Shown here piece by piece: positions 1-64,000 of a stretch of DNA of 64,000 nucleotides. Every line of letters starts with the position of its first letter. The stretch's first letter is position 1. The DNA is from a virus. Location of the stretch: the IMG/VR virus record IMGVR_UViG_3300035660_000002, positions 1 to 64,000 of that record. One strand, written 5' to 3'. Position numbers and translations under genes: made by a program. Under the pieces are notes generated by a model, which was not told the DNA's origin, searched no databases, and saw nothing but the letters and a program-made list of their open reading frames with translations.

Positions 1-740
1 GGAGGCGTGATGTCTCTGCTATTTGGGAATGCCTTGGCAAATGTTCCTGCGCTTATCGGCTTCTCCTTTATGATCTTGGATAGGCCGTTTGTGATCTCTC
101 TTTTAAGTTGTGGTACTCTCGCGTCCATCTCTTCCTTCAAACCTTCCTGTCGTCTGTTCAGCTTCCTGAGCTGAGTCTTTTCCCGTTCCTTATTGAGCTT
201 GCCGGACTTGTCCTTCAGCAGTTCCTTGTCCTCTTCCGATGGCTCACTGACTCCTCCCTGTGGAGCGAATGCAATATCGGCGCTTGTTGTCATCTCGGAG
301 GTAAACTTCTCTATACCAAATCGCACCCTGATCGATTCCTCGACTGTTTCCAGTATATTTGAAATGTCATTGCCCTTATCATCAATCACATGATTTATCT
401 TTGTGTTAAGCTTGTTTGACACCTTATCAAGAATGTCTACCAACTGGCTTGAGAGCAATGTCTCTGACACAAAGTACACCATTAAGAATTTCTTGTTGTC
501 ATGTTCAAACACTCTGCCACGAATCCATCCGGGCTTGTAAGCTATGTCCTTGAACACATCGTGGCTGTGCTTCTCCTCCGGCTTATCCGATAGCCGAATA
601 TCCCCACTCTCAAGCGAATACCACCATATCCTCTTGACGTTCTCATTCTTGTGCGCTATCGAGAATAGAAACTTCGGGTCGATGTTTGTAACATCCACGG
701 CCGTTTCCTCTTTCAGCTGATCAAGCAGATCCTTACCCAT
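1..740 (-). CDS. hypothetical protein, 3' end outside window
   Basis: An open frame begins at ATG 740-738 and stays open to base 1 (246 codons), so the C-terminus is missing. The start overlaps the stop of the upstream gene (AATGGGTAA), which points to translational coupling. The protein starts MGKDLLDQLKEE, is rich in Lys and Glu, and has a charged segment around residues 165-215 (repeated EEDKELLKD / KEREKTQLRKL patterns) that looks like a coiled coil. I recognise no family. Its position after head genes makes a virion-associated or assembly role possible, but this is inference only. Confidence 0.75.
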   Translation of the reverse strand, partial: MGKDLLDQLKEETAVDVTNIDPKFLFSIAHKNENVKRIWWYSLESGDIRLSDKPEEKHSHDVFKDIAYKPGWIRGRVFEHDNKKFLMVYFVSETLLSSQLVDILDKVSNKLNTKINHVIDDKGNDISNILETVEESIRVRFGIEKFTSEMTTSADIAFAPQGGVSEPSEEDKELLKDKSGKLNKEREKTQLRKLNRRQEGLKEEMDARVPQLKREITNGLSKIIKEKPISAGTFAKAFPNSRDITP

Positions 741-1158
741 TCTTATGCGCCTTTGCTTTTACGATCTCGCGCTTCTCGTCATCTACACTGTAGTAAGTTT
801 TCCCGCCATCGTTAGAGAACAGTGCCGGGTTGCGTCTTGATTGCCACACACTCTTACCGAATCCCATGTTCTCCCCATACTGCTCTACTACGTTCATCCA
901 CTCACTTGGATCGTCTGTTATCTCTGTCAGTGTTCCCCATCGTGCCAGCTTATCAAAGAGTTCAAGCGTCAGATGCGCCGACATGCCGCTGTGTCCCTGG
1001 TCCGCAAAAGACTTCATCAGCTCCAGCACGGCATTTCCCAGCATGCCGTCGTAGTCACTGCCCTTGTCAAATAGTCCGGCCCTGCCCAGTTCGTCCTTGG
1101 CATGATCTACCAATCCTTCTTCGAGGAGCAGTGCTCTCAGCTCAAGCGTGTCTATCAT
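733..1158 (-). CDS. conserved phage hypothetical protein (141 aa)
   Basis: The start overlaps the stop of the preceding gene by ATGA and its own stop overlaps the next ATG, so it sits in a tight operon. The core (DYDGMLGNAVLELMKSF, then QGHSGMSAHLTLELFDKL, then a WQSRRNPALF segment) matches a small helical protein I know as a recurrent uncharacterised phage protein. No catalytic motif is visible and the function is unknown. Confidence 0.8.
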   Translation of the reverse strand: MIDTLELRALLLEEGLVDHAKDELGRAGLFDKGSDYDGMLGNAVLELMKSFADQGHSGMSAHLTLELFDKLARWGTLTEITDDPSEWMNVVEQYGENMGFGKSVWQSRRNPALFSNDGGKTYYSVDDEKREIVKAKAHKNG

Positions 1159-1394
1159 ACAAAACCTTCTGTGTTCTCTATGTTGTCTGCCAGCTCTCTC
1201 ACAAACTTCGCCACTCTTTTCTTGAACTCAGGATCTTTCTTACATCTATCCATCAATCCAGCCTGCAGACCAAAGTCGAATTCATCACTGGAATACATAC
1301 CGGTATCATCATCTGTTATCAACTCAACAGTGAGTAACTCTTCTGTCTGATGCTCATTTACCTTCTTCAGTTGGTCTACAAGTTTTCTTTCCAT
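1155..1394 (-). CDS. hypothetical protein (79 aa)
   Basis: A small acidic protein starting MERKLVDQLKK, with a GLQAGLMDRCKKDPEFKKR segment and a helical C-terminal half. It shares ATGA with the next gene. A perfect hairpin lies just upstream (1408-1434). No family recognised. Confidence 0.7.
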   Translation of the reverse strand: MERKLVDQLKKVNEHQTEELLTVELITDDDTGMYSSDEFDFGLQAGLMDRCKKDPEFKKRVAKFVRELADNIENTEGFV

Positions 1395-1407
1395 CGATCA
1401 CTCATGT

Positions 1408-1434
1408 GGGGTGGAGGCTTACGGCCTCCACCCC
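1408..1434 (-). terminator. 11-bp perfect hairpin, possible terminator or processing site
   Basis: GGGGTGGAGGC and GCCTCCACCCC flank a 5-nt loop. On the transcribed minus strand it lies after the gene at 1443-1685 and before the one at 1155-1394. There is no U-tract after the stem, so termination is less certain than for the hairpin at 36026. It may instead be an RNA stability or processing element. Confidence 0.5.
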
Positions 1435-1442
1435 TATTTCTC

Positions 1443-1685
1443 CTATTTTGTCATGAAACCTGCTTCAAACAACTGGTTCCGCACGTTCGGATACTTGTAG
1501 AAATCACGCCAAAACTGCCTCTGTTGCTGCCTCGTCATCCCCAGCGACTTCATTGTGAGATCCATCGCTTTAAGGTATTCCCGGGCAAGGTGCGCTTTCC
1601 TTCGCAAACCCCTCACTCGCATGCTTGTAACTATGAACGGCGGAAAGTTCAAAACAGCCTTTATCACTTTTCCGATTCTCTTCAT
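1443..1685 (-). CDS. small basic hypothetical protein (80 aa)
   Basis: Starts MKRIGKVIKAVLNFPPF after a GGTAGG-type ribosome site. It is strongly basic and helical, with Arg/Lys-rich and Gln-rich stretches (MTRQQQRQFWRDFY). No known domain. A nucleic-acid or membrane-surface interaction would fit the charge but is not shown. Confidence 0.65.
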   Translation of the reverse strand: MKRIGKVIKAVLNFPPFIVTSMRVRGLRRKAHLAREYLKAMDLTMKSLGMTRQQQRQFWRDFYKYPNVRNQLFEAGFMTK

Positions 1686-1703
1686 ATTCCTACCTTTGAA
1701 AAG

Positions 1704-2471
1704 TTAGAACCTTACGATTCCTGCTACTTCGATCGCTGCCTGATCAATGAGCTTTCCTTTGACAGATATGCCGAAGGTATCATTGAGGTCGTATTGCGCG
1801 CCTACCGTCATACCGATATTGTTCTTGGCTTTCATCCTCAGCTTCTCGCCCTCCGGGTTGCCCGATATTCTCAGATCAGAATAACGCACGCCTAGAATCG
1901 GAGTTACGGTTCCCTGTATCGGTATCTTGTAATCTGCCAGGTTGAGTGCTTTGGATACCTGGATCTCGAATGCGTAGTCTAAGTAATTAAGATCCTTGTC
2001 ACTCTTCAGCTCGTAGTCTCCTACCTTATTCAGATCTGCTGATGTGGTTCTGATCATTCCAAGCACTGCTAGATCCACAGACAACTTTAATGGCAGGTCC
2101 ACTCTTGCTTCAAGTCCGTAGCCGAATGACATATCAGAGTCTATGTCCTGCTCTCCTTGAAACTGCCCGCCCGTACCTACACCAGCAACGAATGGACTCA
2201 GAGTAATGATGTCCAATATTCTGATATCAGCCTTGGCTCCGTACCACTGGCTTGCTAGCTCGGCTGACATGCCATCCTGCGCCACCTTCCTTGACAGCAG
2301 TATCTCTGAGTACGGCTCGATTCCAATCTTCACATTCATGGAGTCTAAGAACGACTTTGCCACATCAATCGGGTTGCTCGACGCGGACTTCGCGGCATCC
2401 TGAGCGTACCCGGTGAACGCCATCATTGCCACCATTACTACGACTGCTAATATCGTAAACAACTTCTTCAT
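1704..2471 (-). CDS. secreted, outer-membrane-barrel-like protein (255 aa)
   Basis: The N-terminus is a textbook Sec signal peptide: MKKL, a hydrophobic run (residues 5-20), then TGYA with probable cleavage before QDA. The mature part is rich in alternating polar/hydrophobic strands, without cysteines, and ends in a beta-strand with terminal Phe (GIVRF), as in Gram-negative outer-membrane barrels. The ribosome site is AAGGAGGA, 7 nt before ATG. In a phage such a protein might alter the host surface, for example to exclude superinfecting phages; that role is inference. A periplasmic beta-protein is the alternative. Confidence 0.7.
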   Translation of the reverse strand: MKKLFTILAVVVMVAMMAFTGYAQDAAKSASSNPIDVAKSFLDSMNVKIGIEPYSEILLSRKVAQDGMSAELASQWYGAKADIRILDIITLSPFVAGVGTGGQFQGEQDIDSDMSFGYGLEARVDLPLKLSVDLAVLGMIRTTSADLNKVGDYELKSDKDLNYLDYAFEIQVSKALNLADYKIPIQGTVTPILGVRYSDLRISGNPEGEKLRMKAKNNIGMTVGAQYDLNDTFGISVKGKLIDQAAIEVAGIVRF

Positions 2472-2548
2472 GACACTATCCTCCTTAGGTTATTATCGAA
2501 CATCGGTACCTTCATCCACGACAGCGATTCTCCTCCTTCCTTTATTCA

Positions 2549-2641
2549 TCATCTTATTCTTTTCCAAACCATTCCCAACACTGCCCATATTAACAGACTT
2601 AATGCATTTGCTATCATTACTGCTAATACCATTTTAATCAT
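2549..2641 (-). CDS. small membrane peptide (30 aa)
   Basis: ATG at 2641-2639 follows GAAGGA with 8-nt spacing and lies directly behind the stop of the preceding gene. The peptide begins MIKMVLAVMIANA, continues as one hydrophobic helix and ends in basic residues (KRIR). It is probably a single-pass inner-membrane peptide. The next 77 bases up to the gene at 2471 contain further AGGAGG sites and only an 18-codon frame (2493-2549), which I do not call. Confidence 0.55.
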   Translation of the reverse strand: MIKMVLAVMIANALSLLIWAVLGMVWKRIR

Positions 2642-2642
2642 A

Positions 2643-3404
2643 TTAGTTATCCTTCATCCGGTCTATGCCGGAGATTATATTTACATCCTCCGGCGGCACT
2701 TCCAATGTCTTTCCGTTGCTGTCGAACTTGACCTCGAGTTCGCCGCCGTCATGATCTGTCACTACACCTTTCGATCCTTGTGGCATAGTAAATGACACAT
2801 ACTTAACGTCACGCTTCAAAGAGACGCGCTTGTCAACAAACTTGGAGATGTCGCCGCGCTTTTCGGCTACCTCCGAGGCAAAGATTTTATTCCATTCAGC
2901 GATTGCCCTGCGGTATGACCCATCGCCCTTTTTCATCAAAGGAGATGGCTTTCCTGTAAAGATGTTTGGTAATTTTGCGGCAGGACTATTGTTATAAGCG
3001 TCCATTCCGGCATTAGCATAATCTTCCGCCGACTTAAAATTTCCCGGCTCTAATGCTACCTTCCCCTCATCCGCACAGTTGTAGGAAACTTCCCCTGTCG
3101 TTCTGTTCTTTCTGTAGCATTCCGGTCCGCCACAATGAGGGCATACTGATTCATTCGTATCCACTTCAAACACCTTCAGCAACTTATCGATCAGCTGATC
3201 CTGCTCCTCAGAGAAATGCCAGCGCACGTCCTTTTGCTTGTTGTACCATTCCCGGGCCGTGTTGTTCTTGAGCTCCTCACTCATCGCCTGCCAGTCCGCT
3301 ACCATCTCTGCTATGTCGATCGGAGGCATCCGTGTCGCGTCTACCACAAAGTCCGACTCGTCCCGGTCTTTCGGATCTAGTAGTCTAACTTGTGTGTTAC
3401 CCAC
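2643..3404 (-). CDS. C-terminal part of a split DUF5662-type protein (253 aa)
   Basis: Residues about 1-80 (DATRMPPIDIAEMVADW, AMSEELKNNTAREWY, DVRWHFSEEQDQLI) match the C-terminal half of DUF5662 proteins, whose first half ends the gene at 4175-6685. This fragment has its own start: GTG at 3404-3402 with AGGAG upstream, overlapping the 3' end of the GIY-YIG gene. A Cys cluster (CPHCGGPECY) and a C-terminal KOW/SH3-like segment follow. The domain was evidently cut in two by the endonuclease gene. Whether the pieces reassemble is unknown. Confidence 0.75.
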   Translation of the reverse strand: MGNTQVRLLDPKDRDESDFVVDATRMPPIDIAEMVADWQAMSEELKNNTAREWYNKQKDVRWHFSEEQDQLIDKLLKVFEVDTNESVCPHCGGPECYRKNRTTGEVSYNCADEGKVALEPGNFKSAEDYANAGMDAYNNSPAAKLPNIFTGKPSPLMKKGDGSYRRAIAEWNKIFASEVAEKRGDISKFVDKRVSLKRDVKYVSFTMPQGSKGVVTDHDGGELEVKFDSNGKTLEVPPEDVNIISGIDRMKDN

Positions 3405-4173
3405 AATGCAAAGCTCCTGTTTTTATTCCTTTGTTCCAAGGTATTTTTCCTATATGTGCATCTCTGTTTTTATCATTAGATTCTTTTGTATGGTGCTTCC
3501 CAAAGAATGGATGCTTTTCTCCAACTCGTCCAATCATCCCATTCTTCTTTCTGAGTTCCCAATCAGTATTTCCTTGCTTAAAACCACCATATCGGCACTT
3601 GCGACCCAGTACCCACCCGTCCACTTTATATTTATCTACATCTTCCTGCTTGACGAATGCCGCCATGCCCAAAACCAGATTGTGCATATGCTTACTACCA
3701 GCTGGGCCTTTATTTATTTTCCGCACACACCGAAGCCGTTCTGCCTGAGCTATTTTTACTTTCTCTGATCTGTTCTTTGCAGCAACGCTCTGCTTTCTCC
3801 GTGTTTCTTCAGACATCTTTTTACCAAACGATGGACTACCTACTCCCCGTCTACCGTACATAGGGTTAGCGCTGCCTTTTCTGCACACTCCAGTGTCCCC
3901 GCCATCCCCACCCACAGCTATATTGTAACACTGGTCTTTACCAAAAATCTTTTTATACTCTGCAATATATATCTTTTCTAGTTCGTTCAACTTTACTATA
4001 TCTTCTGCTCTGGCTATCACTTCTACTCTAAACACAGTTGCGCCGTACTTTCGTAAAGCTCTAATCAAACGTAAGCCAGATCCGTAGTAGTGCTGCACAA
4101 AGTTACCTTTCTTTTTCCCAATATACACAGATCCATTAACTGTATTTATCGTTTTGTAAATATATCCAAACAT
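3397..4173 (-). CDS. GIY-YIG homing endonuclease (258 aa)
   Basis: Start chosen at ATG 4173 (MFGYIYKTIN) because AGAAGGA lies just upstream and the family begins there. GIY (GYIYKTIN) and YIG (SVYIGKKKG) motifs lie in residues 3-20, a catalytic-type Glu region (NELEKIYIAEYKK) near 80, and NUMOD3-like DNA-binding repeats follow (MSEETRRKQS; HHTKESNDKNRD). It makes a site-specific cut that lets its own gene spread. It sits inside a DUF5662 gene, leaving hardly any non-coding sequence, so a group I intron host is unlikely. Confidence 0.9.
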   Translation of the reverse strand: MFGYIYKTINTVNGSVYIGKKKGNFVQHYYGSGLRLIRALRKYGATVFRVEVIARAEDIVKLNELEKIYIAEYKKIFGKDQCYNIAVGGDGGDTGVCRKGSANPMYGRRGVGSPSFGKKMSEETRRKQSVAAKNRSEKVKIAQAERLRCVRKINKGPAGSKHMHNLVLGMAAFVKQEDVDKYKVDGWVLGRKCRYGGFKQGNTDWELRKKNGMIGRVGEKHPFFGKHHTKESNDKNRDAHIGKIPWNKGIKTGALHCG

Positions 4174-4174
4174 T

Positions 4175-6685
4175 CTATAAATTCCTTCTGTATTCTTCCC
4201 CTTCAACTGACCAATATTCTGGGTGATGTTTATTCGTAAAAATGTGCCTCTCAGTCGCTTTGTTCTCGTCTTCATCCGGCAGCGTGCCCGGAGTCTTGTA
4301 GCTCTTAAAGTTATCCTGCTTGTGCCGCCACGATATCTTTATGTAGGGCGTACGCTCCGGCTCCTCGAGCTTGGATGCATCATGATGCTCCACCTGAGCC
4401 ATCAGGTCGCCACAGTCCGCGCCATTCAGAATATGCGCCTGCTCTAGCCTCTTGGCCGCTGCCTGTACGAGAGCTATATGCTTGGCCGTGCGTTCCTCGA
4501 AGTATTTTTCCTTCTCTTCTTGGCTTGCGTCGGCTTCCTGCAGACGTTCCAAGTCCTCTATGAAATATGTAAAGGTTGCGCCTCTCTTTGTGCGCACCTG
4601 AGCTTTGTCACGAGATACAAGTTCCACTGTTCCTTCAAGTCCCTGGTCGTCGCCGATCTTGACACGGACTTTATCGCCCTCTTTGACAGATTCTTGTGCA
4701 TTGGCTTTATGAATGTTCGGGTTAGGATTGTCCGCGAATTTCTTTGATGCCACACCATCCTTGATCTCTTTCACATAGTCAATGTCACCGCCGTTTATGA
4801 CACTCCAGCTCTTAAAATGCTCATCACAGAACCATGCATGCGCCATGCCCTCTGCCCACTTAACTTCCTTTGTCGGTGGCTTGTCGCACTCCATACACTT
4901 ATCATGACTATGACTTTCATTCACGGATTCCTTCGCTCTCTCTTTGCCTTTTAGGAACTCGGCACCTTTCTTGACCGCTCCGACTGCGCCTCGCGCGCCC
5001 TTCTCCGCTGCCCACACATCCTTCATGAAGAACCTTTTGATGTGCCCGGCCATTGTGCTCTTATAGAATGGTATGACATCAAACATGAGCTGTGAGTGCT
5101 TGCACATAATGCCGTACTGCTTCGGGTTCCTGATCCTTGGAGGCCTATTCTCCGGCTCACCATACTTCGTGCCACGCTGTGTTGTGGTATACGCCGGACC
5201 CCAATATTGGAAGGAAGGACAATTATGGACAAACACGCCTGCAGCAACGAGGAAGTTATGACTATCTTCCACAAATAAATCGTAGACTGGTACTTCTTTA
5301 TCCAAATCTATTATAGTGATCTTTACTACCTTATGATTATGCATCTTCAAGAACTTTCCAGTAATAGGATCCCGTGGCCATGCTTTATTACGCTCTGTCG
5401 TAACTGCACTCGCACGAGCTATTTCTTCTGAGCATGCCCATCTTTTAGCAGACGCCTCTTTCATGCGTTCACGAGTTTCCTCCGATATCTTTCTATTCTG
5501 CCCTGCTTTTATAATACTTTCCCTATTTTTTGGGTTCTTCCACATGTTCTTCATCTGCGCACTAAAAAACTTCCTACCCTCTGCACTCTGGACGAAAGCA
5601 ACGCCCTTCTCATTAAAATGCTTTACGACATCCGGTCTCTTCTCAGCAAATATTCTTCCTGCGTTTGCGTTCCGAATGCTCATCTCTTTTCTAAACTGCG
5701 GATCGTTACGCGCTTTCTCTATGCTTTTGATAACATTCTGCTTACCTAATCTTGCGTGATAATACCAATGCTCAAGACGTCCCATCCATCCCTGATTTTC
5801 TGGTCGATTATCTAATGTATTAAAGTTCTTATGATGAACTGTAAGCCACTTTTCTTTTCCACTTCTCACGAGTTCGTATTTTTTATCATATTGATCTTTC
5901 AGCACAGTCTCAGCAACAATCCTGTGCACCATCTTGAATATTGGCCTGCCCATCCTATCTACTTTTGAATTGTACTTGACCTGCAAGTACTGTTGGGAGA
6001 ACTTCTTGTTTTTACTCAACTTCATATACAATGGCATCAGAGAATCGCCAGTCTTGATCTCCTCTGCTCTCTTATATGTGCCATCTCTCATTCGATACAG
6101 ATGATCTACTGTGCTCTTTATTGTCTTTCCATTATCCAAGGTAACCTCTATCAAATGAGACGTTATCCCTGTAACTCCGAGGCATCTCGCTTTCTTCGGT
6201 GTAAAGTCGCCGTGCTCGTCAGAGGAATATATCCAAAAAGTTTTTGTAGTTCCGTACTCATTCAACATCTCTTCCATGGTAAGCACTCTGCCATCAAGCA
6301 ATGGCACTTTAGTATCGCCAGTCAAACAGCTGCATAGTATCTTAAGGTCGGCCTGATCTACTACGGCCGCGCCGAGTCTCCTCGCGTCAACGCCACTCTT
6401 GTCCTTCTTCCAGTTCCTCATGTCCTGCGCTTCTTTTGCTATTATCTTTCTTATGTCCGCAAATTGCACGGTGACATCATACTTCAGCCCTGCGGTCGTG
6501 GCTGACGTCACCTTGAAGTACCAGACGCCGGCATCTTCTTTTACCAACTTGACGCCGCCTGCGCCTGCCACCTGATCCACACGATCGTAGAACGGTGGAA
6601 AGAGCCGGGTGATAGAGTCCTGCTTCCGCAGTATGCCCCCTATCGGTTCCTCTGACAATTTCCTGGATTCAGCGTATACGTCCAT
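4175..6685 (-). CDS. intein-containing SWIM-finger phage protein, DUF5662 N-part at its end
   Basis: 836 codons; removal of the 369-aa intein (residues 120-488) leaves 467 aa. The join restores CSC-PSFQYWG followed later by CKH, the CxC...CxH pattern of a SWIM zinc finger. After it come a Cys cluster (CMECDKPP), a KOW-like stretch (KIGDDQGLEGTVELV) and the first half of a DUF5662 domain (HHDASKLEEPERTPYI, then HHPEYW), where the frame ends at an inserted GIY-YIG gene. It sits among head genes, so a virion or morphogenesis role is possible; no enzymatic role is evident. Confidence 0.75.
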   Translation of the reverse strand: MDVYAESRKLSEEPIGGILRKQDSITRLFPPFYDRVDQVAGAGGVKLVKEDAGVWYFKVTSATTAGLKYDVTVQFADIRKIIAKEAQDMRNWKKDKSGVDARRLGAAVVDQADLKILCSCLTGDTKVPLLDGRVLTMEEMLNEYGTTKTFWIYSSDEHGDFTPKKARCLGVTGITSHLIEVTLDNGKTIKSTVDHLYRMRDGTYKRAEEIKTGDSLMPLYMKLSKNKKFSQQYLQVKYNSKVDRMGRPIFKMVHRIVAETVLKDQYDKKYELVRSGKEKWLTVHHKNFNTLDNRPENQGWMGRLEHWYYHARLGKQNVIKSIEKARNDPQFRKEMSIRNANAGRIFAEKRPDVVKHFNEKGVAFVQSAEGRKFFSAQMKNMWKNPKNRESIIKAGQNRKISEETRERMKEASAKRWACSEEIARASAVTTERNKAWPRDPITGKFLKMHNHKVVKITIIDLDKEVPVYDLFVEDSHNFLVAAGVFVHNCPSFQYWGPAYTTTQRGTKYGEPENRPPRIRNPKQYGIMCKHSQLMFDVIPFYKSTMAGHIKRFFMKDVWAAEKGARGAVGAVKKGAEFLKGKERAKESVNESHSHDKCMECDKPPTKEVKWAEGMAHAWFCDEHFKSWSVINGGDIDYVKEIKDGVASKKFADNPNPNIHKANAQESVKEGDKVRVKIGDDQGLEGTVELVSRDKAQVRTKRGATFTYFIEDLERLQEADASQEEKEKYFEERTAKHIALVQAAAKRLEQAHILNGADCGDLMAQVEHHDASKLEEPERTPYIKISWRHKQDNFKSYKTPGTLPDEDENKATERHIFTNKHHPEYWSVEGEEYRRNL
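5222..6328 (-). mobile_element. intein with HNH endonuclease domain (369 aa)
   Basis: Begins with Cys in CLTGDTKVPLLDG (block A, Hint fold) and ends AAGVFVHN before Cys+1, the standard splice junctions. A block-B-like TxDHLYRMRDG lies near its residue 75. In the middle are an HNH-type segment (VHHKNFNTLDNRPEN) and a NUMOD3-like repeat (ISEETRERMKEA), so it is a full homing intein. It is more AT-rich than the flanking coding sequence. Its ends resemble those of the portal mini-intein. Confidence 0.92.
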
Positions 6686-6687
6686 CT

Positions 6688-6834
6688 CTACATCCCTATA
6701 TGTTCGTGTGGGTCGAAGTCAGGATTGTAATCCTCAATCTTGGGTTCCCTGTCCCACAAGTTCATCCAGGTCACTGCAACGCACCACAAACCCAGCATGA
6801 TCACAATCACTGAGATGCTTAAATTTTTAAACAT
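6688..6834 (-). CDS. small membrane protein (48 aa)
   Basis: ATG at 6834-6832 after GAGG; the stop lies 2 nt before the next start. Residues 5-22 form one transmembrane helix (ISVIVIMLGLWCVAVTW), followed by an acidic tail ending DPHEHIGM. The function is unknown. Placement and spacing in the operon support it as a real gene. Confidence 0.65.
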   Translation of the reverse strand: MFKNLSISVIVIMLGLWCVAVTWMNLWDREPKIEDYNPDFDPHEHIGM

Positions 6835-6849
6835 ACAGCATCCTCGGGC

Positions 6850-7560
6850 TCAGCGCCGTTGTGCCATCATGATCCAGCGCGATTCTTTCCGCAACGTTTC
6901 AATCAACCTGTCTCTTTCCTTCAGTCCCTCATCCACCATCGTCTGTCCATCTGTCTGCAGACCTATCATCTGGCTCTTCCTTAATATGTTGCCTTCCAGC
7001 ATCATGACCGTTGCCCGCGCATGCTGTCTTATCCATCCGTATATAAATTCATCCAGGATATCCTCATTTGGTAAAATTCTCTTTGTGCCTATGACTGCGA
7101 CAGCTGACGATCCTCTCGGCACCTGCTGCAGGAAAAGCCATCCGCCTTTTGTTGAGTCGTCACTGCGTATCCACTTCCACCTGAAGTCGTTTCCAAGGTA
7201 TATCCTATATCCTTCAAACGTGTGAGACAAAAGCATGAGGTCATTGGTGTATCTGTCCAACGTTATAAATCCTAGTAGCACCCACATCGGGTGATTCGAG
7301 AACAGCTCCTCCTGCATTGTCGATGGGTATGCTCTAACGACTGTCTTTATTTCTGCATTGAGCTGTATGTGTGCCTCTACTGCGCCCCCCGTCACAAGCG
7401 TTCCTGGAACTGGGAACATCCTCACTACCTTATATGCAGAGTGCGTGTTCCAATCAAGTATGCTCTGCTCTACAGCCAGATCTACCGCAGACGGAGTCAG
7501 AGCGAGCGCGAGGGGCTGGAATGATTTCATGATCCAATCTCTGATCTGTTCTGGTTTCAC
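6850..7560 (-). CDS. probable virion neck or head-completion protein (236 aa)
   Basis: This is the first gene after the major capsid gene and its terminator, a common place for neck/connector proteins. No signal peptide or known enzyme motif. It mixes helical N- and C-terminal parts (KSQMIGLQTDGQTM, ERDRLIETLRKESRW) with a beta-rich centre (FEGYRIYLGNDFRWKW). Assignment to head-tail joining rests mainly on position. Confidence 0.5.
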   Translation of the reverse strand: MKPEQIRDWIMKSFQPLALALTPSAVDLAVEQSILDWNTHSAYKVVRMFPVPGTLVTGGAVEAHIQLNAEIKTVVRAYPSTMQEELFSNHPMWVLLGFITLDRYTNDLMLLSHTFEGYRIYLGNDFRWKWIRSDDSTKGGWLFLQQVPRGSSAVAVIGTKRILPNEDILDEFIYGWIRQHARATVMMLEGNILRKSQMIGLQTDGQTMVDEGLKERDRLIETLRKESRWIMMAQRR

Positions 7561-7577
7561 TTGATGTCCTCTTTAGA

Positions 7578-7611
7578 AAACTGGGGCGGGCGTTTTTACC
7601 CGCCCCAGTTT
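7578..7611 (-). terminator. rho-independent terminator after the capsid gene
   Basis: A 13-bp perfect stem, AAACTGGGGCGGG with CCCGCCCCAGTTT, 8-nt loop. On the minus strand the stem ends in a short U-run (TTTTCT). It lies 32 nt beyond the major capsid stop, where termination would set apart the strongly expressed capsid transcript. Confidence 0.85.
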
Positions 7612-7642
7612 AATTACTATCTAATTACCAATATCTACTGAA

Positions 7643-9181
7643 TTAGTAATTAGAGATGTCCCCGTAGCAGAACATACCGGGGTTGATAACCTTTATTGCC
7701 GCCTGTGAGAGGAAGCCGCGCTGAGTGGTCAGATCAGCGAGCGTCACAGGATCCGTTGCATACAGCGGAACGTAGGGCGCGAATATGATACCTGCGAACA
7801 GGTAGTTATCGCCCCTGAACAGCTCAACGTACTCATCCGCCAGATAGAACGGATTACAGATGATCAGCCTGTTGCCCAAGGTGCCATGAACGTATGGGCC
7901 TGCTGGAGGCTTGGTTCCAATACCTGCGGCCGGTTTGTACTCCGGTAGCTGCTCGATCAAGCTGCAGACATTGATGCCGCCAACTGCTACGTTCGCGATT
8001 GCACGCAGGGTCTTTGCGAATATGTTCGCCGATCCTTTGCTCATGTACCTCTTTAACTCATGGATCCTCCAGATCCACTCCTGTCCGGCGCCAACCGTAC
8101 AGTTAAAGGTACCAGGGCCTGTAGCACTGCCAGCCCCACGTGATGTCGTCTTGATCTGCGACAGCACCGTCTGGTCGATCGCGAACCTGATCTCCTGCGT
8201 TGCGAACTTCATGCCCTCATCCGCTAACACCATGCCGTGAATCTTCTGCAGGTTGATAGCTGCAAACACGGTATAGTTCAGCTTCAGCGGGAACACCCGG
8301 GCATCGACGTTTTCAGACACGACCTCAAGATCCAGGCCGCCGATCCTGTCTGCGTAACCCGCGCAGCCAGCGTCGCACCTCTCTACATCATACCTGTAAT
8401 TAACCGTTGACGTTGTAGCCGCGTCAATGGTTCCACCGCCGCCAGCATCAAGCACGATGACGCCTGATCCCAGTGTGTAAGTGCCGACAACACCCGACCA
8501 AGCAGTATCAAATGGTGTGGTGACGGTATAATACGCCTGCAGTGTCAGCGAAGTGGTACTGCGGAACTGAACCACTCTTGTGCTGCCGCCTTTGGTGACT
8601 GTGAGACCATTCACCGTGACCGAGAGATCAATCAACGGGAAGAACCTACACGCCGTCAACGTTCTGCCCTGCGCAGGTGAACCCGCAAGGTTTGCTTCGG
8701 CTATCACTTCGTCAGACGCATATGATCTTGCGTCCGCCGATGCCGCATGCCCGACCTTTGCCCCGATCAGCTGATCTGTTACTCCGACCGTACCCTTTGT
8801 GGTCGCGGCCTTTATGTTCATGAAGTATACCTGGGCCTGCGGTCTATCGATAGCCTGAACGATAGACACGTGATCGGCTACCAGGCTGGGCAACAGCGCA
8901 GGAATAGTCGGAAGCATCTGCCTCGCGAACGCGATTGCGTCCGAATAGGTAGCCTCTGACACCATCCCGCCCATCTTGTTCAACACATAGAAGTCGAACA
9001 AGTTATCGCAGCACTGTGCGATATTTGCTTTCTGATACTCCTGCAGATCCCTGCCCTGGCTCTTGAAGAACTTCTCAACGACAGCGATGTACGGCTGCCA
9101 ACGGGCCATCGCTTCCGTCTGCCTCTTCATGAGCTCAGATCTGCGGGCTTCCGCGAGCTTTCTGAAATCAACTTGTGGCAT
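7643..9181 (-). CDS. major capsid protein, T4 gp23-like (512 aa)
   Basis: The N-terminal third (TIPALLPSLVADHVSIVQAI, then DRPQAQVYFMN) matches the conserved start of gp23-type HK97-fold capsid proteins. The rest is beta-rich with Gly/Thr/Val segments and includes RFAIDQTVLSQIK. An LAE tripeptide at residues 9-11 is a candidate cleavage site for the gp21-like prohead protease encoded next door (known consensus L/I-x-E). It is flanked by a leader with hairpins and a strong terminator, as expected for a highly expressed gene. Confidence 0.88.
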   Translation of the reverse strand: MPQVDFRKLAEARRSELMKRQTEAMARWQPYIAVVEKFFKSQGRDLQEYQKANIAQCCDNLFDFYVLNKMGGMVSEATYSDAIAFARQMLPTIPALLPSLVADHVSIVQAIDRPQAQVYFMNIKAATTKGTVGVTDQLIGAKVGHAASADARSYASDEVIAEANLAGSPAQGRTLTACRFFPLIDLSVTVNGLTVTKGGSTRVVQFRSTTSLTLQAYYTVTTPFDTAWSGVVGTYTLGSGVIVLDAGGGGTIDAATTSTVNYRYDVERCDAGCAGYADRIGGLDLEVVSENVDARVFPLKLNYTVFAAINLQKIHGMVLADEGMKFATQEIRFAIDQTVLSQIKTTSRGAGSATGPGTFNCTVGAGQEWIWRIHELKRYMSKGSANIFAKTLRAIANVAVGGINVCSLIEQLPEYKPAAGIGTKPPAGPYVHGTLGNRLIICNPFYLADEYVELFRGDNYLFAGIIFAPYVPLYATDPVTLADLTTQRGFLSQAAIKVINPGMFCYGDISNY

Positions 9182-9227
9182 ATATTTACCTTTCGTTATG
9201 TCTCTGTTTTCGGTTTAGATTCTTTCA

Positions 9228-9277
9228 GCCAAAGTGTGGCCGCCATTTATATCTTTACTCAGCCGAAGTGCGGCTGA
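9228..9277 (-). promoter_or_regulatory. capsid leader with two related hairpins and a late-promoter-like box
   Basis: A 7-bp hairpin (9259-9277, TCAGCCG/CGGCTGA, loop AAGTG) is followed on the transcript by a shorter copy with the same loop (9228-9240, GCCA/TGGC). Between them the minus strand reads ATATAAATG, close to the T4 late promoter TATAAATA, about 65 nt before the capsid ATG. This could be a late promoter with a stabilising 5' leader. One box alone does not prove it. Confidence 0.4.
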
Positions 9278-9286
9278 ATAGGATAT

Positions 9287-11890
9287 CTACCTTATTCCCG
9301 CTACCAGCCTTTCTGTCTCTGTTATCATCGGATCCTTATCCCCATCCGGTAGTTCAATATGTATGCTTCCCGGCGCTCCTCCACCCATCATGCCTTCCCT
9401 GAGAGCGAACCTTATCTTGCTGATCATGCTGTCGACCTCCTCCGCCGTCTTGCACTGCCTTAGCATGACCAGAGTGTTTTCAGGGATCTGGAGGCCCGAT
9501 TCACGCACCCTCATCTCCACAACAGTCCTCTGGAACATATCTGCTTCATGCTTGGCCTTTTGCTCAGCTATCATAGTCTCGTAATGCTTCTTGACGCTCT
9601 CGATCTTCTTCTCGTAGATGCCTTTGATCTCCTTAAGCAGATCCTCGCCGAACTTCTTTATCTGCGCCTTGGCCTGCTCAGTTATCTTGGTCATCTTCCC
9701 CTGAGTCTCTGCAGCAATCGACTCCGCTACTTCCATTGCCTTGTCGCGCTCTGCCTTGGAAATTGCTTCGTTCTTGCGCGCCTCTGCCAGGACTTTTATC
9801 ATGCTCTTGTATAGACTCATCGGGGTCTTTGCCTCGGAGAGAACCTTCTTGTCCTTGTCCGGCAGGAACATGTCATCTGACGCCTTCTGCATCTCTTTGT
9901 ATATGGTCTCGAAGTCTATTCCTGTGTTGTCCTCTTTTATAACGCCTTTGCCCATAGCCTTGCCCCCTTTGTCGGTTGATTCTTTTAGTTTATTGATTGC
10001 CTGCGCGAGCGTATCCTCCGCGAGCTTTCTTTCCACTGTATTTAAAGGAGTCTTGCGGTCTGGGGAGAACATCCTGCCGAACCTTACAGGGTTCTTCTCG
10101 GCTATCGCCTTGAACTCTGTCAGCTCCTCCGCACTCCAGGTTTCCCATGTGAACTTCAATCCTTCACGCACTGATTCCTTGGCTTTTTCACCCCTGCATG
10201 CCGGGCATAATGTGTATTCATTGTTGTCGACCGGCTTGCCACAATTACCACATGGCACCGGCTTTGTCCCGGGCTTCATTGCTACCCTGGGCTTGTCCGG
10301 GTTGTGGAACGCAATGGCTTCCTTGACTATCTTCAGATGCTGTATCTCCGCCTCAAAAGGTTCCTTGGCGCCATCCATCAGCACGTCCACGGTATATGTA
10401 TAATTCTCCTTATCGATCATCAGCTTCTTCGGAGACGATTTTACTGTGCCCTTCGCACCCTGCTTTGCGCCCACCTGTTGTGCGGCCAACGGATAGCTTT
10501 CAGCGCTCGCAGTGAACTCCACACGATCCCCTGCACCTATCCCACGCTCCCCTATATCCCCTTTCGCCTTATCCTGCGCTGCTCCTGCCCCTGTGGTGCC
10601 CTGTGGGATGCCGGAGGGCCCGCCGCCTGCGCCTGCTTCCATCTCTTTTATTTTTCTCTTCTTCCCGGCCGCCTTCTGCACCCGGGCCTCATTCACATCT
10701 GTGCCTGTGATCTCTTGCATGAGGGCCTGCTTCTCTGCAGGTGTCATGGTGTATCCGCTGTCCTCAAGCGCCCTCACCACATCGTTGAATATGTCATCTG
10801 AGTCAGCCTGCACATTTGGGAAGTCCTTTTCCCAGCTCTGGTATGCCTGCATGATCTGCTTGGCGTACTTGCCTTGGCCTTCCCCCATGATCCTTGGAGT
10901 ATCCTGCCTGAGCGCCTTCGCCTTGTCACCGCCCGCGCCTGTCCCTGATGGAACGGCAGGTTCCCCTATGTGGGCAGAGTCTCCGACTTCTTTTACCTGC
11001 CCTTCTTTCTTGAAATCATCCAGTGCCTGCCGGAGCGTTGCGTCAGAGAGCGTATGCCATGCTACCTTATTCACCTTTAGCACGTAGTCTTTGAATGCCT
11101 GCCCTGCGGCCGTTACTTCCGCATCAATATCTTCACGCACTTTGTTCTCGTTTGCGTGCGCACATCCCTTCATGCACTTCTTTTCCGACTTTTTGCACTG
11201 GCACGCCTTGTGCCCTTTGTCGTGCTGGATGCTCTCAAGTAAATCCTTCGCCTCTGACACATGCATTGACTCGAGCATAACAGTAGCATACTGCCGGTCG
11301 ATCTTCTCATTGTCAATCCCCGTCTTTATGATTCCCACAACATCCCTTTCTACCGATTCAGGGTATGCACCATATGTCGACGCATCCGCCGTAAAGTCAA
11401 CGGTCTTCAAAGAATATGATTCCGGAACAACATCGTAGAATGTTTCCTCGCCTTCCTGACATTCCTCCAGATCTCCCTCAGCCCTTGTTGACATGCCTAT
11501 GCCACATTCGGCCCTGAGAAGCGTATCCACAATCCTGCCGTATGGAGTATCAAGTATATCGGATCCACACTTCTCAATGTTACCTTCCTTAAATATTTCT
11601 GTCACTACGTGGGATATCTTTTCCGTGTTGGATTGACTGGTGTCTTTCGGATGCTCGGCGTGACCGAACAGGCTGCGGGTCCTGAGCTTCTCCCTTATAT
11701 CCGGATCCTGGTCTACCTTCTCCCACACTTCATTGCGGTACCTGCGCTTGTTCCGGTTCAGTTCTCCTATCTTGCATATGGGATATATAACGTGACAGAG
11801 CACTCCCTCTGCCAGCTTCTTACGATCCGATTCCGTTATCGTCGCTTTTCCTGTCATCCTCTCAATCAGTGTTTGCTTCTTTAATAGCAT
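9287..11890 (-). CDS. prohead protease fused to scaffold/core domain (867 aa)
   Basis: Residues 1-175 fit the gp21/peptidase S80 prohead protease: NRNKRRY start, catalytic-type His in FGHAEHP (77/80), SHVVTEIF, DTPYGRIVDTLL and Ser134 in GIGMSTRA. Cys-rich stretches (CQCKKSEKKC; CGNCGKPVDN...CPACRG) and Gly/Ala-rich linkers follow. The last ~200 residues are a long charged coiled coil typical of a scaffold or core protein. T4 gp21 is about 210 aa, so this is a fusion. The protease would mature the capsid and probably digest its own scaffold tail. It ends RLVAGIR, resembling other core genes nearby. Confidence 0.85.
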   Translation of the reverse strand: MLLKKQTLIERMTGKATITESDRKKLAEGVLCHVIYPICKIGELNRNKRRYRNEVWEKVDQDPDIREKLRTRSLFGHAEHPKDTSQSNTEKISHVVTEIFKEGNIEKCGSDILDTPYGRIVDTLLRAECGIGMSTRAEGDLEECQEGEETFYDVVPESYSLKTVDFTADASTYGAYPESVERDVVGIIKTGIDNEKIDRQYATVMLESMHVSEAKDLLESIQHDKGHKACQCKKSEKKCMKGCAHANENKVREDIDAEVTAAGQAFKDYVLKVNKVAWHTLSDATLRQALDDFKKEGQVKEVGDSAHIGEPAVPSGTGAGGDKAKALRQDTPRIMGEGQGKYAKQIMQAYQSWEKDFPNVQADSDDIFNDVVRALEDSGYTMTPAEKQALMQEITGTDVNEARVQKAAGKKRKIKEMEAGAGGGPSGIPQGTTGAGAAQDKAKGDIGERGIGAGDRVEFTASAESYPLAAQQVGAKQGAKGTVKSSPKKLMIDKENYTYTVDVLMDGAKEPFEAEIQHLKIVKEAIAFHNPDKPRVAMKPGTKPVPCGNCGKPVDNNEYTLCPACRGEKAKESVREGLKFTWETWSAEELTEFKAIAEKNPVRFGRMFSPDRKTPLNTVERKLAEDTLAQAINKLKESTDKGGKAMGKGVIKEDNTGIDFETIYKEMQKASDDMFLPDKDKKVLSEAKTPMSLYKSMIKVLAEARKNEAISKAERDKAMEVAESIAAETQGKMTKITEQAKAQIKKFGEDLLKEIKGIYEKKIESVKKHYETMIAEQKAKHEADMFQRTVVEMRVRESGLQIPENTLVMLRQCKTAEEVDSMISKIRFALREGMMGGGAPGSIHIELPDGDKDPMITETERLVAGIR

Positions 11891-11901
11891 ATATATCTCC
11901 T

Positions 11902-12333
11902 CTAAATTAGCATTCTCATCTCTGTCCGGTATTCCTTGATTTTGGCAAGGTTTCCGTACAGCTTATTCCAGTCAGCGTCCTTAAGAATATCCCCTATGTA
12001 TTTACACTGCACTTCTTGGCAGTAGACACTTCGTATTGATCTCGGCAATCTGCATCCTCGCTCTGTGAGAAATCCTGTCGTATCAGACCACCCGTATATA
12101 TTTTTAAGACATGTCAGTTGTAATGCCGCCTCGGGAATCTTTGTTATCCCGTTATGGTCAGACTTCTTCTTCCCCGGAAGCTTTCCGTCAAAGTCGAAGT
12201 GTGCGTTCGATTCAGCGCATCCAGCGCAACAGTTCTCACAAGATCCTTTCTTGCCGCAGCACTGCTCGACCGCTCTTTTAAAGAACGCTTCTATCTCCGC
12301 TATGAGGTCATCTATCGTTTCGTTCTTTTCCAT
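11902..12333 (-). CDS. cysteine-rich hypothetical protein (143 aa)
   Basis: Start placed at ATG 12333 (MEKNETIDDLIAEI). An upstream TTG would run through the folded RNA at 12341-12436 and is less likely. Residues 20-45 hold a dense Cys cluster (CCGKKGSCENCCAGC), likely metal-binding. Later segments (LPRSIRSVYCQEVQCKYIG) look globular. No clear ribosome site precedes the start, so initiation may depend on the RNA structure. Function unknown. Confidence 0.6.
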   Translation of the reverse strand: MEKNETIDDLIAEIEAFFKRAVEQCCGKKGSCENCCAGCAESNAHFDFDGKLPGKKKSDHNGITKIPEAALQLTCLKNIYGWSDTTGFLTERGCRLPRSIRSVYCQEVQCKYIGDILKDADWNKLYGNLAKIKEYRTEMRMLI

Positions 12334-12340
12334 ATTAAAT

Positions 12341-12436
12341 AATGGGCGGCGTAAGCATTTCTGCCTGACGGCTATGTGTTGGTATATGCGCCTAGTGGGC
12401 GTCATAGATACCCTTTTTAGTGCATCGCCGCCCAAT
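12341..12436 (-). ncRNA. folded intercistronic RNA element
   Basis: The 106-nt gap between two genes is almost filled by a nested structure. The outer stem is TGGGCGGCG with CGCCGCCCA (9 bp, arms at 12343-12351 and 12426-12434). Inside is a long hairpin at 12381-12412: GGTAT, ATG and CGCC arms pair with GGCG, CAT and ATACC around loop CACTA. A small GCC/GGC hairpin follows. The arrangement is a two-branch junction. It may control the next gene, which lacks a ribosome site, or be a released small RNA. I recognise no known RNA family. Confidence 0.5.
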
Positions 12437-12439
12437 CCT

Positions 12440-13738
12440 TTATCTAACCTTTCCGATCATTCTCTCGAAGCTGTCGTCAGCTTCTCTCTCAGTCACAGAT
12501 GGCACTCGCTCCTCTACCACACCCTCAGCCTCGGCCCCTTTACGGATAAGTTCCATCGGATCCAGATGTGTCTCTGTGTACACCCTGAGCCGACTGTTGT
12601 CTCCCTTCTCGATGAGAGTCGTAATCATTTTATCATCAACCTCACCTGCAGGATTCTCGGGGACTTTGCCTTCGCCGACCTTGCCTTCCTCATCCACTTG
12701 CTTCTGTGTATCAGGATGTACCATAATTCCAACTAATCCTTTGTCCTCCACGAATTTGAATATAACTGATCCATGAGAGAACTCATCCGTAAGAGCCTGT
12801 ACCTCTTTATGCAAAGCATTTTCAGTATCTACAGGCAAGTTACCGTGTTCGATAGCAACAACCCATCCATCTTTGTTTGCCACACTTACTTTATATTTTG
12901 CCGCTATCTTTGTTGCCGCATCCTGCACGGCCTGTGAGTAGTCCTGCAGTGTGCTCTTGGGTATACGTCCTTCACCAACCTTCTTTTTCCGCTCCTCAAG
13001 ATCTATTTCCATCACATCTATCTTGCTGGCCATAGACCCGAAAAGCCTCTTCACGAGAGCTTCGGCCTGCTTTAACCCCATCGTCGTAGTTTCGTACTCT
13101 ACGGTACCTGCGCCAACTCCCGCTCCCTCAAATCCGTGCTGCTGTAACACATCCATCTCATCGGCCATACCCCTCGGGCCGCTGATCATAATTATCTTGC
13201 CCTCTGTTACCTTGCGCTCACCGACCTTCTTTACATCGTCCTTATTGAGCGCAGGAGCCCCCTCTTTGCCCTTATTCTTGTCCTTATCGAGAGATCCCTC
13301 ACCCTGCTTAACAGGCGCCGTATTCGTGCCTGCGGGCTTGATATCATCCTTTGCCAGGTTCGGGTCACCTGCCTGCTGTCCTTTGGGCGCCGGGGCCGCG
13401 CCTTCCCCTCCTGCCACCTTCTTTGCGCCATCGAGGCTCGGGTCGCCTCCTGCCTTGTTCTTGTCACTGCCGAGTGATCCTGCGCCTTGAGCTACCGGCG
13501 CGGTGTTCGTTCCTGCCTTGGCCATATCCTCTTTGGAGAGGTTAGGGTCGCCTGCCTTGCCTTCGCCATCCTTGACGGCTCCCTTATCCTGATGTACCGG
13601 GGCATCGCCTGCCTTGACCTCGGTCTTCACTGCAGGGTCCTTGCCGGGCTTGCCATCGAGCTTCTCTTTGCCTTCGGCACCGGGCTTCTGATCGGTGGCC
13701 ACGACTTCCTCTTTTACCTTATCTATAGATTTTCCCAT
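12440..13738 (-). CDS. repeat-containing probable prohead core protein (432 aa)
   Basis: The N-terminal 180 residues are Lys/Gly/Asp/Ala-rich and of low complexity, with two copies of a ~35-residue unit (AGDPNLxKxD ... AGTNTAPVxQGxGSL). The C-terminal half is globular (IIMISGPRGMADEMDV; WVVAIEHGNLPVDTENA). Near the end is GKVPENPAGEVDDKMI, also found in the next gene, and the C-terminus is RMIGKVR. Ribosome site AAGGAG, 8 nt before ATG. The charged, repetitive make-up and the place between portal and protease suggest an internal scaffold protein. Confidence 0.6.
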   Translation of the reverse strand: MGKSIDKVKEEVVATDQKPGAEGKEKLDGKPGKDPAVKTEVKAGDAPVHQDKGAVKDGEGKAGDPNLSKEDMAKAGTNTAPVAQGAGSLGSDKNKAGGDPSLDGAKKVAGGEGAAPAPKGQQAGDPNLAKDDIKPAGTNTAPVKQGEGSLDKDKNKGKEGAPALNKDDVKKVGERKVTEGKIIMISGPRGMADEMDVLQQHGFEGAGVGAGTVEYETTTMGLKQAEALVKRLFGSMASKIDVMEIDLEERKKKVGEGRIPKSTLQDYSQAVQDAATKIAAKYKVSVANKDGWVVAIEHGNLPVDTENALHKEVQALTDEFSHGSVIFKFVEDKGLVGIMVHPDTQKQVDEEGKVGEGKVPENPAGEVDDKMITTLIEKGDNSRLRVYTETHLDPMELIRKGAEAEGVVEERVPSVTEREADDSFERMIGKVR

Positions 13739-13752
13739 GACGATTTCTCCTT

Positions 13753-14049
13753 TTATTTTGAGTCCTTGACGGCCTCTATAAGTTTAAGCATCAGCTGTTC
13801 GCGCTCACCTTGCGCCTTCTTGTCCTCAGCCTGAAGCATTACATACTTGTCTATGGTTCCTGCGAGCTTTTCGACATTGCTCTGTGTCACATCTACTTTC
13901 TTGTCAACTGCGGCCACCTTACTCTCTACCGCCTCAACCTTCTTAGGCATACTGGCAAGCCCAATCGCGCCTGCTGATATCGCGGCTACGATTGCCAGCA
14001 GAGCTATCCACGACTTCATCTCAGTCACCAGTTCGCTTATCTTCTTCAT
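13753..14049 (-). CDS. membrane-anchored coiled-coil protein (98 aa)
   Basis: One transmembrane helix at residues 13-33 (SWIALLAIVAAISAGAIGLA) is followed by heptad-rich sequence (VEAVESKVAAVDKKVDV, VEKLAGTIDKYV) to the end. Ribosome site TAGGAG. The topology would suit a spanin- or XhlA-like partner, but no such family signature is visible and no lysis genes are adjacent. Function unknown. Confidence 0.6.
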   Translation of the reverse strand: MKKISELVTEMKSWIALLAIVAAISAGAIGLASMPKKVEAVESKVAAVDKKVDVTQSNVEKLAGTIDKYVMLQAEDKKAQGEREQLMLKLIEAVKDSK

Positions 14050-14050
14050 C

Positions 14051-14284
14051 CTATACTCCTATTGACCCTTTTCCCGGCTGCAGGATCCTGCTTTCCTCTT
14101 GCATCGTCAGCGTCTGTATCGCGCCTGCCAGCATCAATATCGCCTGCTTCTTATCGACCGTACATATCACGATAGGGTTCTTGGTGCCCTTCTGAACACC
14201 TATCGTTATGTACGCCGTGATTTCAAGACCGCTGCCATCGCCATTCGCTCCTACTATGCCCTTGTCCTGCCCTTCCGCCCCCAC
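14051..14284 (-). CDS. hypothetical protein (77 aa)
   Basis: GTG start at 14284-14282, chosen because GGGAGG lies 6 nt upstream; the stop is 1 nt before the next ATG. A Gly-rich N-terminus is followed by a short beta-rich part (LEITAYITIGVQKG) and a helix (KKQAILMLAGAIQTLTM). No family recognised. Confidence 0.6.
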   Translation of the reverse strand: MGAEGQDKGIVGANGDGSGLEITAYITIGVQKGTKNPIVICTVDKKQAILMLAGAIQTLTMQEESRILQPGKGSIGV

Positions 14285-14309
14285 GCTACACCTCCCGTTT
14301 ATATTATGT

Positions 14310-14852
14310 TTATGGCGCCCCCACCGATCCTACACCGCCTGCGCCTTCGTTGCCTTGCATCTTGGCAATACGCTGCTTGGCATCCTCTTCGGCTTCTGCT
14401 CGGTTCTCTTCCGGATATATTGCAGGATGTTCTTTCTCCCATCGCTGTATCGCAGCTGACAACGTATTGCCGCCACCTATGATGATCCTGCCTATACTTA
14501 TAGCGTCATGCGATCCGTTGCCAATAACATCCTCTATCGTAGAGTCCTTACTTTGTGGATCAAGCACCAACCAGAACGTACGTTTCGAGTTGAACGCCTC
14601 GCGCATCTTGAGCTTTCGGCTTGCTGTAACACCATCTATTCTATACGCCCATGTACCGTCAGGAAATGTTCTGTCCAAGGCATTCACTGCCTCATTGCCT
14701 CTTTCCTTATACTCCTCTACCGCTTCTTGAGGGATGGACTTCTCATAAAACTCCTGGCCTTCGTTGGTCAGTTCAAAGGATATCTTGCCGGCCTCGTTCA
14801 CACCTTCCCCTGCTGTCACTGCCTTCATCTCTTTATATAGTTTCTCGTCCAT
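14310..14852 (-). CDS. hypothetical protein (180 aa)
   Basis: ATG overlaps the stop of the large gene upstream (TAATG) behind GGAGAAGAG. The N-terminal half is globular (DGTWAYRIDGVTASRKL, RTFWLVLDPQSKD). The C-terminus turns into a charged helix and a Gly-rich tail (NEGAGGVGSVGAP). The place among core genes suggests an internal head protein. No family recognised. Confidence 0.6.
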   Translation of the reverse strand: MDEKLYKEMKAVTAGEGVNEAGKISFELTNEGQEFYEKSIPQEAVEEYKERGNEAVNALDRTFPDGTWAYRIDGVTASRKLKMREAFNSKRTFWLVLDPQSKDSTIEDVIGNGSHDAISIGRIIIGGGNTLSAAIQRWEKEHPAIYPEENRAEAEEDAKQRIAKMQGNEGAGGVGSVGAP

Positions 14853-17800
14853 TATCTCTTCTCCTTTAGCCCATGCTTCTCGAGCAGGTCTTTTATCATG
14901 CCGTCATCAACCTCACCTGCCGGATTGGCCGGCACCTTGCCCTCAGCGGCCGCATCCTTTATCACATAAAGATCATCGAGATTGGTGCCGACATGAATAG
15001 TAGGATTGGCCTCCCATGCCGCTTCGACTGAAGCAAATCCCAGCCTCTTGGCTATGCCGTATGACTCATCGTAATTCTTGAAATCTTCGATGTCATTGTC
15101 GTAGCTGGTCCTCAGCTTGCCCTTCCATTCCTTCAGCACGGCCTCATGCGCCTTCTTCTTTTTCTTCATGGCCTTGCCGATCGCATGCCACTTCTTTTCC
15201 TTTTTCGACATGCCCCCACATCCCTCATCGGCCTCTACGGCTTTCAGCTCCTCGGCTATGTCTGCTTCGGTAACGGTTTCCCGTACGCCCTTGCCGATCA
15301 GAGCATTGATCTGCGCAACCTCTGCCTTATCCAAATCGCGGACATGCTCAGCCTGATCATTGGCCCACCACAGTTCTACATCGGCATCGCCTGCCTTCTT
15401 TCCGGCATCCTCGAGCTTGTCGGCTACATCCTGCATACTTGTCAGGAGATCTGATTCTTTGCCGCCTATCTTCAGCACGAACGCAAAGTCCTCGTCATCA
15501 CCACCTTCGGAGACAGATTCCTTCTTGCCTTTCCGCCTTTCAATCTCGGCCTGCAGCTCCCTGATGAGCTCGTTGTCATGAAGCCCCATTGCTTCCAGCT
15601 CGGTCTGATGCTGAAGAGCCTTTTGTAGTTCTGAATCTTCGATCTGAAGAAGCTTCCACTTGCCCTCGCCTTCATCTATATTCGGTTGTTCCATCCTATG
15701 TTGGTACATTTTAATCTTTTTTGATAAACTATCCATTCTATCTTGAGCATCCTGCTGCATATCTTTATTTGATTCGGTACTTGCTCTTTTGTAATCCTCT
15801 TTAGCTTTTGAAAATTGTGTCTGTAATGATGCTACCGTCCCCCCAATTCTTTTTCGTTCGGATTCGCTCATGACTTCATTTTCGATCTCGCCCTTCTTCT
15901 CACGGCTGTCAACCTCTTTCGGGTTCTTTATCTCCTCTGCGCCTACCTGTTCGGCTTCGTGCTCTTTCTTCAGCTCCTCACACTTCTGGTCGTATTCGAT
16001 CTGATTGATCTTCTCCTCATGGAAGTCTTTCAGGAGCTTGGTGATCTCCCTCTGATACGCGTCCTCTTTCTCCTGACGAGTCTTGGCGATGTCCCCTACC
16101 GGTGTTTCCCTGCCCTTCGCATCTTCCTTGGAGGCGGGAGTTTCCTCTTTGGATTCCCTCATCACATCCAGCCAGAACCTGCCGAACGGAGTGTTGCGCA
16201 CCAAAAATTCATACTCTTTCCCGTCCTCAAGCTCCTTCATCCATGTAGTGACGACCTGCTGCTGATCCTTCATCGCCTTGCCCGTTGCCTTGACTATAGC
16301 AAATCCCTTCTTCTTGTCCTCATCAGAGAGCTCCGCCGCCTCATTGGCCTTGCCACACTTCGGGCAGTTACCCTTCTGACACGGAAAGCATTTACCACCC
16401 TCTTTGGCTTCCGCTGCCGATAGCTTTGCGCCACAACATTTGCACCACAACTTGGCTATCCCGGCCTCATCTACTTTGGATTCATTATACTTCTTCTCAC
16501 ATGCGGCGCACACACCACTCTTGTCCTCGCTGGGCTTACCGCAGTATCTGCACTTCACAATGTCCTTGCCTTCATTCCTGCTGACCAGCGCCAGATCTTT
16601 TATCTTCTCTTGCGTCTTTTCGTTCTGCCCCCAATCAACCTCTACCGTATCGTTGTCAATTATCTTGGTAATGTTGCCGTTGACTTTAGATGTGTCGCGC
16701 CGCTCAACACCATCCCCTACTTTGGGCTGTGGTATAGCTTCCTCTACCTTCGCCTCGCTGGCCTCAACGTCCTTCTCTTCCTCTTTTGTCGGCTCTGTCT
16801 CTGGTGCCTTGGGATCGCTTGCAAGTGCCTCTTTCCTGCGCTTCCATGCGTCCTTGAGCCTGGTCTCTTGCTTGTCGTCTATGTCACCCTTTGTGGCCGC
16901 TTTCTCGAGAGCGTCCATAACGGTCTCAAGGGCACTTGCCTCAGTCGCCTTATGTATCTTGCGGAGGAAGGACATCGCATGCTTGGTACGTTCTGCGGCC
17001 GCGACCTTATCTTTCTTGGTCTCTTTGGCCTCGTTTTTCGCCTTCTGCGCCGGATCGAACCCTATCACGAGACTCGCCTCTGTCGCTTTCTCGGTCATGA
17101 GAAGCTCTATGACCTGATCCAACGTTTCCTGATCGAGGTCGTCGAATGTGATCGTATCCTCTGCGTTATCCACGCTGACCACCTGTTGCTTCTGGTTATC
17201 GACGTAGTATTCTTTATCCGCGATCATGACCTTCGGCATCTCTTTGACCGGTGCGGCCGGCGCGGCTGCTGCTGGATCCTTCTCAAACATCTTCACGTCC
17301 TGCCCTGCTTCCTTTACACTTTCCATTCTCGGCGCCTCTGCCGCACCTGGTTCCCTTGCGGGTTCGCCTACTTCGCCTGTTTCCATCTCATGCTCCGGCG
17401 ATTGCCCTTCAGGCTCACCTGCCAGTTCCGGTGGTATCTCCTTCTTGCCCTCCACCTTGAAGAGACCTAAGTCCTCGAGGAGCTTAAAGCTTATGGAGTC
17501 GATCTGCATGTCCTGCACGATCTGATATATGAAGTCCGCGTCCGGTATGCCCTCGGTGTTCTCTACGTTCTTTACCTCTTCATCGGAGATGCCGTAGAGC
17601 TTTATCGACTTGATGCTTGTCGAAGCGCCTTCTGCCGGGCTTGGCCCTGCCTCTGCGCCTGCGGGGCCTGCCGTGCCTGTCTCGCCCTTGTCGATGATGG
17701 CGTAGTACAGTTCATCGCCTGACGATCCGAAGTATACCTTTCCCTGTATCTCCTTCTCTTCCTCTTTGTCCGAGATCTCATAGAGTTTCTTGATCACGTT

Positions 17801-17980
17801 CTCTATGTTCGGGTCCTCAAGGTTCGGCACCACTCCTTCGGCGACCTTGCGGGCCTCCTCCAGGAGATGCAGTTCGTTTGACTGTTTCACAGCTGGCGGC
17901 CGGTTTGTTGATTCATTCAGAGCTTCGCTCTGCTTTAGTATACCCAGATTCTTTTCAATGTCTCCGAATAGCAATGGCAT
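14852..17980 (-). CDS. very large, zinc-ribbon-rich probable head-core protein (1042 aa)
   Basis: Start at ATG 17980 (MPLLFGDIEKNLGIL), preceded by AGGAGGAACATT. Highly charged and Ala/Pro/Glu-rich throughout. Three or more CxxC pairs near residues 485-560 (CRYCGK, CAACEKKY, CKCCGAK, CPKCGK) form zinc ribbons. A coiled-coil stretch near residues 700-765 is encoded by markedly AT-rich DNA, unlike its surroundings. The C-terminus carries GKVPANPAGEVDDGMI, shared with the gene at 12440-13738. No enzymatic domain is recognised; size and context suit an internal head protein. Confidence 0.65.
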   Translation of the reverse strand: MPLLFGDIEKNLGILKQSEALNESTNRPPAVKQSNELHLLEEARKVAEGVVPNLEDPNIENVIKKLYEISDKEEEKEIQGKVYFGSSGDELYYAIIDKGETGTAGPAGAEAGPSPAEGASTSIKSIKLYGISDEEVKNVENTEGIPDADFIYQIVQDMQIDSISFKLLEDLGLFKVEGKKEIPPELAGEPEGQSPEHEMETGEVGEPAREPGAAEAPRMESVKEAGQDVKMFEKDPAAAAPAAPVKEMPKVMIADKEYYVDNQKQQVVSVDNAEDTITFDDLDQETLDQVIELLMTEKATEASLVIGFDPAQKAKNEAKETKKDKVAAAERTKHAMSFLRKIHKATEASALETVMDALEKAATKGDIDDKQETRLKDAWKRRKEALASDPKAPETEPTKEEEKDVEASEAKVEEAIPQPKVGDGVERRDTSKVNGNITKIIDNDTVEVDWGQNEKTQEKIKDLALVSRNEGKDIVKCRYCGKPSEDKSGVCAACEKKYNESKVDEAGIAKLWCKCCGAKLSAAEAKEGGKCFPCQKGNCPKCGKANEAAELSDEDKKKGFAIVKATGKAMKDQQQVVTTWMKELEDGKEYEFLVRNTPFGRFWLDVMRESKEETPASKEDAKGRETPVGDIAKTRQEKEDAYQREITKLLKDFHEEKINQIEYDQKCEELKKEHEAEQVGAEEIKNPKEVDSREKKGEIENEVMSESERKRIGGTVASLQTQFSKAKEDYKRASTESNKDMQQDAQDRMDSLSKKIKMYQHRMEQPNIDEGEGKWKLLQIEDSELQKALQHQTELEAMGLHDNELIRELQAEIERRKGKKESVSEGGDDEDFAFVLKIGGKESDLLTSMQDVADKLEDAGKKAGDADVELWWANDQAEHVRDLDKAEVAQINALIGKGVRETVTEADIAEELKAVEADEGCGGMSKKEKKWHAIGKAMKKKKKAHEAVLKEWKGKLRTSYDNDIEDFKNYDESYGIAKRLGFASVEAAWEANPTIHVGTNLDDLYVIKDAAAEGKVPANPAGEVDDGMIKDLLEKHGLKEKR

Positions 17981-17993
17981 AATGTTCCTCCTG

Positions 17994-18347
17994 TTATCGA
18001 ATACCTTGTAATAGTTTCTCGAGAGTCCCTTTCGCCTCGTTTTCCGCATCCTTCTTAAAGTCATCTATTACTTTCGCTGTCTCCTCGCATATGCCTATAG
18101 ATGGCGCCGCAGCGGACTTGGCAAATGCCTCTGTCAGCTCGTCCGCATTCTCCTTTATCTTCTCACTTATGACTTTCCCTGTTTCAACCGGCGGCGCTCC
18201 TTGCAAGTCCTCTACCGCCATGTCCACGAATGTGGCGATGGATGGACTCTCTTCCCGGGCTTTCTCATGCAGTGCCCTCATGTCCGGGGCTTTACTCCCC
18301 AGGAGATCCCCTAGCGCTGCCGCTACGAATTCATTTGTCGCTGGCAT
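17994..18347 (-). CDS. small probable core protein (117 aa)
   Basis: Start at ATG 18347 after AAGGGG. Mostly helical, Ala/Glu-rich, with no cysteine apart from one ICEE segment. It ends LEKLLQGIR, resembling the last residues of the protease/scaffold fusion (RLVAGIR) and of the repeat protein (RMIGKVR). This shared C-terminal motif and the context suggest a scaffold component. Function not proven. Confidence 0.6.
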   Translation of the reverse strand: MPATNEFVAAALGDLLGSKAPDMRALHEKAREESPSIATFVDMAVEDLQGAPPVETGKVISEKIKENADELTEAFAKSAAAPSIGICEETAKVIDDFKKDAENEAKGTLEKLLQGIR

Positions 18348-18348
18348 A

Positions 18349-18765
18349 TTAAAACCCCTTATCTTTCGGTTGCTTCCACCAATCATCACCCTTCGACCAT
18401 GGCCCGTCTCTCTCTATGTCCATGCCCTCATCTATCATGCCATGCTCTCTGGCGTATGCTTCCATCCTCTCTCCGAGCTCTACGAAGTCCTTCGCCTTAA
18501 AGAACCTGAACGCCTTCAGGAACATCCAAAATCCATGTACAGCCCCAAGCTCATATCCCGGGTACATGCTTTCGTTGGTATTCCTGTCTTTCTTAGCCGC
18601 ATCGAGGAACTCATCGATGCCCCAGTTCCTGCGGCTTTCCATCCACTTCGGTAGGTCGTTCACGTCAAAAGTATCTTTGTTAACGTAGAGATATGCCATC
18701 CCACCACCGCACCCTACGCCGGTCGCATACCATCTCGCGCTTATAACAACCATTGGCCCACTCAT
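18349..18765 (-). CDS. hypothetical protein (138 aa)
   Basis: ATG at 18765 overlaps the stop of the upstream gene (ATGA). Begins MSGPMVVISARWYATG, with a Gly-rich turn and aromatic, globular sequence (ELGAVHGFWMFLKAFRFF). It ends with Trp/Lys/Asp-rich residues. No family recognised. Probably expressed together with the portal. Confidence 0.6.
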   Translation of the reverse strand: MSGPMVVISARWYATGVGCGGGMAYLYVNKDTFDVNDLPKWMESRRNWGIDEFLDAAKKDRNTNESMYPGYELGAVHGFWMFLKAFRFFKAKDFVELGERMEAYAREHGMIDEGMDIERDGPWSKGDDWWKQPKDKGF

Positions 18766-19157
18766 ATCATTTGCCTGTTTATGCTCGCCAGCACATCCTC
18801 GAGGAGGCACTTGTATTCCTTGTGCCCTTTCTCAAGCTCGATGCATAGATGCGTGCCGAGACTAAACAGTCCCTTCAACCCTTTGTACAAGTTATGGCAC
18901 TTGCCCTCTGTCAGCTTCTTCAGCGTGTCATGCACTGACTTGCCCTTCAGATGCTCGAAGAGTTTATTGAGGAGAGCATCCTTGCCTTCCAATGTTTCCA
19001 GTAGCGTCATCGCCTCGCTATTCTTCTTGTCGAGTATCAGGAACTCTGCCTCCCGGACAATGCCAAACTTATCCGTGTCTTTATACATAGAATACATCTC
19101 ATGGTATTTCTCCATGAGATTATCGCTTGGTATGGTCTTTATCTCACTTGTTTCCAT
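18762..19157 (-). CDS. helical hypothetical protein (131 aa)
   Basis: The ATG lies inside the last codons of the portal gene (ATGGAAACAAGTGA), so translation is probably coupled. All-helical, charged protein (MEKYHEMYSMYKDTDK, AMTLLETLEGKDALLNKL). It has a Cys/His pair of unclear meaning. Position directly after the portal suggests a head-assembly accessory protein. Confidence 0.6.
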   Translation of the reverse strand: METSEIKTIPSDNLMEKYHEMYSMYKDTDKFGIVREAEFLILDKKNSEAMTLLETLEGKDALLNKLFEHLKGKSVHDTLKKLTEGKCHNLYKGLKGLFSLGTHLCIELEKGHKEYKCLLEDVLASINRQMI

Positions 19158-21651
19158 TGCCTGTCCCATTCCTCTTTTCACTCTTGCTGAAGTCAAAGTT
19201 TATCTTCCTCGGCTGCCATATCGCAGACTCTTTCTTGAGCGTCATGTCAGCCTCATCGATCCTGAATATCGAGGCTCGCTTCGAGTCTGTGATCCTATGC
19301 TTCAACGATAGCTCCTCAGCAGTTAGCTCGCTATCGTTCTTTGATATGAGTATCTTAAGAGATTCATCCAATTCTTTCCTGATGTTTTCCTCGGCCGTCA
19401 CATCCGGCAGGTATGACATGCAATCAGACGACAGCATAAACTCCCTTATCTTCTGTACGTTCTTTACATCCTTCTTTGCATCGCCTATCGTACCCAGACC
19501 TGCCACGCCTGCGGCCGCGAGCTTTGTCCTGAGTTTCTGGAAGTCGAGGTCGTTCAGCTTGAGGATGCGCCTGTTGCAGTAGTCAAGGAGTTCCATCTTG
19601 TCGATGTCCGGCACTGCCTTCGTGTAGACATCCATCAGTTTCTCCACGACATCCATACCGCTTGATAGTGCATTCTTCAGCTCCTCTTCCTCGGCACTTG
19701 ATATGTCGGCAAAGTTAACCTCAAACCTGGATGGATCCGGGTTCAGCTTCCGATAGGCCAGATGTATCTGACAAAGCCTCTTTATGCCCTGTCTTGTTCC
19801 TGATTGCAGCCTCTCTGCGCTCTTCGCAAAGTTTATGCTTATACGGTTGGCGGCACCTTCCCCAATCGAACCGGGCAGATCGTCAGTTATTCCCAGCATA
19901 CTCTTGCTCGTTCTCAGAGCACCCAATAGCTGATTCGTCAATAGATCTATGTCCACGATCGCCTTTATGTCCGGCTCTCCCCCCATCTTCTCCATCATCA
20001 CGTCCACATCTTCCGACACTGGCACGAATAGATCTTCTGCCTGCGCCAGTATCGGTTGAAACTTGTCCCTCCACTCTTTCTGTGAGTCGCTTGTGTTCAA
20101 TCCTGCGTTCAGATTACGCTTCAGATATTCAGCATATTCCATTACGAGTTCCGCTGCCGATTCCATGTTTCCGCCTGCCACCTTGATCTTAAATAGGTAC
20201 CAGAGCACACCTCTTGTCATACGCGACATCAGGAGGCTATCCTCTGCCAGCTTCAGCCTTTTGTAGACCGGTATGGCCGGCACGAGAAGACTTACCCCGT
20301 ATTTCGTGGTGATCCTAAACTTCCTGTCCCCCATCCTCTCACGTTCCAGGGAGAACATCTTGCCTGGTTCACCGAATATACCCAGCGCCGTGTTCAGCAC
20401 CTTCTTCGTGACTCCGAAGATCCGAAAGTGCACGTACTTCCAGCTCGCTTCGAGGTCTGCTGTGTACTGCGACCTTTCCACGTATAGTCCGGTCCTGACA
20501 AACCCTTCCAACCTGCCGTTTATGTCTATGCGCTCCATGTCAGCCGGATGTATGTTGTCATCTGTGTATGCCACACCTATGCCGTCCCTGCCTATTGCCT
20601 CTATAAAAAAATCGCCGAACATACCTAACTGTCCGGCCCAATCCCTTGCCTTCTCTTCTATCGCTATCTCATCCAGAAACTGATTTAGCGTATTCTCAAG
20701 CTTCTTATCCTCTGATGATACCCATATGCTCCTATTAGTTACATGACTTGTCCCCAGTATCGCGTCTGTATATAGATCCAACGCCCCTGAGACGTATGGA
20801 TGACTTGCGCAGAGTTCGCAATTATGTACAAACACCCCCGCCGATAGTGCAAAGTTATGGAATGGTTCTACCTGAAGATCGTACACATCTTCTACTGCAC
20901 CCGTCATCTCTACTCGCACTACTTTATGATTCTTGTATCCGGCTACGTGCTTCGTGTCGTATATATTCTCTGCTTCTTCCCTGCTTATATTTCTGTGCTT
21001 CATCAAAGTTGTAGTAGCGTACTGTCGAACTACTTCGACAGGCCTTTTTCTGCCTGTCAGTTTTTCACTAGCCGTTTTCAGTCCCGCACTTGCTCCCGCC
21101 TTTTTTCTGTACAGAGGCATGAGGCTGTCCCTCGCCTGTAAATCCTTTGCTGCCTTGTAACTACCATCCCTCATCATAAACGGATGTTCTGGTGTGCATC
21201 TGATTTCCTCTCCATTATCCAACATCACCTTCATAATCTGTCTTTGCTCTGGCTGTTTCCACACCTTCTCTATCTTGCATCTTCGCACCTTCTGCCCGGC
21301 CATGTCTATTGAGTAGACATAATTCACCTTGCCTGCCGCATGCTCTTCCATTAGTGTCTTGAAGTCTACATCTCTGCCATCAAGCAACGCTATCTTAGTA
21401 TCACCTGTGAAGCATTCTCTGTAGAACGTTCTGCGATAATAGCTTGTGGCGAGGGCCTCTTGCAAGAGCTTTGCCAGCCTTGCCTCTGTAAATACTGATC
21501 CTGTCCTTAGGAGTCTCCTGTGATATTCTATCTTCTTTGCGGGATCTGCGAGGTCTTGAGCTGTCTGTGCGGGAATTTCGAGGGGAGTTCTGCCTGTGCG
21601 TCTTTTAAGGTATCTTGATATAAAACCGGGTTGTTTCTGCGGCTCCGCCAT
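19144..21651 (-). CDS. portal protein, intein-interrupted (835 aa; 637 after splicing)
   Basis: Start at ATG 21651 (MAEPQKQPGFISRYLK) with GAGGA upstream, in preference to an upstream GTG. After removal of the 198-aa intein the protein shows portal-like order: basic N-terminus, a helical crown/wing region (LELCASH-type start, DLYTDAILG), VPAIPVYKRLKLAEDSLL, a MTRGVLWYLFKIKV segment and a long helical stem with C-terminal clip. The place between terminase and protease is that of gp20. It forms the dodecameric DNA gate of the head. Confidence 0.8.
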   Translation of the reverse strand: MAEPQKQPGFISRYLKRRTGRTPLEIPAQTAQDLADPAKKIEYHRRLLRTGSVFTEARLAKLLQEALATSYYRRTFYRECFTGDTKIALLDGRDVDFKTLMEEHAAGKVNYVYSIDMAGQKVRRCKIEKVWKQPEQRQIMKVMLDNGEEIRCTPEHPFMMRDGSYKAAKDLQARDSLMPLYRKKAGASAGLKTASEKLTGRKRPVEVVRQYATTTLMKHRNISREEAENIYDTKHVAGYKNHKVVRVEMTGAVEDVYDLQVEPFHNFALSAGVFVHNCELCASHPYVSGALDLYTDAILGTSHVTNRSIWVSSEDKKLENTLNQFLDEIAIEEKARDWAGQLGMFGDFFIEAIGRDGIGVAYTDDNIHPADMERIDINGRLEGFVRTGLYVERSQYTADLEASWKYVHFRIFGVTKKVLNTALGIFGEPGKMFSLERERMGDRKFRITTKYGVSLLVPAIPVYKRLKLAEDSLLMSRMTRGVLWYLFKIKVAGGNMESAAELVMEYAEYLKRNLNAGLNTSDSQKEWRDKFQPILAQAEDLFVPVSEDVDVMMEKMGGEPDIKAIVDIDLLTNQLLGALRTSKSMLGITDDLPGSIGEGAANRISINFAKSAERLQSGTRQGIKRLCQIHLAYRKLNPDPSRFEVNFADISSAEEEELKNALSSGMDVVEKLMDVYTKAVPDIDKMELLDYCNRRILKLNDLDFQKLRTKLAAAGVAGLGTIGDAKKDVKNVQKIREFMLSSDCMSYLPDVTAEENIRKELDESLKILISKNDSELTAEELSLKHRITDSKRASIFRIDEADMTLKKESAIWQPRKINFDFSKSEKRNGTGNGNK
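20821..21414 (-). mobile_element. mini-intein in portal (198 aa)
   Basis: Begins Cys in CFTGDTKIALLDGRD, has block B TPEHPFMMRDGSYKAA, and ends SAGVFVHN before Cys+1. At 198 aa there is room only for the splicing (Hint) fold; I see no HNH or LAGLIDADG motif. The first and last blocks resemble the intein at 5222-6328, so the two are probably related and this one has lost its endonuclease. Splicing must work for the portal to be made. Confidence 0.92.
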
Positions 21652-21854
21652 TCTTTTCCTCACAGAAGTGCTGTAAGTTCAAAAATTGGTGCTTTAAATG
21701 CCCTTTTAATTTCCAACCGCTTCGACTTCCCGCACCAACGTCTTAGTTTACTATATAAATATATGTATATCCCTTAAAAGGACATATCTATTTTCACTTT
21801 ATGTATCCGATTCGGTTAATTAGCTTCATTGCTAATTAAGCGCTTTGACAGGTC
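21652..21854 (-). promoter_or_regulatory. AT-rich gap between sigma and portal genes with hairpins
   Basis: About 200 bases without a gene. A 9-bp hairpin (21816-21839, TTAATTAGC/GCTAATTAA) follows the sigma-factor gene and may end its transcript, though no U-tract follows. Next to it are the short palindromes CCGATTCGG and CCTTTTAAGG. The centre (about 21745-21775) is very AT-rich and is the likeliest place for a promoter reading into the portal gene. I cannot fix a -10 or -35 box. Confidence 0.45.
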
Positions 21855-22484
21855 TTACTGGCTGGCGAACTTCTTCCGGAGTTGCTTCTCTGTCCTGACT
21901 ACCACATGTATGATCCATGTCTTACTCTTTCTTGCCTTCTCCGCTATCTCTTTGTATGTCATGTCCATCTCATACCTCATCACGAACATGTCCCAGTGCT
22001 CTCTCTTGAGCTTACCCTGCTTTATCATGCCCTCCACCACCTGCGCTACAATGAACCTCTTTATGATCCACTCCTTCTGTACCCGGGCTGTCTCGCAGCT
22101 TTGCTTGTAGTCCTCAAATAGTGCCGCGCTTATTCCACAGGGGACATATCTACGTTGCTCCCTTATCACTACCTTTATTCCATTCCTGATATATCCCTGC
22201 AGGTATCTGGGAAAGTAGTGTAGACTGCCTTTCTTGAAATCAAACTTGAGGAGCGCATCGTACAGCGCTATGACGGCTATCTGGTATAAGTCCTGATTCT
22301 CTACCTCTTCCAGCTCCTTGTATCGCTTCCGCTCCTGCCAGATCATCTTCATCATGAGCTTGTTCACCCTCGCCAGCACCTTGTGCCAGTACCACGGCTC
22401 CCGGGTGCGCTGGAACTCTCTCATGAAGTATTCGAGGTTCTCCGGAAATACTGTCTCCCCCGATGACGGCTTGATCTTTGTCAT
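21855..22484 (-). CDS. phage sigma-70-like factor (209 aa)
   Basis: Residues about 60-115 match sigma region 2: DLYQIAVIALYDALLKFD, followed by KGSLHYFPRYLQGYIRNGI. Residues about 165-205 form a region-4 helix-turn-helix (REHWDMFVMRYEMDMTYKEIA...). Regions 1 and 3 are missing, as in T4 gp55-type late factors. It overlaps the terminase stop by 4 bases (ATGA). It probably directs the host RNA polymerase to this phage's late promoters, including those of the head genes just downstream. Confidence 0.8.
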   Translation of the reverse strand: MTKIKPSSGETVFPENLEYFMREFQRTREPWYWHKVLARVNKLMMKMIWQERKRYKELEEVENQDLYQIAVIALYDALLKFDFKKGSLHYFPRYLQGYIRNGIKVVIREQRRYVPCGISAALFEDYKQSCETARVQKEWIIKRFIVAQVVEGMIKQGKLKREHWDMFVMRYEMDMTYKEIAEKARKSKTWIIHVVVRTEKQLRKKFASQ

Positions 22485-25400
22485 ATTATTCCTTTACCTC
22501 GCATCCGGCTGCCTCGCAGCTTCCTCAAAGCCTCTGCCATCTTGATGTTGTTATCCTTCGACATGTTCTTGCCTTCCAGCAACACTCCAGCCCCCATTTC
22601 CTTCTTCGACTTGTCCGCTATGAACCAGTCCTCCGGTAGGCCTGCTGGCGCCTTTGATGTGCTTCTAAGCGTCCTTAGAGTATCTATGTGCTTCTGTATA
22701 TCTACCGGTCCTCTCGCGTTTATCATGGCCGAGTATACCGATCCCGCGACCGCATCCGCTACGTCCTTCGATCCCATCACTACCACGTCTCTGTACTCTC
22801 CTCCGGGCAAGCGCTCCATATCCTTTACCTTCTCCGGATGATCCACCTTGTTGCGCTTCTTGTCATATTCCAGGTTCTTGAGCTCGAACATCAGCCACTT
22901 ATGCGGATGACATATCCATCTCTTATCATATAGCAGGTTCCTAAAGTCCAGGTATGGCTTCGGGTCTTTGTCCATCGAGAGCGATCCGGCCGTTATCTTC
23001 GCCTTCTCTAGTATCTGGATCGTCACCTCCGACGCCAGCCTCAAGTCGAATGTCACCACTTGTATATTAAGACCGGCCGCTCTCAAGTCCAGGATAAACT
23101 TGTGGACGGCCGTCATGGGAATCCTGTCGCCTTCCCTCGCCTTCAGTCTCAATATGAAGTCTGTCTCTATGATAGGAAACTTTTGCCTCTTGAATGTGCC
23201 TTCCTCTTCCTCCACATCAAGCTCCACCCAATCCGCCACGCCGCTGCACGCCAGCCCCAACGCGTCCTCCGTGAACGCTATATCCACATGTATCGCTCTC
23301 GGAGTCCGTATGTTGTTCCGTATCTTGGTTATGTCCAAATGATGTATGAGTCTCTCCTCATCTTTAAGGCCGACCTCTATCGTCTCCGCGTCTATAGGAT
23401 CCTCTTTGGTATCATCAAAACAATCCTTTATAAACCTCTCTGTCGGTATAAGCTTTCCGGCCCGTAGCCCCTTTACGGAGATGCCGCCTATATCTCGCAA
23501 TGCTCCCGCCGCGTCCTGCTCAAACTCGAAACGATGCTCTATCGGCACCTCAACCATCCTGAACCCTTCTTTGAGATGCCTGTCGTATTCTTCCTTATCT
23601 ACTATCTTTGGAGGATTGTATTGATCGCCAACCGATACAAAGAACTTCTCCCCCGAATAGTTGCTCTTCGGAAATATTTCCCATTGCGATTTTTCAAATA
23701 CCACCACCTTCTTCGAGTGCTTCATCTCCTCCACAAATATCTCGAGGAACGACAGCTCGTCCTGTTTCGATGCCACAAGAAAAAGCCGGCCCAAGCTCTC
23801 GCTGTTTACCACGAACCTGGATTCAAACCTTCGCACAGTGGCCTCATATGCCTGCAAAACTCTCTTGCGTTGCCCTTCAGATTCGTTAGGAGAGTCTACC
23901 TCATCCATTACCCCGGCCACTATGTTGCCTCCAATTGTCCCGAACCCACGAGCATATGGCGACGCTAGCACCCATGTGTACAAAGGCAGATCCATGATCC
24001 TGTTGTCCTGCCCTCCATGAATATGTCCACGTTCCCGAAACCATGGCGATTTTATCAGCGCATTCTGCATGTAAGAAAATCCTTTTGAAACACTCAAACT
24101 TTTCGTGAGATTAAAAAAGGATACCTCGAGCTTTCCGGTATCCATCTTGCTAAACAACTGCCACGGGTCCGCCAAACATCCTATGTGATACAGAATATAT
24201 GGCATGCACAGTCCGCACACTACCATAGTGTTATGGCAAACCGTAAAATCTTTCATGAGGTACAATTCATCGCCATCTAACATAAATCCGTAATAGTCCT
24301 CCGCCGGAAGTTCTCTCAAAGCAAACCCTGTAACTAAAACATTTTTTTTCTGACGCCGTTTTGAGCATTTCTTTCTATCTAATCTAATCGGTATCTGATC
24401 CAGATCTCCTGATATACTTACACGAAAGCTCTTAAAAAACTTGCCCAGACACTTAGTGGTTCTTTCTTTCATATACGCTGCAAACCCCAGAGACCTGCAT
24501 AAAAAGAGGACATCCTCACATAATTTTTTGTTTTTATTAGAAAACTCCAAGCAATTACTGGCGTATAATCCGTCCGTATCGATGAGCCCTGCAAGAATCT
24601 GAAGGCGTACTTCTCTGGAATTTACTTTATAAATCTCAGGGACATGCTTGTTGTACATAAGGTTAAGCTTTTGAAACTTTTCCAACAAAGCATTTTTAAC
24701 CTTTCTTTTTCCTGTTATGTAATAAGTACTACATTTTTTACTATGCCCTCCGTTCTGCGCGATACGAACAAACAGTCCCGCCTTTTCAGCCTCTTGGTAA
24801 ACAACTTCACGAATTTCATCATCTATTGTTGAAATAGCTACATAGTCATAGCAACCGTCCCCCAGCCATACTCCCAAGAAGTAGGGGTCTATAGGCACTT
24901 TTTTATAAGAAAATTCAACCCCGGTACGCCACAACTTAAAAATTCCCTTGAAACTTTTGGAAAGTTTCAAGTATTCTGCGATAGACATATTTACTATCTG
25001 ACCGTCCTTGCCACAAACCTTTCCACCATCCTTCCGTTTTTTGTGCATGAGGCCACGATTAGTTCTTTTAAGAGACAATATGTGATCCTTATTTACAACA
25101 AAGGGTTCTCCTTTTGTAGGACGCACTTCGTACATTATATCTCGTCCACGTGCAAGACGTCGAATACAACGAGATCTGCTGTCCACACCCATCACTAAAT
25201 CCCCTACACGCAAATCTTCCACACGGCAAAGACTTCCGTCATGCATCAATATTTCAGTACCTTTTCGATGACACTTCCCGATCCCTATGCTGCCTGTAAG
25301 CACCACCAAATATTTTGAATCGTCGCTGAATATGCGTTCAATCGGCTTGTGCCATCCCGGGTATACCGCCGACAAGTTCTTTGTGTATGCCCCAAGATAG

Positions 25401-25534
25401 TAGTCGTCTTTCAGAAACTGCATCACATCCACAGGCTTCTCTCTGTATACAAGACTCTGCAGATGATCATAGTACCCCCGCATGTCTGTTTTCTTTCCTG
25501 TTATCTTCTCTTCCGATTTCTTAGCTTGTCCCAT
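22481..25534 (-). CDS. terminase large subunit, intein-interrupted (1017 aa; 669 after splicing)
   Basis: The ATPase P-loop is rebuilt only by splicing: GSIGIGK (residues 81-87), then the intein, then TMVVCG. Walker B follows as IVAGVMDEVD. The C-terminal nuclease has the usual acidic positions: Asp in IHVDIAFTEDALGLA and in DVADAVAGSVYSA. It packages DNA through the portal and cuts concatemers. It is followed by the sigma gene and preceded by a GroES-like gene. The intein sits at the catalytic Lys/Thr, so unspliced protein must be inactive. Confidence 0.92.
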   Translation of the reverse strand: MGQAKKSEEKITGKKTDMRGYYDHLQSLVYREKPVDVMQFLKDDYYLGAYTKNLSAVYPGWHKPIERIFSDDSKYLVVLTGSIGIGKCHRKGTEILMHDGSLCRVEDLRVGDLVMGVDSRSRCIRRLARGRDIMYEVRPTKGEPFVVNKDHILSLKRTNRGLMHKKRKDGGKVCGKDGQIVNMSIAEYLKLSKSFKGIFKLWRTGVEFSYKKVPIDPYFLGVWLGDGCYDYVAISTIDDEIREVVYQEAEKAGLFVRIAQNGGHSKKCSTYYITGKRKVKNALLEKFQKLNLMYNKHVPEIYKVNSREVRLQILAGLIDTDGLYASNCLEFSNKNKKLCEDVLFLCRSLGFAAYMKERTTKCLGKFFKSFRVSISGDLDQIPIRLDRKKCSKRRQKKNVLVTGFALRELPAEDYYGFMLDGDELYLMKDFTVCHNTMVVCGLCMPYILYHIGCLADPWQLFSKMDTGKLEVSFFNLTKSLSVSKGFSYMQNALIKSPWFRERGHIHGGQDNRIMDLPLYTWVLASPYARGFGTIGGNIVAGVMDEVDSPNESEGQRKRVLQAYEATVRRFESRFVVNSESLGRLFLVASKQDELSFLEIFVEEMKHSKKVVVFEKSQWEIFPKSNYSGEKFFVSVGDQYNPPKIVDKEEYDRHLKEGFRMVEVPIEHRFEFEQDAAGALRDIGGISVKGLRAGKLIPTERFIKDCFDDTKEDPIDAETIEVGLKDEERLIHHLDITKIRNNIRTPRAIHVDIAFTEDALGLACSGVADWVELDVEEEEGTFKRQKFPIIETDFILRLKAREGDRIPMTAVHKFILDLRAAGLNIQVVTFDLRLASEVTIQILEKAKITAGSLSMDKDPKPYLDFRNLLYDKRWICHPHKWLMFELKNLEYDKKRNKVDHPEKVKDMERLPGGEYRDVVVMGSKDVADAVAGSVYSAMINARGPVDIQKHIDTLRTLRSTSKAPAGLPEDWFIADKSKKEMGAGVLLEGKNMSKDNNIKMAEALRKLRGSRMRGKGII
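24230..25273 (-). mobile_element. LAGLIDADG intein in the terminase P-loop (348 aa)
   Basis: Begins Cys in CHRKGTEILMHDG, ends TVCHN before Thr+1. Hint blocks A and B (VNKDHILSLKR) are present. Two LAGLIDADG motifs, FLGVWLGDG and LAGLIDTDG, show a dodecapeptide homing endonuclease. The DNA is distinctly AT-rich relative to the terminase. Insertion directly between Lys and Thr of the Walker A motif is a classic homing target because that site is conserved. Confidence 0.95.
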
Positions 25535-26009
25535 CGAGCAGTCCCCATACGTCCAGCACGCCGCAGAATACTACCATATGATCCTCACCGTCCATTCCCC
25601 GCGCCTTCATACGCCACGGTATGCGTCTATTGTAAAAGACATGGTCGCCTGTCTCAAGCACTCCTTTTGTGCTTATGAATCTCTTCCTGTCCTTATCTAT
25701 CGATCCTTCCCCCACCGATAGCACGATCGCATCCGGCGCTTTGAACTTTTCCTGAGTGCTCCCGCCGACAAACTCTTCCTTTGGAAGGTATATGAGCCCC
25801 ACCTTCTCTGGTAGTGGTCTGGGATATAAAAATACCACATCCCTCACCGCCTGGAACGGAAACCTGATTGCACCACACATATCACAATAAAAGGGCAGCG
25901 GTATCGCTGCCTTGGCCGCTACAAGCTTTTCATTCACCGGCTCGTAGCTGTTTGTCCCTTCTCCACTACTATATACCTTAACCTCTATCCCACATTTAGG
26001 ACACTTCAT
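25521..26009 (-). CDS. GroES-like protein with N-terminal zinc ribbon (162 aa)
   Basis: Start at ATG 26009 (MKCPKCGIEV), 8 nt after AAGGA. CPKC at 3-6 and CDMC near 42 make a zinc ribbon. The remainder follows the GroES/Cpn10 fold order: a first strand with RDVVFLYPRPLPEKV, a mobile-loop region (IYLPKEEFVGG), AIVLSVGEG, then GDHVFYNRR and the final strand VVFCGVLD. A second, standard GroES lies at 46254-46553. It may act as a co-chaperonin for capsid folding like T4 gp31. The zinc part is unusual. Confidence 0.65.
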   Translation of the reverse strand: MKCPKCGIEVKVYSSGEGTNSYEPVNEKLVAAKAAIPLPFYCDMCGAIRFPFQAVRDVVFLYPRPLPEKVGLIYLPKEEFVGGSTQEKFKAPDAIVLSVGEGSIDKDRKRFISTKGVLETGDHVFYNRRIPWRMKARGMDGEDHMVVFCGVLDVWGLLDGTS

Positions 26010-26718
26010 CGGCACCGTCCTTCTCTTTCAGCTCTGCGTCCGACACCTTTATGCCTGACACTATCCTCTTCTCAATCGCTTTCAAAAGCTTGAACTTGTC
26101 GTGCATACTAAGATCGTCGATGCGCTTCACGACCTCTTTATTTTCTTCGGTGACCTCCAGTCCCTGCACTTTCCTGGCTTCAAACGTAATATTCTTGCCT
26201 ATCCCCATTTTGACTATCAGCCTCTGTATATCCTCCTCTGATCCTATCCTTCGCATACCGAGTACATAGTCGTTCAGCAGTTTGTACTCCTCTCGAATAT
26301 CACTTAGTATCTTCCGTTTCGACTCTACTACTTTATCCTCAGTAATCACTATAGTGTCCGTAGATTTTTTACACTTTGTACAGTAATACTTACTCTTTCC
26401 GTCCACTATGTCAGAGCTCACAGGCCTTTCGCAACATGTGGATACTAGAACTTGCTCCTTGTTGTCAAAACCTCGTAATGCCGCCATGTGATGTACCATC
26501 CGAGATCTGATCCCTTGCGTATTAAACTCGGCTATCTTTTCTGCCACGAGGATGCTTACTTCATACGACTCAGATTTTTCTAGTTTACGGACAACCTTCT
26601 GAAGGTATTTCAAATCGTTGATGCCCAGTTCCTTTTGCATCTCTAAAATATTTCCAAGATGCTTGTAGTAAGCTATCCGTATTTGCTCTGTGATCTTTAT
26701 ATGCGGTCCTGTACTCAT
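25996..26718 (-). CDS. possible small terminase subunit / DNA-binding protein (240 aa)
   Basis: Lies two genes before the large terminase. The N-terminus (QIRIAYYKHLGNILEMQK, ELGINDLKYLQKVVRKL) resembles a helix-turn-helix as found in TerS-type proteins. A CC...CTKC zinc site sits in the middle (residues 93-120), and a charged helical C-terminus follows. No direct family signature, so the terminase role is inferred from place and HTH. A terminator separates it from the gene upstream. Confidence 0.45.
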   Translation of the reverse strand: MSTGPHIKITEQIRIAYYKHLGNILEMQKELGINDLKYLQKVVRKLEKSESYEVSILVAEKIAEFNTQGIRSRMVHHMAALRGFDNKEQVLVSTCCERPVSSDIVDGKSKYYCTKCKKSTDTIVITEDKVVESKRKILSDIREEYKLLNDYVLGMRRIGSEEDIQRLIVKMGIGKNITFEARKVQGLEVTEENKEVVKRIDDLSMHDKFKLLKAIEKRIVSGIKVSDAELKEKDGADEVS

Positions 26719-26734
26719 AAGCTTTCAGTAAGAA

Positions 26735-26773
26735 ACATGCGGCCTATCATCCTTTCGGACTAAGGCCGCATGT
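26735..26773 (-). terminator. rho-independent terminator
   Basis: An 11-bp perfect stem, ACATGCGGCCT with AGGCCGCATGT, around a 17-nt loop, followed on the minus strand by TTTCTT. It closes the upstream operon (ACP, cold-shock, small proteins) 21 nt after the gene at 26795 and precedes the packaging genes. Confidence 0.85.
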
Positions 26774-26794
26774 ACCTTTCTTTTCAAATATTAA

Positions 26795-27040
26795 CTATTT
26801 GCTTTTTTGCGGCGGTTCCGGTACCGCTGCCGGTACTGCGGATCCTGCCATGGCCTGTTGCGGCGCTCTCGGAGCCGGCTGCGACACTGGGCCGGTTAGG
26901 GCGCGCACCAAAGCATCATGTGCATTTGCCACTTTAGTGATCCGATCGTTCATCCCACCTATGTACAGTACCCCCACAAGGAGCACTGCGGCTATCAGCA
27001 TCCCTATAATTATATAAGCGAGCTTCTCTAACAACTTCAT
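26795..27040 (-). CDS. small membrane protein with Pro/Ala tail (81 aa)
   Basis: Starts MKLLEKLAYIIIGM with one transmembrane helix (residues 8-28) and a Pro/Ala-rich tail (PAPRAPQQAMAGSAV). Ribosome site AAGGGGG. Probably anchored in the inner membrane with an extended soluble tail. Unknown function. Confidence 0.6.
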   Translation of the reverse strand: MKLLEKLAYIIIGMLIAAVLLVGVLYIGGMNDRITKVANAHDALVRALTGPVSQPAPRAPQQAMAGSAVPAAVPEPPQKSK

Positions 27041-27057
27041 GTTGTCTCACCCCCTTT

Positions 27058-27294
27058 TCATTTACTATGTCCTTCGATAAAATTGTATACGTCCTCGACA
27101 GTTTTCATCTTGTCGGCATCCTCGTCTGGTATCTCAATGCCGAACTCCTCCTCCAACGCCATAATCATCTCTACCAGATCAAGCTCGTCTGCATGAAGAT
27201 CCTCAACGAGCTTGGCGCTGTCTGTAACTGTATCCTCCTTCGCACTGAGCTGATATGCGATGATCTTCCTGATCCTGTCTCGAGATATCCCCAT
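27058..27294 (-). CDS. acyl-carrier-protein homologue lacking the modified Ser (78 aa)
   Basis: Length and sequence are those of bacterial ACP: VEDLHADELD, VEMIMALEEEFGIEIPDED, then KTVEDVYNFIEG. In ordinary ACP the motif is ADSLD, and that Ser carries phosphopantetheine. Here residue 37 is Glu (GAG at 27184-27186), so the protein cannot be loaded in the normal way. It may act as a protein-binding mimic of host ACP. Ribosome site GAGAGGA. It lies between a cold-shock gene and a membrane-protein gene. Confidence 0.85.
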   Translation of the reverse strand: MGISRDRIRKIIAYQLSAKEDTVTDSAKLVEDLHADELDLVEMIMALEEEFGIEIPDEDADKMKTVEDVYNFIEGHSK

Positions 27295-27332
27295 TTATCC
27301 TCTCTTTCTTGATCTCAATATTACCATGATCT

Positions 27333-27656
27333 TTATAGCTCTTCGTCTCCTTCGACACTCTTGGTACCTTCGGAGCCTGCAGCATCTGTGCTCTCAGCGT
27401 CCTTCGCTGACGGTATTCCGCTCCTGTCACGCTTCTTTGCGTCCGATGCGGGCTCTTTCATCACGACTGTCACTTCAGTCGCCTGAGGGCCTCTCTCACC
27501 CTGGGCAGGAGTGAACTCCACCCGTTGCTCGTCTCTCAGCTTTTTATAACCTTCGGCCTTGATGGCAGAGAAATGCACGAAGTAATCTTTGCCGTCCTCC
27601 CCGGTTATAAAACCATACCCCTTCTTCTCATTAAACCACTTTACTTTTCCTTTCAC
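27333..27656 (-). CDS. cold-shock (CspA-like) protein with acidic tail (107 aa)
   Basis: GTG start after GGAGGGG. Residues 1-66 are a standard cold-shock domain: [15 protein letters not shown] (RNP1) and [10 protein letters not shown] (RNP2). A low-complexity Ser/Asp/Glu tail of ~40 residues follows. It probably binds RNA or single-stranded DNA as a chaperone or antiterminator. Confidence 0.93.
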
Positions 27657-27658
27657 TG

Positions 27659-27868
27659 CTACCCCTCCTTGTTTATGTTCTCTGGAATTTTTATCTTCTC
27701 CTCCACGAGTTCCAGATCATCTCTGTGGAAGACGACTGTCTGCGCAAAGAACTTATCCCGCAGACTCTTACATGTTATGAAAGCTCCGCATGATCTTAAT
27801 GCTGCCATTGTGTATATAACCCCCGTCCTCTTGTGCCGGACTTTGCACCCATACTCAAAGTTTATCAT
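27659..27868 (-). CDS. hypothetical protein (69 aa)
   Basis: Small beta-rich protein ([26 protein letters not shown]) like other small phage proteins with an SH3/KOW-like barrel. Starts within the end of the resolvase gene (14-bp overlap). Unknown role. Confidence 0.6.
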
Positions 27869-28316
27869 TGGTGTACACTCGTCTGCAATATTCAGCTAAC
27901 AATATGCTGTCACAGTATTGATGCTCTTTCTTCCACTGCGGATTCCACTGCGGGAACATCCTCCGCGCCGCGTGGAATGATCGGCTCTTGTCCTTGCCCG
28001 GGGATCCCCCGAGTATTACCCTTGTCCACACTCGCGGATGGACTATCTGGTAGGGTATTCCCGAAGCGGCGAGGGCCATTTGCCACAACCCGTATCCTCT
28101 GCCGAACTCGAACATGCTTACCACGCCTTGGCCCGGCATGGCTTGCCCCCTTTCGAGGACGGCAAATGCTCCCCTGTTCTTGCCAACCAGTATGCCGTAC
28201 ATCCCCGCGATATCATATTCCTTTTCGATCACAGGAGTCGGTATGACACACAAATCCTTACCGTCTATTACCGAAACGCTTCCCGTCTTGCCAGGATCAA
28301 TACCTATAAATATCAT
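27855..28316 (-). CDS. RuvC-like Holliday-junction resolvase (153 aa)
   Basis: Start at ATG 28316 (MIFIGIDPGKTG), sharing TAATG with the gene upstream. RNase-H-fold signature: Asp7 in GIDPGKTGSVSVID, Glu near residue 53 in VLERGQAM, and further acidic residues towards the end (YCDSILLAEYCRR). It cleaves four-way junctions during recombination-driven replication and clears branches before packaging, like T4 endonuclease VII by function but of a different family. Confidence 0.82.
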   Translation of the reverse strand: MIFIGIDPGKTGSVSVIDGKDLCVIPTPVIEKEYDIAGMYGILVGKNRGAFAVLERGQAMPGQGVVSMFEFGRGYGLWQMALAASGIPYQIVHPRVWTRVILGGSPGKDKSRSFHAARRMFPQWNPQWKKEHQYCDSILLAEYCRRVYTNDKL

Positions 28317-28579
28317 TATACACCTTTTGGGACTGGATCGCCGCAATGTCCACAGTACCCATCGCTTCGCCATACCTCTCTATGACACTTCGTGCATCTT
28401 AAAAATATTCTCTTGGCACGAACCATCTTAGATCCGTCACGATGGCAGTATTTACTGAAAGCCGATTGGAACCCGCACTTCGGGCATCGCCTGTTCTTTG
28501 GATAAAGAACCCAACACATCCCCACAACAAAAATTATCCACCCAACCAGCAGATGTATGCCAAAATTTATGCTAGCCAT
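28316..28579 (-). CDS. membrane protein with zinc-ribbon domain (87 aa)
   Basis: A hydrophobic helix (residues 6-26, IHLLVGWIIFVVGMCWVLY) followed by CPKCGFQ, CTKCHRE and CGHCGDP pairs. The cytoplasmic part would be a double zinc ribbon. Ribosome site AAAGGAGG. Unknown function. Confidence 0.65.
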   Translation of the reverse strand: MASINFGIHLLVGWIIFVVGMCWVLYPKNRRCPKCGFQSAFSKYCHRDGSKMVRAKRIFLRCTKCHREVWRSDGYCGHCGDPVPKGV

Positions 28580-28605
28580 CCTTGGCCTCCTTTCTTACTA
28601 CCAAA

Positions 28606-28770
28606 TTAAAACTCTCTTCGGTATCGTATCCCACAATCAACACAAACCTTTTCCACAACAACGGCACGATTAAACCATCCTCGTTTTTCTTCCCGGGCCG
28701 GCAGAACAATACTATGTCTGTGAAGACATTTTATTTCTTTGACAAAGGCAAACTCTGCCTGGTTACACAT
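28606..28770 (-). CDS. small zinc-binding-type protein (54 aa)
   Basis: ATG 28770 lies within the stop codon region of the upstream gene, preceded by GAGG. The frame is 54 codons, starts MCNQAEFAFVKEIKC and ends with CVDCGIRYRREF, giving four Cys in two pairs. A good candidate for a real small gene that automatic length cut-offs would miss. Confidence 0.55.
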   Translation of the reverse strand: MCNQAEFAFVKEIKCLHRHSIVLPAREEKRGWFNRAVVVEKVCVDCGIRYRREF

Positions 28771-29176
28771 CCTTGGCCTCTTTCAGAGGAGTATCAGCTA
28801 TGTCGATGATCTGCTGCTTCTGCTCCTCTGTCATACTCTTAAAATGCTTTCCCTTCAACGCTTTCATCGCCAACGCCTGGTTCTCAGTAAGCCGCCCTTC
28901 CTTCATCCGACGCTTCACGATACCGTAGGCACGCATTAGTTCCTTCTTGCTTATCTTCGGCTCTTTTTCGTCATCGCCCTCTGGCGCGTCCTTTAACGGC
29001 CCTGTCACTGTTCTGGCCATCGGATTGCATCGTCTCTTCTTACGATGTGCAGTCTTCCCCTCAGCCGGTCCGAACGATCCGTTGTCATAAAACTTGCATA
29101 TCGCCGCGCTGCTGCATCTTTCTTCTTCGCCCTCTCCCTTATGCCTGCAGACCACTTCGTGAATGCACTCTTCCAT
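28763..29176 (-). CDS. Cys-rich hypothetical protein (137 aa)
   Basis: Start at ATG 29176 (MEECIHEVV) behind GGAGGGATTAGGG. The N-terminus has Cys/His (CIHEVVCRHKG, CSSAAIC), a likely metal site. The middle is basic, and the C-terminal part is helical (KISKKELMRAYGIVKRRM). Directly after the HNH gene at 29195. Function unknown. Confidence 0.65.
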   Translation of the reverse strand: MEECIHEVVCRHKGEGEEERCSSAAICKFYDNGSFGPAEGKTAHRKKRRCNPMARTVTGPLKDAPEGDDEKEPKISKKELMRAYGIVKRRMKEGRLTENQALAMKALKGKHFKSMTEEQKQQIIDIADTPLKEAKDV

Positions 29177-29194
29177 CCCTAATCCCTCCACTTA

Positions 29195-29911
29195 TTATTG
29201 ACTCTGTTTTGAGTAAAACCTATCTATAAAGTCAGCCACCACACGAAGTTCTTTAGCTGTCGAATTCTGTTTAACTTTGTTACACCGCCAACAAATTATA
29301 GCAACATTTCCTTTTATATACCCTTTCGCTGAATCTACCCTATCCATCGAAGCAGAGTTATCGTTAAACTTTTTATCTTTCTTAAAACTCAAGTCTAAGG
29401 ACTTCCCACAACATTCACAGTTCGGGTTTTTGGATAATCTATCCATCAAGTGCTTAACTGTAAAAAAGTCATTATCAAATTCCAAAGGTCTGTTTCTTCG
29501 ATAACTATGAGATCTGAGTATCATCCCTCCCCGCAACATTTGGCATCGTACTCGAAGAGGATAAAGCTTCCTCCGTTCTTCCATTCGTTGCACAATTCGT
29601 TCGCGGGAAGCCCAACCAATATTTTTTTCATACAATTCCCTACGACGTGCGGAGATCCTATCCTTATGCTTACATTTCCACTCTTTCCCGTAGATATTAG
29701 AACACTTCCTGCAAGTATCAGCACGACCGTCTTTGCATACACTATTTTTCACAAAGCTATCAAGAGGATTCCAATTGCCACATTTCTTACAGGGTTTTCC
29801 ACGCACACCCCGTATTGTCATATATATTTTTTCCTTCCTACTACCTTTCCTAAACTCAGTAGAAGGATGACTTCCTTGAATAAACTTTCCATTCATATCT
29901 CTTTTAATCAT
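29195..29911 (-). CDS. HNH homing endonuclease (238 aa)
   Basis: Zinc-type Cys pairs (KPCKKCGNWNPLDSF; CRKCSNIYG) in the first 80 residues and an HNH core near 175-220: NCECCGKSLDLSF, SMDRVDSAKGYIKGN, CWRCNKVKQ. AT-rich DNA. It overlaps the stop of the methyltransferase gene by ATGA, so it has been inserted behind that gene. Free-standing mobile gene. Confidence 0.88.
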   Translation of the reverse strand: MIKRDMNGKFIQGSHPSTEFRKGSRKEKIYMTIRGVRGKPCKKCGNWNPLDSFVKNSVCKDGRADTCRKCSNIYGKEWKCKHKDRISARRRELYEKNIGWASRERIVQRMEERRKLYPLRVRCQMLRGGMILRSHSYRRNRPLEFDNDFFTVKHLMDRLSKNPNCECCGKSLDLSFKKDKKFNDNSASMDRVDSAKGYIKGNVAIICWRCNKVKQNSTAKELRVVADFIDRFYSKQSQ

Positions 29912-30486
29912 AATCTACGCCATTTTGACAACGGAGTATACAAAAAGCTTTTTTTCTTGAAAGTATCCAGGATATCTTCCCCATTTAGGGCATCTCCGCA
30001 ACTCCACCACCCTGGTCTGAGGCATCTTGCAAAAAGCTCAACACGAGGCTCGGGCGAATTACGCTCTATGATAGTATACACTATGTCCGGCTTTTGTGAG
30101 TGCTTTTGTACGGGTTCTCTGAACAGCGTGTGGATGAACGCGCCTCGCTGATTCACCGTGATCTTGCCCCTGTATGCATATATCAAAAACTCAGTATCAC
30201 GCTTGAACCCACAGCACGGCCTGCCCTGCCCTGCTTTGTCCCACGTCATCAGAGCGTGATATTTGAATCCCCATGCCTCCGCCACCTTCAACGCATCCGG
30301 TAGGTATGTATGAGTCGTCCATAGAAACAAGTTACAGTCTTTATCAGCAATGCTGCTTACCGGTATGGCCATGATCTCTTTCGTCATCATGGTCGGGTAG
30401 GGCATCTTTATCTGGTTCGGCCGCATCTTCAACTGGATGAAGTCTACATGCCATGGCGGATCGCAAAGCACCGTTCTGAATTTCAT
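29908..30486 (-). CDS. MT-A70-family adenine methyltransferase (192 aa)
   Basis: DPPW catalytic motif in residues 9-12 (VLCDPPWHVDF), followed by the family's Trp/aromatic segment (LFLWTTHTYLPDAL, YHALMTWDK) and a RVELFARCLRPGWWSCGD end. It transfers methyl groups to adenine N6, probably in phage DNA as protection against host restriction. The last ~60 bases are AT-rich next to the HNH gene, so the 3' end may have been remodelled by it. Confidence 0.9.
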   Translation of the reverse strand: MKFRTVLCDPPWHVDFIQLKMRPNQIKMPYPTMMTKEIMAIPVSSIADKDCNLFLWTTHTYLPDALKVAEAWGFKYHALMTWDKAGQGRPCCGFKRDTEFLIYAYRGKITVNQRGAFIHTLFREPVQKHSQKPDIVYTIIERNSPEPRVELFARCLRPGWWSCGDALNGEDILDTFKKKSFLYTPLSKWRRL

Positions 30487-30487
30487 A

Positions 30488-30760
30488 TCACGCCTGCCCC
30501 GTATCCAGAATCTTTCTTTTCAATGCTTCCGGCACCGTTACTGCTACCACATTCACCGATCTAAGCAGGTACAAAGGATTCCCATCGCCGTCATATTCCC
30601 CCGGCACCTTGAACACCTTAGTCCCCACGATCTTGGCCTTGACCACCGCTCCGTCCTCAAGCATAAACTCTGACCAGTGCTCGCTCGTAGAGTTTATGAA
30701 CACCTCCTGCGCTTTTATTATTGATCCATCCTGTTTCCTGAAAGACATTGTATCAGGCAT
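30488..30760 (-). CDS. hypothetical protein (90 aa)
   Basis: Ribosome site GGAG, 5 nt before ATG. Beta-rich small protein (AQEVFINSTSEHWSEFML, GAVVKAKIVGTKVFKVPG). Lies 1 nt from the methyltransferase start. Unknown function. Confidence 0.6.
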   Translation of the reverse strand: MPDTMSFRKQDGSIIKAQEVFINSTSEHWSEFMLEDGAVVKAKIVGTKVFKVPGEYDGDGNPLYLLRSVNVVAVTVPEALKRKILDTGQA

Positions 30761-30768
30761 AATTACTC

Positions 30769-30891
30769 CTACTCCTTCCCCACCACTCCTAAATCCTTCT
30801 TAACCTCTTCCCACAACCCCCTGCCCTTAAGCCACGCTATCAGCTCTGCCAAGAACTCTTCCTTTTTCAACATCAGGATTATATTGTCCAT
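30769..30891 (-). CDS. small helical protein (40 aa)
   Basis: ATG 30891; 40 codons beginning MDNIILMLKKEEFLAELIAW. The only open frame in the gap between the SbcDC fusion and the next gene, whose ribosome site (GGGAAGGAG) lies at its 3' end. The upstream ribosome site is weak (AATAAG), so this is a moderate call. Confidence 0.45.
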   Translation of the reverse strand: MDNIILMLKKEEFLAELIAWLKGRGLWEEVKKDLGVVGKE

Positions 30892-30923
30892 CTTATTTTT
30901 CTCATAGTCTTTTTACTGGCACA

Positions 30924-33900
30924 TCACGCAATCTCCAAACGGCTTATATCGTTCTCCATCACGATAGTCCACACACGGTCACAGTAGCTTTTGAGTTCCG
31001 GCGTGTGGCTGATCTCTATGATCGCCTTGTCTCGCGCCTCATTGTATATCAGGTTCGCTATCGACTCCTCCCCAACCTTATCTATGAAGCTAAACAGCTC
31101 GTCCAGTATAATCAGTCCGAGTATTCCTTTCGGCACACCATACTTGTCGCTCACCCATTTATTCAGAGCAAAGCACAAACTGACATCAACCCTCTTCTTC
31201 TGCCCGCCGGACAAGCTCTTGTATGTTCTCTCTCTGGCGCCCTTCTTTATGACCATGCCTATCTTATTGCGCTCCTCACCTTTCTTCGTGCTGGTCGTAG
31301 GGCTAATAATTACGCTCATAAGACCATTGGTCACGGTGGCTAAGTATGTGTTGACGATACCATTCATTTCATTCGCAAACTTATCAAGTAGTACCGATCT
31401 GATTCCTTTGGCCGAGAAAGCTACCTTCCAAAATTCCAGCACGGCTATGCCTTTATCTATCACATCTATCCCCCCGTCAGCCTCTTTCATCTGTGTCGCG
31501 CTGACGTCCTTCTGCCCTTTGATCTTCGCCACATCCTGCTTCAGCCCCTGTATCTTCACATCCAGCTCGTTGATCTGCCGGTTGTCGATCTTGATCATAT
31601 TTTGGCAGTTCTCTATGGCATTCTCTACACTAAGTTTCTCCTGCATCTGCTCTGTAACGCGATTCGCGCACGCGTCTCTGCTTCTCCGTGCCTCTTGAAT
31701 CTCCTGCTCTACCTTCTGCAGCTTCTTCTCGAAGAGTCTTTTCTCCTCGGCGGCCTCGTCTCTTTTTTTTGTGTTCTCAATGATGGCCGCATTCAACCCG
31801 TCAAGCTCCTTCATGAGCTCTTCGCTTCTCTCCCGCAGATCCCCCAGCTTATACTTCCTTTCGGCGATGTATCGCTGCTTGCCTGCCGATATCTCTTTTG
31901 CCTGTTCGACCACCACCGCATCTACCTTGTCGGCCACTTCCTTAGATTTCACCAGCAGATCATTCATAATCGCGCTGGCCATATCAATCTCGGTTTTCCT
32001 CTCGTCTATAAACTTCTGCACGTTCTCTTTCGTAACTAACGAACCACATTTCTTACATCGGACGTTTACCTCTACCCCATTAAGATTGTCGATCTCCTGT
32101 TGCAGTTTCTTTACCAGATCCTCCTTACCGTATCGCACGCCACTCAACTCCCCTGCCTGACTTTTCAGTTCACTGATCATGTCCGCATACTTCGGGTCCG
32201 GCGCCACGACAGGAGATGCTATCTCTTTTTCCAGCCGGCTCTCGTTCTTTATGATCTCTTTCAATTCCGTATTTATCGCCGACGCTTTGCTCGTTAGATC
32301 GGTCAGGGCCTTGTTGTGCCCGGCAACCTCCGTACTCTTTGTCATATCCTCTATCGATTCCCGGACAGTATCACGCAGCGATTCTTTATCCTTTATGATG
32401 CCATCATACTTTGCCATCTCTTCCTCGGCTGATCCCTGCTTCACTATGGCCGAAAGCCTAGGAGTCAACTCCGATAATCTGTCATGGTAGTTTCTTATGT
32501 CCAAGTTCCAATCACTAATCTCTTTCGCAAACGATTCTATGGTGCTGTCCAATCCCTGTATCTTTGAATCCAACACACGAATGTCAGACTCGATAGTTAC
32601 CTTCTTGGCTACAATGTCCTCACGTTCTTTCTCAAAAGACTTCTGCTTCTTGTGCGTCTCCTCGTAGAGGTCATCATACGTTTCAAATCCCAAGAGATCT
32701 GTTATCATGTTCGTCCTGCTGTCGTCCGTCAGCCCGGTCAACGTCATCAGGTTCTCCTGGCTGAAGTAGCACGCTGCCTTGAACACGGCCTCATTGAACC
32801 CGAGGATCCTTTCTAACAGTGCCTGCTTGTCATCCTCTCGCAAGCCCTCTGCCAGATCCTCTTTGGTCTTTGTATCTATGATCTCAAGACCCTTCTTGCG
32901 CGATCGTATGATCTCATAACTTTTGTCGCCCTTGAGCCGCGTTGTTACGGAGCAGTCCTTACAGTCATCCCGGACCACATCGTTTCCAGTGAGCTCCTTG
33001 GTTGTCTTTCCAAAGAGACACCAGTACACAGCCTCCCCTGTCGCTGTCGACTTGCCCACCCCATTCAGCCCTGCTATGAATGTGACACCATCCTCCAACT
33101 TATACTCCACATGCTCTATGGACAGGAAGTCATCTATCTCTACACTATCGATCCTTCCTGTAAAGAATTCCTTGGCTGCCTGCACCTTGTCCTTGATGAT
33201 GTTCTCTATCGCAAGGAGGTATGTCTCGTCCTTGCCGTTGATCTTGCACCACTCTACAAGTATGTCCTTGAATTGATCGGACTTGATCCTCTGCTCGAAC
33301 ACCGGCGGCTTGTGCACCGCAACCACGTTATCCTCCCGGTAGTTCTCTGACGCGTTGAGCACCCTGTAGTAGTTTCCATCCTGCTTGACCTGATCCTCTG
33401 TCTCTACCGTTAGGAACTCCGGGTACTGCAGCTTGATGAATTCTACCTTCGGTTCCATCTGTGCATCGTACTCTACGATGAACAGTCCTCTGTCGCCCAC
33501 GTCTCCGAACGTATGATGCATCGGAGCACCCAAAACCCAACTGTTGTTTGCCAGCTTCTTCTGTGTGTGATCGTGCCCGAAGAAAACGAGGCCATTGTTC
33601 TTGGCCAGCTTCTTCCAATCCACACCTTTCATCTTATGACCGAAATCAGTGGTGAGTTCTGGCTGCTTGTGCAGAACCACTATATCAAATCCCTTCAGCT
33701 CTTCGTAGTCGACCTTGTCCTGAAACCCTACTATTTTTATCGATGGTGCTTTAATCGCTTCCGGTGGCTTTTCTGCCAACGCACGCAGCATGTTCGCCAC
33801 GTTCTGGTACCATGTAGGAGTTACTGTGTCCTCTAGGTCGTGGTTGCCGTCCGCGAACATGTACGGAGTCCTGTCCTTCTTGAAGTACTCTATCGTCATC

Positions 33901-34112
33901 ATCACAACTTCTGTGGGGTGGTCGCCCACAATTTGAACCCAGTCGCCCGCAAATATGGCGAGGTCAATCTTACGCTCTTTGTTGATCGTAGTTATCTGCT
34001 CAAGGATGCTTTTCTGCTCAAGCATCCTGCGCGACATGTTATCCTTGCTGATTCCGAACTGCTCCCAAGTGTGGAGTTGAAGGTCGGCCCATATCAATAC
34101 TCTTTTGATCAT
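30924..34112 (-). CDS. SbcD-SbcC (Mre11-Rad50) fusion protein (1062 aa)
   Basis: Residues 1-250 are a calcineurin-type nuclease: WADLQLH, FAGDW, DGNHD (~88), LHKQPE and GHDH (~179). After a linker comes the Rad50/SbcC ATPase: Walker A GLNGVGKST (~349), two long coiled coils around a zinc hook CKKCG (~685), signature SLSGGQKKR (~965), Walker B LGLIILDEL, and ISHTPELK. T4 encodes these as separate proteins gp47 and gp46. Joining them fixes the complex at 1:1. It processes DNA ends for recombination-dependent replication. Confidence 0.93.
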   Translation of the reverse strand: MIKRVLIWADLQLHTWEQFGISKDNMSRRMLEQKSILEQITTINKERKIDLAIFAGDWVQIVGDHPTEVVMMTIEYFKKDRTPYMFADGNHDLEDTVTPTWYQNVANMLRALAEKPPEAIKAPSIKIVGFQDKVDYEELKGFDIVVLHKQPELTTDFGHKMKGVDWKKLAKNNGLVFFGHDHTQKKLANNSWVLGAPMHHTFGDVGDRGLFIVEYDAQMEPKVEFIKLQYPEFLTVETEDQVKQDGNYYRVLNASENYREDNVVAVHKPPVFEQRIKSDQFKDILVEWCKINGKDETYLLAIENIIKDKVQAAKEFFTGRIDSVEIDDFLSIEHVEYKLEDGVTFIAGLNGVGKSTATGEAVYWCLFGKTTKELTGNDVVRDDCKDCSVTTRLKGDKSYEIIRSRKKGLEIIDTKTKEDLAEGLREDDKQALLERILGFNEAVFKAACYFSQENLMTLTGLTDDSRTNMITDLLGFETYDDLYEETHKKQKSFEKEREDIVAKKVTIESDIRVLDSKIQGLDSTIESFAKEISDWNLDIRNYHDRLSELTPRLSAIVKQGSAEEEMAKYDGIIKDKESLRDTVRESIEDMTKSTEVAGHNKALTDLTSKASAINTELKEIIKNESRLEKEIASPVVAPDPKYADMISELKSQAGELSGVRYGKEDLVKKLQQEIDNLNGVEVNVRCKKCGSLVTKENVQKFIDERKTEIDMASAIMNDLLVKSKEVADKVDAVVVEQAKEISAGKQRYIAERKYKLGDLRERSEELMKELDGLNAAIIENTKKRDEAAEEKRLFEKKLQKVEQEIQEARRSRDACANRVTEQMQEKLSVENAIENCQNMIKIDNRQINELDVKIQGLKQDVAKIKGQKDVSATQMKEADGGIDVIDKGIAVLEFWKVAFSAKGIRSVLLDKFANEMNGIVNTYLATVTNGLMSVIISPTTSTKKGEERNKIGMVIKKGARERTYKSLSGGQKKRVDVSLCFALNKWVSDKYGVPKGILGLIILDELFSFIDKVGEESIANLIYNEARDKAIIEISHTPELKSYCDRVWTIVMENDISRLEIA

Positions 34113-34441
34113 CTGAAATTTCCCTCCACTACGTATATAATCTCTATGCCCCGTTCCTTTGCCCGCGCTATCTCTTTCTTTGTGCCCTTACTCTTTTCCC
34201 ATCCCGGCAGCACTACCATGAGATCAGATACTTCAAGCCATGCCATGCTGTTATTCTGATACTGCTCTACAGTTATTCCCGGCTCAAAGAAGTGGTACTG
34301 GTAATCCAACCATGGACAATATACGGCGTACCTGCCCTTCTTTAGTATCATGGCGCACTGCTTGATGCCGCGCTGTATGTTGTTCAGCACGTCTATTATG
34401 TTTCCTGCACTGTAGGGGCCTGCGACATATATGCGATCCAT
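34109..34441 (-). CDS. DUF4406 / nucleoside-2-deoxyribosyltransferase-like protein (110 aa)
   Basis: Starts MDRIYVAGPYSAGN and contains VSDLMVVLPGWEKSKGT and KKEIARAKERGIEIIYV, the landmarks of the small Rossmann-like DUF4406 family common in phages. It could act on nucleotides, but no activity is established for the family. ATGA overlap with the next gene. Confidence 0.8.
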   Translation of the reverse strand: MDRIYVAGPYSAGNIIDVLNNIQRGIKQCAMILKKGRYAVYCPWLDYQYHFFEPGITVEQYQNNSMAWLEVSDLMVVLPGWEKSKGTKKEIARAKERGIEIIYVVEGNFR

Positions 34442-34445
34442 TGCG

Positions 34446-34724
34446 CTATTTCCCTTCAGGGTGTACCTTAACTATATCCATCGTCACTGTCATCTGCCCT
34501 AACTTTTTATCTTCCCTAGACATCGACGAAGATATTTTTATCAGTTTGTACTGCGGTATCTTCAAAAGGTACTCCCGTATCACACCTTCTACCGTCTTTC
34601 GCATCGCCTTCGTACTGCGCTTGTTAATATTCTCATATAAAAAATAACTACTCGCCTTCGATACAAGTTTTTCAAGCTTCCGAAGTTGCTTATCTACCAT
34701 AGTCTTTTTATTTGTACGGATCAT
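34446..34724 (-). CDS. hypothetical protein (92 aa)
   Basis: Start at ATG 34724 (MIRTNKKTMVDKQLRKL), overlapping the upstream stop and preceded by GGAGGGGG. Basic N-terminal helix, then beta-type sequence (YKLIKISSSMSREDKK, QMTVTMDIVKVHPEGK). No family recognised. Confidence 0.6.
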   Translation of the reverse strand: MIRTNKKTMVDKQLRKLEKLVSKASSYFLYENINKRSTKAMRKTVEGVIREYLLKIPQYKLIKISSSMSREDKKLGQMTVTMDIVKVHPEGK

Positions 34725-34915
34725 AGTACCCCCTCCGGTACAAATGTGAACTGCCCCCACTCAAATTGCCCTTGAAAAAATAGCTTCTGCCCTTCAACTA
34801 TAACCTCAATTCCGTGCACGTAGATGTCATCCTTATCATAATGATAACGGAAGTCCTCAGGGCCTACCGCACTTATGTCTATGATCGTACCTACAAACTT
34901 ATGCTTTTTTTCCAT
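34721..34915 (-). CDS. hypothetical protein (64 aa)
   Basis: Small acidic, beta-rich protein (KFVGTIIDISAVGPEDF, YVHGIEVIVEGQKLFF). Overlaps the end of the recA-like gene by 17 bases. Function unknown. Confidence 0.6.
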   Translation of the reverse strand: MEKKHKFVGTIIDISAVGPEDFRYHYDKDDIYVHGIEVIVEGQKLFFQGQFEWGQFTFVPEGVL

Positions 34916-35999
34916 CTTTAGCTGCTTTCGCTTCCTGCACTTCCCGTTCTGCCTTCGTGTCAGCCAACAGTTGCAGGAACACTTCCTCTGTCAGCTCGCT
35001 CTCTTTGATCTTCCTCTTGTCGTCTATGTACAGGAACCCCTGAGACTTCATCTTGAGGATGCCATCCTGTATCAGGAGGTCGGCCACGCCACTCATCTTG
35101 TCAACACCCTTGCCCTCGAAGTCGATCCTGATCCGTGCCTTCTTGAACGGCGGCGCTATCCTGTTCTTCTTGGTGAACGCCTGCGTGACGACTCCTGCTA
35201 TGTCATCATCCTTCTCGGCCTTCGTACCGTTCTTGTTGAACTTCTCTTTGACTGCCAGCTCGAGACGCACAGTGGCCATGAACGGCACTGCCTTACCCCC
35301 TGGTGTCGTCTTGGCCTGGTAGTATGCCGTGCTGTGCGCTATGTCCGCTATCTCATGGTTTGTGATCAGGTACAAGATCTCATTCTTCGACACGTAGGGG
35401 AAGTTCATCCGTATCCCTGCCCGGATCTTCTTGGGCTTGGACATGTCCTCCTTATCGAACCCGGCAGCCTTTTCGTGATCGGTCGACAGCATCGCTATGC
35501 TATCTAGCGCCAGCAGTACCTTAACCTCGGGGTCTTTACCGAGTATAAAAGGTATGAGAGGCGTGTACTTCTTCTCATCCACGGGCTTCTTCTTTCTGGT
35601 GTCAGGAAACATGCTTCTGAAGTGCTGCTCAACCGTTTCAGAGTACCTGCGTATGATCCTTGGTATGTCAACACCGATGCTCGCCGCAAACGCCTCCATG
35701 AAGGCATTCTCTGTGTCGTCCAGTATGATTGCTGCCTTGTTGCCGTACTTCTTCTGGAAGTTGGCTATCGCCAAGCTGACGAGGTAGCTTTTCCCGGCCG
35801 AGGTGTCACCGAAAATCTCTACGATCTTTCCTCGCGGGTATCCTTTAAGGTAGTCCCCGGATATGATCTTGTTGAGCGCATAGCTTCCCGTGTCGATCCA
35901 TTCCTGCGGTGTCTGCTCCTTACCCACTATCATGTCCTCGTCATTCGAGAACTCGGCCACCACTGCGCTCAAGAAATCAACCTCTTTGGCTTTACCCAT
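34899..35999 (-). CDS. uvsX: UvsX/RecA-like recombinase (366 aa)
   Basis: Walker A GDTSAGKS near residue 70, Walker B region VKVLLALDSIAML, and the L2-like segment TKKNRIAPPFKKARIRIDF. The length and order are those of T4 UvsX. It forms filaments on single-stranded DNA and drives strand exchange, feeding recombination-dependent replication. Ribosome site AAGGAGG. A terminator separates it from the ssDNA-binding gene upstream. Confidence 0.9.
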   Translation of the reverse strand: MGKAKEVDFLSAVVAEFSNDEDMIVGKEQTPQEWIDTGSYALNKIISGDYLKGYPRGKIVEIFGDTSAGKSYLVSLAIANFQKKYGNKAAIILDDTENAFMEAFAASIGVDIPRIIRRYSETVEQHFRSMFPDTRKKKPVDEKKYTPLIPFILGKDPEVKVLLALDSIAMLSTDHEKAAGFDKEDMSKPKKIRAGIRMNFPYVSKNEILYLITNHEIADIAHSTAYYQAKTTPGGKAVPFMATVRLELAVKEKFNKNGTKAEKDDDIAGVVTQAFTKKNRIAPPFKKARIRIDFEGKGVDKMSGVADLLIQDGILKMKSQGFLYIDDKRKIKESELTEEVFLQLLADTKAEREVQEAKAAKDGKKA

Positions 36000-36025
36000 G
36001 TCGTACCTCCTTATTCAATAAAAAC

Positions 36026-36068
36026 CTACTACGGGGGTGGATGTCTTTCACATCCGCCCCTGTAGTAA
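36026..36068 (-). terminator. rho-independent terminator between ssDNA-binding and uvsX genes
   Basis: Long stem: CTACTAC, then GGGGG, then TGGATGT on one arm, with ACATCC, GCCCC and TGTAGTAAG on the other (one internal mismatch). On the minus strand the stem runs into GGTTTTTATT. A strong intrinsic terminator for the ssDNA-binding protein transcript. Confidence 0.88.
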
Positions 36069-36076
36069 GTTAAGCC

Positions 36077-37024
36077 CTACTGCGAGAGAAACGCCTTCTT
36101 GCACGAATCCCCAGCATTGGCCGGACATGATTTACACCTGTCCGCTTTCATCGAGTATCTCATCCCGAAACATTCCGGTTTCATTCCGTCCTGTGCGGGT
36201 GGCGGCGGTGCTCCCGGTCCCTTGTCAGGTGATGGCTTCTCTGCCTCTTTCGCGGCCAGTGCGGGCGCCTGTACGGGTGCCGGTGCTGCCGGTGCGGCTG
36301 CAACCTTGCCGCCAGTTCCCTGCTCGCCGTACTCGACGTCGCCTTCGAGTATCCTCTTGATCTCGTCGTACGTCTTGACCGCCGGGATCATCGTCTCGAG
36401 TTTCCTTATCTGGTCCTTCCAGTTCGCCGGGAGCTTGCCCTCTATGGACGTCTTGTCCGGGTCCGGCTCCACCGAATAACTGGTCCTCTTAACGTCCCCA
36501 CTGGCCGGAAGCGTTTTTGTGATCGTCATGTTCCTGCCGTCCTCGAGCGCGATAGGATCGCCCCACTTCTCGTTGCACCACTTGAATATCTCGTCGTGGA
36601 TGGTAGGGCCGCATTCCAGCACCTGTATCCCCTTGGCTATCGTCTCGGGGCTTTTGAGGTCGATGATGTTCATAAGGTACCTGCGCCTCATGCCCATGTC
36701 ATTGGCCAGTGCCTGATCCGTAGGATCCCCTGTCTTCCCCAGCGTTGCGACGGCCTCGCATACAGGGCACCTGTTCTTGTGCTCTTTCGTGTTCAGCGTC
36801 CTGGGACATACGATCATGTCTTTCGCGCCTTCCGGGCCTACCCCGAAATGTGAGAAGTACGTGAACGCTATCGTCACGACATCCTCATCCGTGAAGTACT
36901 TCAAGGTGTGCGGCAGCACCCTTACCGTGTTATCCCCTTTTTCGGGCTTCCACCGGTCGATCCCTCCCTTATTCTCCGCCTTCCTTTCATACGCCTCTCT
37001 CATCTTCTTCAGATTGAGACCCAT
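36077..37024 (-). CDS. gp32-like single-stranded DNA-binding protein (315 aa)
   Basis: The N-terminal ~215 residues follow gp32: KMREAYERKAENKGG, DNTVRVLPH, a zinc site built from CPRTL and CPVCEA, then KWGDPIALEDGRN. It is linked by a Pro/Ala-rich stretch to an unusual C-terminus with five Cys (CFGMRYSM...CKSCPANAGDSCKK), where gp32 has an acidic tail. It coats ssDNA and would coordinate polymerase, primase and recombinase. Confidence 0.85.
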   Translation of the reverse strand: MGLNLKKMREAYERKAENKGGIDRWKPEKGDNTVRVLPHTLKYFTDEDVVTIAFTYFSHFGVGPEGAKDMIVCPRTLNTKEHKNRCPVCEAVATLGKTGDPTDQALANDMGMRRRYLMNIIDLKSPETIAKGIQVLECGPTIHDEIFKWCNEKWGDPIALEDGRNMTITKTLPASGDVKRTSYSVEPDPDKTSIEGKLPANWKDQIRKLETMIPAVKTYDEIKRILEGDVEYGEQGTGGKVAAAPAAPAPVQAPALAAKEAEKPSPDKGPGAPPPPAQDGMKPECFGMRYSMKADRCKSCPANAGDSCKKAFLSQ

Positions 37025-37057
37025 CTTACACCTCCCGTTTTTGGTTACTTCTTTCCC

Positions 37058-37582
37058 CTATTCCATCGGACCTTCACGATTGTAATCCCCCGCCCGGCCC
37101 TCTCTGCGGTTTGTAGCACTTATCTGAATGATCATATCTTTCTTGTGCTCGAGCCCTATCAGTATCTTTATCAGCGTGCTCTCTATTTTCAGAGCTTCCC
37201 TAAGCTCCTCCCTCTTTGTGGACATATCCTTAAGGAACGTCTTGTACTTCTCATGTGTCAGCACCATCGCCTTAACAGCTGGTTCAGTAGGAGGTTTGCT
37301 ATCCCCCTTGTGCTCAGTACGCACAATCATATCCAGCTCAGCATAAATGCTGTCCTGCTCCTCTTTCATGTCAGCTATCTTGTTCTGTATTCCTTTTACA
37401 CGATCGGTCGCCTCTACCGCAACCACACCAAACCACGACACTAGCCCTGGCTGTCTTACCATATCGGCCTGCAAGAGATCAACATTGATCCTGACAACCT
37501 CGCTCAGCTTTCCGGCCCACACATGCTCGTTTACTTTGATGTCTACCGCCGCATCTAGCTCTATCAAATCGCCTTTTGCCAT
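37058..37582 (-). CDS. helical recombination-associated protein, possibly UvsY-like (174 aa)
   Basis: Lies next to the ssDNA-binding and UvsX genes. Contains IQNKIADMKEEQDSIYAELD, KAMVLTHEKYKTFLKDM and a GLEHKKDMIIQISATNRRE end. This pattern is shared with uncharacterised phage proteins found beside recA genes and resembles the end of UvsY. A mediator role loading UvsX on ssDNA is likely by place but not shown. Ribosome site GGAGG. Confidence 0.5.
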   Translation of the reverse strand: MAKGDLIELDAAVDIKVNEHVWAGKLSEVVRINVDLLQADMVRQPGLVSWFGVVAVEATDRVKGIQNKIADMKEEQDSIYAELDMIVRTEHKGDSKPPTEPAVKAMVLTHEKYKTFLKDMSTKREELREALKIESTLIKILIGLEHKKDMIIQISATNRREGRAGDYNREGPME

Positions 37583-37626
37583 TACCTGTCACCTCCCCCT
37601 CTCACTATACTAGGAGACAAAAAAAG

Positions 37627-38061
37627 TCAATTCGTCCAAACTTTCTTTATCCTTTTCCAAAAGGACAAAGGCTTTGCCAACGGCGGTTTCTCCGGCACGA
37701 GTCCTTTCGGTACTGCCATGCTGTCCTGTACGTCCTTCTTTATCTGCTTCTCCTCCTTGACCTCTTCGACATTCAAGGGTTGCCCAGTCGAAGCAGGAGA
37801 TAGCACCTTAGGAGTAAACGGGGCCGCTACGATATCTTTCTTCTTCGTGTCCTCATAGGACGGATCTCCCGGGAACGTACTGACCTCTCTAACTTTCTTT
37901 TTGGGCCTCGTTCCCTTCTCTACAAACCTCTTCTTCTTTACACAGTCCCCTCTATGCTTATGCAGGTTCACATGACAGTTCAGCTCGCCGCACATCTGCA
38001 GCTTGTCGTCATAGTTATCACACATGTCGCAGGTAATCCTGCCCATAGTTTCTTCCGCCAT
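37627..38061 (-). CDS. zinc-site hypothetical protein (144 aa)
   Basis: Start at ATG 38061 (MAEETMGRITCDMCDNY) after GGAGGGCGG. Four Cys/His pairs in the first 40 residues (CDMC, CGELNCHVNLHKH, C) likely bind zinc. The rest is a disordered Lys/Pro-rich tail with a basic end (FWKRIKKVWTN). Function unknown. Confidence 0.6.
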   Translation of the reverse strand: MAEETMGRITCDMCDNYDDKLQMCGELNCHVNLHKHRGDCVKKKRFVEKGTRPKKKVREVSTFPGDPSYEDTKKKDIVAAPFTPKVLSPASTGQPLNVEEVKEEKQIKKDVQDSMAVPKGLVPEKPPLAKPLSFWKRIKKVWTN

Positions 38062-38076
38062 CGATCCGCCCTCCAT

Positions 38077-38772
38077 TTATTTAATCAACCCTTGCATACT
38101 CAACCGAATCCTGTTTGTATAAAATCTTTTCCAGTATTCTCTATTATGATTTGCTCGAGTGTTGCACCAAGTACAAACCGTTGCCAAATTCGTAGGTTTA
38201 TTATTCTTTTTATCATAGTCGCTATGATGAACGTGCAGAACACGACCAATCACTGTAATATGTTCCATCTCTGCCATACCACAACCTAAACATGCGTAGT
38301 TGTCACGTTTCCGTATGCTGTCCTTTATATCACGGAATTCCACCGAGTAGGGTTCAAAGGATGATCCACCTCACCAATTTGGGTGTCTTTCTCCTCTATT
38401 GTATTTACTCTTACAGATCATGCATCTCCGTGCATGCTTATGCTTTGCACCTCCACAATCCGGGCAAATAGTACGCCCCTTCCAATTCCAGTGAGCCTCC
38501 CCGCTCCGTGCACGTTTCTTCGCAATCTCTGGATTGTCGCGTAGTGCTTTTTTTACAGATTTGCTAATCTTCCCCTTGTGGTCATTCGGTAGTATCTTTC
38601 CCTTCAATGCCTTCGAATTAGCTAATCCTATCTTTCTCTTATGCTCTTCTGAGAGAGGTTCCCGTTTTCTCCCAAGGTGCCCTAATCGGCATTTCTCCCG
38701 AAATGCTTTAGACCGTTTCTTCCCTTTCCAATCACTTGGCCCCGAAACAAATCTACCCAGTGCATCTCTCAC
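38077..38772 (-). pseudogene. HNH homing endonuclease broken by an in-frame TGA (232 codons)
   Basis: Two frames in the same phase form one gene. Codons 1-133 (38371-38772) have NUMOD3 repeats (LSEEHKRKIGLANSKA) and zinc ribbons, ending HPNW. A TGA at 38371-38373 follows, and the frame continues directly with GGSSFEPYS and an HNH core (CLGCGMAEMEH, VHHSDYDKKN, CTWCNTRAN) to 38077. Relatives here read NWxGG, so TGA probably replaced CGA. Other genes use TGA as stop, so recoding is unlikely and the gene is probably dead. Confidence 0.85.
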
Positions 38773-41054
38773 AGATTCTCCATCTCCCCCCAGGATTTAC
38801 CAAATTTAAAAGACACCTCCAGCGGACACTTTAACCACGAGAATAGCTCGTCCTTCGGCAACACATCCTTTATCACCATGTTAGTCAGCTCTATCAAATA
38901 TTCCAAAACCTTCCTGTCGTCATCCTGTTCAAACATCGCCATGTCATGCACGGTCAGTACAAACTTCACCGGCAGCTTCGCCTTCTTGATCAGTGCATGA
39001 AGCTTGCTCATCGTGAAGGAGACGCAGTCGTTGGCGCTGCCTTGATTCGGCGCATTGATCCCTTGCCTCAATATGCTTCCCGGGATCTTATCGTATGCTT
39101 TCGCCTGAGGGAACCGACGCACTCGTCCTGTAGGGTACACCACCTGATGTGTCCTGTATATCTCATCTATAACTCTCTTATGCCACAACAGCAACCCACC
39201 GTAGTTCTCAAAGTATACTTTCCTTATACGCTCTGCCTCTCGCAGTTCAATGTCTATTTCAAACTTGTCAAATAGGTACTGCTTCAGACCTTCCGCCTGC
39301 TGCCCGTAGACTTCTCCAAAGTTAACTCCCTTGGCAAGTTGCCTTTGATCCTCAGTTACTTCTGTTATCGGCGTTCCCGTTACAAGCGATGCTGTCTGCT
39401 TATGCACATCCTCCCCGTTTCTGAAAGCCATTAACATCTTAGCATCCGGTGCCATCGATGCGGCCGTTCTTAACTCGAGCTGGCTGAAGTCGAAGGAAGA
39501 AAGCATCTTCCCCTTGTCCGCTACAAACATCTTATGTATCTCTTTGTTACGAGGTATATTCTGCAGGTTTGGATCACTCGAGGAAAGTCTGCCCGCACGC
39601 GAGTTCGCCGGGTCAAACTGCGTTCTTATTCTGCCATCATAGTTCACCATCTTAGGAATCTTATCTATGTATGTTGACAGCAACTTGTTCTGCTTCCTGT
39701 ACTTAACTATGAGGCGCGCCCACTCCTTGCCCTGGTAAGCGTATGTGTTCAACGTCTCCTCATCTACCGAGTACCCTGTCTTTGTTTCCTTGACCGGCTT
39801 TTCCTTCATCGCTCCGAATAGCACTGCCTGCATCTGATCCGGTGACTCAAGATTTATGCCTCTGAATATCTTATATTTTTTAAGCAGTTCCTGCTGCGCC
39901 TCATCCCTTGCCTGCTCCACTTCTTTCTTTACCTTCTTCGCCTGTGCCTGATCTATCTTTATTCCTGTCAGCATCATCTCATTAAGCACCGGTATGACAG
40001 GCATGACTATTTTATTCAATACTTTCTTGAGTGGCGTGCTCATCTGCCCGTCAAATATCTCGCTCAACTTATAGGTAAAATATGAGTCTTCTCCGTTGTA
40101 ATACCCATTCTTTATAGGATCCTTATCCATCGTGAACTGGTATGGCCCAATGTACTCTGCCGCCAGCTCCTTCAGCCCCAGTTCCATCCTATCCTCATTC
40201 AGCAAGAACGCCTTGACCCTTGTATCCGTAAATTTCGCTACCTCAAATCCTCGCGAGTTCAGAAACTTGACATCGAACCAGCTCCTGTGGAAGATGTGCT
40301 CTATCCTGCTGTCTGCCAACACTTCTTTCACAAACCCCGCTGCCTGCTCTGTAAACACCGGATCGTTTGGCTTATCCAGCCATATCGAGTATGCCTTCTT
40401 TCCGTCACCGAACGCTATGTGGGTGATCCTGCCGTTCTTGTTGAATGGATCCAACGTGTTGTTGGTCTCTATATCTGTCGCCACCTGTGTCTTTCTCTTT
40501 ATCCATTCTCGCAGTTTGGTCAGTCCTTCTGTAGTTGTCACCACTATCAATTCCCGGTCATACTTCACGGGGTACAACGCATTATGAACCTTTCTTATCC
40601 CGGTTCTGAACTTCCCCTCATTGCCTGGCTCGTACAACAGTGCTGCCGGATGCAACACATGTGCCACGGGAATCTTCTGCCACATGTCCTCCTCTATGGC
40701 CGATCGCGCCACCGCCCCTGCGCACATGATCATCTTCGGCTGCAACTCCTGTATCAGCTGGAACAGAAATTGTCTTGAGCACGTCTCTATGTCTTTCTTC
40801 TTAGGAGTCTCATTCTTAGGAGGATGGCACAGGCACGTGTTCGTGATAGCCACCTTTGCCATGTCGAATCCTATGTCGCGCATTGTGTTACGTAGCACCT
40901 GCCCGGACTGGCCACAGAAAGGTATGCCTGCGCGCTCCTCCTCATCGCCGGGAGCTTCCCCTATAACAAGAAGGTCTGCGTTCTTGACCTTGATCGGCGG
41001 GACAAGAACGCAGTTGATATATCGACATGTGCTACACAGATGAGTCTTTTCCAT
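38769..41054 (-). CDS. uracil-DNA-glycosylase-like / DNA polymerase I fusion (761 aa)
   Basis: Residues 1-165: family-4-type UDG motifs GEAPGDEEERAGIPFCGQSG, ITNTCLCHPP and HVLHPAALL plus N-terminal Cys pairs (iron-sulfur type). Residues ~190-340: 3'-5' exonuclease (ATDIETNN, FHRSWFDVKFL, YYNGEDSYFTY). Rest: family A polymerase with NSRAGRLSSSDPNLQNIP, motif A DFSQLELR, motif B KGVNFGEVYGQ and motif C VHDM, where family A normally has HDE. It replicates the phage genome; the UDG part may sense uracil in the template. Confidence 0.9.
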   Translation of the reverse strand: MEKTHLCSTCRYINCVLVPPIKVKNADLLVIGEAPGDEEERAGIPFCGQSGQVLRNTMRDIGFDMAKVAITNTCLCHPPKNETPKKKDIETCSRQFLFQLIQELQPKMIMCAGAVARSAIEEDMWQKIPVAHVLHPAALLYEPGNEGKFRTGIRKVHNALYPVKYDRELIVVTTTEGLTKLREWIKRKTQVATDIETNNTLDPFNKNGRITHIAFGDGKKAYSIWLDKPNDPVFTEQAAGFVKEVLADSRIEHIFHRSWFDVKFLNSRGFEVAKFTDTRVKAFLLNEDRMELGLKELAAEYIGPYQFTMDKDPIKNGYYNGEDSYFTYKLSEIFDGQMSTPLKKVLNKIVMPVIPVLNEMMLTGIKIDQAQAKKVKKEVEQARDEAQQELLKKYKIFRGINLESPDQMQAVLFGAMKEKPVKETKTGYSVDEETLNTYAYQGKEWARLIVKYRKQNKLLSTYIDKIPKMVNYDGRIRTQFDPANSRAGRLSSSDPNLQNIPRNKEIHKMFVADKGKMLSSFDFSQLELRTAASMAPDAKMLMAFRNGEDVHKQTASLVTGTPITEVTEDQRQLAKGVNFGEVYGQQAEGLKQYLFDKFEIDIELREAERIRKVYFENYGGLLLWHKRVIDEIYRTHQVVYPTGRVRRFPQAKAYDKIPGSILRQGINAPNQGSANDCVSFTMSKLHALIKKAKLPVKFVLTVHDMAMFEQDDDRKVLEYLIELTNMVIKDVLPKDELFSWLKCPLEVSFKFGKSWGEMENL

Positions 41055-41058
41055 TATC

Positions 41059-41409
41059 TTATTTCTTCTCCTTCAGCTCCACTACAACTTTGCCGTCTTT
41101 AACGTAGACATTATCCAAGTAATGTACATCGATCTCGACTCTCTTAGGCGGTCGATATTCATTATTTTTATATTCCCTATTCACTATAGTAATTATAGGA
41201 TCTCCGCCCTCTGCCTCCCACACGTAGTCATAATCCACAGACGGAACTACGAGACTGCTGCTTGTCGTGTTGTCTGTAACCCAACTTGATGCCTCGCTCG
41301 CCTCTTTGCCAAAGTGCGGCGTCTTGTCCTGCTGTGTAACCTCCGCATATGCGAATGCCATCGCACAGCAAAGCACTGCCACAACTATAAAACCTACAAT
41401 GCCTTTCAT
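41059..41409 (-). CDS. secreted or periplasmic hypothetical protein (116 aa)
   Basis: Start at ATG 41409 (MKGIVGFIVVAVLCC) after GGGAGG. A signal peptide (residues 1-21) with likely cleavage after AYA. The mature part is beta-rich (VPSVDYDYVWEAEGGD, DGKVVVELKEKK). Unknown role; with the barrel protein at 1704 it is the second exported protein of this window. Confidence 0.65.
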   Translation of the reverse strand: MKGIVGFIVVAVLCCAMAFAYAEVTQQDKTPHFGKEASEASSWVTDNTTSSSLVVPSVDYDYVWEAEGGDPIITIVNREYKNNEYRPPKRVEIDVHYLDNVYVKDGKVVVELKEKK

Positions 41410-41440
41410 ACGCACCTCCCGTTGGTTTCCTTTTTCCTGT

Positions 41441-41827
41441 TCATCGCCATTCCCGGTCACGACCCAATATATGTGCAATTTCCGCTTGCACCTTCATGAT
41501 GTTCTTATCCACTTCCATGATCTCAGCTTTCTTTCCCCGGCACGCGTCAAACATGGTTTTCTTGGTGGATCCCTTCATCCTGATCTCGGCACACTTGTCC
41601 TTTATGGCCTTGGACATACCCCGTCTTTTGGCCAACAACTTCTCTATATCTTCCGTGATCTTCGATCGTTCTGCCCGCATGCCTTCAAGTTCTTTACGTA
41701 CGTCGTCTATCTGTGGGTTGCTGGCCAAAGCCCTATTCCACATGTCTGCTTTCTCAGACTTTAGCAGGTCGCGCTGCTTACGCAGAGCCTTCAACATATC
41801 TCGTTTCTCCCGAAGCGTTTTATACAT
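41441..41827 (-). CDS. coiled-coil hypothetical protein (128 aa)
   Basis: Start at ATG 41827 (MYKTLREKRDMLKAL), sharing TAATG with the stop of the YopX-like gene. Almost entirely charged heptads (ALRKQRDLLKSEKADMW, EKLLAKRRGMSKAIKDK). Function unknown. Confidence 0.6.
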   Translation of the reverse strand: MYKTLREKRDMLKALRKQRDLLKSEKADMWNRALASNPQIDDVRKELEGMRAERSKITEDIEKLLAKRRGMSKAIKDKCAEIRMKGSTKKTMFDACRGKKAEIMEVDKNIMKVQAEIAHILGRDREWR

Positions 41828-42186
41828 TACTTCACCACCTCTATCTTGTCGTACCAAAGATGCAACGGAAATGCAAAACCTTCCGTGTTCCCTATGACAT
41901 CATTACCTTTGATCCAAAACGCGCCATTCTCGAACACGATCTTGGCCTCACGTTCCTCATCGTAGAAATTTCCTTTAATCCTATCCCCCTCAAACACCTT
42001 CTGCCCTGCTATGTCCCTGTACCCACTGTACATCAGGAGGTCACACTCTTCCGGCCACTCGAACCTCTGGCATCCATCCTCTAAGACTGTAACTACGACC
42101 GCATGAGCATTAGACACAAAGCTCAAGGTGCCTACCTCATGTATCTTGCCCTCTTTATCTTTGACCCGAAATGCTAGCTCCTTCAT
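41827..42186 (-). CDS. YopX-like phage protein (119 aa)
   Basis: Start at ATG 42186 (MKELAFRVKDKEGK), behind AAGGAGGA. Contains the YopX landmarks YSGYRDIAGQKVFEGDRIKG and IVFENGAFWIKG. The family is frequent in phages and of unknown function. Confidence 0.75.
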   Translation of the reverse strand: MKELAFRVKDKEGKIHEVGTLSFVSNAHAVVVTVLEDGCQRFEWPEECDLLMYSGYRDIAGQKVFEGDRIKGNFYDEEREAKIVFENGAFWIKGNDVIGNTEGFAFPLHLWYDKIEVVK

Positions 42187-42577
42187 CGGTTTTGTCCTCC
42201 TTAAAGCCAAACAACCTATCAACATCGATGCCTTCATGCCGAAGAATCTCCATTGCCACATACGCTTGTGCCCCCGAGTAATTTGTAACTTGCTGCACTG
42301 CATTGATCCGCTGCCTGTCTATATTCTCAAGCTTTCCGCGCCGGACATTTTTTATGAATAATCTTTTATTTGTCTGTGGTATAAACCCATCAAGCAGAAG
42401 ATAATATCTTCCACGTAACGTCCAAAGATATTTTGAGAACTCGGCCATGATCGGAAGCAGACTATCCTCCATCGCAAGGCACCTGTTGATCTGGTACACA
42501 TCCCTGTCGTAGCTTTCCGGGTCCCGGACGGGCGCCTTCTTGCTGGATAGGTTCGCTATGTCATCAAACATGCTCAT
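42155..42577 (-). CDS. hypothetical protein (140 aa)
   Basis: Start codon lies within the end of the upstream gene. Helical with basic surface (YQINRCLAMEDSLLPIM, KRLFIKNVRRGKLENIDR). Lies in the block between clamp loader and polymerase genes, so a replication accessory role is possible. No family recognised. Confidence 0.6.
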   Translation of the reverse strand: MSMFDDIANLSSKKAPVRDPESYDRDVYQINRCLAMEDSLLPIMAEFSKYLWTLRGRYYLLLDGFIPQTNKRLFIKNVRRGKLENIDRQRINAVQQVTNYSGAQAYVAMEILRHEGIDVDRLFGFKEDKTDEGASISGQR

Positions 42578-42755
42578 GATTGTTCTTCTCCCGGCGTCTT
42601 ATGCACTCCATGTGAAGACACGAATACACCTGCTTCTTCTCTACAAAGCAGTACACTTTTCCACCCTGCTCTTTGTCCGCAATTCGATATGAACAATGTT
42701 TTTTACAACCATCGCATGTTTCCATCATTTTCATCTGACGTTGACACCACATCAT
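42564..42755 (-). CDS. small Cys-rich protein (63 aa)
   Basis: Starts MMWCQRQMKMMETCDGC after GGAG. Eight Cys with CDGCKKHC and a later CLHMEC, likely one or two zinc sites. Function unknown. Confidence 0.55.
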   Translation of the reverse strand: MMWCQRQMKMMETCDGCKKHCSYRIADKEQGGKVYCFVEKKQVYSCLHMECIRRREKNNHEHV

Positions 42756-42805
42756 TATTTCTTACTCCGTATTCTGACGAGCATAAAAAGTATTTCTTGC
42801 AACAG

Positions 42806-43714
42806 TTACATATTTTCTTTGGCACTTTGCATCATCTCCAAACAGCACGCCATGAAATTTATCTCATGGTCTGCCACATAAGAATCCCGCGCCATGTATT
42901 CAGCAATTCGTAATCGCTTCTCTGTCTGCTTTATATTGTCTTGCTCTATCTCGCCAATGTTATCAAAGAGATATCGAAAAACCTGAATGTGGTCCAACCT
43001 GTATGCTATCTCGCGCAACCCGTTCATGTTCTTTTCCTTGATGAGCTTCATTACCAGAATGTTCTCGTTCAGGTCCTCACGGATCTCTTTCAGCACCTTC
43101 CCTGTGGTCGAGAGTTGCATGGCATTGATCATGGCGCGCATATCTGGATAATAGGCGTCTACAAGCCCTAGGACGGTGTCTGTGTCGTGTTTCACCTTCT
43201 CCTGCCCAAGGATGCCCTGCAGCTGCTTAAAACATGCCTTTCTGGGCACCTCCTTGAACTCTATGAACTGGCACCGGCTGCGGATCGGTTCGATAATTTT
43301 GTTCAGATAGTTACATGTAAGAATGCAACGACCTCGACCTGCACATTCTTCCATCACATTTCGCATTGCCTGTTGAGCTTCCGGAGTGAGTCCATCCGCC
43401 TCCTCACACAGTATAATACGCCACTTGTGTGATCCACGTATAGCCATAAAATTAGTAAACTTGTTACGCACAACATCGATGCCCCGATCACTACTTGAAT
43501 TCATAATCATCGTATCAGCATTCAGCGTATGCAACAGTATTTTTGCAATCGTAGTTTTACCTGTGCCGGGCTTTCCGCTAAACAAAAGATTAGGAATATC
43601 CCCATTCCTAATGTACTCTTCAAACGTATTACGTATTCCCGGATCAAGCACTACGTCCTCTAACTTCTTAGGTCTATATTTTTCTACCCATAAACTGTCG
43701 AACACGTTTGCCAT
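42806..43714 (-). CDS. clamp-loader AAA+ ATPase, gp44/RFC-like (302 aa)
   Basis: Start at ATG 43714 (MANVFDSLWVEKYRPKKL), the RFC signature, with GGAGGA upstream. Walker A GKPGTGKTT near 45, Walker B LCEEADGLTPEAQQAMR, SRC arginine finger (PIRSRCQFIEF). It loads a sliding clamp onto primer ends. The upstream HNH gene overlaps its first 41 bases, and its 5' third looks AT-richer than the rest. No partner small subunit (gp62) is recognised. Confidence 0.9.
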   Translation of the reverse strand: MANVFDSLWVEKYRPKKLEDVVLDPGIRNTFEEYIRNGDIPNLLFSGKPGTGKTTIAKILLHTLNADTMIMNSSSDRGIDVVRNKFTNFMAIRGSHKWRIILCEEADGLTPEAQQAMRNVMEECAGRGRCILTCNYLNKIIEPIRSRCQFIEFKEVPRKACFKQLQGILGQEKVKHDTDTVLGLVDAYYPDMRAMINAMQLSTTGKVLKEIREDLNENILVMKLIKEKNMNGLREIAYRLDHIQVFRYLFDNIGEIEQDNIKQTEKRLRIAEYMARDSYVADHEINFMACCLEMMQSAKENM

Positions 43715-44618
43715 TAGTATCCTCCTCCACACGTTCTTGCCAAAACTTTTTCCAAAATTTTCTGTTATGCGCCATCTTGCCATGACATACTCTGCACAAA
43801 GATACTAAATTCTTCTCATCTATATGTTTTTTAATGTAATCCACATGATGCACTGATAGTTTTTCCCCAGCTTCTACCTCGGGCACGCCACACAATCTAC
43901 ACTTATATCCGTCCCTGTATCTTATCTGCTCTTTATGTGTCTTCGTCCATCCTAACGGATATGGCACAAATGATATACCGCCGTGCCAATTTCCATTCCT
44001 ATCTCCTCTTATATTTCTGCCAAGGTATTTGTGCAAAGGACAAAACTTATACCTATAGTCCTTAAGGGTTATTCCACAAAACAAACATTTACTGCCTTTT
44101 GCAACCCTACCATCAATGTAACTTCCACAATCCTTCCCATGTGAAATATGCTTCCTACGATCTATGCCCTTTGTTTCATCACTATATTTTTGTCTTAATG
44201 TTATTCCCTCAATACTGCTCCAAAATATAGTTGCTGATTCCTTTTTAGACCTTATCAAAATTTTGTATCTTAAGAGAGCCCGATAAATACTTGCTTCTGC
44301 CCTTCCAAACTCTTTTCCTATGCTATGTATGCTTCTACCTTTGCGCACATACTCTTGCATCAGCATTTCTTTATTCAGCACCTTGGCATATTTGCCTTTT
44401 ACAAAGGCCCACTCTCCGTTACAAGTCTCACATCTTGTAGCATGCCATTGTATTCGCTTACCACAATCAACACAACGATTGATCTTAAGCGTTCTTCCAT
44501 CAATGTATCGTGAGTTGTTCTTACCCTTCTGGGCACAAGATTTACATCGGACAGCCCCGGTTGCCTTAGAGTTCTTTCCCAGAGGCTTCCCGCAATCTTT
44601 ACATTTACCTCTGCCCAT
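43674..44618 (-). CDS. HNH homing endonuclease with zinc ribbons (314 aa)
   Basis: Three CxxC zinc ribbons in the first 70 residues (CKDCGKPLG, CKSCAQKG, CVDCGKRI, CETCNG), a helix-turn-helix near 85-110 (RSIHSIGKEFGRAEASIYRALL), another zinc finger, then the HNH core CRLCGVPEVEAG, VHHVDYIKKH and CRVCHGKMAHNRKFWK. AT-rich. Inserted directly in front of, and overlapping, the clamp-loader gene. Confidence 0.92.
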   Translation of the reverse strand: MGRGKCKDCGKPLGKNSKATGAVRCKSCAQKGKNNSRYIDGRTLKINRCVDCGKRIQWHATRCETCNGEWAFVKGKYAKVLNKEMLMQEYVRKGRSIHSIGKEFGRAEASIYRALLRYKILIRSKKESATIFWSSIEGITLRQKYSDETKGIDRRKHISHGKDCGSYIDGRVAKGSKCLFCGITLKDYRYKFCPLHKYLGRNIRGDRNGNWHGGISFVPYPLGWTKTHKEQIRYRDGYKCRLCGVPEVEAGEKLSVHHVDYIKKHIDEKNLVSLCRVCHGKMAHNRKFWKKFWQERVEEDTNGKRVRQFMGRKI

Positions 44619-44655
44619 AGATTTCCTCCATTACTGCTATCTGTGCCCAACCTCT

Positions 44656-44931
44656 TTAACGAATAGTCGGCCTCGTAGGCGCCGCCATGTTCTTAGGAGC
44701 AGTCCTTGCCCCGCCTGGGCCGCTTGTCTTCTTTTTCTTCGCAGGTTCGAGAGACACGAGTTGCTGCTCATCGATAGTGTCCTCTACCGTTTTGCCCTCA
44801 GATGTTCTTTTCCGTGACTGAACGACGTACCGAATACATCCATTGAGCCACTTTGTCTTCGCAACAATAACACCTTGAAACCCAGTTATTGTGTCCTTAA
44901 CCTTCTCTCCGACTTCAAACTTAAACTCCAT
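44656..44931 (-). CDS. small KOW/SH3-like phage protein (91 aa)
   Basis: N-terminus VGEKVKDTITGFQGVIVA is a recurrent small beta-barrel found in many phages. The basic, Pro/Ala-rich tail is disordered. Starts 2 nt after the next small gene's stop. Function unknown. Confidence 0.7.
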   Translation of the reverse strand: MEFKFEVGEKVKDTITGFQGVIVAKTKWLNGCIRYVVQSRKRTSEGKTVEDTIDEQQLVSLEPAKKKKTSGPGGARTAPKNMAAPTRPTIR

Positions 44932-44932
44932 A

Positions 44933-45103
44933 TCACCCTCCTCTTTGTTTACGACGCCTAATCACAATTTTCTTTATGATATGTTCCCCACTGTTCGCAT
45001 AACGGTATTCAATCTCACGTAGTGCTCCCACAAGAGTATCCCATTGTATCCAATCACCCTTCATTCCATTCATGTATGTAATCCGGTATTCAAACTTATT
45101 CAT
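44933..45103 (-). CDS. small basic protein (56 aa)
   Basis: ATG 45103 after AAAAGGAACA; 56 codons starting MNKFEYRITYMNGMKGDWI and ending in basic residues (RRRKQRGG). It fills the gap between the tRNA-like genes and the gene at 44656. Its good ribosome site and coupling to that gene support it. Confidence 0.6.
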   Translation of the reverse strand: MNKFEYRITYMNGMKGDWIQWDTLVGALREIEYRYANSGEHIIKKIVIRRRKQRGG

Positions 45104-45120
45104 TGTTCCTTTTCGGCCGC

Positions 45121-45197
45121 CGGGGTTGCAGGGATTCGAACCCTAACTCTTGCCTGCCTAGGTACAAGCATCGTGCTACCAACTACACCACAACCCC
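45121..45197 (-). tRNA. tRNA-like gene, anticodon arm irregular
   Basis: Acceptor GGGGTTG/CAACCCC (7 bp), D-arm GTGT AGTTGGTA GCAC and T-arm TAGGG TTCGAAT CCCTG are all canonical. The 26 nt between D- and T-arms do not give a proper 5-bp stem with 7-nt loop: TGCTT/AGGCA leaves a 6-nt loop. I therefore assign no amino acid. No CCA is encoded. Length 77. Possibly a tRNA with a small indel, or no longer used for decoding. Confidence 0.6.
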
Positions 45198-45209
45198 CGG
45201 TCGTTCTGA

Positions 45210-45295
45210 CAGGGTGGGCAGGATTTGAACCTGCATTCTGTGGTTTCTGTTTTTCTGTGCACAGCCGCAGCGTCAACCATTTGCGCCACCACCCT
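45210..45295 (-). tRNA. second tRNA-like gene with long, irregular anticodon/variable region
   Basis: Acceptor AGGGTGG/CCACCCT (7 bp), D-arm GCG/CGC with GG in the loop, and T-arm GCAGG TTCAAAT CCTGC are good. The 34 nt between D- and T-arms contain ACAGAA-type repeats and CTGTGCACAG but no standard anticodon stem. The length (86) would fit a long-variable-arm type (Leu, Ser, Tyr), yet no anticodon can be fixed. Lies just before the clamp gene in the genome, downstream of it in transcription. Confidence 0.55.
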
Positions 45296-45302
45296 AAAGT
45301 AT

Positions 45303-46004
45303 TTATTCCTGTCTCCACAATACGAATGTCAGATCCTTTTCCCTAATTACTACCGGCGCCCCGTCCCCCCGCAGCTCGATAGTAACCACATCGACTGCTT
45401 CCTTGCCTTTACCCTCACGCACTCCCTCGCATGCGGTGAATATCGCCTGCAACTCTTTCTTAGGCAACTTTATCTTTTCCGGCGCCTGTGCTGTCTTATC
45501 AATGAGCTTGGCGCGGTACTTATTCTCGTTCTCCCCGCCTACTCCGAAAGTGTTGCCCTCGAAGAATGCCACGGTCGCGTCCTTAAGCACCGACATGCCC
45601 TTCAGTATCTCTTTGACGACTTCGGCCGACATCTGGATCACGACCGGCTTCCCTGCCTTCTTCATCTTGTCCAGGATGTGCTCACCCTTTTCCGGCCTGT
45701 ATGCCGTGAATATCACGCTCGGATCCGCTGCCATGTATTCAAAGGACTGGTTGCCTGCCTTGACCGTCAGCACACCATCCTTTGCGTAAGATATCTTCGG
45801 CTCGTCCGCAAACCCAAGTATATCAAGAAGCATGCCCAGATTGAATATGCCTATCTCCTCTTTGAACACTTCGTCCTTCTCGCCGTCATACGACACAAGC
45901 AGCGTTTTGTTCGCGTCCTGCACTTCAAACTCGCCTTTCTTCCCCAGCTTGATCATCATGACCAAGCCGCCAAGGTTCGCCTTGCTAAGAACGTTTTTTA
46001 ACAT
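45303..46004 (-). CDS. gp45/PCNA-like sliding clamp (233 aa)
   Basis: Start at ATG 46004 (MLKNVLSKANLGG) with AAAGGAGGG. Length equals T4 gp45 (228 aa). The middle strand-turn pattern IFNLGMLLDILGF and ITxELRGDGAPVVIREKDLTF-like last strands fit the clamp fold; it has no other motif. A clamp loader is encoded 2 kb downstream. A second, DnaN-like clamp lies at 46962-47993, so this one may serve polymerase or late transcription. Fold-based assignment, not certain. Confidence 0.6.
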   Translation of the reverse strand: MLKNVLSKANLGGLVMMIKLGKKGEFEVQDANKTLLVSYDGEKDEVFKEEIGIFNLGMLLDILGFADEPKISYAKDGVLTVKAGNQSFEYMAADPSVIFTAYRPEKGEHILDKMKKAGKPVVIQMSAEVVKEILKGMSVLKDATVAFFEGNTFGVGGENENKYRAKLIDKTAQAPEKIKLPKKELQAIFTACEGVREGKGKEAVDVVTIELRGDGAPVVIREKDLTFVLWRQE

Positions 46005-46257
46005 CACTACCCTCCTTTGGTTTTTCCTCTGTCCTGTAGCTCTTGTTATCTAAAGACATCCGCGATCCGCCGTCCGTGAACATAGCATATCCCGCAGGGC
46101 TCTTTGCCACCACAGCACGATACTCTTCTTTGTACTTTATAAAAGTCTCCTCTGCAAATTCCAGGTCCTCTCTTGTCGGCACCCAATCCGTCAGTTGGTA
46201 AGGAAACCCTTTGATCTTCGAGTCCTCTCTCGGAATTCCAATCTCTTTTATCATCAT
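45985..46257 (-). CDS. hypothetical protein (90 aa)
   Basis: Start ATG 46257 overlapping the GroES stop. Contains KIKGFPYQLTDWVPTRED and MFTDGGSRMSLDNK. The C-terminus is charged. It overlaps the clamp start by 20 bases. Function unknown. Confidence 0.6.
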   Translation of the reverse strand: MMIKEIGIPREDSKIKGFPYQLTDWVPTREDLEFAEETFIKYKEEYRAVVAKSPAGYAMFTDGGSRMSLDNKSYRTEEKPKEGSDVKKRS

Positions 46258-46553
46258 CTTGCCCCTTCCTTTAATATAGCCACTACATGATTGTTCTCTA
46301 TTATTAAGTAGTTCTCGCCGTCTACCTCGACCGGCACGCCTGCTCTTTTTCCGTATAACACACACTCTCCTACCTTCGCACAGACTGCGTGCCTCTTACC
46401 GTTCTTCATCAAGCATCCTGCGCCTGTTTGCATCACCCGACCCTTGTTGGTCTTTTCCTGGAACATGTCCGGTATTATAATACCGCCCTCGGTCTTATCT
46501 ACCATCGCCTCTTCCTTAATCAACAGGCGCGGTCCTAACAGCTTTAGTGGCAT
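46254..46553 (-). CDS. GroES-type co-chaperonin (99 aa)
   Basis: Standard GroES size and order: PLKLLGPRLLIKEEAMVDK, mobile-loop region TEGGIIIPDMFQEK, GRVMQTGAG, GECVLYGKRAGVPVEVDG, and last strand YLIIENNHVVAIL. It would cap host GroEL, as T4 gp31 does for gp23 folding. A second GroES-like gene is at 25521-26009. Start at ATG 46553 inside the upstream gene. Confidence 0.9.
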   Translation of the reverse strand: MPLKLLGPRLLIKEEAMVDKTEGGIIIPDMFQEKTNKGRVMQTGAGCLMKNGKRHAVCAKVGECVLYGKRAGVPVEVDGENYLIIENNHVVAILKEGAR

Positions 46554-46968
46554 TTCTTTTCCCTTTCGGAGTGACTTTAGATTCACATGGTTCACACAAT
46601 CCCGGCCCGTACTTCTTCCCGTTCGCTACCCATTTAGGACAATCCTCGAGAAAGCACGGCACGATCCTGTTCCCGTATGTGATATGGTTATTTGACATGA
46701 TTGCGTCGACTATAAATCCTTTACCAATCACGCCTCGTTCTTTCAGCTTCGCTACACAAAATCCGGCATGACCGTCATTATTTCCGCTGATCTCCTCCTG
46801 CGCCACCCAGTCCTCGACCTCTTTACGATCGTGATTCTTACGCCACGTTCTCATATCCCATAGATCGAGAGATGTCCTAAGGTAGTTCAGGCAGTATTCA
46901 TTCGTATACTTCTCTTCTTCAAGTTGCTTCGTTGACTTCTTGAATAAATCCTGTTGCTCTGCTACCAC
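46516..46968 (-). CDS. hypothetical protein with C-terminal Cys sites (150 aa)
   Basis: GTG start at 46968 inside the DnaN-like gene's stop region, behind AAGGAG. Helical N-terminus (KQLEEEKYTNEYCLNYL). C-terminal CFLEDCPKW and LCEPCES suggest a zinc or iron-sulfur site. Function unknown. Confidence 0.6.
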   Translation of the reverse strand: MVAEQQDLFKKSTKQLEEEKYTNEYCLNYLRTSLDLWDMRTWRKNHDRKEVEDWVAQEEISGNNDGHAGFCVAKLKERGVIGKGFIVDAIMSNNHITYGNRIVPCFLEDCPKWVANGKKYGPGLCEPCESKVTPKGKRNATKAVRTAPVD

Positions 46969-47993
46969 GCCTGACTCCTTGTGGTGAAGTACCCACGCTC
47001 TGTAGTTGCATCCCTGTACAAAAACATAACCACATTATTTCCAAATAACTTGGCCACGTCCGATAAGTAATCTATATGGTACTGTGCTATGTACTCTTTG
47101 CCCTCATCCCGGTTCATGCACATCGTGATCAAGCACGGGTGAAGGATTGTTCCCTTAAACTGTATGTCCTCCTTAAAAGTCTTTTTGACAGAGACGGAAC
47201 TATAAACACCTTTCCCAAGCACCATCTTGTCGGGATATATTTCAACGGCCACTGTTTCCGGCTCGTACTTGCTTTTGTTCTCAAACTGTTTCAGGTACTT
47301 AACCGCATCCGTCAGACCGAAAATTTCATACTTGGCGCCGGTCTGCTGCTCCACAAGAAACTTATCCGTGTTCGGATACAGGCTCGCTTCCTCACATTTC
47401 ACCGAAAGCTCAAAGTTCCCCACACGGATGAACGCCGTGGTCTTATATACCGATATCTGTGCCATCATTGCGTTTTCCTCGGCGCGCATCATGCTGTCTA
47501 TAACGGCCACGCTGGCAGGTGTTACCACAACGATCGCCTTGCCCGTCTTTTCAACTTCTGCGATCAGCTCTATTGACTCTCTGTACAGCCTCTTCCCGTC
47601 TGTTGATATGACAACAATCCCGTTCTTATTCCATGACCACAGCATCCCTCGCAGAGTATACCTATCTGTTCCCCGAAATGTGAACATGACGGCACGATGC
47701 AACATGTCGCTCAGCACCTTCTTGTGCATCACCTTCGACATCAGTAGCTCTTTCCCGGGGCGTACTGCGCTCGGGAATTCCTCCGGCTTGAAAGTCGTAT
47801 CTACCAGTACCGTCTTCTTCGCCTCGAGGACGCCTTCAGAACTTTCAGGAAACGGTTTTCCGTAATACACAAGTTGCCTGTCCAAGTCGGTCTTCCTGGC
47901 GCACTTGTCGTCTACATAGATGTTTTTCAGTATCGGAAGCGCTTTGCTTTCTACTTTGAAACTATTGAATACGTCCAGCACCTTCTGGTTCAT
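46962..47993 (-). CDS. DnaN-like beta sliding clamp (343 aa)
   Basis: Start at ATG 47993 (MNQKVLDVFN) after AAGGAG. Residues ~90-130 (MLHRAVMFTFRGTDRYTLRG, then GIVVISTDGKRLYRES) reproduce the bacterial beta-clamp block with ATDGHRL. LSVKCEEASLYPNTDKFL and YLSDVAKLFGNNVVMFLY match the later domains. Length fits the ~366-aa three-domain clamp. It would ring DNA and hold a polymerase. Confidence 0.7.
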   Translation of the reverse strand: MNQKVLDVFNSFKVESKALPILKNIYVDDKCARKTDLDRQLVYYGKPFPESSEGVLEAKKTVLVDTTFKPEEFPSAVRPGKELLMSKVMHKKVLSDMLHRAVMFTFRGTDRYTLRGMLWSWNKNGIVVISTDGKRLYRESIELIAEVEKTGKAIVVVTPASVAVIDSMMRAEENAMMAQISVYKTTAFIRVGNFELSVKCEEASLYPNTDKFLVEQQTGAKYEIFGLTDAVKYLKQFENKSKYEPETVAVEIYPDKMVLGKGVYSSVSVKKTFKEDIQFKGTILHPCLITMCMNRDEGKEYIAQYHIDYLSDVAKLFGNNVVMFLYRDATTERGYFTTRSQAW

Positions 47994-48013
47994 ACACACT
48001 CCTTTCCCCTCAC

Positions 48014-48825
48014 CTATACAGATACATTTTTCTTTGTTTTGTCCACAAGTTTACTTATAAAGTGCTCTTTCCAATGCTCTCTGTTGAAGTTAACCCGGGA
48101 GTTACACGCTTTGCATAAAGAATTCAAGTTATTCTTATCACAATTTTTCTTATCATAGTCTATGTGATGCACGTGCAAAGGTATGCCATACACTATCAAA
48201 TGCTCTTCTTCAGTCATACCACAACATTGACAAGTATGTTCATCACGTTTCCGTATCTCCCCCTTCAGCACATCATTAAATTCAAAAGGATAGGGCTCAT
48301 TAGAAACACCACCACGCCACCGATGACTCTTCGGTCCCTTCTGAGCTTCGCTCATCTTTTTAATAGATTCAGTCGAAAACTTTCTTCCTTTAAGTGCTTT
48401 ACTTATTAACTGCCTACTTTCCTCTGTATGATGTTTTCCAAGAAAGTTTGTATTTCCTATAACTCCTGCCCTGATCTTATCCTTCTCCTCCTCGGTACGG
48501 TGCCTTCCTAAAACATATTTTTGTTTAGACATGCGATTCCGAAGTTCTATGAGGCACCCCGCAGAGAGCTTATGTTTTGTTCCCAAACCAACGCCTGGTC
48601 TTTTTCTTCCCCTCAACTTAACTTATCGCCTATCTTTCTTTTATGTTCCTCAGACATCTTCTTTCCTGTCATTCGAGGAGAGTAGTAATCAAGCTTTCTA
48701 CCCTTGTTCCAAGGAACTTGCCCCTTCTTAAATTCCCCTTCTACGCATCTACGAACACCTTTTTGAAATTTTCCTTTGATCCTGCTCTTATGCCAGGCAG
48801 TCCTGACATATACACCTCTAGGCAT
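48014..48825 (-). pseudogene. HNH homing endonuclease broken by a 5-bp tandem duplication
   Basis: The first part (48613-48825) runs MPRGVYVRTAWHKSRIKG to IGDKLS and stop. The rest (48014-48616), in another frame, runs RGRKRPGVGLGTKH through NUMOD3 repeats to an HNH core (CQCCGMTEEEH, VHHIDYDKKN, CKACNSRVN). At the junction AAGTT occurs twice in tandem (48615-48624). Removing one copy joins the frames as IGDKLRGRKRPG. A duplication thus inactivated the gene. It overlaps the end of the helicase gene. Confidence 0.85.
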
Positions 48826-50341
48826 GATCTTCCCCTATCTTGTGATCCACTATCTCCACATCAAAACCTTCACTTGTGTAAATACGATACCGCTCCTTCG
48901 AGTGCTTTTCGAGGTATTTATTATCCAAATCGTAAAAATCCAGTACCTCAACCCTATTCACACCTTTTTTTCTACGAAGGCCCCTACCTATTCTCTGTAG
49001 TATCTGCCTTTTGGACTTCCTGCCCCCGGCAAGAACTAAAACCTCTATGGCCTGTATATCAATTCCTTCATCTACAATTGATGTAGACACCAATATACGC
49101 AACTCGCCTTCCTTAAAAGCCAACAGACTTCCTCTACGAGTCACGCTTTGCCCATGGATAAAGTCCATCTTGTTTTTCTCGCGCTCCCACATGAGATCCA
49201 TAATCATCCTGCCATGAGCGAGGTAGTCCACCACGATCAGTGTCTGCTTGTTCCTGTACTTTCCGCAAACTATATTCACTATGGCGCTGTTACGATCCAC
49301 GTTGTTAACTATATGTTTTTTCATCACAACGATGAACACTCTCTTGTACACCTCTTCCCTTTCCTGTCGGATAGAGTGGTACTTGATCCCTTGCAGCGCA
49401 TCCTCCTCACGTATTCCCTGAACAATGGCAGGGTAGTCAATCTCATGTGGAAATTTCACCATCTTGATTTTTGGCTCTGCGGATACACCCATATCGATCA
49501 ATTCCTTGTTACTTATTTCAAACTTAACATCTCCAATGTACTGTCTGGCCAACCATCCCTCATAAGTATCTTCATCATAAATAGTCCCACTAAATCCAAA
49601 CCTGTACACCGCCTTCGATCTACAGAACGCTGCTTGGTGCGTATTTGCCACGAGATGATGACACTCGTCGACCATCAACACCTTGCTTCTGTTAAACATT
49701 TCCTTCACTACCGGATTAGTATCTATCCGAGTCATCAACGTCATCACCATGACTATGTTCACATAGGGGTCTATATTTACCTCCTCCGCTGTTACATATC
49801 CAACGGAGATTCCTGTCATGCCCACAATCATCATCTTAAGTTGCTGGAGCAGTTCTACCCTGTGCACTATGATGACAACCTTCTCCTGCCTCAAAAGCTT
49901 CGCTAATGCCGCAATTACTACAGACTTCCCGGCATTCGTGGCCGCCTGTATCAAGCAGTTCTTGTATTCAAATGCGACCAGCAATGCCTCCTTCTGGTAC
50001 ATCCTCTGTTCCAGTACCTTTCCTGTGGGCTTGTATTCCGAATCTATCGCGTATAATTCCGGAACACGGAATTGTATCGGCGCGTATGTTCTTTCATCTA
50101 TCAGCTTAGTACCCGGCCACTGCGTCATTACCCTGTTCAAAAATCCTATCGGGAACGAATCTGTCATCCTGTTATAAAAGCACTTCTTGCCGTCCCACAT
50201 GTGTGATCGGTACTTGTTGGTGTACTGCGCCCCCGGGACTTTTATGGTGAGAAACTTCCTGAGTTCCTGCATCTCGAACATAGTATCGAACTGGCAGAAT
50301 ATTAAGGATGGGTTATCATTAGTGATGTGCAGTCTGATCAT
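48818..50341 (-). CDS. uvsW: UvsW-like SF2 DNA helicase (507 aa)
   Basis: Start placed at ATG 50341 (MIRLHITNDNPSLIF). Walker A ATNAGKS, DECH box VLMVDECHH, motif III FGFSGTI, motif V ILVSTSIVDEGID, motif VI QRIGRGLRRKKG. The N-terminal domain (HMWDGKKCFY) resembles UvsW. It branch-migrates and rewinds replication and recombination intermediates. An HNH gene overlaps its stop. Confidence 0.88.
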   Translation of the reverse strand: MIRLHITNDNPSLIFCQFDTMFEMQELRKFLTIKVPGAQYTNKYRSHMWDGKKCFYNRMTDSFPIGFLNRVMTQWPGTKLIDERTYAPIQFRVPELYAIDSEYKPTGKVLEQRMYQKEALLVAFEYKNCLIQAATNAGKSVVIAALAKLLRQEKVVIIVHRVELLQQLKMMIVGMTGISVGYVTAEEVNIDPYVNIVMVMTLMTRIDTNPVVKEMFNRSKVLMVDECHHLVANTHQAAFCRSKAVYRFGFSGTIYDEDTYEGWLARQYIGDVKFEISNKELIDMGVSAEPKIKMVKFPHEIDYPAIVQGIREEDALQGIKYHSIRQEREEVYKRVFIVVMKKHIVNNVDRNSAIVNIVCGKYRNKQTLIVVDYLAHGRMIMDLMWEREKNKMDFIHGQSVTRRGSLLAFKEGELRILVSTSIVDEGIDIQAIEVLVLAGGRKSKRQILQRIGRGLRRKKGVNRVEVLDFYDLDNKYLEKHSKERYRIYTSEGFDVEIVDHKIGEDHA

Positions 50342-50363
50342 TTGTACGCCACCGCAAACTTCT

Positions 50364-50597
50364 TCATTCAAAAAATCTCCCAAACTCCACCGTTCCTCTT
50401 ATTATATAAAACACTTCGCCTTGCAGGTCATCCTTGATGCCTATCCATCCTTTTTCAGTATATATGTGAATCGCATTATAAGTTATCGCGTCCTCTTTTG
50501 AATTTCCAATACCATAATCTCCTACTATAGGATCCCTGTCCAACAGCTGCCATATATGGCAACCGTTCCTGTACCATCCCTGCACCGGCCTTATCAT
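50364..50597 (-). CDS. hypothetical protein (77 aa)
   Basis: Start at ATG 50597 (MIRPVQGWYRNG) after AAGGAG, which overlaps the TAA of the HNH gene (TAAGGAG). A longer frame with a hydrophobic N-terminus would have to begin inside the HNH gene, and the HNH insertion may have changed the original start. Globular sequence (HIYTEKGWIGIKDDLQG). Function unknown. Confidence 0.55.
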   Translation of the reverse strand: MIRPVQGWYRNGCHIWQLLDRDPIVGDYGIGNSKEDAITYNAIHIYTEKGWIGIKDDLQGEVFYIIRGTVEFGRFFE

Positions 50598-50610
50598 GAC
50601 ATCCTGCTCC

Positions 50611-51330
50611 TTACATCTTGTACACATTACTAATAAGAAAACCAGAACCAATACGTCTTTGAGCCGTCTTTTCCTCAAAGTGCTTTTTCCAAAAATCTCT
50701 GTCGAAGTTTGTTCTCCGATGACAGTGCCCGCACAAGCTTACCAAGTTATTTATATGCACATTTCTTTTATTATAGTCTATATGATGAATATCCAACTTT
50801 CTAAGGCACTCTGATTCCGGAGTTCCGCACTCCACGCACTGAAATCCATCTCGCCATCGCACTTCACGCTTAAGCGCTCGGGTCCATTTTTCAGAGTATT
50901 TCTCAAAAGATTTACCATTTTGCCAGTTCGAGCTCTTGGCGCCCACCTGTCCAAAGGAAGTTAATCCACTTCTTACCCTAAATTTAGAATTACAAGATAA
51001 GCATCTCTTTGAGAATCTATGCCGAAGTTGCTTGCCACAGTCCATGCAATGCGCAACCTCCCCCTTCCAGTTCCTATTTTTACATCCAGTCTCCTTCTTC
51101 AGCATAGTACTTATTATTTTCCTGTGTTTCCATGACAATTTTTTTCCTCTCTCTGTGATACCGTAGCACTTTCGGCATCTTTTTATATGTGTATGCCTAC
51201 CAATCTCTACACCACAATCAATACATAATTTAATCTTCCTGTGCGCCTTTCTATAAAGCGTATAACATTTCCAACATCTTTTTGCGTTCCTATTCGCAGT
51301 TCCTTTCCCACAATCAACACAGCTATGCAT
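50611..51330 (-). CDS. HNH homing endonuclease with zinc ribbons (239 aa)
   Basis: Begins MHSCVDCGKGTANRNAKRC; three zinc ribbons, then HNH core CVECGTPESECLRK, IHHIDYNKRNVHINN and CGHCHRRTNFDRDFWKKH. AT-rich. Starts 2 nt after the primase stop and ends next to the helicase operon, so it has been inserted between two replication genes. Confidence 0.92.
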   Translation of the reverse strand: MHSCVDCGKGTANRNAKRCWKCYTLYRKAHRKIKLCIDCGVEIGRHTHIKRCRKCYGITERGKKLSWKHRKIISTMLKKETGCKNRNWKGEVAHCMDCGKQLRHRFSKRCLSCNSKFRVRSGLTSFGQVGAKSSNWQNGKSFEKYSEKWTRALKREVRWRDGFQCVECGTPESECLRKLDIHHIDYNKRNVHINNLVSLCGHCHRRTNFDRDFWKKHFEEKTAQRRIGSGFLISNVYKM

Positions 51331-51332
51331 AA

Positions 51333-52235
51333 TTACGCCTTCATAAGTTTTGCTTTGATATACCCAGAAAATCCATGGTACCCTGACGCCATTCCCTTTT
51401 CTGCCACGTCTTTTTCAGGCAAGTATACCGCATCGACCATGCCATAACCTAACTCTTTTTCAAGAAAGTCCGCATACTTTTGCTGCTTGCTAATCATGTC
51501 ACTATCCAGTACAAGACATACCTTTCTTTTCATAAATCTAAGATACGATACCACATTCTCGTACAATCCGCTGCCCAATAAAATAACTACACTATACCCA
51601 TCCTTGTTCACACGAATTGCGTCAAAAACACCTTCAACAACCATTACAGGCTCGGACCGAATACCTTTGTACATTATTATTCTATCAGATTTAACAGAAG
51701 AGCAACCCAGGTACTTCGGCTTTACGCCCTTGTAGATAGTCCGCGCTGTCCAGAATATAAGGTTGCCCACCGAATTCCTGAAAGGAAACAATACGCGCTG
51801 CATCTCGATCCTTTTCCCTTCAGGTGACATCTGGTACTCGCACCACATGATCTCATATATCTTTATATCTTCCTCTGTGATCCCCCGGCTGCTCAAGTAT
51901 CCAATCACCTTATCTTTAATCTTGCACTGCTCGATCGGTATCGTTCCTGCCGGAAGACGCAGCTCCCCTACAAGTTCCTCCCGGCTGTGGATATTCTTTC
52001 GCGTTGTCTTTGGTAGTTCGCCTATAAATTGAATATCCAAAATCCATAGCAGATACTGCAGAGAAACGCCTTTTCCGCAAACCCAACAATGTCCGAGAAT
52101 CTTTGATGTGTTAAATTCAAAATTCCATTTTGCGTTACCACAAAAAGGACAGTCCTTAAATACCAGTTCTGCCCCCCGGGTCCTGTACGCCCCCAGCTTG
52201 CCCTTAACCTGATCAATCAATGCTTCGAGTTGCAT
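51333..52235 (-). CDS. DnaG-like primase (300 aa)
   Basis: N-terminal zinc finger CPFCG...CWVCG (residues ~29-54). TOPRIM domain follows: VVEGVFDAIRV near 205 and LVLDSDMISKQQ near 248. Shorter than bacterial DnaG, as usual for phage primases. Makes RNA primers for lagging-strand synthesis together with the helicase at 59689. ATG after GGAG. Confidence 0.87.
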   Translation of the reverse strand: MQLEALIDQVKGKLGAYRTRGAELVFKDCPFCGNAKWNFEFNTSKILGHCWVCGKGVSLQYLLWILDIQFIGELPKTTRKNIHSREELVGELRLPAGTIPIEQCKIKDKVIGYLSSRGITEEDIKIYEIMWCEYQMSPEGKRIEMQRVLFPFRNSVGNLIFWTARTIYKGVKPKYLGCSSVKSDRIIMYKGIRSEPVMVVEGVFDAIRVNKDGYSVVILLGSGLYENVVSYLRFMKRKVCLVLDSDMISKQQKYADFLEKELGYGMVDAVYLPEKDVAEKGMASGYHGFSGYIKAKLMKA

Positions 52236-52238
52236 GAC

Positions 52239-52481
52239 TCACTCCAATCCAAGGTGCTTGTCACAAACCCATCCTTCGTCGCGTACATGCATCATATGCT
52301 TGTGCTGCCGAACCTTAGAACATCGAGCACACCTGCTATATTCGTCCGGATGCAGGGGCATTTGCCCTTCACATCCCCAATCATAGATATGCTCAAAGTT
52401 CGTCAACACAGCATACCCGACAGCAAATAGCAGTATAACGATAATTCCGGCACTCATGATCTCTAGACTTATTGCTCTCAC
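52239..52481 (-). CDS. membrane protein with Cys/His tail (80 aa)
   Basis: GTG start after GCAGGGG; an alternative ATG is at 52457. One transmembrane helix (IMSAGIIVILLFAVGYAV). Tail CSKVRQHKHMMH and CDKHLGLE with CxxC/His suggests metal binding. Function unknown. Confidence 0.55.
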   Translation of the reverse strand: MRAISLEIMSAGIIVILLFAVGYAVLTNFEHIYDWGCEGQMPLHPDEYSRCARCSKVRQHKHMMHVRDEGWVCDKHLGLE

Positions 52482-52484
52482 AAG

Positions 52485-52763
52485 TTACCCCTGCGGTGGC
52501 GCCTCCACCTTCTGAAGAGAAGACACTCTCGGCCAGTACAGCTTCTTTCCGCCCTTTACTCCCGTGACTAACACGAGATAGCTTTCATGGTTACGAGCCA
52601 TTCCGTCAAACTGGCAACTCACATGCGAAACCTCCGTATCACGAATTACATTACACGGATTTAAGCTTGGAGGAACTACCAATGCAACAACCCCTTCCTT
52701 CGCTTTCGTGTATCCTGCGGCCTGACTTGCCCACTGCACTTTATCCCCGACTTTTAATTCCAT
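52485..52763 (-). CDS. conserved phage hypothetical protein (92 aa)
   Basis: Begins MELKVGDKVQWASQAAGY, a KVGDKV beta-barrel start recurrent in phage and prophage proteins of unknown role, ending in a Pro/Gln tail. Directly downstream of the ParB-methyltransferase. Confidence 0.7.
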   Translation of the reverse strand: MELKVGDKVQWASQAAGYTKAKEGVVALVVPPSLNPCNVIRDTEVSHVSCQFDGMARNHESYLVLVTGVKGGKKLYWPRVSSLQKVEAPPQG

Positions 52764-52764
52764 G

Positions 52765-54093
52765 CTATCCTCCTTTGATCTCTTTCCATGTTTTGTTATC
52801 GCCTGCCCGGACAGGATCCTTGCCCGTGAACTCCTGCCACCGATCCAATATTATTCCGCAATATACAGGAGCTATCTCCATCATATAGCACTTCCGAAGC
52901 ATTATCTCGGCCGCCACCATAGAAGAGCCGCTTCCGCCGAATATGTCCACGATTATTTCATCGCGCCGGGTGTACAGCAGAAGATGCCTTGTGACCAGTT
53001 CTATCGGGAATGCCGCCACATGCCCTGTCTGCGTCGCATTGCCCCGGATATCGTTCCAAAACCCCTTTAGGGCCCACTTCTGCCCTGTCCTGAACGATCC
53101 CCTGCTTATGCCATCCCTGTTGTAGAACGTCTCAAGGATGTTGATATCATCCTCTGCCAGCTTGTCCTCGAACTTCATATCCACACCTTCGTCGTTCTCA
53201 AAGGTACCTATAAATTCGCTGTGCTGATCTATCAAGTCCGACCGCAGGTCGACCGACCGCAGCTGCCCTCCCTTTATCCAATGCCGGATGTGCCGCAGGT
53301 TCCATCCAAGAGCAAACAGATTGTTCGTCCACTTGTCAATCAGGAGCATCACCTGCCTCTTATGCTTCTTGTCAAATGCTGTCGTGAACCCGGTGCCTGT
53401 ATTGATCACGATCCTGGAATCGTCCTTCTTTACGATAGTCACCATGGCCACACAGATGTCATGAATGAACTTATCTATCTCAGGGACGGATTTTTGAGTT
53501 TCGTATGCCTTCCCAACCCAATATGGTGGGCTCGAAAACAGCAAGCTCGCCTGCTTGCCGTCCATAAGCTTTTCGAGATCCGTGATACTTGTTGAATCCC
53601 CGCATAGAAGCCTATGCTCTCCAAGCACAAACAGATCGCCGCGCACCACATATTCCTTTGGCAGCGGTTCTGGTATCTTGTCCGGATCCTTCTCCTCGCC
53701 GGAGTTCTCAAGTATCCTATCCAGCTCCTCTTTGCTGAATCCAACATCCTTCAGCATCGCTTCCGTATATTCATTCAGCTTGGCCCAATCCCATTCCGCG
53801 AATTCCTGAGCCTTATTATCCGCAAGTATGAACCTGGTCCTCTGGTCGGGCGTCATTCCCGATATCTTTATAACAATGGGTATGACTACTCTTCCAACCT
53901 TCACCATCGCCTTGTATCTTGTGTTTCCCGCGAGTATCGTATCCGTCTCATCCACTATGATCGGACTAATGTAATCCGAAGATTGTATACTTTTTATAAC
54001 TTCCTGCACCGCTTTTTCGTTTTGCCTGGGGTTATCAATATTCAATTTAATTTTTTCTATAGGCACATCTGTAAGTACTTCTCTTGCTATCAT
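52765..54093 (-). CDS. ParB-domain / SPPY DNA methyltransferase (442 aa)
   Basis: Residues 1-110: ParB/Srx-type domain (DNPRQNEKAVQEVIKSI, TILAGNTRYKAMVKVG). Residues ~150-425: methyltransferase with catalytic SSPPYW (N4-cytosine type) and SAM-binding DIFGGSGSSMVAAE. It probably modifies phage DNA against restriction. The first ~37 codons are AT-rich (about a third GC, hand count) unlike the rest. They follow an HNH gene that overlaps the start, and a truncated copy of this start lies on the other side of that gene. Confidence 0.85.
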   Translation of the reverse strand: MIAREVLTDVPIEKIKLNIDNPRQNEKAVQEVIKSIQSSDYISPIIVDETDTILAGNTRYKAMVKVGRVVIPIVIKISGMTPDQRTRFILADNKAQEFAEWDWAKLNEYTEAMLKDVGFSKEELDRILENSGEEKDPDKIPEPLPKEYVVRGDLFVLGEHRLLCGDSTSITDLEKLMDGKQASLLFSSPPYWVGKAYETQKSVPEIDKFIHDICVAMVTIVKKDDSRIVINTGTGFTTAFDKKHKRQVMLLIDKWTNNLFALGWNLRHIRHWIKGGQLRSVDLRSDLIDQHSEFIGTFENDEGVDMKFEDKLAEDDINILETFYNRDGISRGSFRTGQKWALKGFWNDIRGNATQTGHVAAFPIELVTRHLLLYTRRDEIIVDIFGGSGSSMVAAEIMLRKCYMMEIAPVYCGIILDRWQEFTGKDPVRAGDNKTWKEIKGG

Positions 54094-54694
54094 AAAAACC
54101 CCTCTCTTTCATTTTGTTACTATAAAATTCTTTCCAGTAACCTCGGTTACTATTAGCCCGAATATTGCACCAAAAGCACAAAGTTATCAAATCCTTCTGC
54201 GCAACACTACTCTTATCATAATCTATATGATGTACATTCAGAACTTTACCTAAGACAATCAAGTGTTCTTCTTCCGTCATCCCACAGTTCTGACATGTGT
54301 AGTCATCCCTTTTCCGTATCCCATCCCGAAGTTTTGAATCGAACTCAAAGTGGTAAGGTGCCCTTGATACTCCGCCGTGCCAATTCGGATTATTCTTTCC
54401 TACATGGAATTTTGTGGCACACGGTTTACATCTCGCCACACCGTAATCAGACAGCTTTGCTCCGCAGTCAACACACTTCGGTTTCCCTCCCTTCCACCTA
54501 GGGTGCCTATCCCCAAGCAAAGATTTACTAATCTTGTTTCTTGATTTATTAGAATGATGATGCCCTGCAAAATGACTAGGCTTACCTTTCATAGCTAAAC
54601 TCAGCTTATCCTTATGTGCGGCAGACAACTTCACCCCAATCTTTGATAATCGTATCTTTCTTTTAGTTTCCGCACTGCACTTTCTGCCCCTCAT
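54047..54694 (-). CDS. HNH homing endonuclease with NUMOD3 repeats (215 aa)
   Basis: NUMOD3 DNA-binding repeats (CSAETKRKIRLSKIGVKL, HHSNKSRNKISKSL), zinc ribbons (CVDCGAKLS, CKPCATKFH), NPNWHGGVS and HNH core CQNCGMTEEEH, VHHIDYDKSS, CFWCNIRAN. Starts ATGA-overlapped with the truncated ParB fragment and runs 47 bases into the start of the complete methyltransferase. The cassette looks like an insertion at codon ~36 of a ParB-methyltransferase. Confidence 0.92.
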   Translation of the reverse strand: MRGRKCSAETKRKIRLSKIGVKLSAAHKDKLSLAMKGKPSHFAGHHHSNKSRNKISKSLLGDRHPRWKGGKPKCVDCGAKLSDYGVARCKPCATKFHVGKNNPNWHGGVSRAPYHFEFDSKLRDGIRKRDDYTCQNCGMTEEEHLIVLGKVLNVHHIDYDKSSVAQKDLITLCFWCNIRANSNRGYWKEFYSNKMKERGFYDSKRSTYRCAYRKN

Positions 54695-54801
54695 ATGCTT
54701 TTCACTACTTGGTCGATCGCCTCATCATTGACCCTCGGATTGTTAGGGTTGAGCTTTATGGATCCTATCGGTACGTCTTTCAACACGTCTCTTGTTATCA
54801 T
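54691..54801 (-). pseudogene. truncated 5' end of a ParB-methyltransferase (36 aa)
   Basis: ATG 54801 after AAAGGAGAGGGC; reads MITRDVLKDVPIGSIKL, NPNNPRVND..., ending VVKSI then TGA inside the HNH start. It matches the first 36 residues of the genes at 52765 (22 identical) and 56359 (24 identical). Hand-counted GC is about 43%, higher than the equivalent part of the 52765 gene. A relic of the target gene cut off by the HNH insertion. Confidence 0.85.
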
Positions 54802-55099
54802 GCCCTCTCCTTTGTGCTCTTAGTTTTATCAAATCCTTTCTAAGAGATTCATTTACCTGTTTAATTATAGAGACCACATTCCTAGCGTTATTCCATCTGG
54901 TTGATTGCATACCAATAAATATTCCTTGAATCCTATGCATACCATCTTCAAGTTCATATACTCCAAACTGGTCACGCTTCTTAAGGTACTTAACCATCTT
55001 GTTATACACTACAACAAGCTCGTACATGAGTTGATCTTCTTCTGCGGTCCTATACATCGGTGTCAGCTGTGGGAACCTCCGCCAGTACACTTTTTTCAT
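54743..55099 (-). CDS. hypothetical protein (118 aa)
   Basis: Starts MKKVYWRRFPQLTPMYR; helical (EEDQLMYELVVVYNKMVKYL). The last 20 residues are very basic and are encoded by the DNA of the ParB fragment in another frame (59-base overlap). Function unknown. Confidence 0.55.
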   Translation of the reverse strand: MKKVYWRRFPQLTPMYRTAEEDQLMYELVVVYNKMVKYLKKRDQFGVYELEDGMHRIQGIFIGMQSTRWNNARNVVSIIKQVNESLRKDLIKLRAQRRGHDNKRRVERRTDRIHKAQP

Positions 55100-55101
55100 C
55101 T

Positions 55102-55371
55102 TTATGAACTCCTCGGACTTTTCTGCGCTGTATAAATGACCCGGGCTATTGCACTTTTTACAGTTTCACTGCCCCCCATGTAATCCAGATATATAACCTT
55201 TACAATTTCTTTTTCGCTCAGTCCCACTCCATGTTCTGTGACAGATTGAAGCACAGAACGAGCATCGGTCAATGCCTGCCTGTAATCAAGCTTGCTTCCT
55301 AAACGGAAACCGCCCTTGTCTATCAAGTCGGTCAATGCTTCGATGCTGTTTTTCAATCTTTGAGAATTCAT
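55102..55371 (-). CDS. hypothetical protein (89 aa)
   Basis: Helical, starts MNSQRLKNSIEALTDL after AAAGGAG; GVGLSEKEIVKVIYLDYM in the centre. Two bases from the next ATG. No family recognised. Confidence 0.55.
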   Translation of the reverse strand: MNSQRLKNSIEALTDLIDKGGFRLGSKLDYRQALTDARSVLQSVTEHGVGLSEKEIVKVIYLDYMGGSETVKSAIARVIYTAQKSPRSS

Positions 55372-55384
55372 CTTCGTGCTCCTT

Positions 55385-55474
55385 TCAAATTAGAGATTCA
55401 TCCTCTGCCAAAATAGTGATAACTGTCACTGATTCTCCGAAGTGCAACATCGCACTCGACTGCACAATACTCAC
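55385..55474 (-). CDS. possible small protein (29 aa)
   Basis: GTG 55474 overlaps the stop of the upstream gene, with AAGGA 10 nt before. Reads MSIVQSSAMLHFGESVTVI. The frame fits the gap between two called genes, but a start this weak may be chance. Confidence 0.35.
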   Translation of the reverse strand: MSIVQSSAMLHFGESVTVITILAEDESLI

Positions 55475-55668
55475 TACTTTCTTATCCTTAATCCATTGCC
55501 CTTCTCTATCGCTTCCGTGACACAATGAATGCACACACAGTTCTTATCCAAGTTGTGCAGTGATACCCATACCTCCCGACCGCACTTGCAGCACGGCACC
55601 AGCACATAATTAAATATGTGCTCATCCTCTTTACTTACACAAAGCACATAAATTTTAGGCTTACTCAA
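55474..55668 (-). CDS. small zinc-ribbon protein (64 aa)
   Basis: CCKCGREVWVSLHNL followed by CVCIHCVTE: two CxxC pairs of a zinc ribbon. Overlaps the HNH gene end by 8 bases. Function unknown. Confidence 0.6.
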   Translation of the reverse strand: MSKPKIYVLCVSKEDEHIFNYVLVPCCKCGREVWVSLHNLDKNCVCIHCVTEAIEKGNGLRIRK

Positions 55669-56353
55669 CTTTTAGTTTCTCCATCCAAATATCACGATTG
55701 TGGTTCGTCGTCACGTGGCATGTATGACACAAAGAAATCAAATTATTAGATCTTAAATTCTTCTTATCGTAGTCAATATGATGAACATCCAGTTTCCTAA
55801 AGCAGTCCTCTTCGTGCTTACCACACACCTGGCACTTTCTCCCGTCTCGATCCCGGATCTTTTCTTTGAATGCCTTTGTCCATCCAACGGCGTAAGGCTT
55901 GCTTGATATACCACCCCGCCAAAGAGGACTCTTATTCCCAACAAATCTTTTGCTCATATCTAATGAGTAACATTTTTTGTTGCAGTATCGCTGATCTCTA
56001 CAATACGTCTTAAAAGTCTTACCACATCCCGCACAAGAAATAACAGCAGGAGGATTCATCTTAGCTCGACATTTCCATCCACAGTATTTAACTATCCTAA
56101 GTCTTCCTCCAAATTTACCATTTTGCTCTTTTACCGACCTAAACTTTTTTCCGCATACCAAGCATTTTTTTATTGGGGCTCTCCTCGTATGTGGATAGTG
56201 CTTTCCTTTCTTCGTAGACCCGGCAGCACTAATATATTTGTACCGACACGCCTTACTGCATGTTTTCTGTGTAATTGCTCTGCATGCCGCCTGTGCATAA
56301 AACTCTTTGCCGCAAACTCTGCATACCAAACGAGGCCTAACGATCTTTCTCAT
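55661..56353 (-). CDS. HNH homing endonuclease with zinc fingers (230 aa)
   Basis: N-terminal zinc fingers (CRVCGKEFYAQ, CLVCGKKFRS, CAGCGKTFK), then HNH core CQVCGKHEEDCFRK, VHHIDYDKKNLRSNN and CHTCHVTTNHNRDIWM. AT-rich. Inserted right behind the DPPY methyltransferase. Its last residues, KLKVE, repeat the last residues of that methyltransferase with different codons. Confidence 0.92.
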   Translation of the reverse strand: MRKIVRPRLVCRVCGKEFYAQAACRAITQKTCSKACRYKYISAAGSTKKGKHYPHTRRAPIKKCLVCGKKFRSVKEQNGKFGGRLRIVKYCGWKCRAKMNPPAVISCAGCGKTFKTYCRDQRYCNKKCYSLDMSKRFVGNKSPLWRGGISSKPYAVGWTKAFKEKIRDRDGRKCQVCGKHEEDCFRKLDVHHIDYDKKNLRSNNLISLCHTCHVTTNHNRDIWMEKLKVE

Positions 56354-56358
56354 TTTAT

Positions 56359-57711
56359 TTATTCCACTTTCAGTTTGTTTGTATCGTAAGACTGCCCATT
56401 ACATATTATTGACAACATCGGATACATAGTATACATTCTTCTTAGAACAACGTCCACATATTTCTTTTCACAATCCATTGCGTAGCATACCCTACTATTT
56501 TCCTGCGCGGCAATCATAGTGCTGCCTCCACCACAGAAAGGATCCAACACTATCGATCCTCTATGCGAACTCGCCATAATTGCCTTCGCGCATAAATTTA
56601 TGGGCTTCTGATTCGGATGCCACGGTGTCTTGCTTGGTTTCTTCTCCCTCCACACATCTGTCTCGCCGCGCTTGCTCACAATCTTTCCGGTGACCATGCC
56701 ATCCAGCTCGATGTGGTAGTCCCCCACCCGTATTATAGTTTTCTTGCCGTCAAAGACCGGGTGTATCGCCTCGATCCCTTCCCATACGTTCCCCTCATCG
56801 CGCCATCCTGAGAAGTAGTGGCTCTTATTCTTGCCGTTCCATCCATACATGATGGGCTCGTACTGGTTCTGCCAGTCACACCTTGAGAGAGTGAATGTGT
56901 TCTTTACCCATATGATATTCGCCTGCCAGTGCCCGCCACACTCCACAAATGCCTTCTTGAGCTGCCCTATTTCCTTCGAGCTCATGCATATGTAGAAGCA
57001 CCCCTCACAGACCTCCATCATCGGCGCGATCACGCCCTTCAAGAATGCGAAGAACTGTTCCTCTGTCATGTCGTCGTTCACGATCTTATCCCTAAGATGT
57101 TTACCCCCCTCACTCGACATCCCACCCTCATAATTTATGTTATAAGGCGGATCCATAAATATCATGTCGATCTTCTTTCCGTCAATGAGCTTTGCGTAGT
57201 CCTCCCTCTTAGATGCATCCCCGCATAGTATCCTATGCTCGCCTATCTGAAATAGATCCCCCATCTTAATATCCACGTTCTCGCGGACATCGACCGGCAC
57301 TCTATACTCGTCCTTGTCGCCCGGGTTCATGATCTTGTCCAGCTCTGCGTCTGTAAATCCCACATCCGCAAGCAACTCCTCCGTAAATATCGCCATCTTT
57401 TCCCAGTCCCATTCCGCAAACTCCTGCGTCTTGTTGTCAGCCAGGATGAAACGCATCTTCTGCTTATCCGACATTCCTTTCATCCGGATAACCGTCGGTA
57501 TCGTTGTCCTTCCGAGAGATATCATCGCCTTGTATCGAGTGTTACCCGCCAGTACCTCATTGTTCTCGTCTACGATGATCGGAGTTATAAATTCAGAATC
57601 CTTAATACTTTTGATGACCTCTACGACCGCCTCTTCGTTCTTCCGAGGATTGTTAGGATTAAGTTTTATGTCCTTGATCGGAATATCCGTAAGCACTTCA
57701 CGCGTTATCAT
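56359..57711 (-). CDS. ParB-domain / DPPY adenine-type DNA methyltransferase (450 aa)
   Basis: Start at ATG 57711 (MITREVLTDIPIKDIKL) with GAGGGGG. ParB domain (NPNNPRKNEEAVVEVIKSI, VLAGNTRYKAMISLG), then methyltransferase with MDPPYNINYEGG, KTPWHPNQKPINLC target region and SAM motif LDPFCGGGSTMIAAQE. It methylates DNA, probably N6-adenine. The 3' ~250 bases look AT-richer than the rest and abut the HNH gene, suggesting remodelling. Confidence 0.9.
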   Translation of the reverse strand: MITREVLTDIPIKDIKLNPNNPRKNEEAVVEVIKSIKDSEFITPIIVDENNEVLAGNTRYKAMISLGRTTIPTVIRMKGMSDKQKMRFILADNKTQEFAEWDWEKMAIFTEELLADVGFTDAELDKIMNPGDKDEYRVPVDVRENVDIKMGDLFQIGEHRILCGDASKREDYAKLIDGKKIDMIFMDPPYNINYEGGMSSEGGKHLRDKIVNDDMTEEQFFAFLKGVIAPMMEVCEGCFYICMSSKEIGQLKKAFVECGGHWQANIIWVKNTFTLSRCDWQNQYEPIMYGWNGKNKSHYFSGWRDEGNVWEGIEAIHPVFDGKKTIIRVGDYHIELDGMVTGKIVSKRGETDVWREKKPSKTPWHPNQKPINLCAKAIMASSHRGSIVLDPFCGGGSTMIAAQENSRVCYAMDCEKKYVDVVLRRMYTMYPMLSIICNGQSYDTNKLKVE

Positions 57712-57943
57712 ACGTTCCCCCTCTTTCAATAAATTTTATAGTCTCATCCGCGTCAAACCAACTTCCGAGCATTACCCGACCGGATATCCTGATAATCCAC
57801 CTTCTGAAAAATCCCATGCGCTTTCCTATGCTTTGCACGCTGCTTTTTTTATCAGTATTGCTTTTGTGCGTCTGCCATCCATCCAAATATCCAAGCATAT
57901 AAAAAAGAAGCGCAAGGAACCCTAAAAATATCAGTCTACTCAT
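57698..57943 (-). CDS. small membrane protein (81 aa)
   Basis: N-terminal transmembrane helix (MSRLIFLGFLALLFYMLGYL) followed by a Lys/Arg-rich domain. Overlaps the methyltransferase start. Function unknown. Confidence 0.6.
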   Translation of the reverse strand: MSRLIFLGFLALLFYMLGYLDGWQTHKSNTDKKSSVQSIGKRMGFFRRWIIRISGRVMLGSWFDADETIKFIERGGTYDNA

Positions 57944-58145
57944 CTTTGTGCTTTATCCTGTGATGCCGTCTGCCCACTTCCTTCTCACGGCGGATCACAC
58001 TAATCTTATGCTTTTTGCATTCGACCTCGACTATCGAATACCTATTGTTCGGGTACCTACGCCGAAGATCCCCTAAGATCTTTTGCATCCTTTTGTTCTT
58101 CCTGCGCTTAGTATCCGAAACCTTACTCTCGTTCACTTCTCTCAT
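57936..58145 (-). CDS. small basic protein (69 aa)
   Basis: Start at ATG 58145 (MREVNESKVSDTKRR) after AAAAGGAG. Very rich in Lys/Arg (RRKNKRMQKILGDLRRR, RHHRIKHKDE), so nucleic-acid binding is possible. Overlaps the next gene by 8 bases. Confidence 0.55.
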   Translation of the reverse strand: MREVNESKVSDTKRRKNKRMQKILGDLRRRYPNNRYSIVEVECKKHKISVIRREKEVGRRHHRIKHKDE

Positions 58146-58158
58146 TACACACTCCTTT

Positions 58159-58575
58159 TTAAGTTTCCTTGTCCGCAAGATAAGTAAGTTGCCTCGGGAT
58201 CCATGTTATATGAACTATGCTGTAATCATTTAATTTAAGCGCCCGGCATATCGCAGTATACTCCATGTAATATTTAAGCATGCGGCTATCCTTTATCCTC
58301 CACCTACCGGACGCCTGCTCTACTACAAGCATACTGTCCGTATAAACATAAATAGACCCTTTGTATCCTATGCTCTTGGCGTATCGCAACCCCTCGATGA
58401 CTGCAGTCCACTCCGCTTCGTTATTCGTGCCATGCCCTATATCCTTACTAATCTTATGTGTCGGCCTAAAACGCCGGACTGCTGCCGTGCCCGGCTCGCG
58501 CTGCCACACTACCACACCTATGGACGCCTTGCCTGGATTGCCCAAGCTCGATCCGTCGCACATAAGTATAAGCAT
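58159..58575 (-). CDS. rnhA: ribonuclease HI (138 aa)
   Basis: All catalytic acids are visible: Asp7 (CDGSSLGNPG), Glu53 (GTNNEAEW), Asp80 (VYTDSMLV) and Asp135 near the end (YLADKET), with WIPRQLTYLAD preceding. Removes RNA primers from DNA hybrids during lagging-strand processing. Confidence 0.92.
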   Translation of the reverse strand: MLILMCDGSSLGNPGKASIGVVVWQREPGTAAVRRFRPTHKISKDIGHGTNNEAEWTAVIEGLRYAKSIGYKGSIYVYTDSMLVVEQASGRWRIKDSRMLKYYMEYTAICRALKLNDYSIVHITWIPRQLTYLADKET

Positions 58576-58579
58576 ACGT

Positions 58580-58843
58580 TCAGAATCCCCTGTCCATTAT
58601 GTCTTCCGCTTCCTTAACAATCAGCACTTCATTGACAGCTTTGTCCATCGCACGCTTAATGTATGCACTGTTGTGAACCCTTTCACACAAGTATGACGAC
58701 ATACCCATACCTAAGAACCATCCCGCTGTCACTGCAATCCATATCTCATCTTTGGCTATGGTAAGAGCAAACAGCACATGCATTGCCGAATATAGTATCG
58801 ATGCTGAGCAGTGCATCCTTGTTAACTTAAATTCTTTTGTCAT
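58580..58843 (-). CDS. membrane protein (87 aa)
   Basis: Two hydrophobic helices (SAMHVLFALTIAKDEIWIAV, AGWFLGMGMSSYL) with a charged C-terminus. Overlaps the next gene by ATGA. Function unknown. Confidence 0.55.
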   Translation of the reverse strand: MTKEFKLTRMHCSASILYSAMHVLFALTIAKDEIWIAVTAGWFLGMGMSSYLCERVHNSAYIKRAMDKAVNEVLIVKEAEDIMDRGF

Positions 58844-59088
58844 GTGCCCTTCATCTTCTTCATCTCGCTCGCGATCACCGTCTCCATGTACTTCTGCACT
58901 TCGGTATCGAGCTTCTTGTCGCCGAGCAATATTCCTATCTTTTTAAGACGAGCAACTTGTTCCTCCACATGATCACTTCGTAGCCCCGTTATGTAGGCTA
59001 TCTCTGCAACATCGCTCGTATGCAGCCACGTGGCGCATATTCGTAAGACGTCTTCGTTATCTTTTACGAAGTATATATTAGTCAGCAT
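58840..59088 (-). CDS. winged-helix DNA-binding protein (82 aa)
   Basis: Start at ATG 59088 (MLTNIYFVKDNEDVLRI). The SDVAEIAYITGLRSDHVEEQ plus ARLKKIGILLGDKKLD pattern is a winged helix-turn-helix. It may regulate transcription. No family name fits better. Confidence 0.6.
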   Translation of the reverse strand: MLTNIYFVKDNEDVLRICATWLHTSDVAEIAYITGLRSDHVEEQVARLKKIGILLGDKKLDTEVQKYMETVIASEMKKMKGT

Positions 59089-59092
59089 ACGT

Positions 59093-59365
59093 CTACACCC
59101 GAGGTTTTTGAATCTGAATCCGTTCTTTGGCCTCAACGAGCTTGACCGTTAAGGTAAATCCATCCACAAAGATCCTTGAACGGTTCTCTTTCTTCATGGC
59201 CTGGATGAGCTCTCTGCCGATCTCCTCCATCTTTTCCTTTGCCTCTTCGATGCCGTTCTTCTGCGTGATCAGCTTCCGAGCTGCCTTCATGGAGTTGGTC
59301 TCCTGCTCCTTTACCATGTCACCGCTTACCTTTTCTGCTTTCTTACGCGCTATCACCTTTGCCAT
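59093..59365 (-). CDS. helical hypothetical protein (90 aa)
   Basis: Lys/Glu-rich, probably coiled (EEAKEKMEEIGRELIQAM), ending in a short strand (IFVDGFTLTVKLVEAK). Ribosome site AAGGAGGG. Function unknown. Confidence 0.6.
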   Translation of the reverse strand: MAKVIARKKAEKVSGDMVKEQETNSMKAARKLITQKNGIEEAKEKMEEIGRELIQAMKKENRSRIFVDGFTLTVKLVEAKERIQIQKPRV

Positions 59366-59369
59366 TGCG

Positions 59370-59687
59370 TTACCCTCCTTTTTTTGTTTTACAGTTACAA
59401 TACCCTTCTGGCGGTTCTTCCATCATCTTTGATTTTCCAAAATACTTATATGGTTTTTTGCATTGTGGGCAGTGCATAGATTCCTTAGAAAAGCATTCCA
59501 CATCCGCACTCGTCAAACGAGCAACAGCTCCTTGTTCATGCTCTCCTCGTTTCTGCTCGTATACGAAACTCTGCAGATATCTGCACCCTCTCCGAATACA
59601 CTCTTGTGCCTTACTGTCCGATACTATCCTGTTCTTGAAGTCCTCGCTGTACCTACATTGGTACTTCAAACACCTATACCTTAGCAT
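59370..59687 (-). CDS. Cys-rich hypothetical protein (105 aa)
   Basis: Start at ATG 59687 (MLRYRCLKYQCRYSED), just past the helicase stop. The first half is Cys-rich (CIRRGCRYLQSF), the second a zinc ribbon (CPQCKKPYKYF...CNCK). Function unknown. Confidence 0.6.
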   Translation of the reverse strand: MLRYRCLKYQCRYSEDFKNRIVSDSKAQECIRRGCRYLQSFVYEQKRGEHEQGAVARLTSADVECFSKESMHCPQCKKPYKYFGKSKMMEEPPEGYCNCKTKKGG

Positions 59688-59688
59688 G

Positions 59689-60984
59689 TCACAGCCACCC
59701 ATTCGTCTGCGCAAATTGAAGATCACACATTGTCATGAGGTTCAGATCACAGAAAATCTCCGCCTCCATGCCTGCGTAGTAGTCCCTGTTCTTCAGTACC
59801 GCCACGCGCATCCTCTTCAATAATACCTCGTCCGGCGTCTGGTTCAAGCTCAATACCACATCCGAGCTCTGCACCTTGCCGTAGCTTTCGCCCACATCCA
59901 TCACTCCTACCAGCACTTTCTTGCTTGAGTCTCGATTTGACTGCGTGGCTGTGATTATGGGCACACCTCGCGTCAAAGGTATCTCACGCAAATCGTCCAC
60001 AATCAGACGCCAGTATGAAAAACCCTCCTTCTGCCTAATGCTCTTGGTCCTACTAGTCATAAGATCCAAATGATCTATCAGTATCACCTGCGGGATGAAT
60101 CCCCCTCGCATCTCCAGCTTCATCAGCTCCATCTTCAGATCTTCTGCACTGAAGCTGTTCGCCGGGAAGTACACGATCTTGCCACTGGCCCCTGGTATCC
60201 CGAAGAACCTATTGAGCCATGTCATCATCGTATCTTCGTTGCCATCTCTCAGAAAATCTTTGTCCTTGTACAGCACTCTCCTGTACAGACGCCTGAGGAT
60301 GTCCACCACTCCCATTTCAAGAGTCACATACAGCACGCTGATCCCCTGCACCATGAACCCATGCATTAGATTGACAAAGAATGCGCTCTTGCCACGCCCG
60401 CTTGGCGCTATGATGCACCACAGCTCTCTCATGCCAGGGCCGCCGTATGTCATCCGGTCCAGCCCCTTTATCATCGTGGGAATACGCTCTGTATCCCTGT
60501 ATTTGATGAGAGGAATGTTCTTCTGGACGTTCCCTGTGTCTACCTCGATCCTGCGCTCTCTGTTGCCCTCTTGGTTGCTGAATAGCAGCTTTTGCAGAGA
60601 CTCTGTTATCTCCTTAGACGACCTCGCATCGAATGTATCCGCTATGCGCACGATCTCATGCTTGATCCTCTGCTTGTTCGCTTGTTCTCGCAACTCTGTC
60701 AACAGCACCTTGTCGTCTATGTTCAATGCGCTATCTACTTTGTACGCCTCGTTTATGTAGCTCTTGTAGTCTGCTATGAACTTCTGCTCGCTATCCGGCA
60801 ACTCCCCGAGGAAAAGCAGCATCTCCTCCCGAGTCGGCATCCTCTCATACTTCTTGAAAAATTCATCCAAGAGCCCCAGCATATTACTTTCTATATTACT
60901 GAGGTCTACCTCTCGAAGCAAATCTCTTGAGTCTATGTAAAATCCCTTAGACCCAACGATTTTTGAAAATACTTTTGCTATCAT
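59689..60984 (-). CDS. replicative DnaB/gp41-like helicase (431 aa)
   Basis: N-terminal helical domain, then RecA-type core: Walker A APSGRGKSAFF near 195, VLYVTLEMG, Walker B VILIDHLDLM, TATQSNRDSS (motif H3), and GKVQSSDVVLSL. Hexameric helicase that unwinds the fork and works with the primase at 51333. The loader gene starts upstream with a 4-base overlap. Confidence 0.9.
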   Translation of the reverse strand: MIAKVFSKIVGSKGFYIDSRDLLREVDLSNIESNMLGLLDEFFKKYERMPTREEMLLFLGELPDSEQKFIADYKSYINEAYKVDSALNIDDKVLLTELREQANKQRIKHEIVRIADTFDARSSKEITESLQKLLFSNQEGNRERRIEVDTGNVQKNIPLIKYRDTERIPTMIKGLDRMTYGGPGMRELWCIIAPSGRGKSAFFVNLMHGFMVQGISVLYVTLEMGVVDILRRLYRRVLYKDKDFLRDGNEDTMMTWLNRFFGIPGASGKIVYFPANSFSAEDLKMELMKLEMRGGFIPQVILIDHLDLMTSRTKSIRQKEGFSYWRLIVDDLREIPLTRGVPIITATQSNRDSSKKVLVGVMDVGESYGKVQSSDVVLSLNQTPDEVLLKRMRVAVLKNRDYYAGMEAEIFCDLNLMTMCDLQFAQTNGWL

Positions 60985-61589
60985 TTTTTCCTGAAATCTT
61001 TTTCGGGGAACTGAATAAACATACTCGATCCCTCGACCCTGGACAAAACGTATTCTCCGAACACCGTCTTTATCATTCTCCGAAGTGTGGCCTTATCATA
61101 GTTCGACGTGCATATCAAATGCTTGCAGTTCTCCCAGCGGTCCAATAGGACATCCCTAAATATTTGCCCTTCCATTTTCTCCGGGTTAATGACGCGCTCC
61201 CCACGTGATATGTCATCCAAAAATAAGTACTTCACGGGCAGGTACTGCGCCAGCCCCATCCGAGTTGAATGCGTCTCTGAGAATCCTGCTATGATCTCTG
61301 ACACCATCAAACTGAACGGCATGTACAACGAGTGCTGCGCCCCGATCACACCTCCGTCCGCAAGCACCTTTGATCGGAAGCATCCTACCATGTAGTGAGT
61401 CTTACCAGATCCCGGTGTGCCCAACAGAAACACAAACCTCTTTTCCAGCTTGTCCCCTATTATCTGATCGGCTATCTCGGTGAGCTGCTTATATAGTTCC
61501 GGCGTGTATCGGTTCTCGAACGTAGATAACAGACTTTGGTGGTGGTCGGGCTGGATGCCCACGATGAGTTTCAAGCCCTCTCTGTCCAT
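60981..61589 (-). CDS. DnaC/IstB-like helicase loader ATPase (202 aa)
   Basis: Start at ATG 61589 (MDREGLKLIVGIQPDH), sharing TAATG with the upstream gene. Walker A GTPGSGKTHYM, Walker B YLFLDDISRG, sensor LICTSNYDKATLRR, arginine finger SRVEG. Loads the adjacent helicase on DNA. Overlaps the helicase gene. Confidence 0.85.
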   Translation of the reverse strand: MDREGLKLIVGIQPDHHQSLLSTFENRYTPELYKQLTEIADQIIGDKLEKRFVFLLGTPGSGKTHYMVGCFRSKVLADGGVIGAQHSLYMPFSLMVSEIIAGFSETHSTRMGLAQYLPVKYLFLDDISRGERVINPEKMEGQIFRDVLLDRWENCKHLICTSNYDKATLRRMIKTVFGEYVLSRVEGSSMFIQFPEKDFRKK

Positions 61590-61867
61590 TATATCCCTAT
61601 CACATTCTTCAGCAGCTTTACCCAAGTCGTCCTATTGCCACACCTGTCAGGATGACCATGTATTGCCAAGAACTTATCCCGGAACGGATGCCGCCTTCCA
61701 TCCTTCGGAGGAAACCATATATCCCATACAGGTATGCGCACCGCCTCCGTGCCGCCACATATGCAACATTCACAGACCACCTTCCCTCCCATGAACATCG
61801 CTATCCAATCAGGCCGGGGGTACCAGTACACGATCCATGGGTACCCTGTCTCATACATCTCAAGCAT
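61589..61867 (-). CDS. hypothetical protein with Cys cluster (92 aa)
   Basis: Start at ATG 61867 (MLEMYETGYPWIVYW). CECCICGG and a later C suggest a metal site; the rest is aromatic and globular (VWDIWFPPKDGRRHPFRD). Function unknown. Confidence 0.6.
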   Translation of the reverse strand: MLEMYETGYPWIVYWYPRPDWIAMFMGGKVVCECCICGGTEAVRIPVWDIWFPPKDGRRHPFRDKFLAIHGHPDRCGNRTTWVKLLKNVIGI

Positions 61868-62612
61868 TTGATGACACCTTAGGCACCTTTCTCCGTTCAA
61901 TCTCTTCTCTCACAAACCTATGCCCCCAATTCCCCTTCAGGGACTCTGCCTGCAATTCCGTGTCACTCAGTGATGCCATCTCACCTATGTACAGCTCCCT
62001 GAAAGAGCTCTTATCGGAGAAAGCGCCTCCATGCCCATAAAAGTATGTATCCGCGTACCACTTGTTGATTTCGCCTCGCTGCGCAGCCCGGACATAATCC
62101 GACATCTTCATTCGGACCTGGCCCTGCTGCTCGTCCCCACGTGAATCCGATATCTGAAGAGGCAGGAACATAAAGAACTCCTGCCAGTCCTTGACCAATG
62201 GGTAGTCCTCTTTGTTCAGAACTTTCAAAAGCCTCACTGCGTCAAAATACCACGGGCATGGGTCAAAGGTAATGTAGGGCAGACTGACCTCTGGGTTCTC
62301 CCTCTTGTACCTCATGATGCCCCGATTCATGTTGTTATACGCGTCTATGGCGAACATGGCCTCGACCATCTGCTTGCCGTCCATGTCGTTAAAGCGCCCC
62401 ATCTGAATCTCTATGTACCCAAGCACTTCGCCCATGTCGCAACTAAGCTTTTTAGCCTTCTCCGCGTACACCCCGTACACGAGCACGGCCGCGCACGACA
62501 AAAAGTCATTCATCTCATCGTATGTGGCTCTCAGCCTTTCCTGCGCTGCCGGGGTCATCCTCTCGATACGGCTGTCGTACCTATGGTACAAGCACCCTTT
62601 AAGATTCAGCAT
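61860..62612 (-). CDS. hypothetical protein (250 aa)
   Basis: Helical, soluble, no recognisable motif (ERLRATYDEMNDFLSCAAVL, KWYADTYFYGHGGAFSDK). Located just before the helicase loader in the operon. Function unknown. Confidence 0.65.
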   Translation of the reverse strand: MLNLKGCLYHRYDSRIERMTPAAQERLRATYDEMNDFLSCAAVLVYGVYAEKAKKLSCDMGEVLGYIEIQMGRFNDMDGKQMVEAMFAIDAYNNMNRGIMRYKRENPEVSLPYITFDPCPWYFDAVRLLKVLNKEDYPLVKDWQEFFMFLPLQISDSRGDEQQGQVRMKMSDYVRAAQRGEINKWYADTYFYGHGGAFSDKSSFRELYIGEMASLSDTELQAESLKGNWGHRFVREEIERRKVPKVSSNA

Positions 62613-62865
62613 CGACCTTTACCGTCTTTTCCCTTTTAGCTCTCCCCAGCAGCACCGCCTCCCCGAAGCACCCTATCAAAGACTCTATCATCTCCGGACT
62701 GCTCTTTATAAACTTGAACTCTTCGTCTTGATGAAGAGTCTTTAACGTAATACTACCGTTACTGCCTATACTGCAAAGTACTTTCACCAGTTTATGATTC
62801 ACACCCTTGGTATCCGCGATGATTTCATATGTCTGTGTGTCCTCTACCATTTTAGCTATCGCCAT
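62599..62865 (-). CDS. hypothetical protein (88 aa)
   Basis: Small alpha/beta protein (TYEIIADTKGVNHKLVKV, SPEMIESLIGCFGEAVLL). Overlaps the next gene by 14 bases. Function unknown. Confidence 0.6.
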   Translation of the reverse strand: MAIAKMVEDTQTYEIIADTKGVNHKLVKVLCSIGSNGSITLKTLHQDEEFKFIKSSPEMIESLIGCFGEAVLLGRAKREKTVKVDAES

Positions 62866-62866
62866 A

Positions 62867-63283
62867 TCACTCCTCCATGCTCATGACTTTGAGCTTTATG
62901 CCGTTCTGTGCGATCTTTGTCCAGAACTCGTCCAGGGTCATGCCCGCAAGCTCGTTCCAGCTAAACTCTTTCCCGCCCTTGACCAGTATGTGCGCCTGCA
63001 GAGACTTGTAGAATATGTTCGCCTCTGCCATCGCCGTCACCACGTTGGCCGGGGCCTGAGACTCCTCCCCAGGTATCCTTTCTACAAGCTGCGCCGGGAA
63101 CTTGCCCTTGATCCTTTCATTGAAAAACGAACCGGCCGACTCCGCTTTGAGCAGTTCTTCGTAGATGCTTCTGGGCACTTCGAGGTATCTGTATACTTTG
63201 TCTGATACAAACTTGATAAACATCTCCTGCTTCTCTTCCTGATGTACCGCCTCTTTGATCACACTTGATACGATATGAGCCAT
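62867..63283 (-). CDS. KTSC-domain protein (138 aa)
   Basis: The N-terminal half (IKFVSDKVYRYLEVPRSIYE, then LLKAESAGSFFNERIKG) is a KTSC domain, a small fold of unknown function found in phage and bacterial proteins. The C-terminal part is helical. AGAAGGG ribosome site. Confidence 0.7.
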   Translation of the reverse strand: MAHIVSSVIKEAVHQEEKQEMFIKFVSDKVYRYLEVPRSIYEELLKAESAGSFFNERIKGKFPAQLVERIPGEESQAPANVVTAMAEANIFYKSLQAHILVKGGKEFSWNELAGMTLDEFWTKIAQNGIKLKVMSMEE

Positions 63284-63323
63284 GTGTGTTTATCCCTTCT
63301 ATCAATACAGATAACGATTCGGT

Positions 63324-63431
63324 CTATTCGTCCACTTTTTTCCAAGGCTTGATCCACAATATCATCAGTGCTGTTGCTATGATCAGCATGATTGTCTTGT
63401 GGATGTCTTTTATCTTCTGTACTATCCTCAC
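63324..63431 (-). CDS. small membrane protein (35 aa)
   Basis: GTG 63431 with GGAGGG 8 nt upstream. Basic N-terminus (MRIVQKIKDIHK), then a transmembrane helix (TIMLIIATALMILWI) and a charged end. First clear gene after the promoter at 63585. Confidence 0.6.
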   Translation of the reverse strand: MRIVQKIKDIHKTIMLIIATALMILWIKPWKKVDE

Positions 63432-63584
63432 AGGTATTTCCCTCCGTAAAAACTACCGAGACACTCATCCCCAGCCGAAGCACTATCTCTGTGAACTACT
63501 CCCTCTCTTTGTCTCTCTTCAGAGAGAGAAGTATCAGATACATTTACAGAGACTATGATATTTACATTATCAATGTAAGTATTC

Positions 63585-63612
63585 ATTATAAAGTATACAT
63601 GTTGCTATGCAA
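63585..63612 (-). promoter_or_regulatory. sigma-70-type promoter for the leftward operon
   Basis: On the minus strand, TTGCAT (63607-63612) and a perfect TATAAT (63585-63590) are 16 bp apart. It lies in the ~240-bp gap between the HNH gene at the right edge and the first small gene. The leader, which contains short TCTCTC/GAGAGA repeats able to pair, runs about 150 nt to the GTG at 63431. Probably recognised by the host polymerase early in infection. Confidence 0.6.
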
Positions 63613-63674
63613 CAGCGACACCGACTTCTTCATAGGTATTGACTTCCAATTGGAGTTGGTTATCTCATTAAACT

Positions 63675-64000
63675 TCATCGAACTTTCGAGGTATTAAAGT
63701 CTATCTGGACTCGCATATCCCCCAAGTTGTTGGGTTGATTGCCTGTAGCTTTCATTATAGTTTGAAAGTACATCGTCCAGTATCCTCTGTTGTAATTAAC
63801 CGATGTATTGCATCCCGAACATAGTGTTATGAGGTTACGCTCTCGGTCATTTCTCTTGTCATAGTCGATGTGATGCACCGTTGTACTTCTCAACGCTCCA
63901 CACCTTTGGCAGCGATAACCGTCTCTATTTCTGATCTTATCTCGTATGTTGCCTGGCTGCGTGCTCTTGAAATATCCTGTATGGTAGTATGGAGTCGGCA
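63675..64000 (-). CDS. HNH homing endonuclease, 5' end outside window
   Basis: The frame is open from the right edge to TGA 63675. HNH core visible: RNRDGYRCQRCGAL, VHHIDYDKRNDRERN and CSGCNTSVNYNRGYW. The unusual ~30-residue tail after the core (NNLGDMRVQIDFNTSKVR) may be remnant coding sequence of its target gene. N-terminus missing. Confidence 0.85.
   Translation of the reverse strand, partial: PTPYYHTGYFKSTQPGNIRDKIRNRDGYRCQRCGALRSTTVHHIDYDKRNDRERNLITLCSGCNTSVNYNRGYWTMYFQTIMKATGNQPNNLGDMRVQIDFNTSKVR

Follow-up and report, generated by a model that had tools for sequence, protein, structure and literature searches.

The methyltransferase locus described here is likely occupied by a free-standing homing endonuclease cassette of an "insert and rescue" type, in which an HNH gene and a diverged copy of its target's 5' end together interrupt and restore the gene. 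The stretch of DNA analysed (the window) comprises bases 1-64000 of an IMG/VR virus record of 133,462 bp in all. On its minus strand, a 36-codon relic ORF is followed by an HNH gene and then by a 442-codon ParB_N/N6_N4 methyltransferase gene. This anatomy is shown, and it bears out a first-pass annotation, made from the sequence alone, which had described a relic ending at codon 36, an HNH gene, and a restarted, complete gene overlapping it.

The relic (54694..54801, minus strand) corresponds to codons 1-36 of a ParB-methyltransferase and is assigned as the 5' end of the invaded gene by its sequence and by the match of its GC3 to the gene body. It encodes MITRDVLKDVPIGSIKLNPNNPRVNDEAIDQVVKSI, stops at a TGA (54693-54691) that overlaps the ATG of the HNH gene (ATATGA), and has a Shine-Dalgarno sequence of its own, AAAGGAGAGGGCATG. 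The free-standing HNH gene (54047..54694, minus strand) encodes a protein of 215 aa with a NUMOD3 motif (Pfam, E=3e-7, above the cut-off). The Pfam HNH model gave no reported match for the window protein itself, although it is reached by the protein's relatives. The core reads CxxC...HHIDYDK...CxxC, with HHIDY and the two CxxC pairs invariant in an alignment of 10-11 relatives, and the protein's profile matches the phage HNH nuclease 5h0m (E=0.0013). Conserved motifs and profile match together indicate an HNH nuclease core (beta-beta-alpha, zinc); cleavage and biased inheritance are inferred. The rebuilt methyltransferase gene (54093-52765, minus strand) opens with MIAREVLTDVPIEKIKLNIDNPRQNEKAVQEVIKSI, its first 47 bp lying within the 3' end of the HNH gene, as does the likely ribosome-binding site GAGAGGGG that precedes its start. 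Alignment and composition delimit its AT-rich, diverged 5' end (codons 1-36; 53986..54093), while Pfam matches (ParB_N and N6_N4_Mtase) and identity to the relative L003 mark the native body, from codon 37 to the stop (52765..53985). Relic and rebuilt end both finish at KSI. The mobile cassette, inferred in part from empty-site comparisons, would thus span 53986..54693 on the minus strand, that is, the HNH gene plus the rebuilt 5' end, set between original codons 36 and 37. The phage carries other HNH genes of the same family (38077-38772, 43674-44618, 48014-48825, 50611-51330 and 63675-63893), and among those in the window 38077/38371 and 48014/48613 are apparently broken.

Which of the two 5' ends is the newcomer? 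Relic and rebuilt end are identical at 68/108 nt and 22/36 aa, with GC contents of 43.5% and 32.4%, respectively, in agreement with the earlier hand count of about 43% and 32%. At third codon positions, G or C occupies 20/36 sites in the relic against 10/36 in the rebuilt end, and the remainder of the gene has a GC3 of 0.62. Under the composition of the body, the rebuilt value is improbable (P=3.6e-5) and that of the relic is not (P=0.27), and none of 371 body windows has a GC3 as low as the rebuilt end. Because the rebuilt end departs from the body and the relic does not, composition identifies the downstream 5' end as the foreign copy. The break itself is shown: its best single position is codon 43, with codons ~16-59 within 2 log-likelihood units (permutation p=0.0005), consistent with the predicted break near codon 37. 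A drop in GC3 this large at the start of a gene is seen in only 3/114 genes of the phage, but such AT-rich starts do occur naturally, and this counts against the cassette reading. Given that 14 of the 36 residues differ, the new end is a diverged homologue and not a synonymous recoding; the description "recoded" therefore held only in part, and "diverged" fits better. In the window, the diverged-copy reading rests on this break and on the precise junctions at codon 36.

The arrangement is general, as shown by a screen in which nuclease genes were gathered from IMG/VR by their own sequence, disregarding the flanks, and the two flanks of each gene, upstream and downstream, were compared in translation. 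A score of 40 or more was taken as a hit, and 510 other genes from the same contigs, with nuclease homologues removed, served as controls; the first control sets had included GIY-YIG homing genes, themselves with the duplication pattern, and the final controls exclude these. Flanking duplication was found at 15/177 HNH or NUMOD/GIY-YIG genes and at 5/510 controls (Fisher p=4e-6). Fourteen of the 15 hits look genuine on inspection, covering ~10 target genes at their 5' or 3' ends; the sample is not random, and four hits represent one family. The window pair scores 116, against 74 for the next best real case and 55 for the best of the 510 controls, and chance similarity is therefore excluded. 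Duplications of the 5' type affect the window methyltransferase, a family-2 glycosyltransferase (L010), a replicative helicase (L173/L168) and the L149-family gene; no obvious Shine-Dalgarno sequence precedes the restored gene in L010 and L173. Those of the 3' type affect a DNA-polymerase-like gene (L018), RusA (L022), an HTH gene (L034), genes in L053 and L083, and methyltransferases in L188 and L195, and in L022, L034, L053 and L083 the displaced native terminus is now an in-frame tail of the nuclease. Over 13 duplicated pairs, 58/135 codons (43%) at identical residues are still identical, and hence nothing points to selection for codons as different as possible. Clear duplication was absent at 11 reference-phage HNH loci outside the E. 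coli T-even phages, and none was clear at T4 segF, segA or mobB. Two candidates were rejected: the tail of the L188 methyltransferase family, considered as cassette-borne, also occurs in "rebuilt" form in HNH-free phages and is thus a natural second tail type, and a match at T4 mobA was merely its own short ORF compared with itself.

Several further loci deserve mention in their own right. A second ParB-methyltransferase gene of the window and the HNH gene right behind it (55661-57711) both end in KLKVE and a stop, encoded differently in each, which may reflect the same event in a short, 3'-type version. At L003 1-1382, a homologue of this second methyltransferase is split by an HNH gene lying between its ParB and methylase portions; a new, zinc-finger-like N-terminus heads the restarted methylase portion. 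In L193 (850-2080, GIY-YIG-like) and L197 (1963-2622, Vsr-like), a nuclease gene lies downstream of a hybrid methyltransferase, and its product ends in the methylase's displaced native tail. L310 (3275-3400) has no nuclease gene, only an atypical methyltransferase tail, a short stretch resembling an HNH gene end, and a native tail; this may be the scar expected after nuclease loss.

In two sister systems, HEG-free siblings show which copy is which: the native sequence is in the relic, and the newcomer lies downstream. For the L149-family target, the gene of the HEG-free L200/L201 begins with MDNKKITPITRINK joined directly to FFSEEDFGLEISMG (FFSEEDF after the junction in L200). In L198/L199, MDNKKITPITRINK persists as a stop-ended relic, followed by a GIY-YIG/NUMOD3 gene and then by a gene in which MSKPIVPITRINK is joined to FFSEEDFGLEISMG; the flanks of the insert agree between L198 and L200 at 91% on the upstream side and 86% on the downstream side. 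The relics of five carriers in different phage backgrounds resemble the local native alleles, while the rebuilt start MSK[PS]IVPITR is present in 5/5 cassettes and 0/75 empty loci. A shared ribosome-binding site, AAAGGAGTTAAATATG, ends the nuclease gene in all three carriers checked (L198, L252 and L268). Over ITPITRINK, rebuilt and relic sequences differ at just 4-9 of 27 nt, so any protection in this family may be modest.

The second system is nrdG of T-even phages, which in HEG-free members (AR1, PhiZZ23, AV112, RB69 and Klebsiella phage YP11) overlaps the end of the preceding gene. The initial 40 nt of the HNH-like gene of Escherichia phage Paracelsus are exactly those of PhiZZ23 nrdG, and the initial 40 nt of the nuclease gene of Klebsiella phage ValerieMcCarty03 exactly those of YP11 nrdG, each departing at nt 41. 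Downstream, nrdG has the same foreign start in both carriers, MNYDRIYPCCFVN, where the natives have MNYDRFYPCDFVN and MNFDRIYPSDFVN. Relative to native PhiZZ23, the Paracelsus gene differs at 12/51 positions in the first 51 nt and 23/420 beyond (p=9e-5); for ValerieMcCarty03 and YP11, the values are 11/51 and 20/420 (p=1e-4). Between the mobC carrier BCPShso_001 and Paracelsus, there is 1 difference in the first 51 nt of nrdG and 98/420 in the rest. At least 80% of the Paracelsus cassette is found in 30 phage records. In Pfam, the nuclease-gene products of Paracelsus and ValerieMcCarty03 have only weak matches to I-HmuI-like NUMOD models; their annotation is putative homing endonuclease. T4 mobC (L378 42446-43538) starts with MNYDRIY, like the downstream nrdG (seven residues shared, 21/24 nt), which suggests nrdG as the target of MobC. 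In T6 (L400, nrdD-segH-nrdG), the unrelated SegH occupies the site without a relic, and nrdG has the same rebuilt start as in Paracelsus; one rebuilt allele is thus common to different homing genes. Together, these two independent sibling families (L200 versus L198, and PhiZZ23/YP11 versus Paracelsus/ValerieMcCarty03) provide direct evidence for the earlier proposal that the mobile gene brought a diverged 5' copy. That the copy is uncleavable, as was also claimed, remains an inference without cleavage data. SegH, which acts at the same T-even site, reportedly cleaves carrier and non-carrier DNA alike, and resistance of a rebuilt end can therefore not be assumed.

We propose the following model for the window. 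The HNH enzyme would cut the methyltransferase gene in its 5' part, at a site predicted to lie around codon 36, and repair from a carrier would install the HNH gene together with a replacement of codons 1-36 from a diverged homologue. Within the 3' end of its HNH gene, the cassette would also deliver a ribosome-binding site, restoring the host gene as a chimera. The severed native 5' end would remain upstream as a leader ORF, and its original start signals may feed translation into the HNH gene via the ATGA overlap. As the replacement differs in sequence, we propose that the cut site is not rebuilt and that the two copies recombine less readily. The position of cleavage, the resistance of the rebuilt end, translational coupling and active homing are all inferred. 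In cassettes of the 5' type, the 3' end of the nuclease gene may hold the start signals of the restored gene (GAGAGGGG in the window, AAAGGAG in L198). The logic common to all cases would be that a nuclease gene enters coding sequence and leaves the severed terminus behind as a relic, its cassette providing a homologous terminus of different sequence.

Could the two 5' ends instead be the remains of two genes? The first-pass annotation had offered deletion of a tandem paralogue as its alternative: two full ParB-methyltransferase genes once stood here, and HNH insertion or deletion left 36 codons of the first. In its favor, the same phage has the second ParB-methyltransferase upstream (57711-56359), about as similar to relic and to rebuilt end as those two are to each other. 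However, the duplication stops at the same codon in both copies, the composition breaks inside the surviving gene and not at its start, and empty-site sister systems show insertion into a single gene. No HNH-free relative with two full tandem genes was found, and L003, the only HNH-free relative found (58-59% identical), carries a single gene with the start MIEREVLHNVSLDAVKLNPDNPRINDEAVNSVIKSI. L003 is distant and contradicts the tandem alternative only weakly, and a search of IMG/VR, GTDB genomes and a phage collection for closer relatives of the methyltransferase yielded none close enough. Matching the relic at 21/36 aa and 70/108 nt and the rebuilt end at 22/36 aa and 61/108 nt, L003 is about equidistant from both and hence leaves the native copy in the window undecided by phylogeny. 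On balance, the tandem alternative is disfavored and appears unlikely.

We give less credence still to an intergenic HNH gene without a rescue role, the similarity of its flanks arising from gene conversion or recombination with the paralogue. At the protein level the paralogue is indeed slightly closer to the rebuilt end (27/36) than to the relic (25/36), and it might have supplied sequence through ordinary recombination, a possibility that counts against the cassette reading. Yet rebuilt end and paralogue agree at only 72/108 nt (67%), so there was no recent conversion, and unrelated target genes show the same architecture, with nucleases of two families. Phage introns commonly house HNH genes, and the 5' ends might be exon-like pieces around an intron or intein; this is practically ruled out, as 52500-58000 contains no Rfam match even at E<=1, the gene downstream is complete and has a start of its own, and the flanks are duplicated, not split. 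It also seems most improbable that the relic persists because it serves as a regulatory leader peptide, with the duplication a mere side effect. The good Shine-Dalgarno sequence of the relic and the overlap of its stop with the HNH start would fit, and the idea is compatible with insertion and rescue, but it leaves unexplained both why the downstream copy is atypical and why 3'-end versions exist without any leader.

What is the wider relevance of insertion with rescue? Accounts of free-standing homing genes usually treat them as passengers between genes. A bolder reading, towards which the balance of the evidence tips only slightly, is that many such endonucleases of phages, HNH and GIY-YIG, including T4 mobC, are natural home-and-rescue drives that move as a unit of nuclease gene and sequence-diverged target-gene terminus. 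If true, this unit lets homing genes enter conserved coding sequence and escape renewed cutting, and chimeric genes remain once the nuclease is lost. Such a break-and-repair cassette would explain the intron-free occupation of conserved coding sequence, as well as mismatched termini in some phage genes, and would be a natural counterpart of synthetic recoded-rescue gene drives. Among its predictions for laboratory T-even phages is that the nrdG start serves as a recognition site for both the Paracelsus nuclease and T4 MobC.

Known systems share parts of this arrangement. A review of the T-even seg and mob genes places free-standing homing genes intergenically, with distant cut sites, and lists the target of mobC as unknown (PMC2988022). 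Like these promoter-less HNH or GIY-YIG genes, the window gene overlaps its neighbors; unlike them as reviewed, it interrupts coding sequence and rebuilds it. The T4 review makes no mention of flank duplication (PMC2988022), although an earlier description of the nrdG duplication elsewhere is not excluded. In phage ShiLan, too, an HNH gene is inserted in a methylase gene, hidden there, and the insert opens with 11 residues that resemble the 11 following the site (PMC11855218), a similarity that insertion with rescue could possibly explain. The ShiLan insert is read through in the methylase frame, with HNH out of frame, whereas the window insertion is not open in the host frame (the relic frame stops at codon 37) and the host gene restarts from a new 5' end. 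The engineered home-and-rescue drive HomeR, directed at an essential gene, likewise sits inside its target with an altered terminus, a re-coded one of 22-27 residues (PMC7968924) compared with 10-36 residues in the phage cases. HomeR is synthetic, Cas9-based and acts at the 3' end, whereas the window case is natural and its resistance to cutting only inferred. The closest precedent comes from fungal mitochondria, in which mobile endonuclease ORFs with C-terminal gene hybrids have been described for Glomus atp6, atp9, cox2 and nad3 and Allomyces atp6, the inserted copy being 64-81% and the native copy 91-98% identical in DNA to a relative's gene (PMC3630166). As in the window, an endonuclease gene is combined with a heterologous target terminus and the native terminus is displaced as a relic. 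The described fungal cases all replace the 3' end, are mitochondrial and employ LAGLIDADG or GIY-YIG enzymes (PMC3630166), whereas the window holds an HNH cassette at a 5' end in a phage, and 3' versions occur in phages too. We therefore regard the window as the phage, 5'-end form of a strategy already described in fungal mitochondria.
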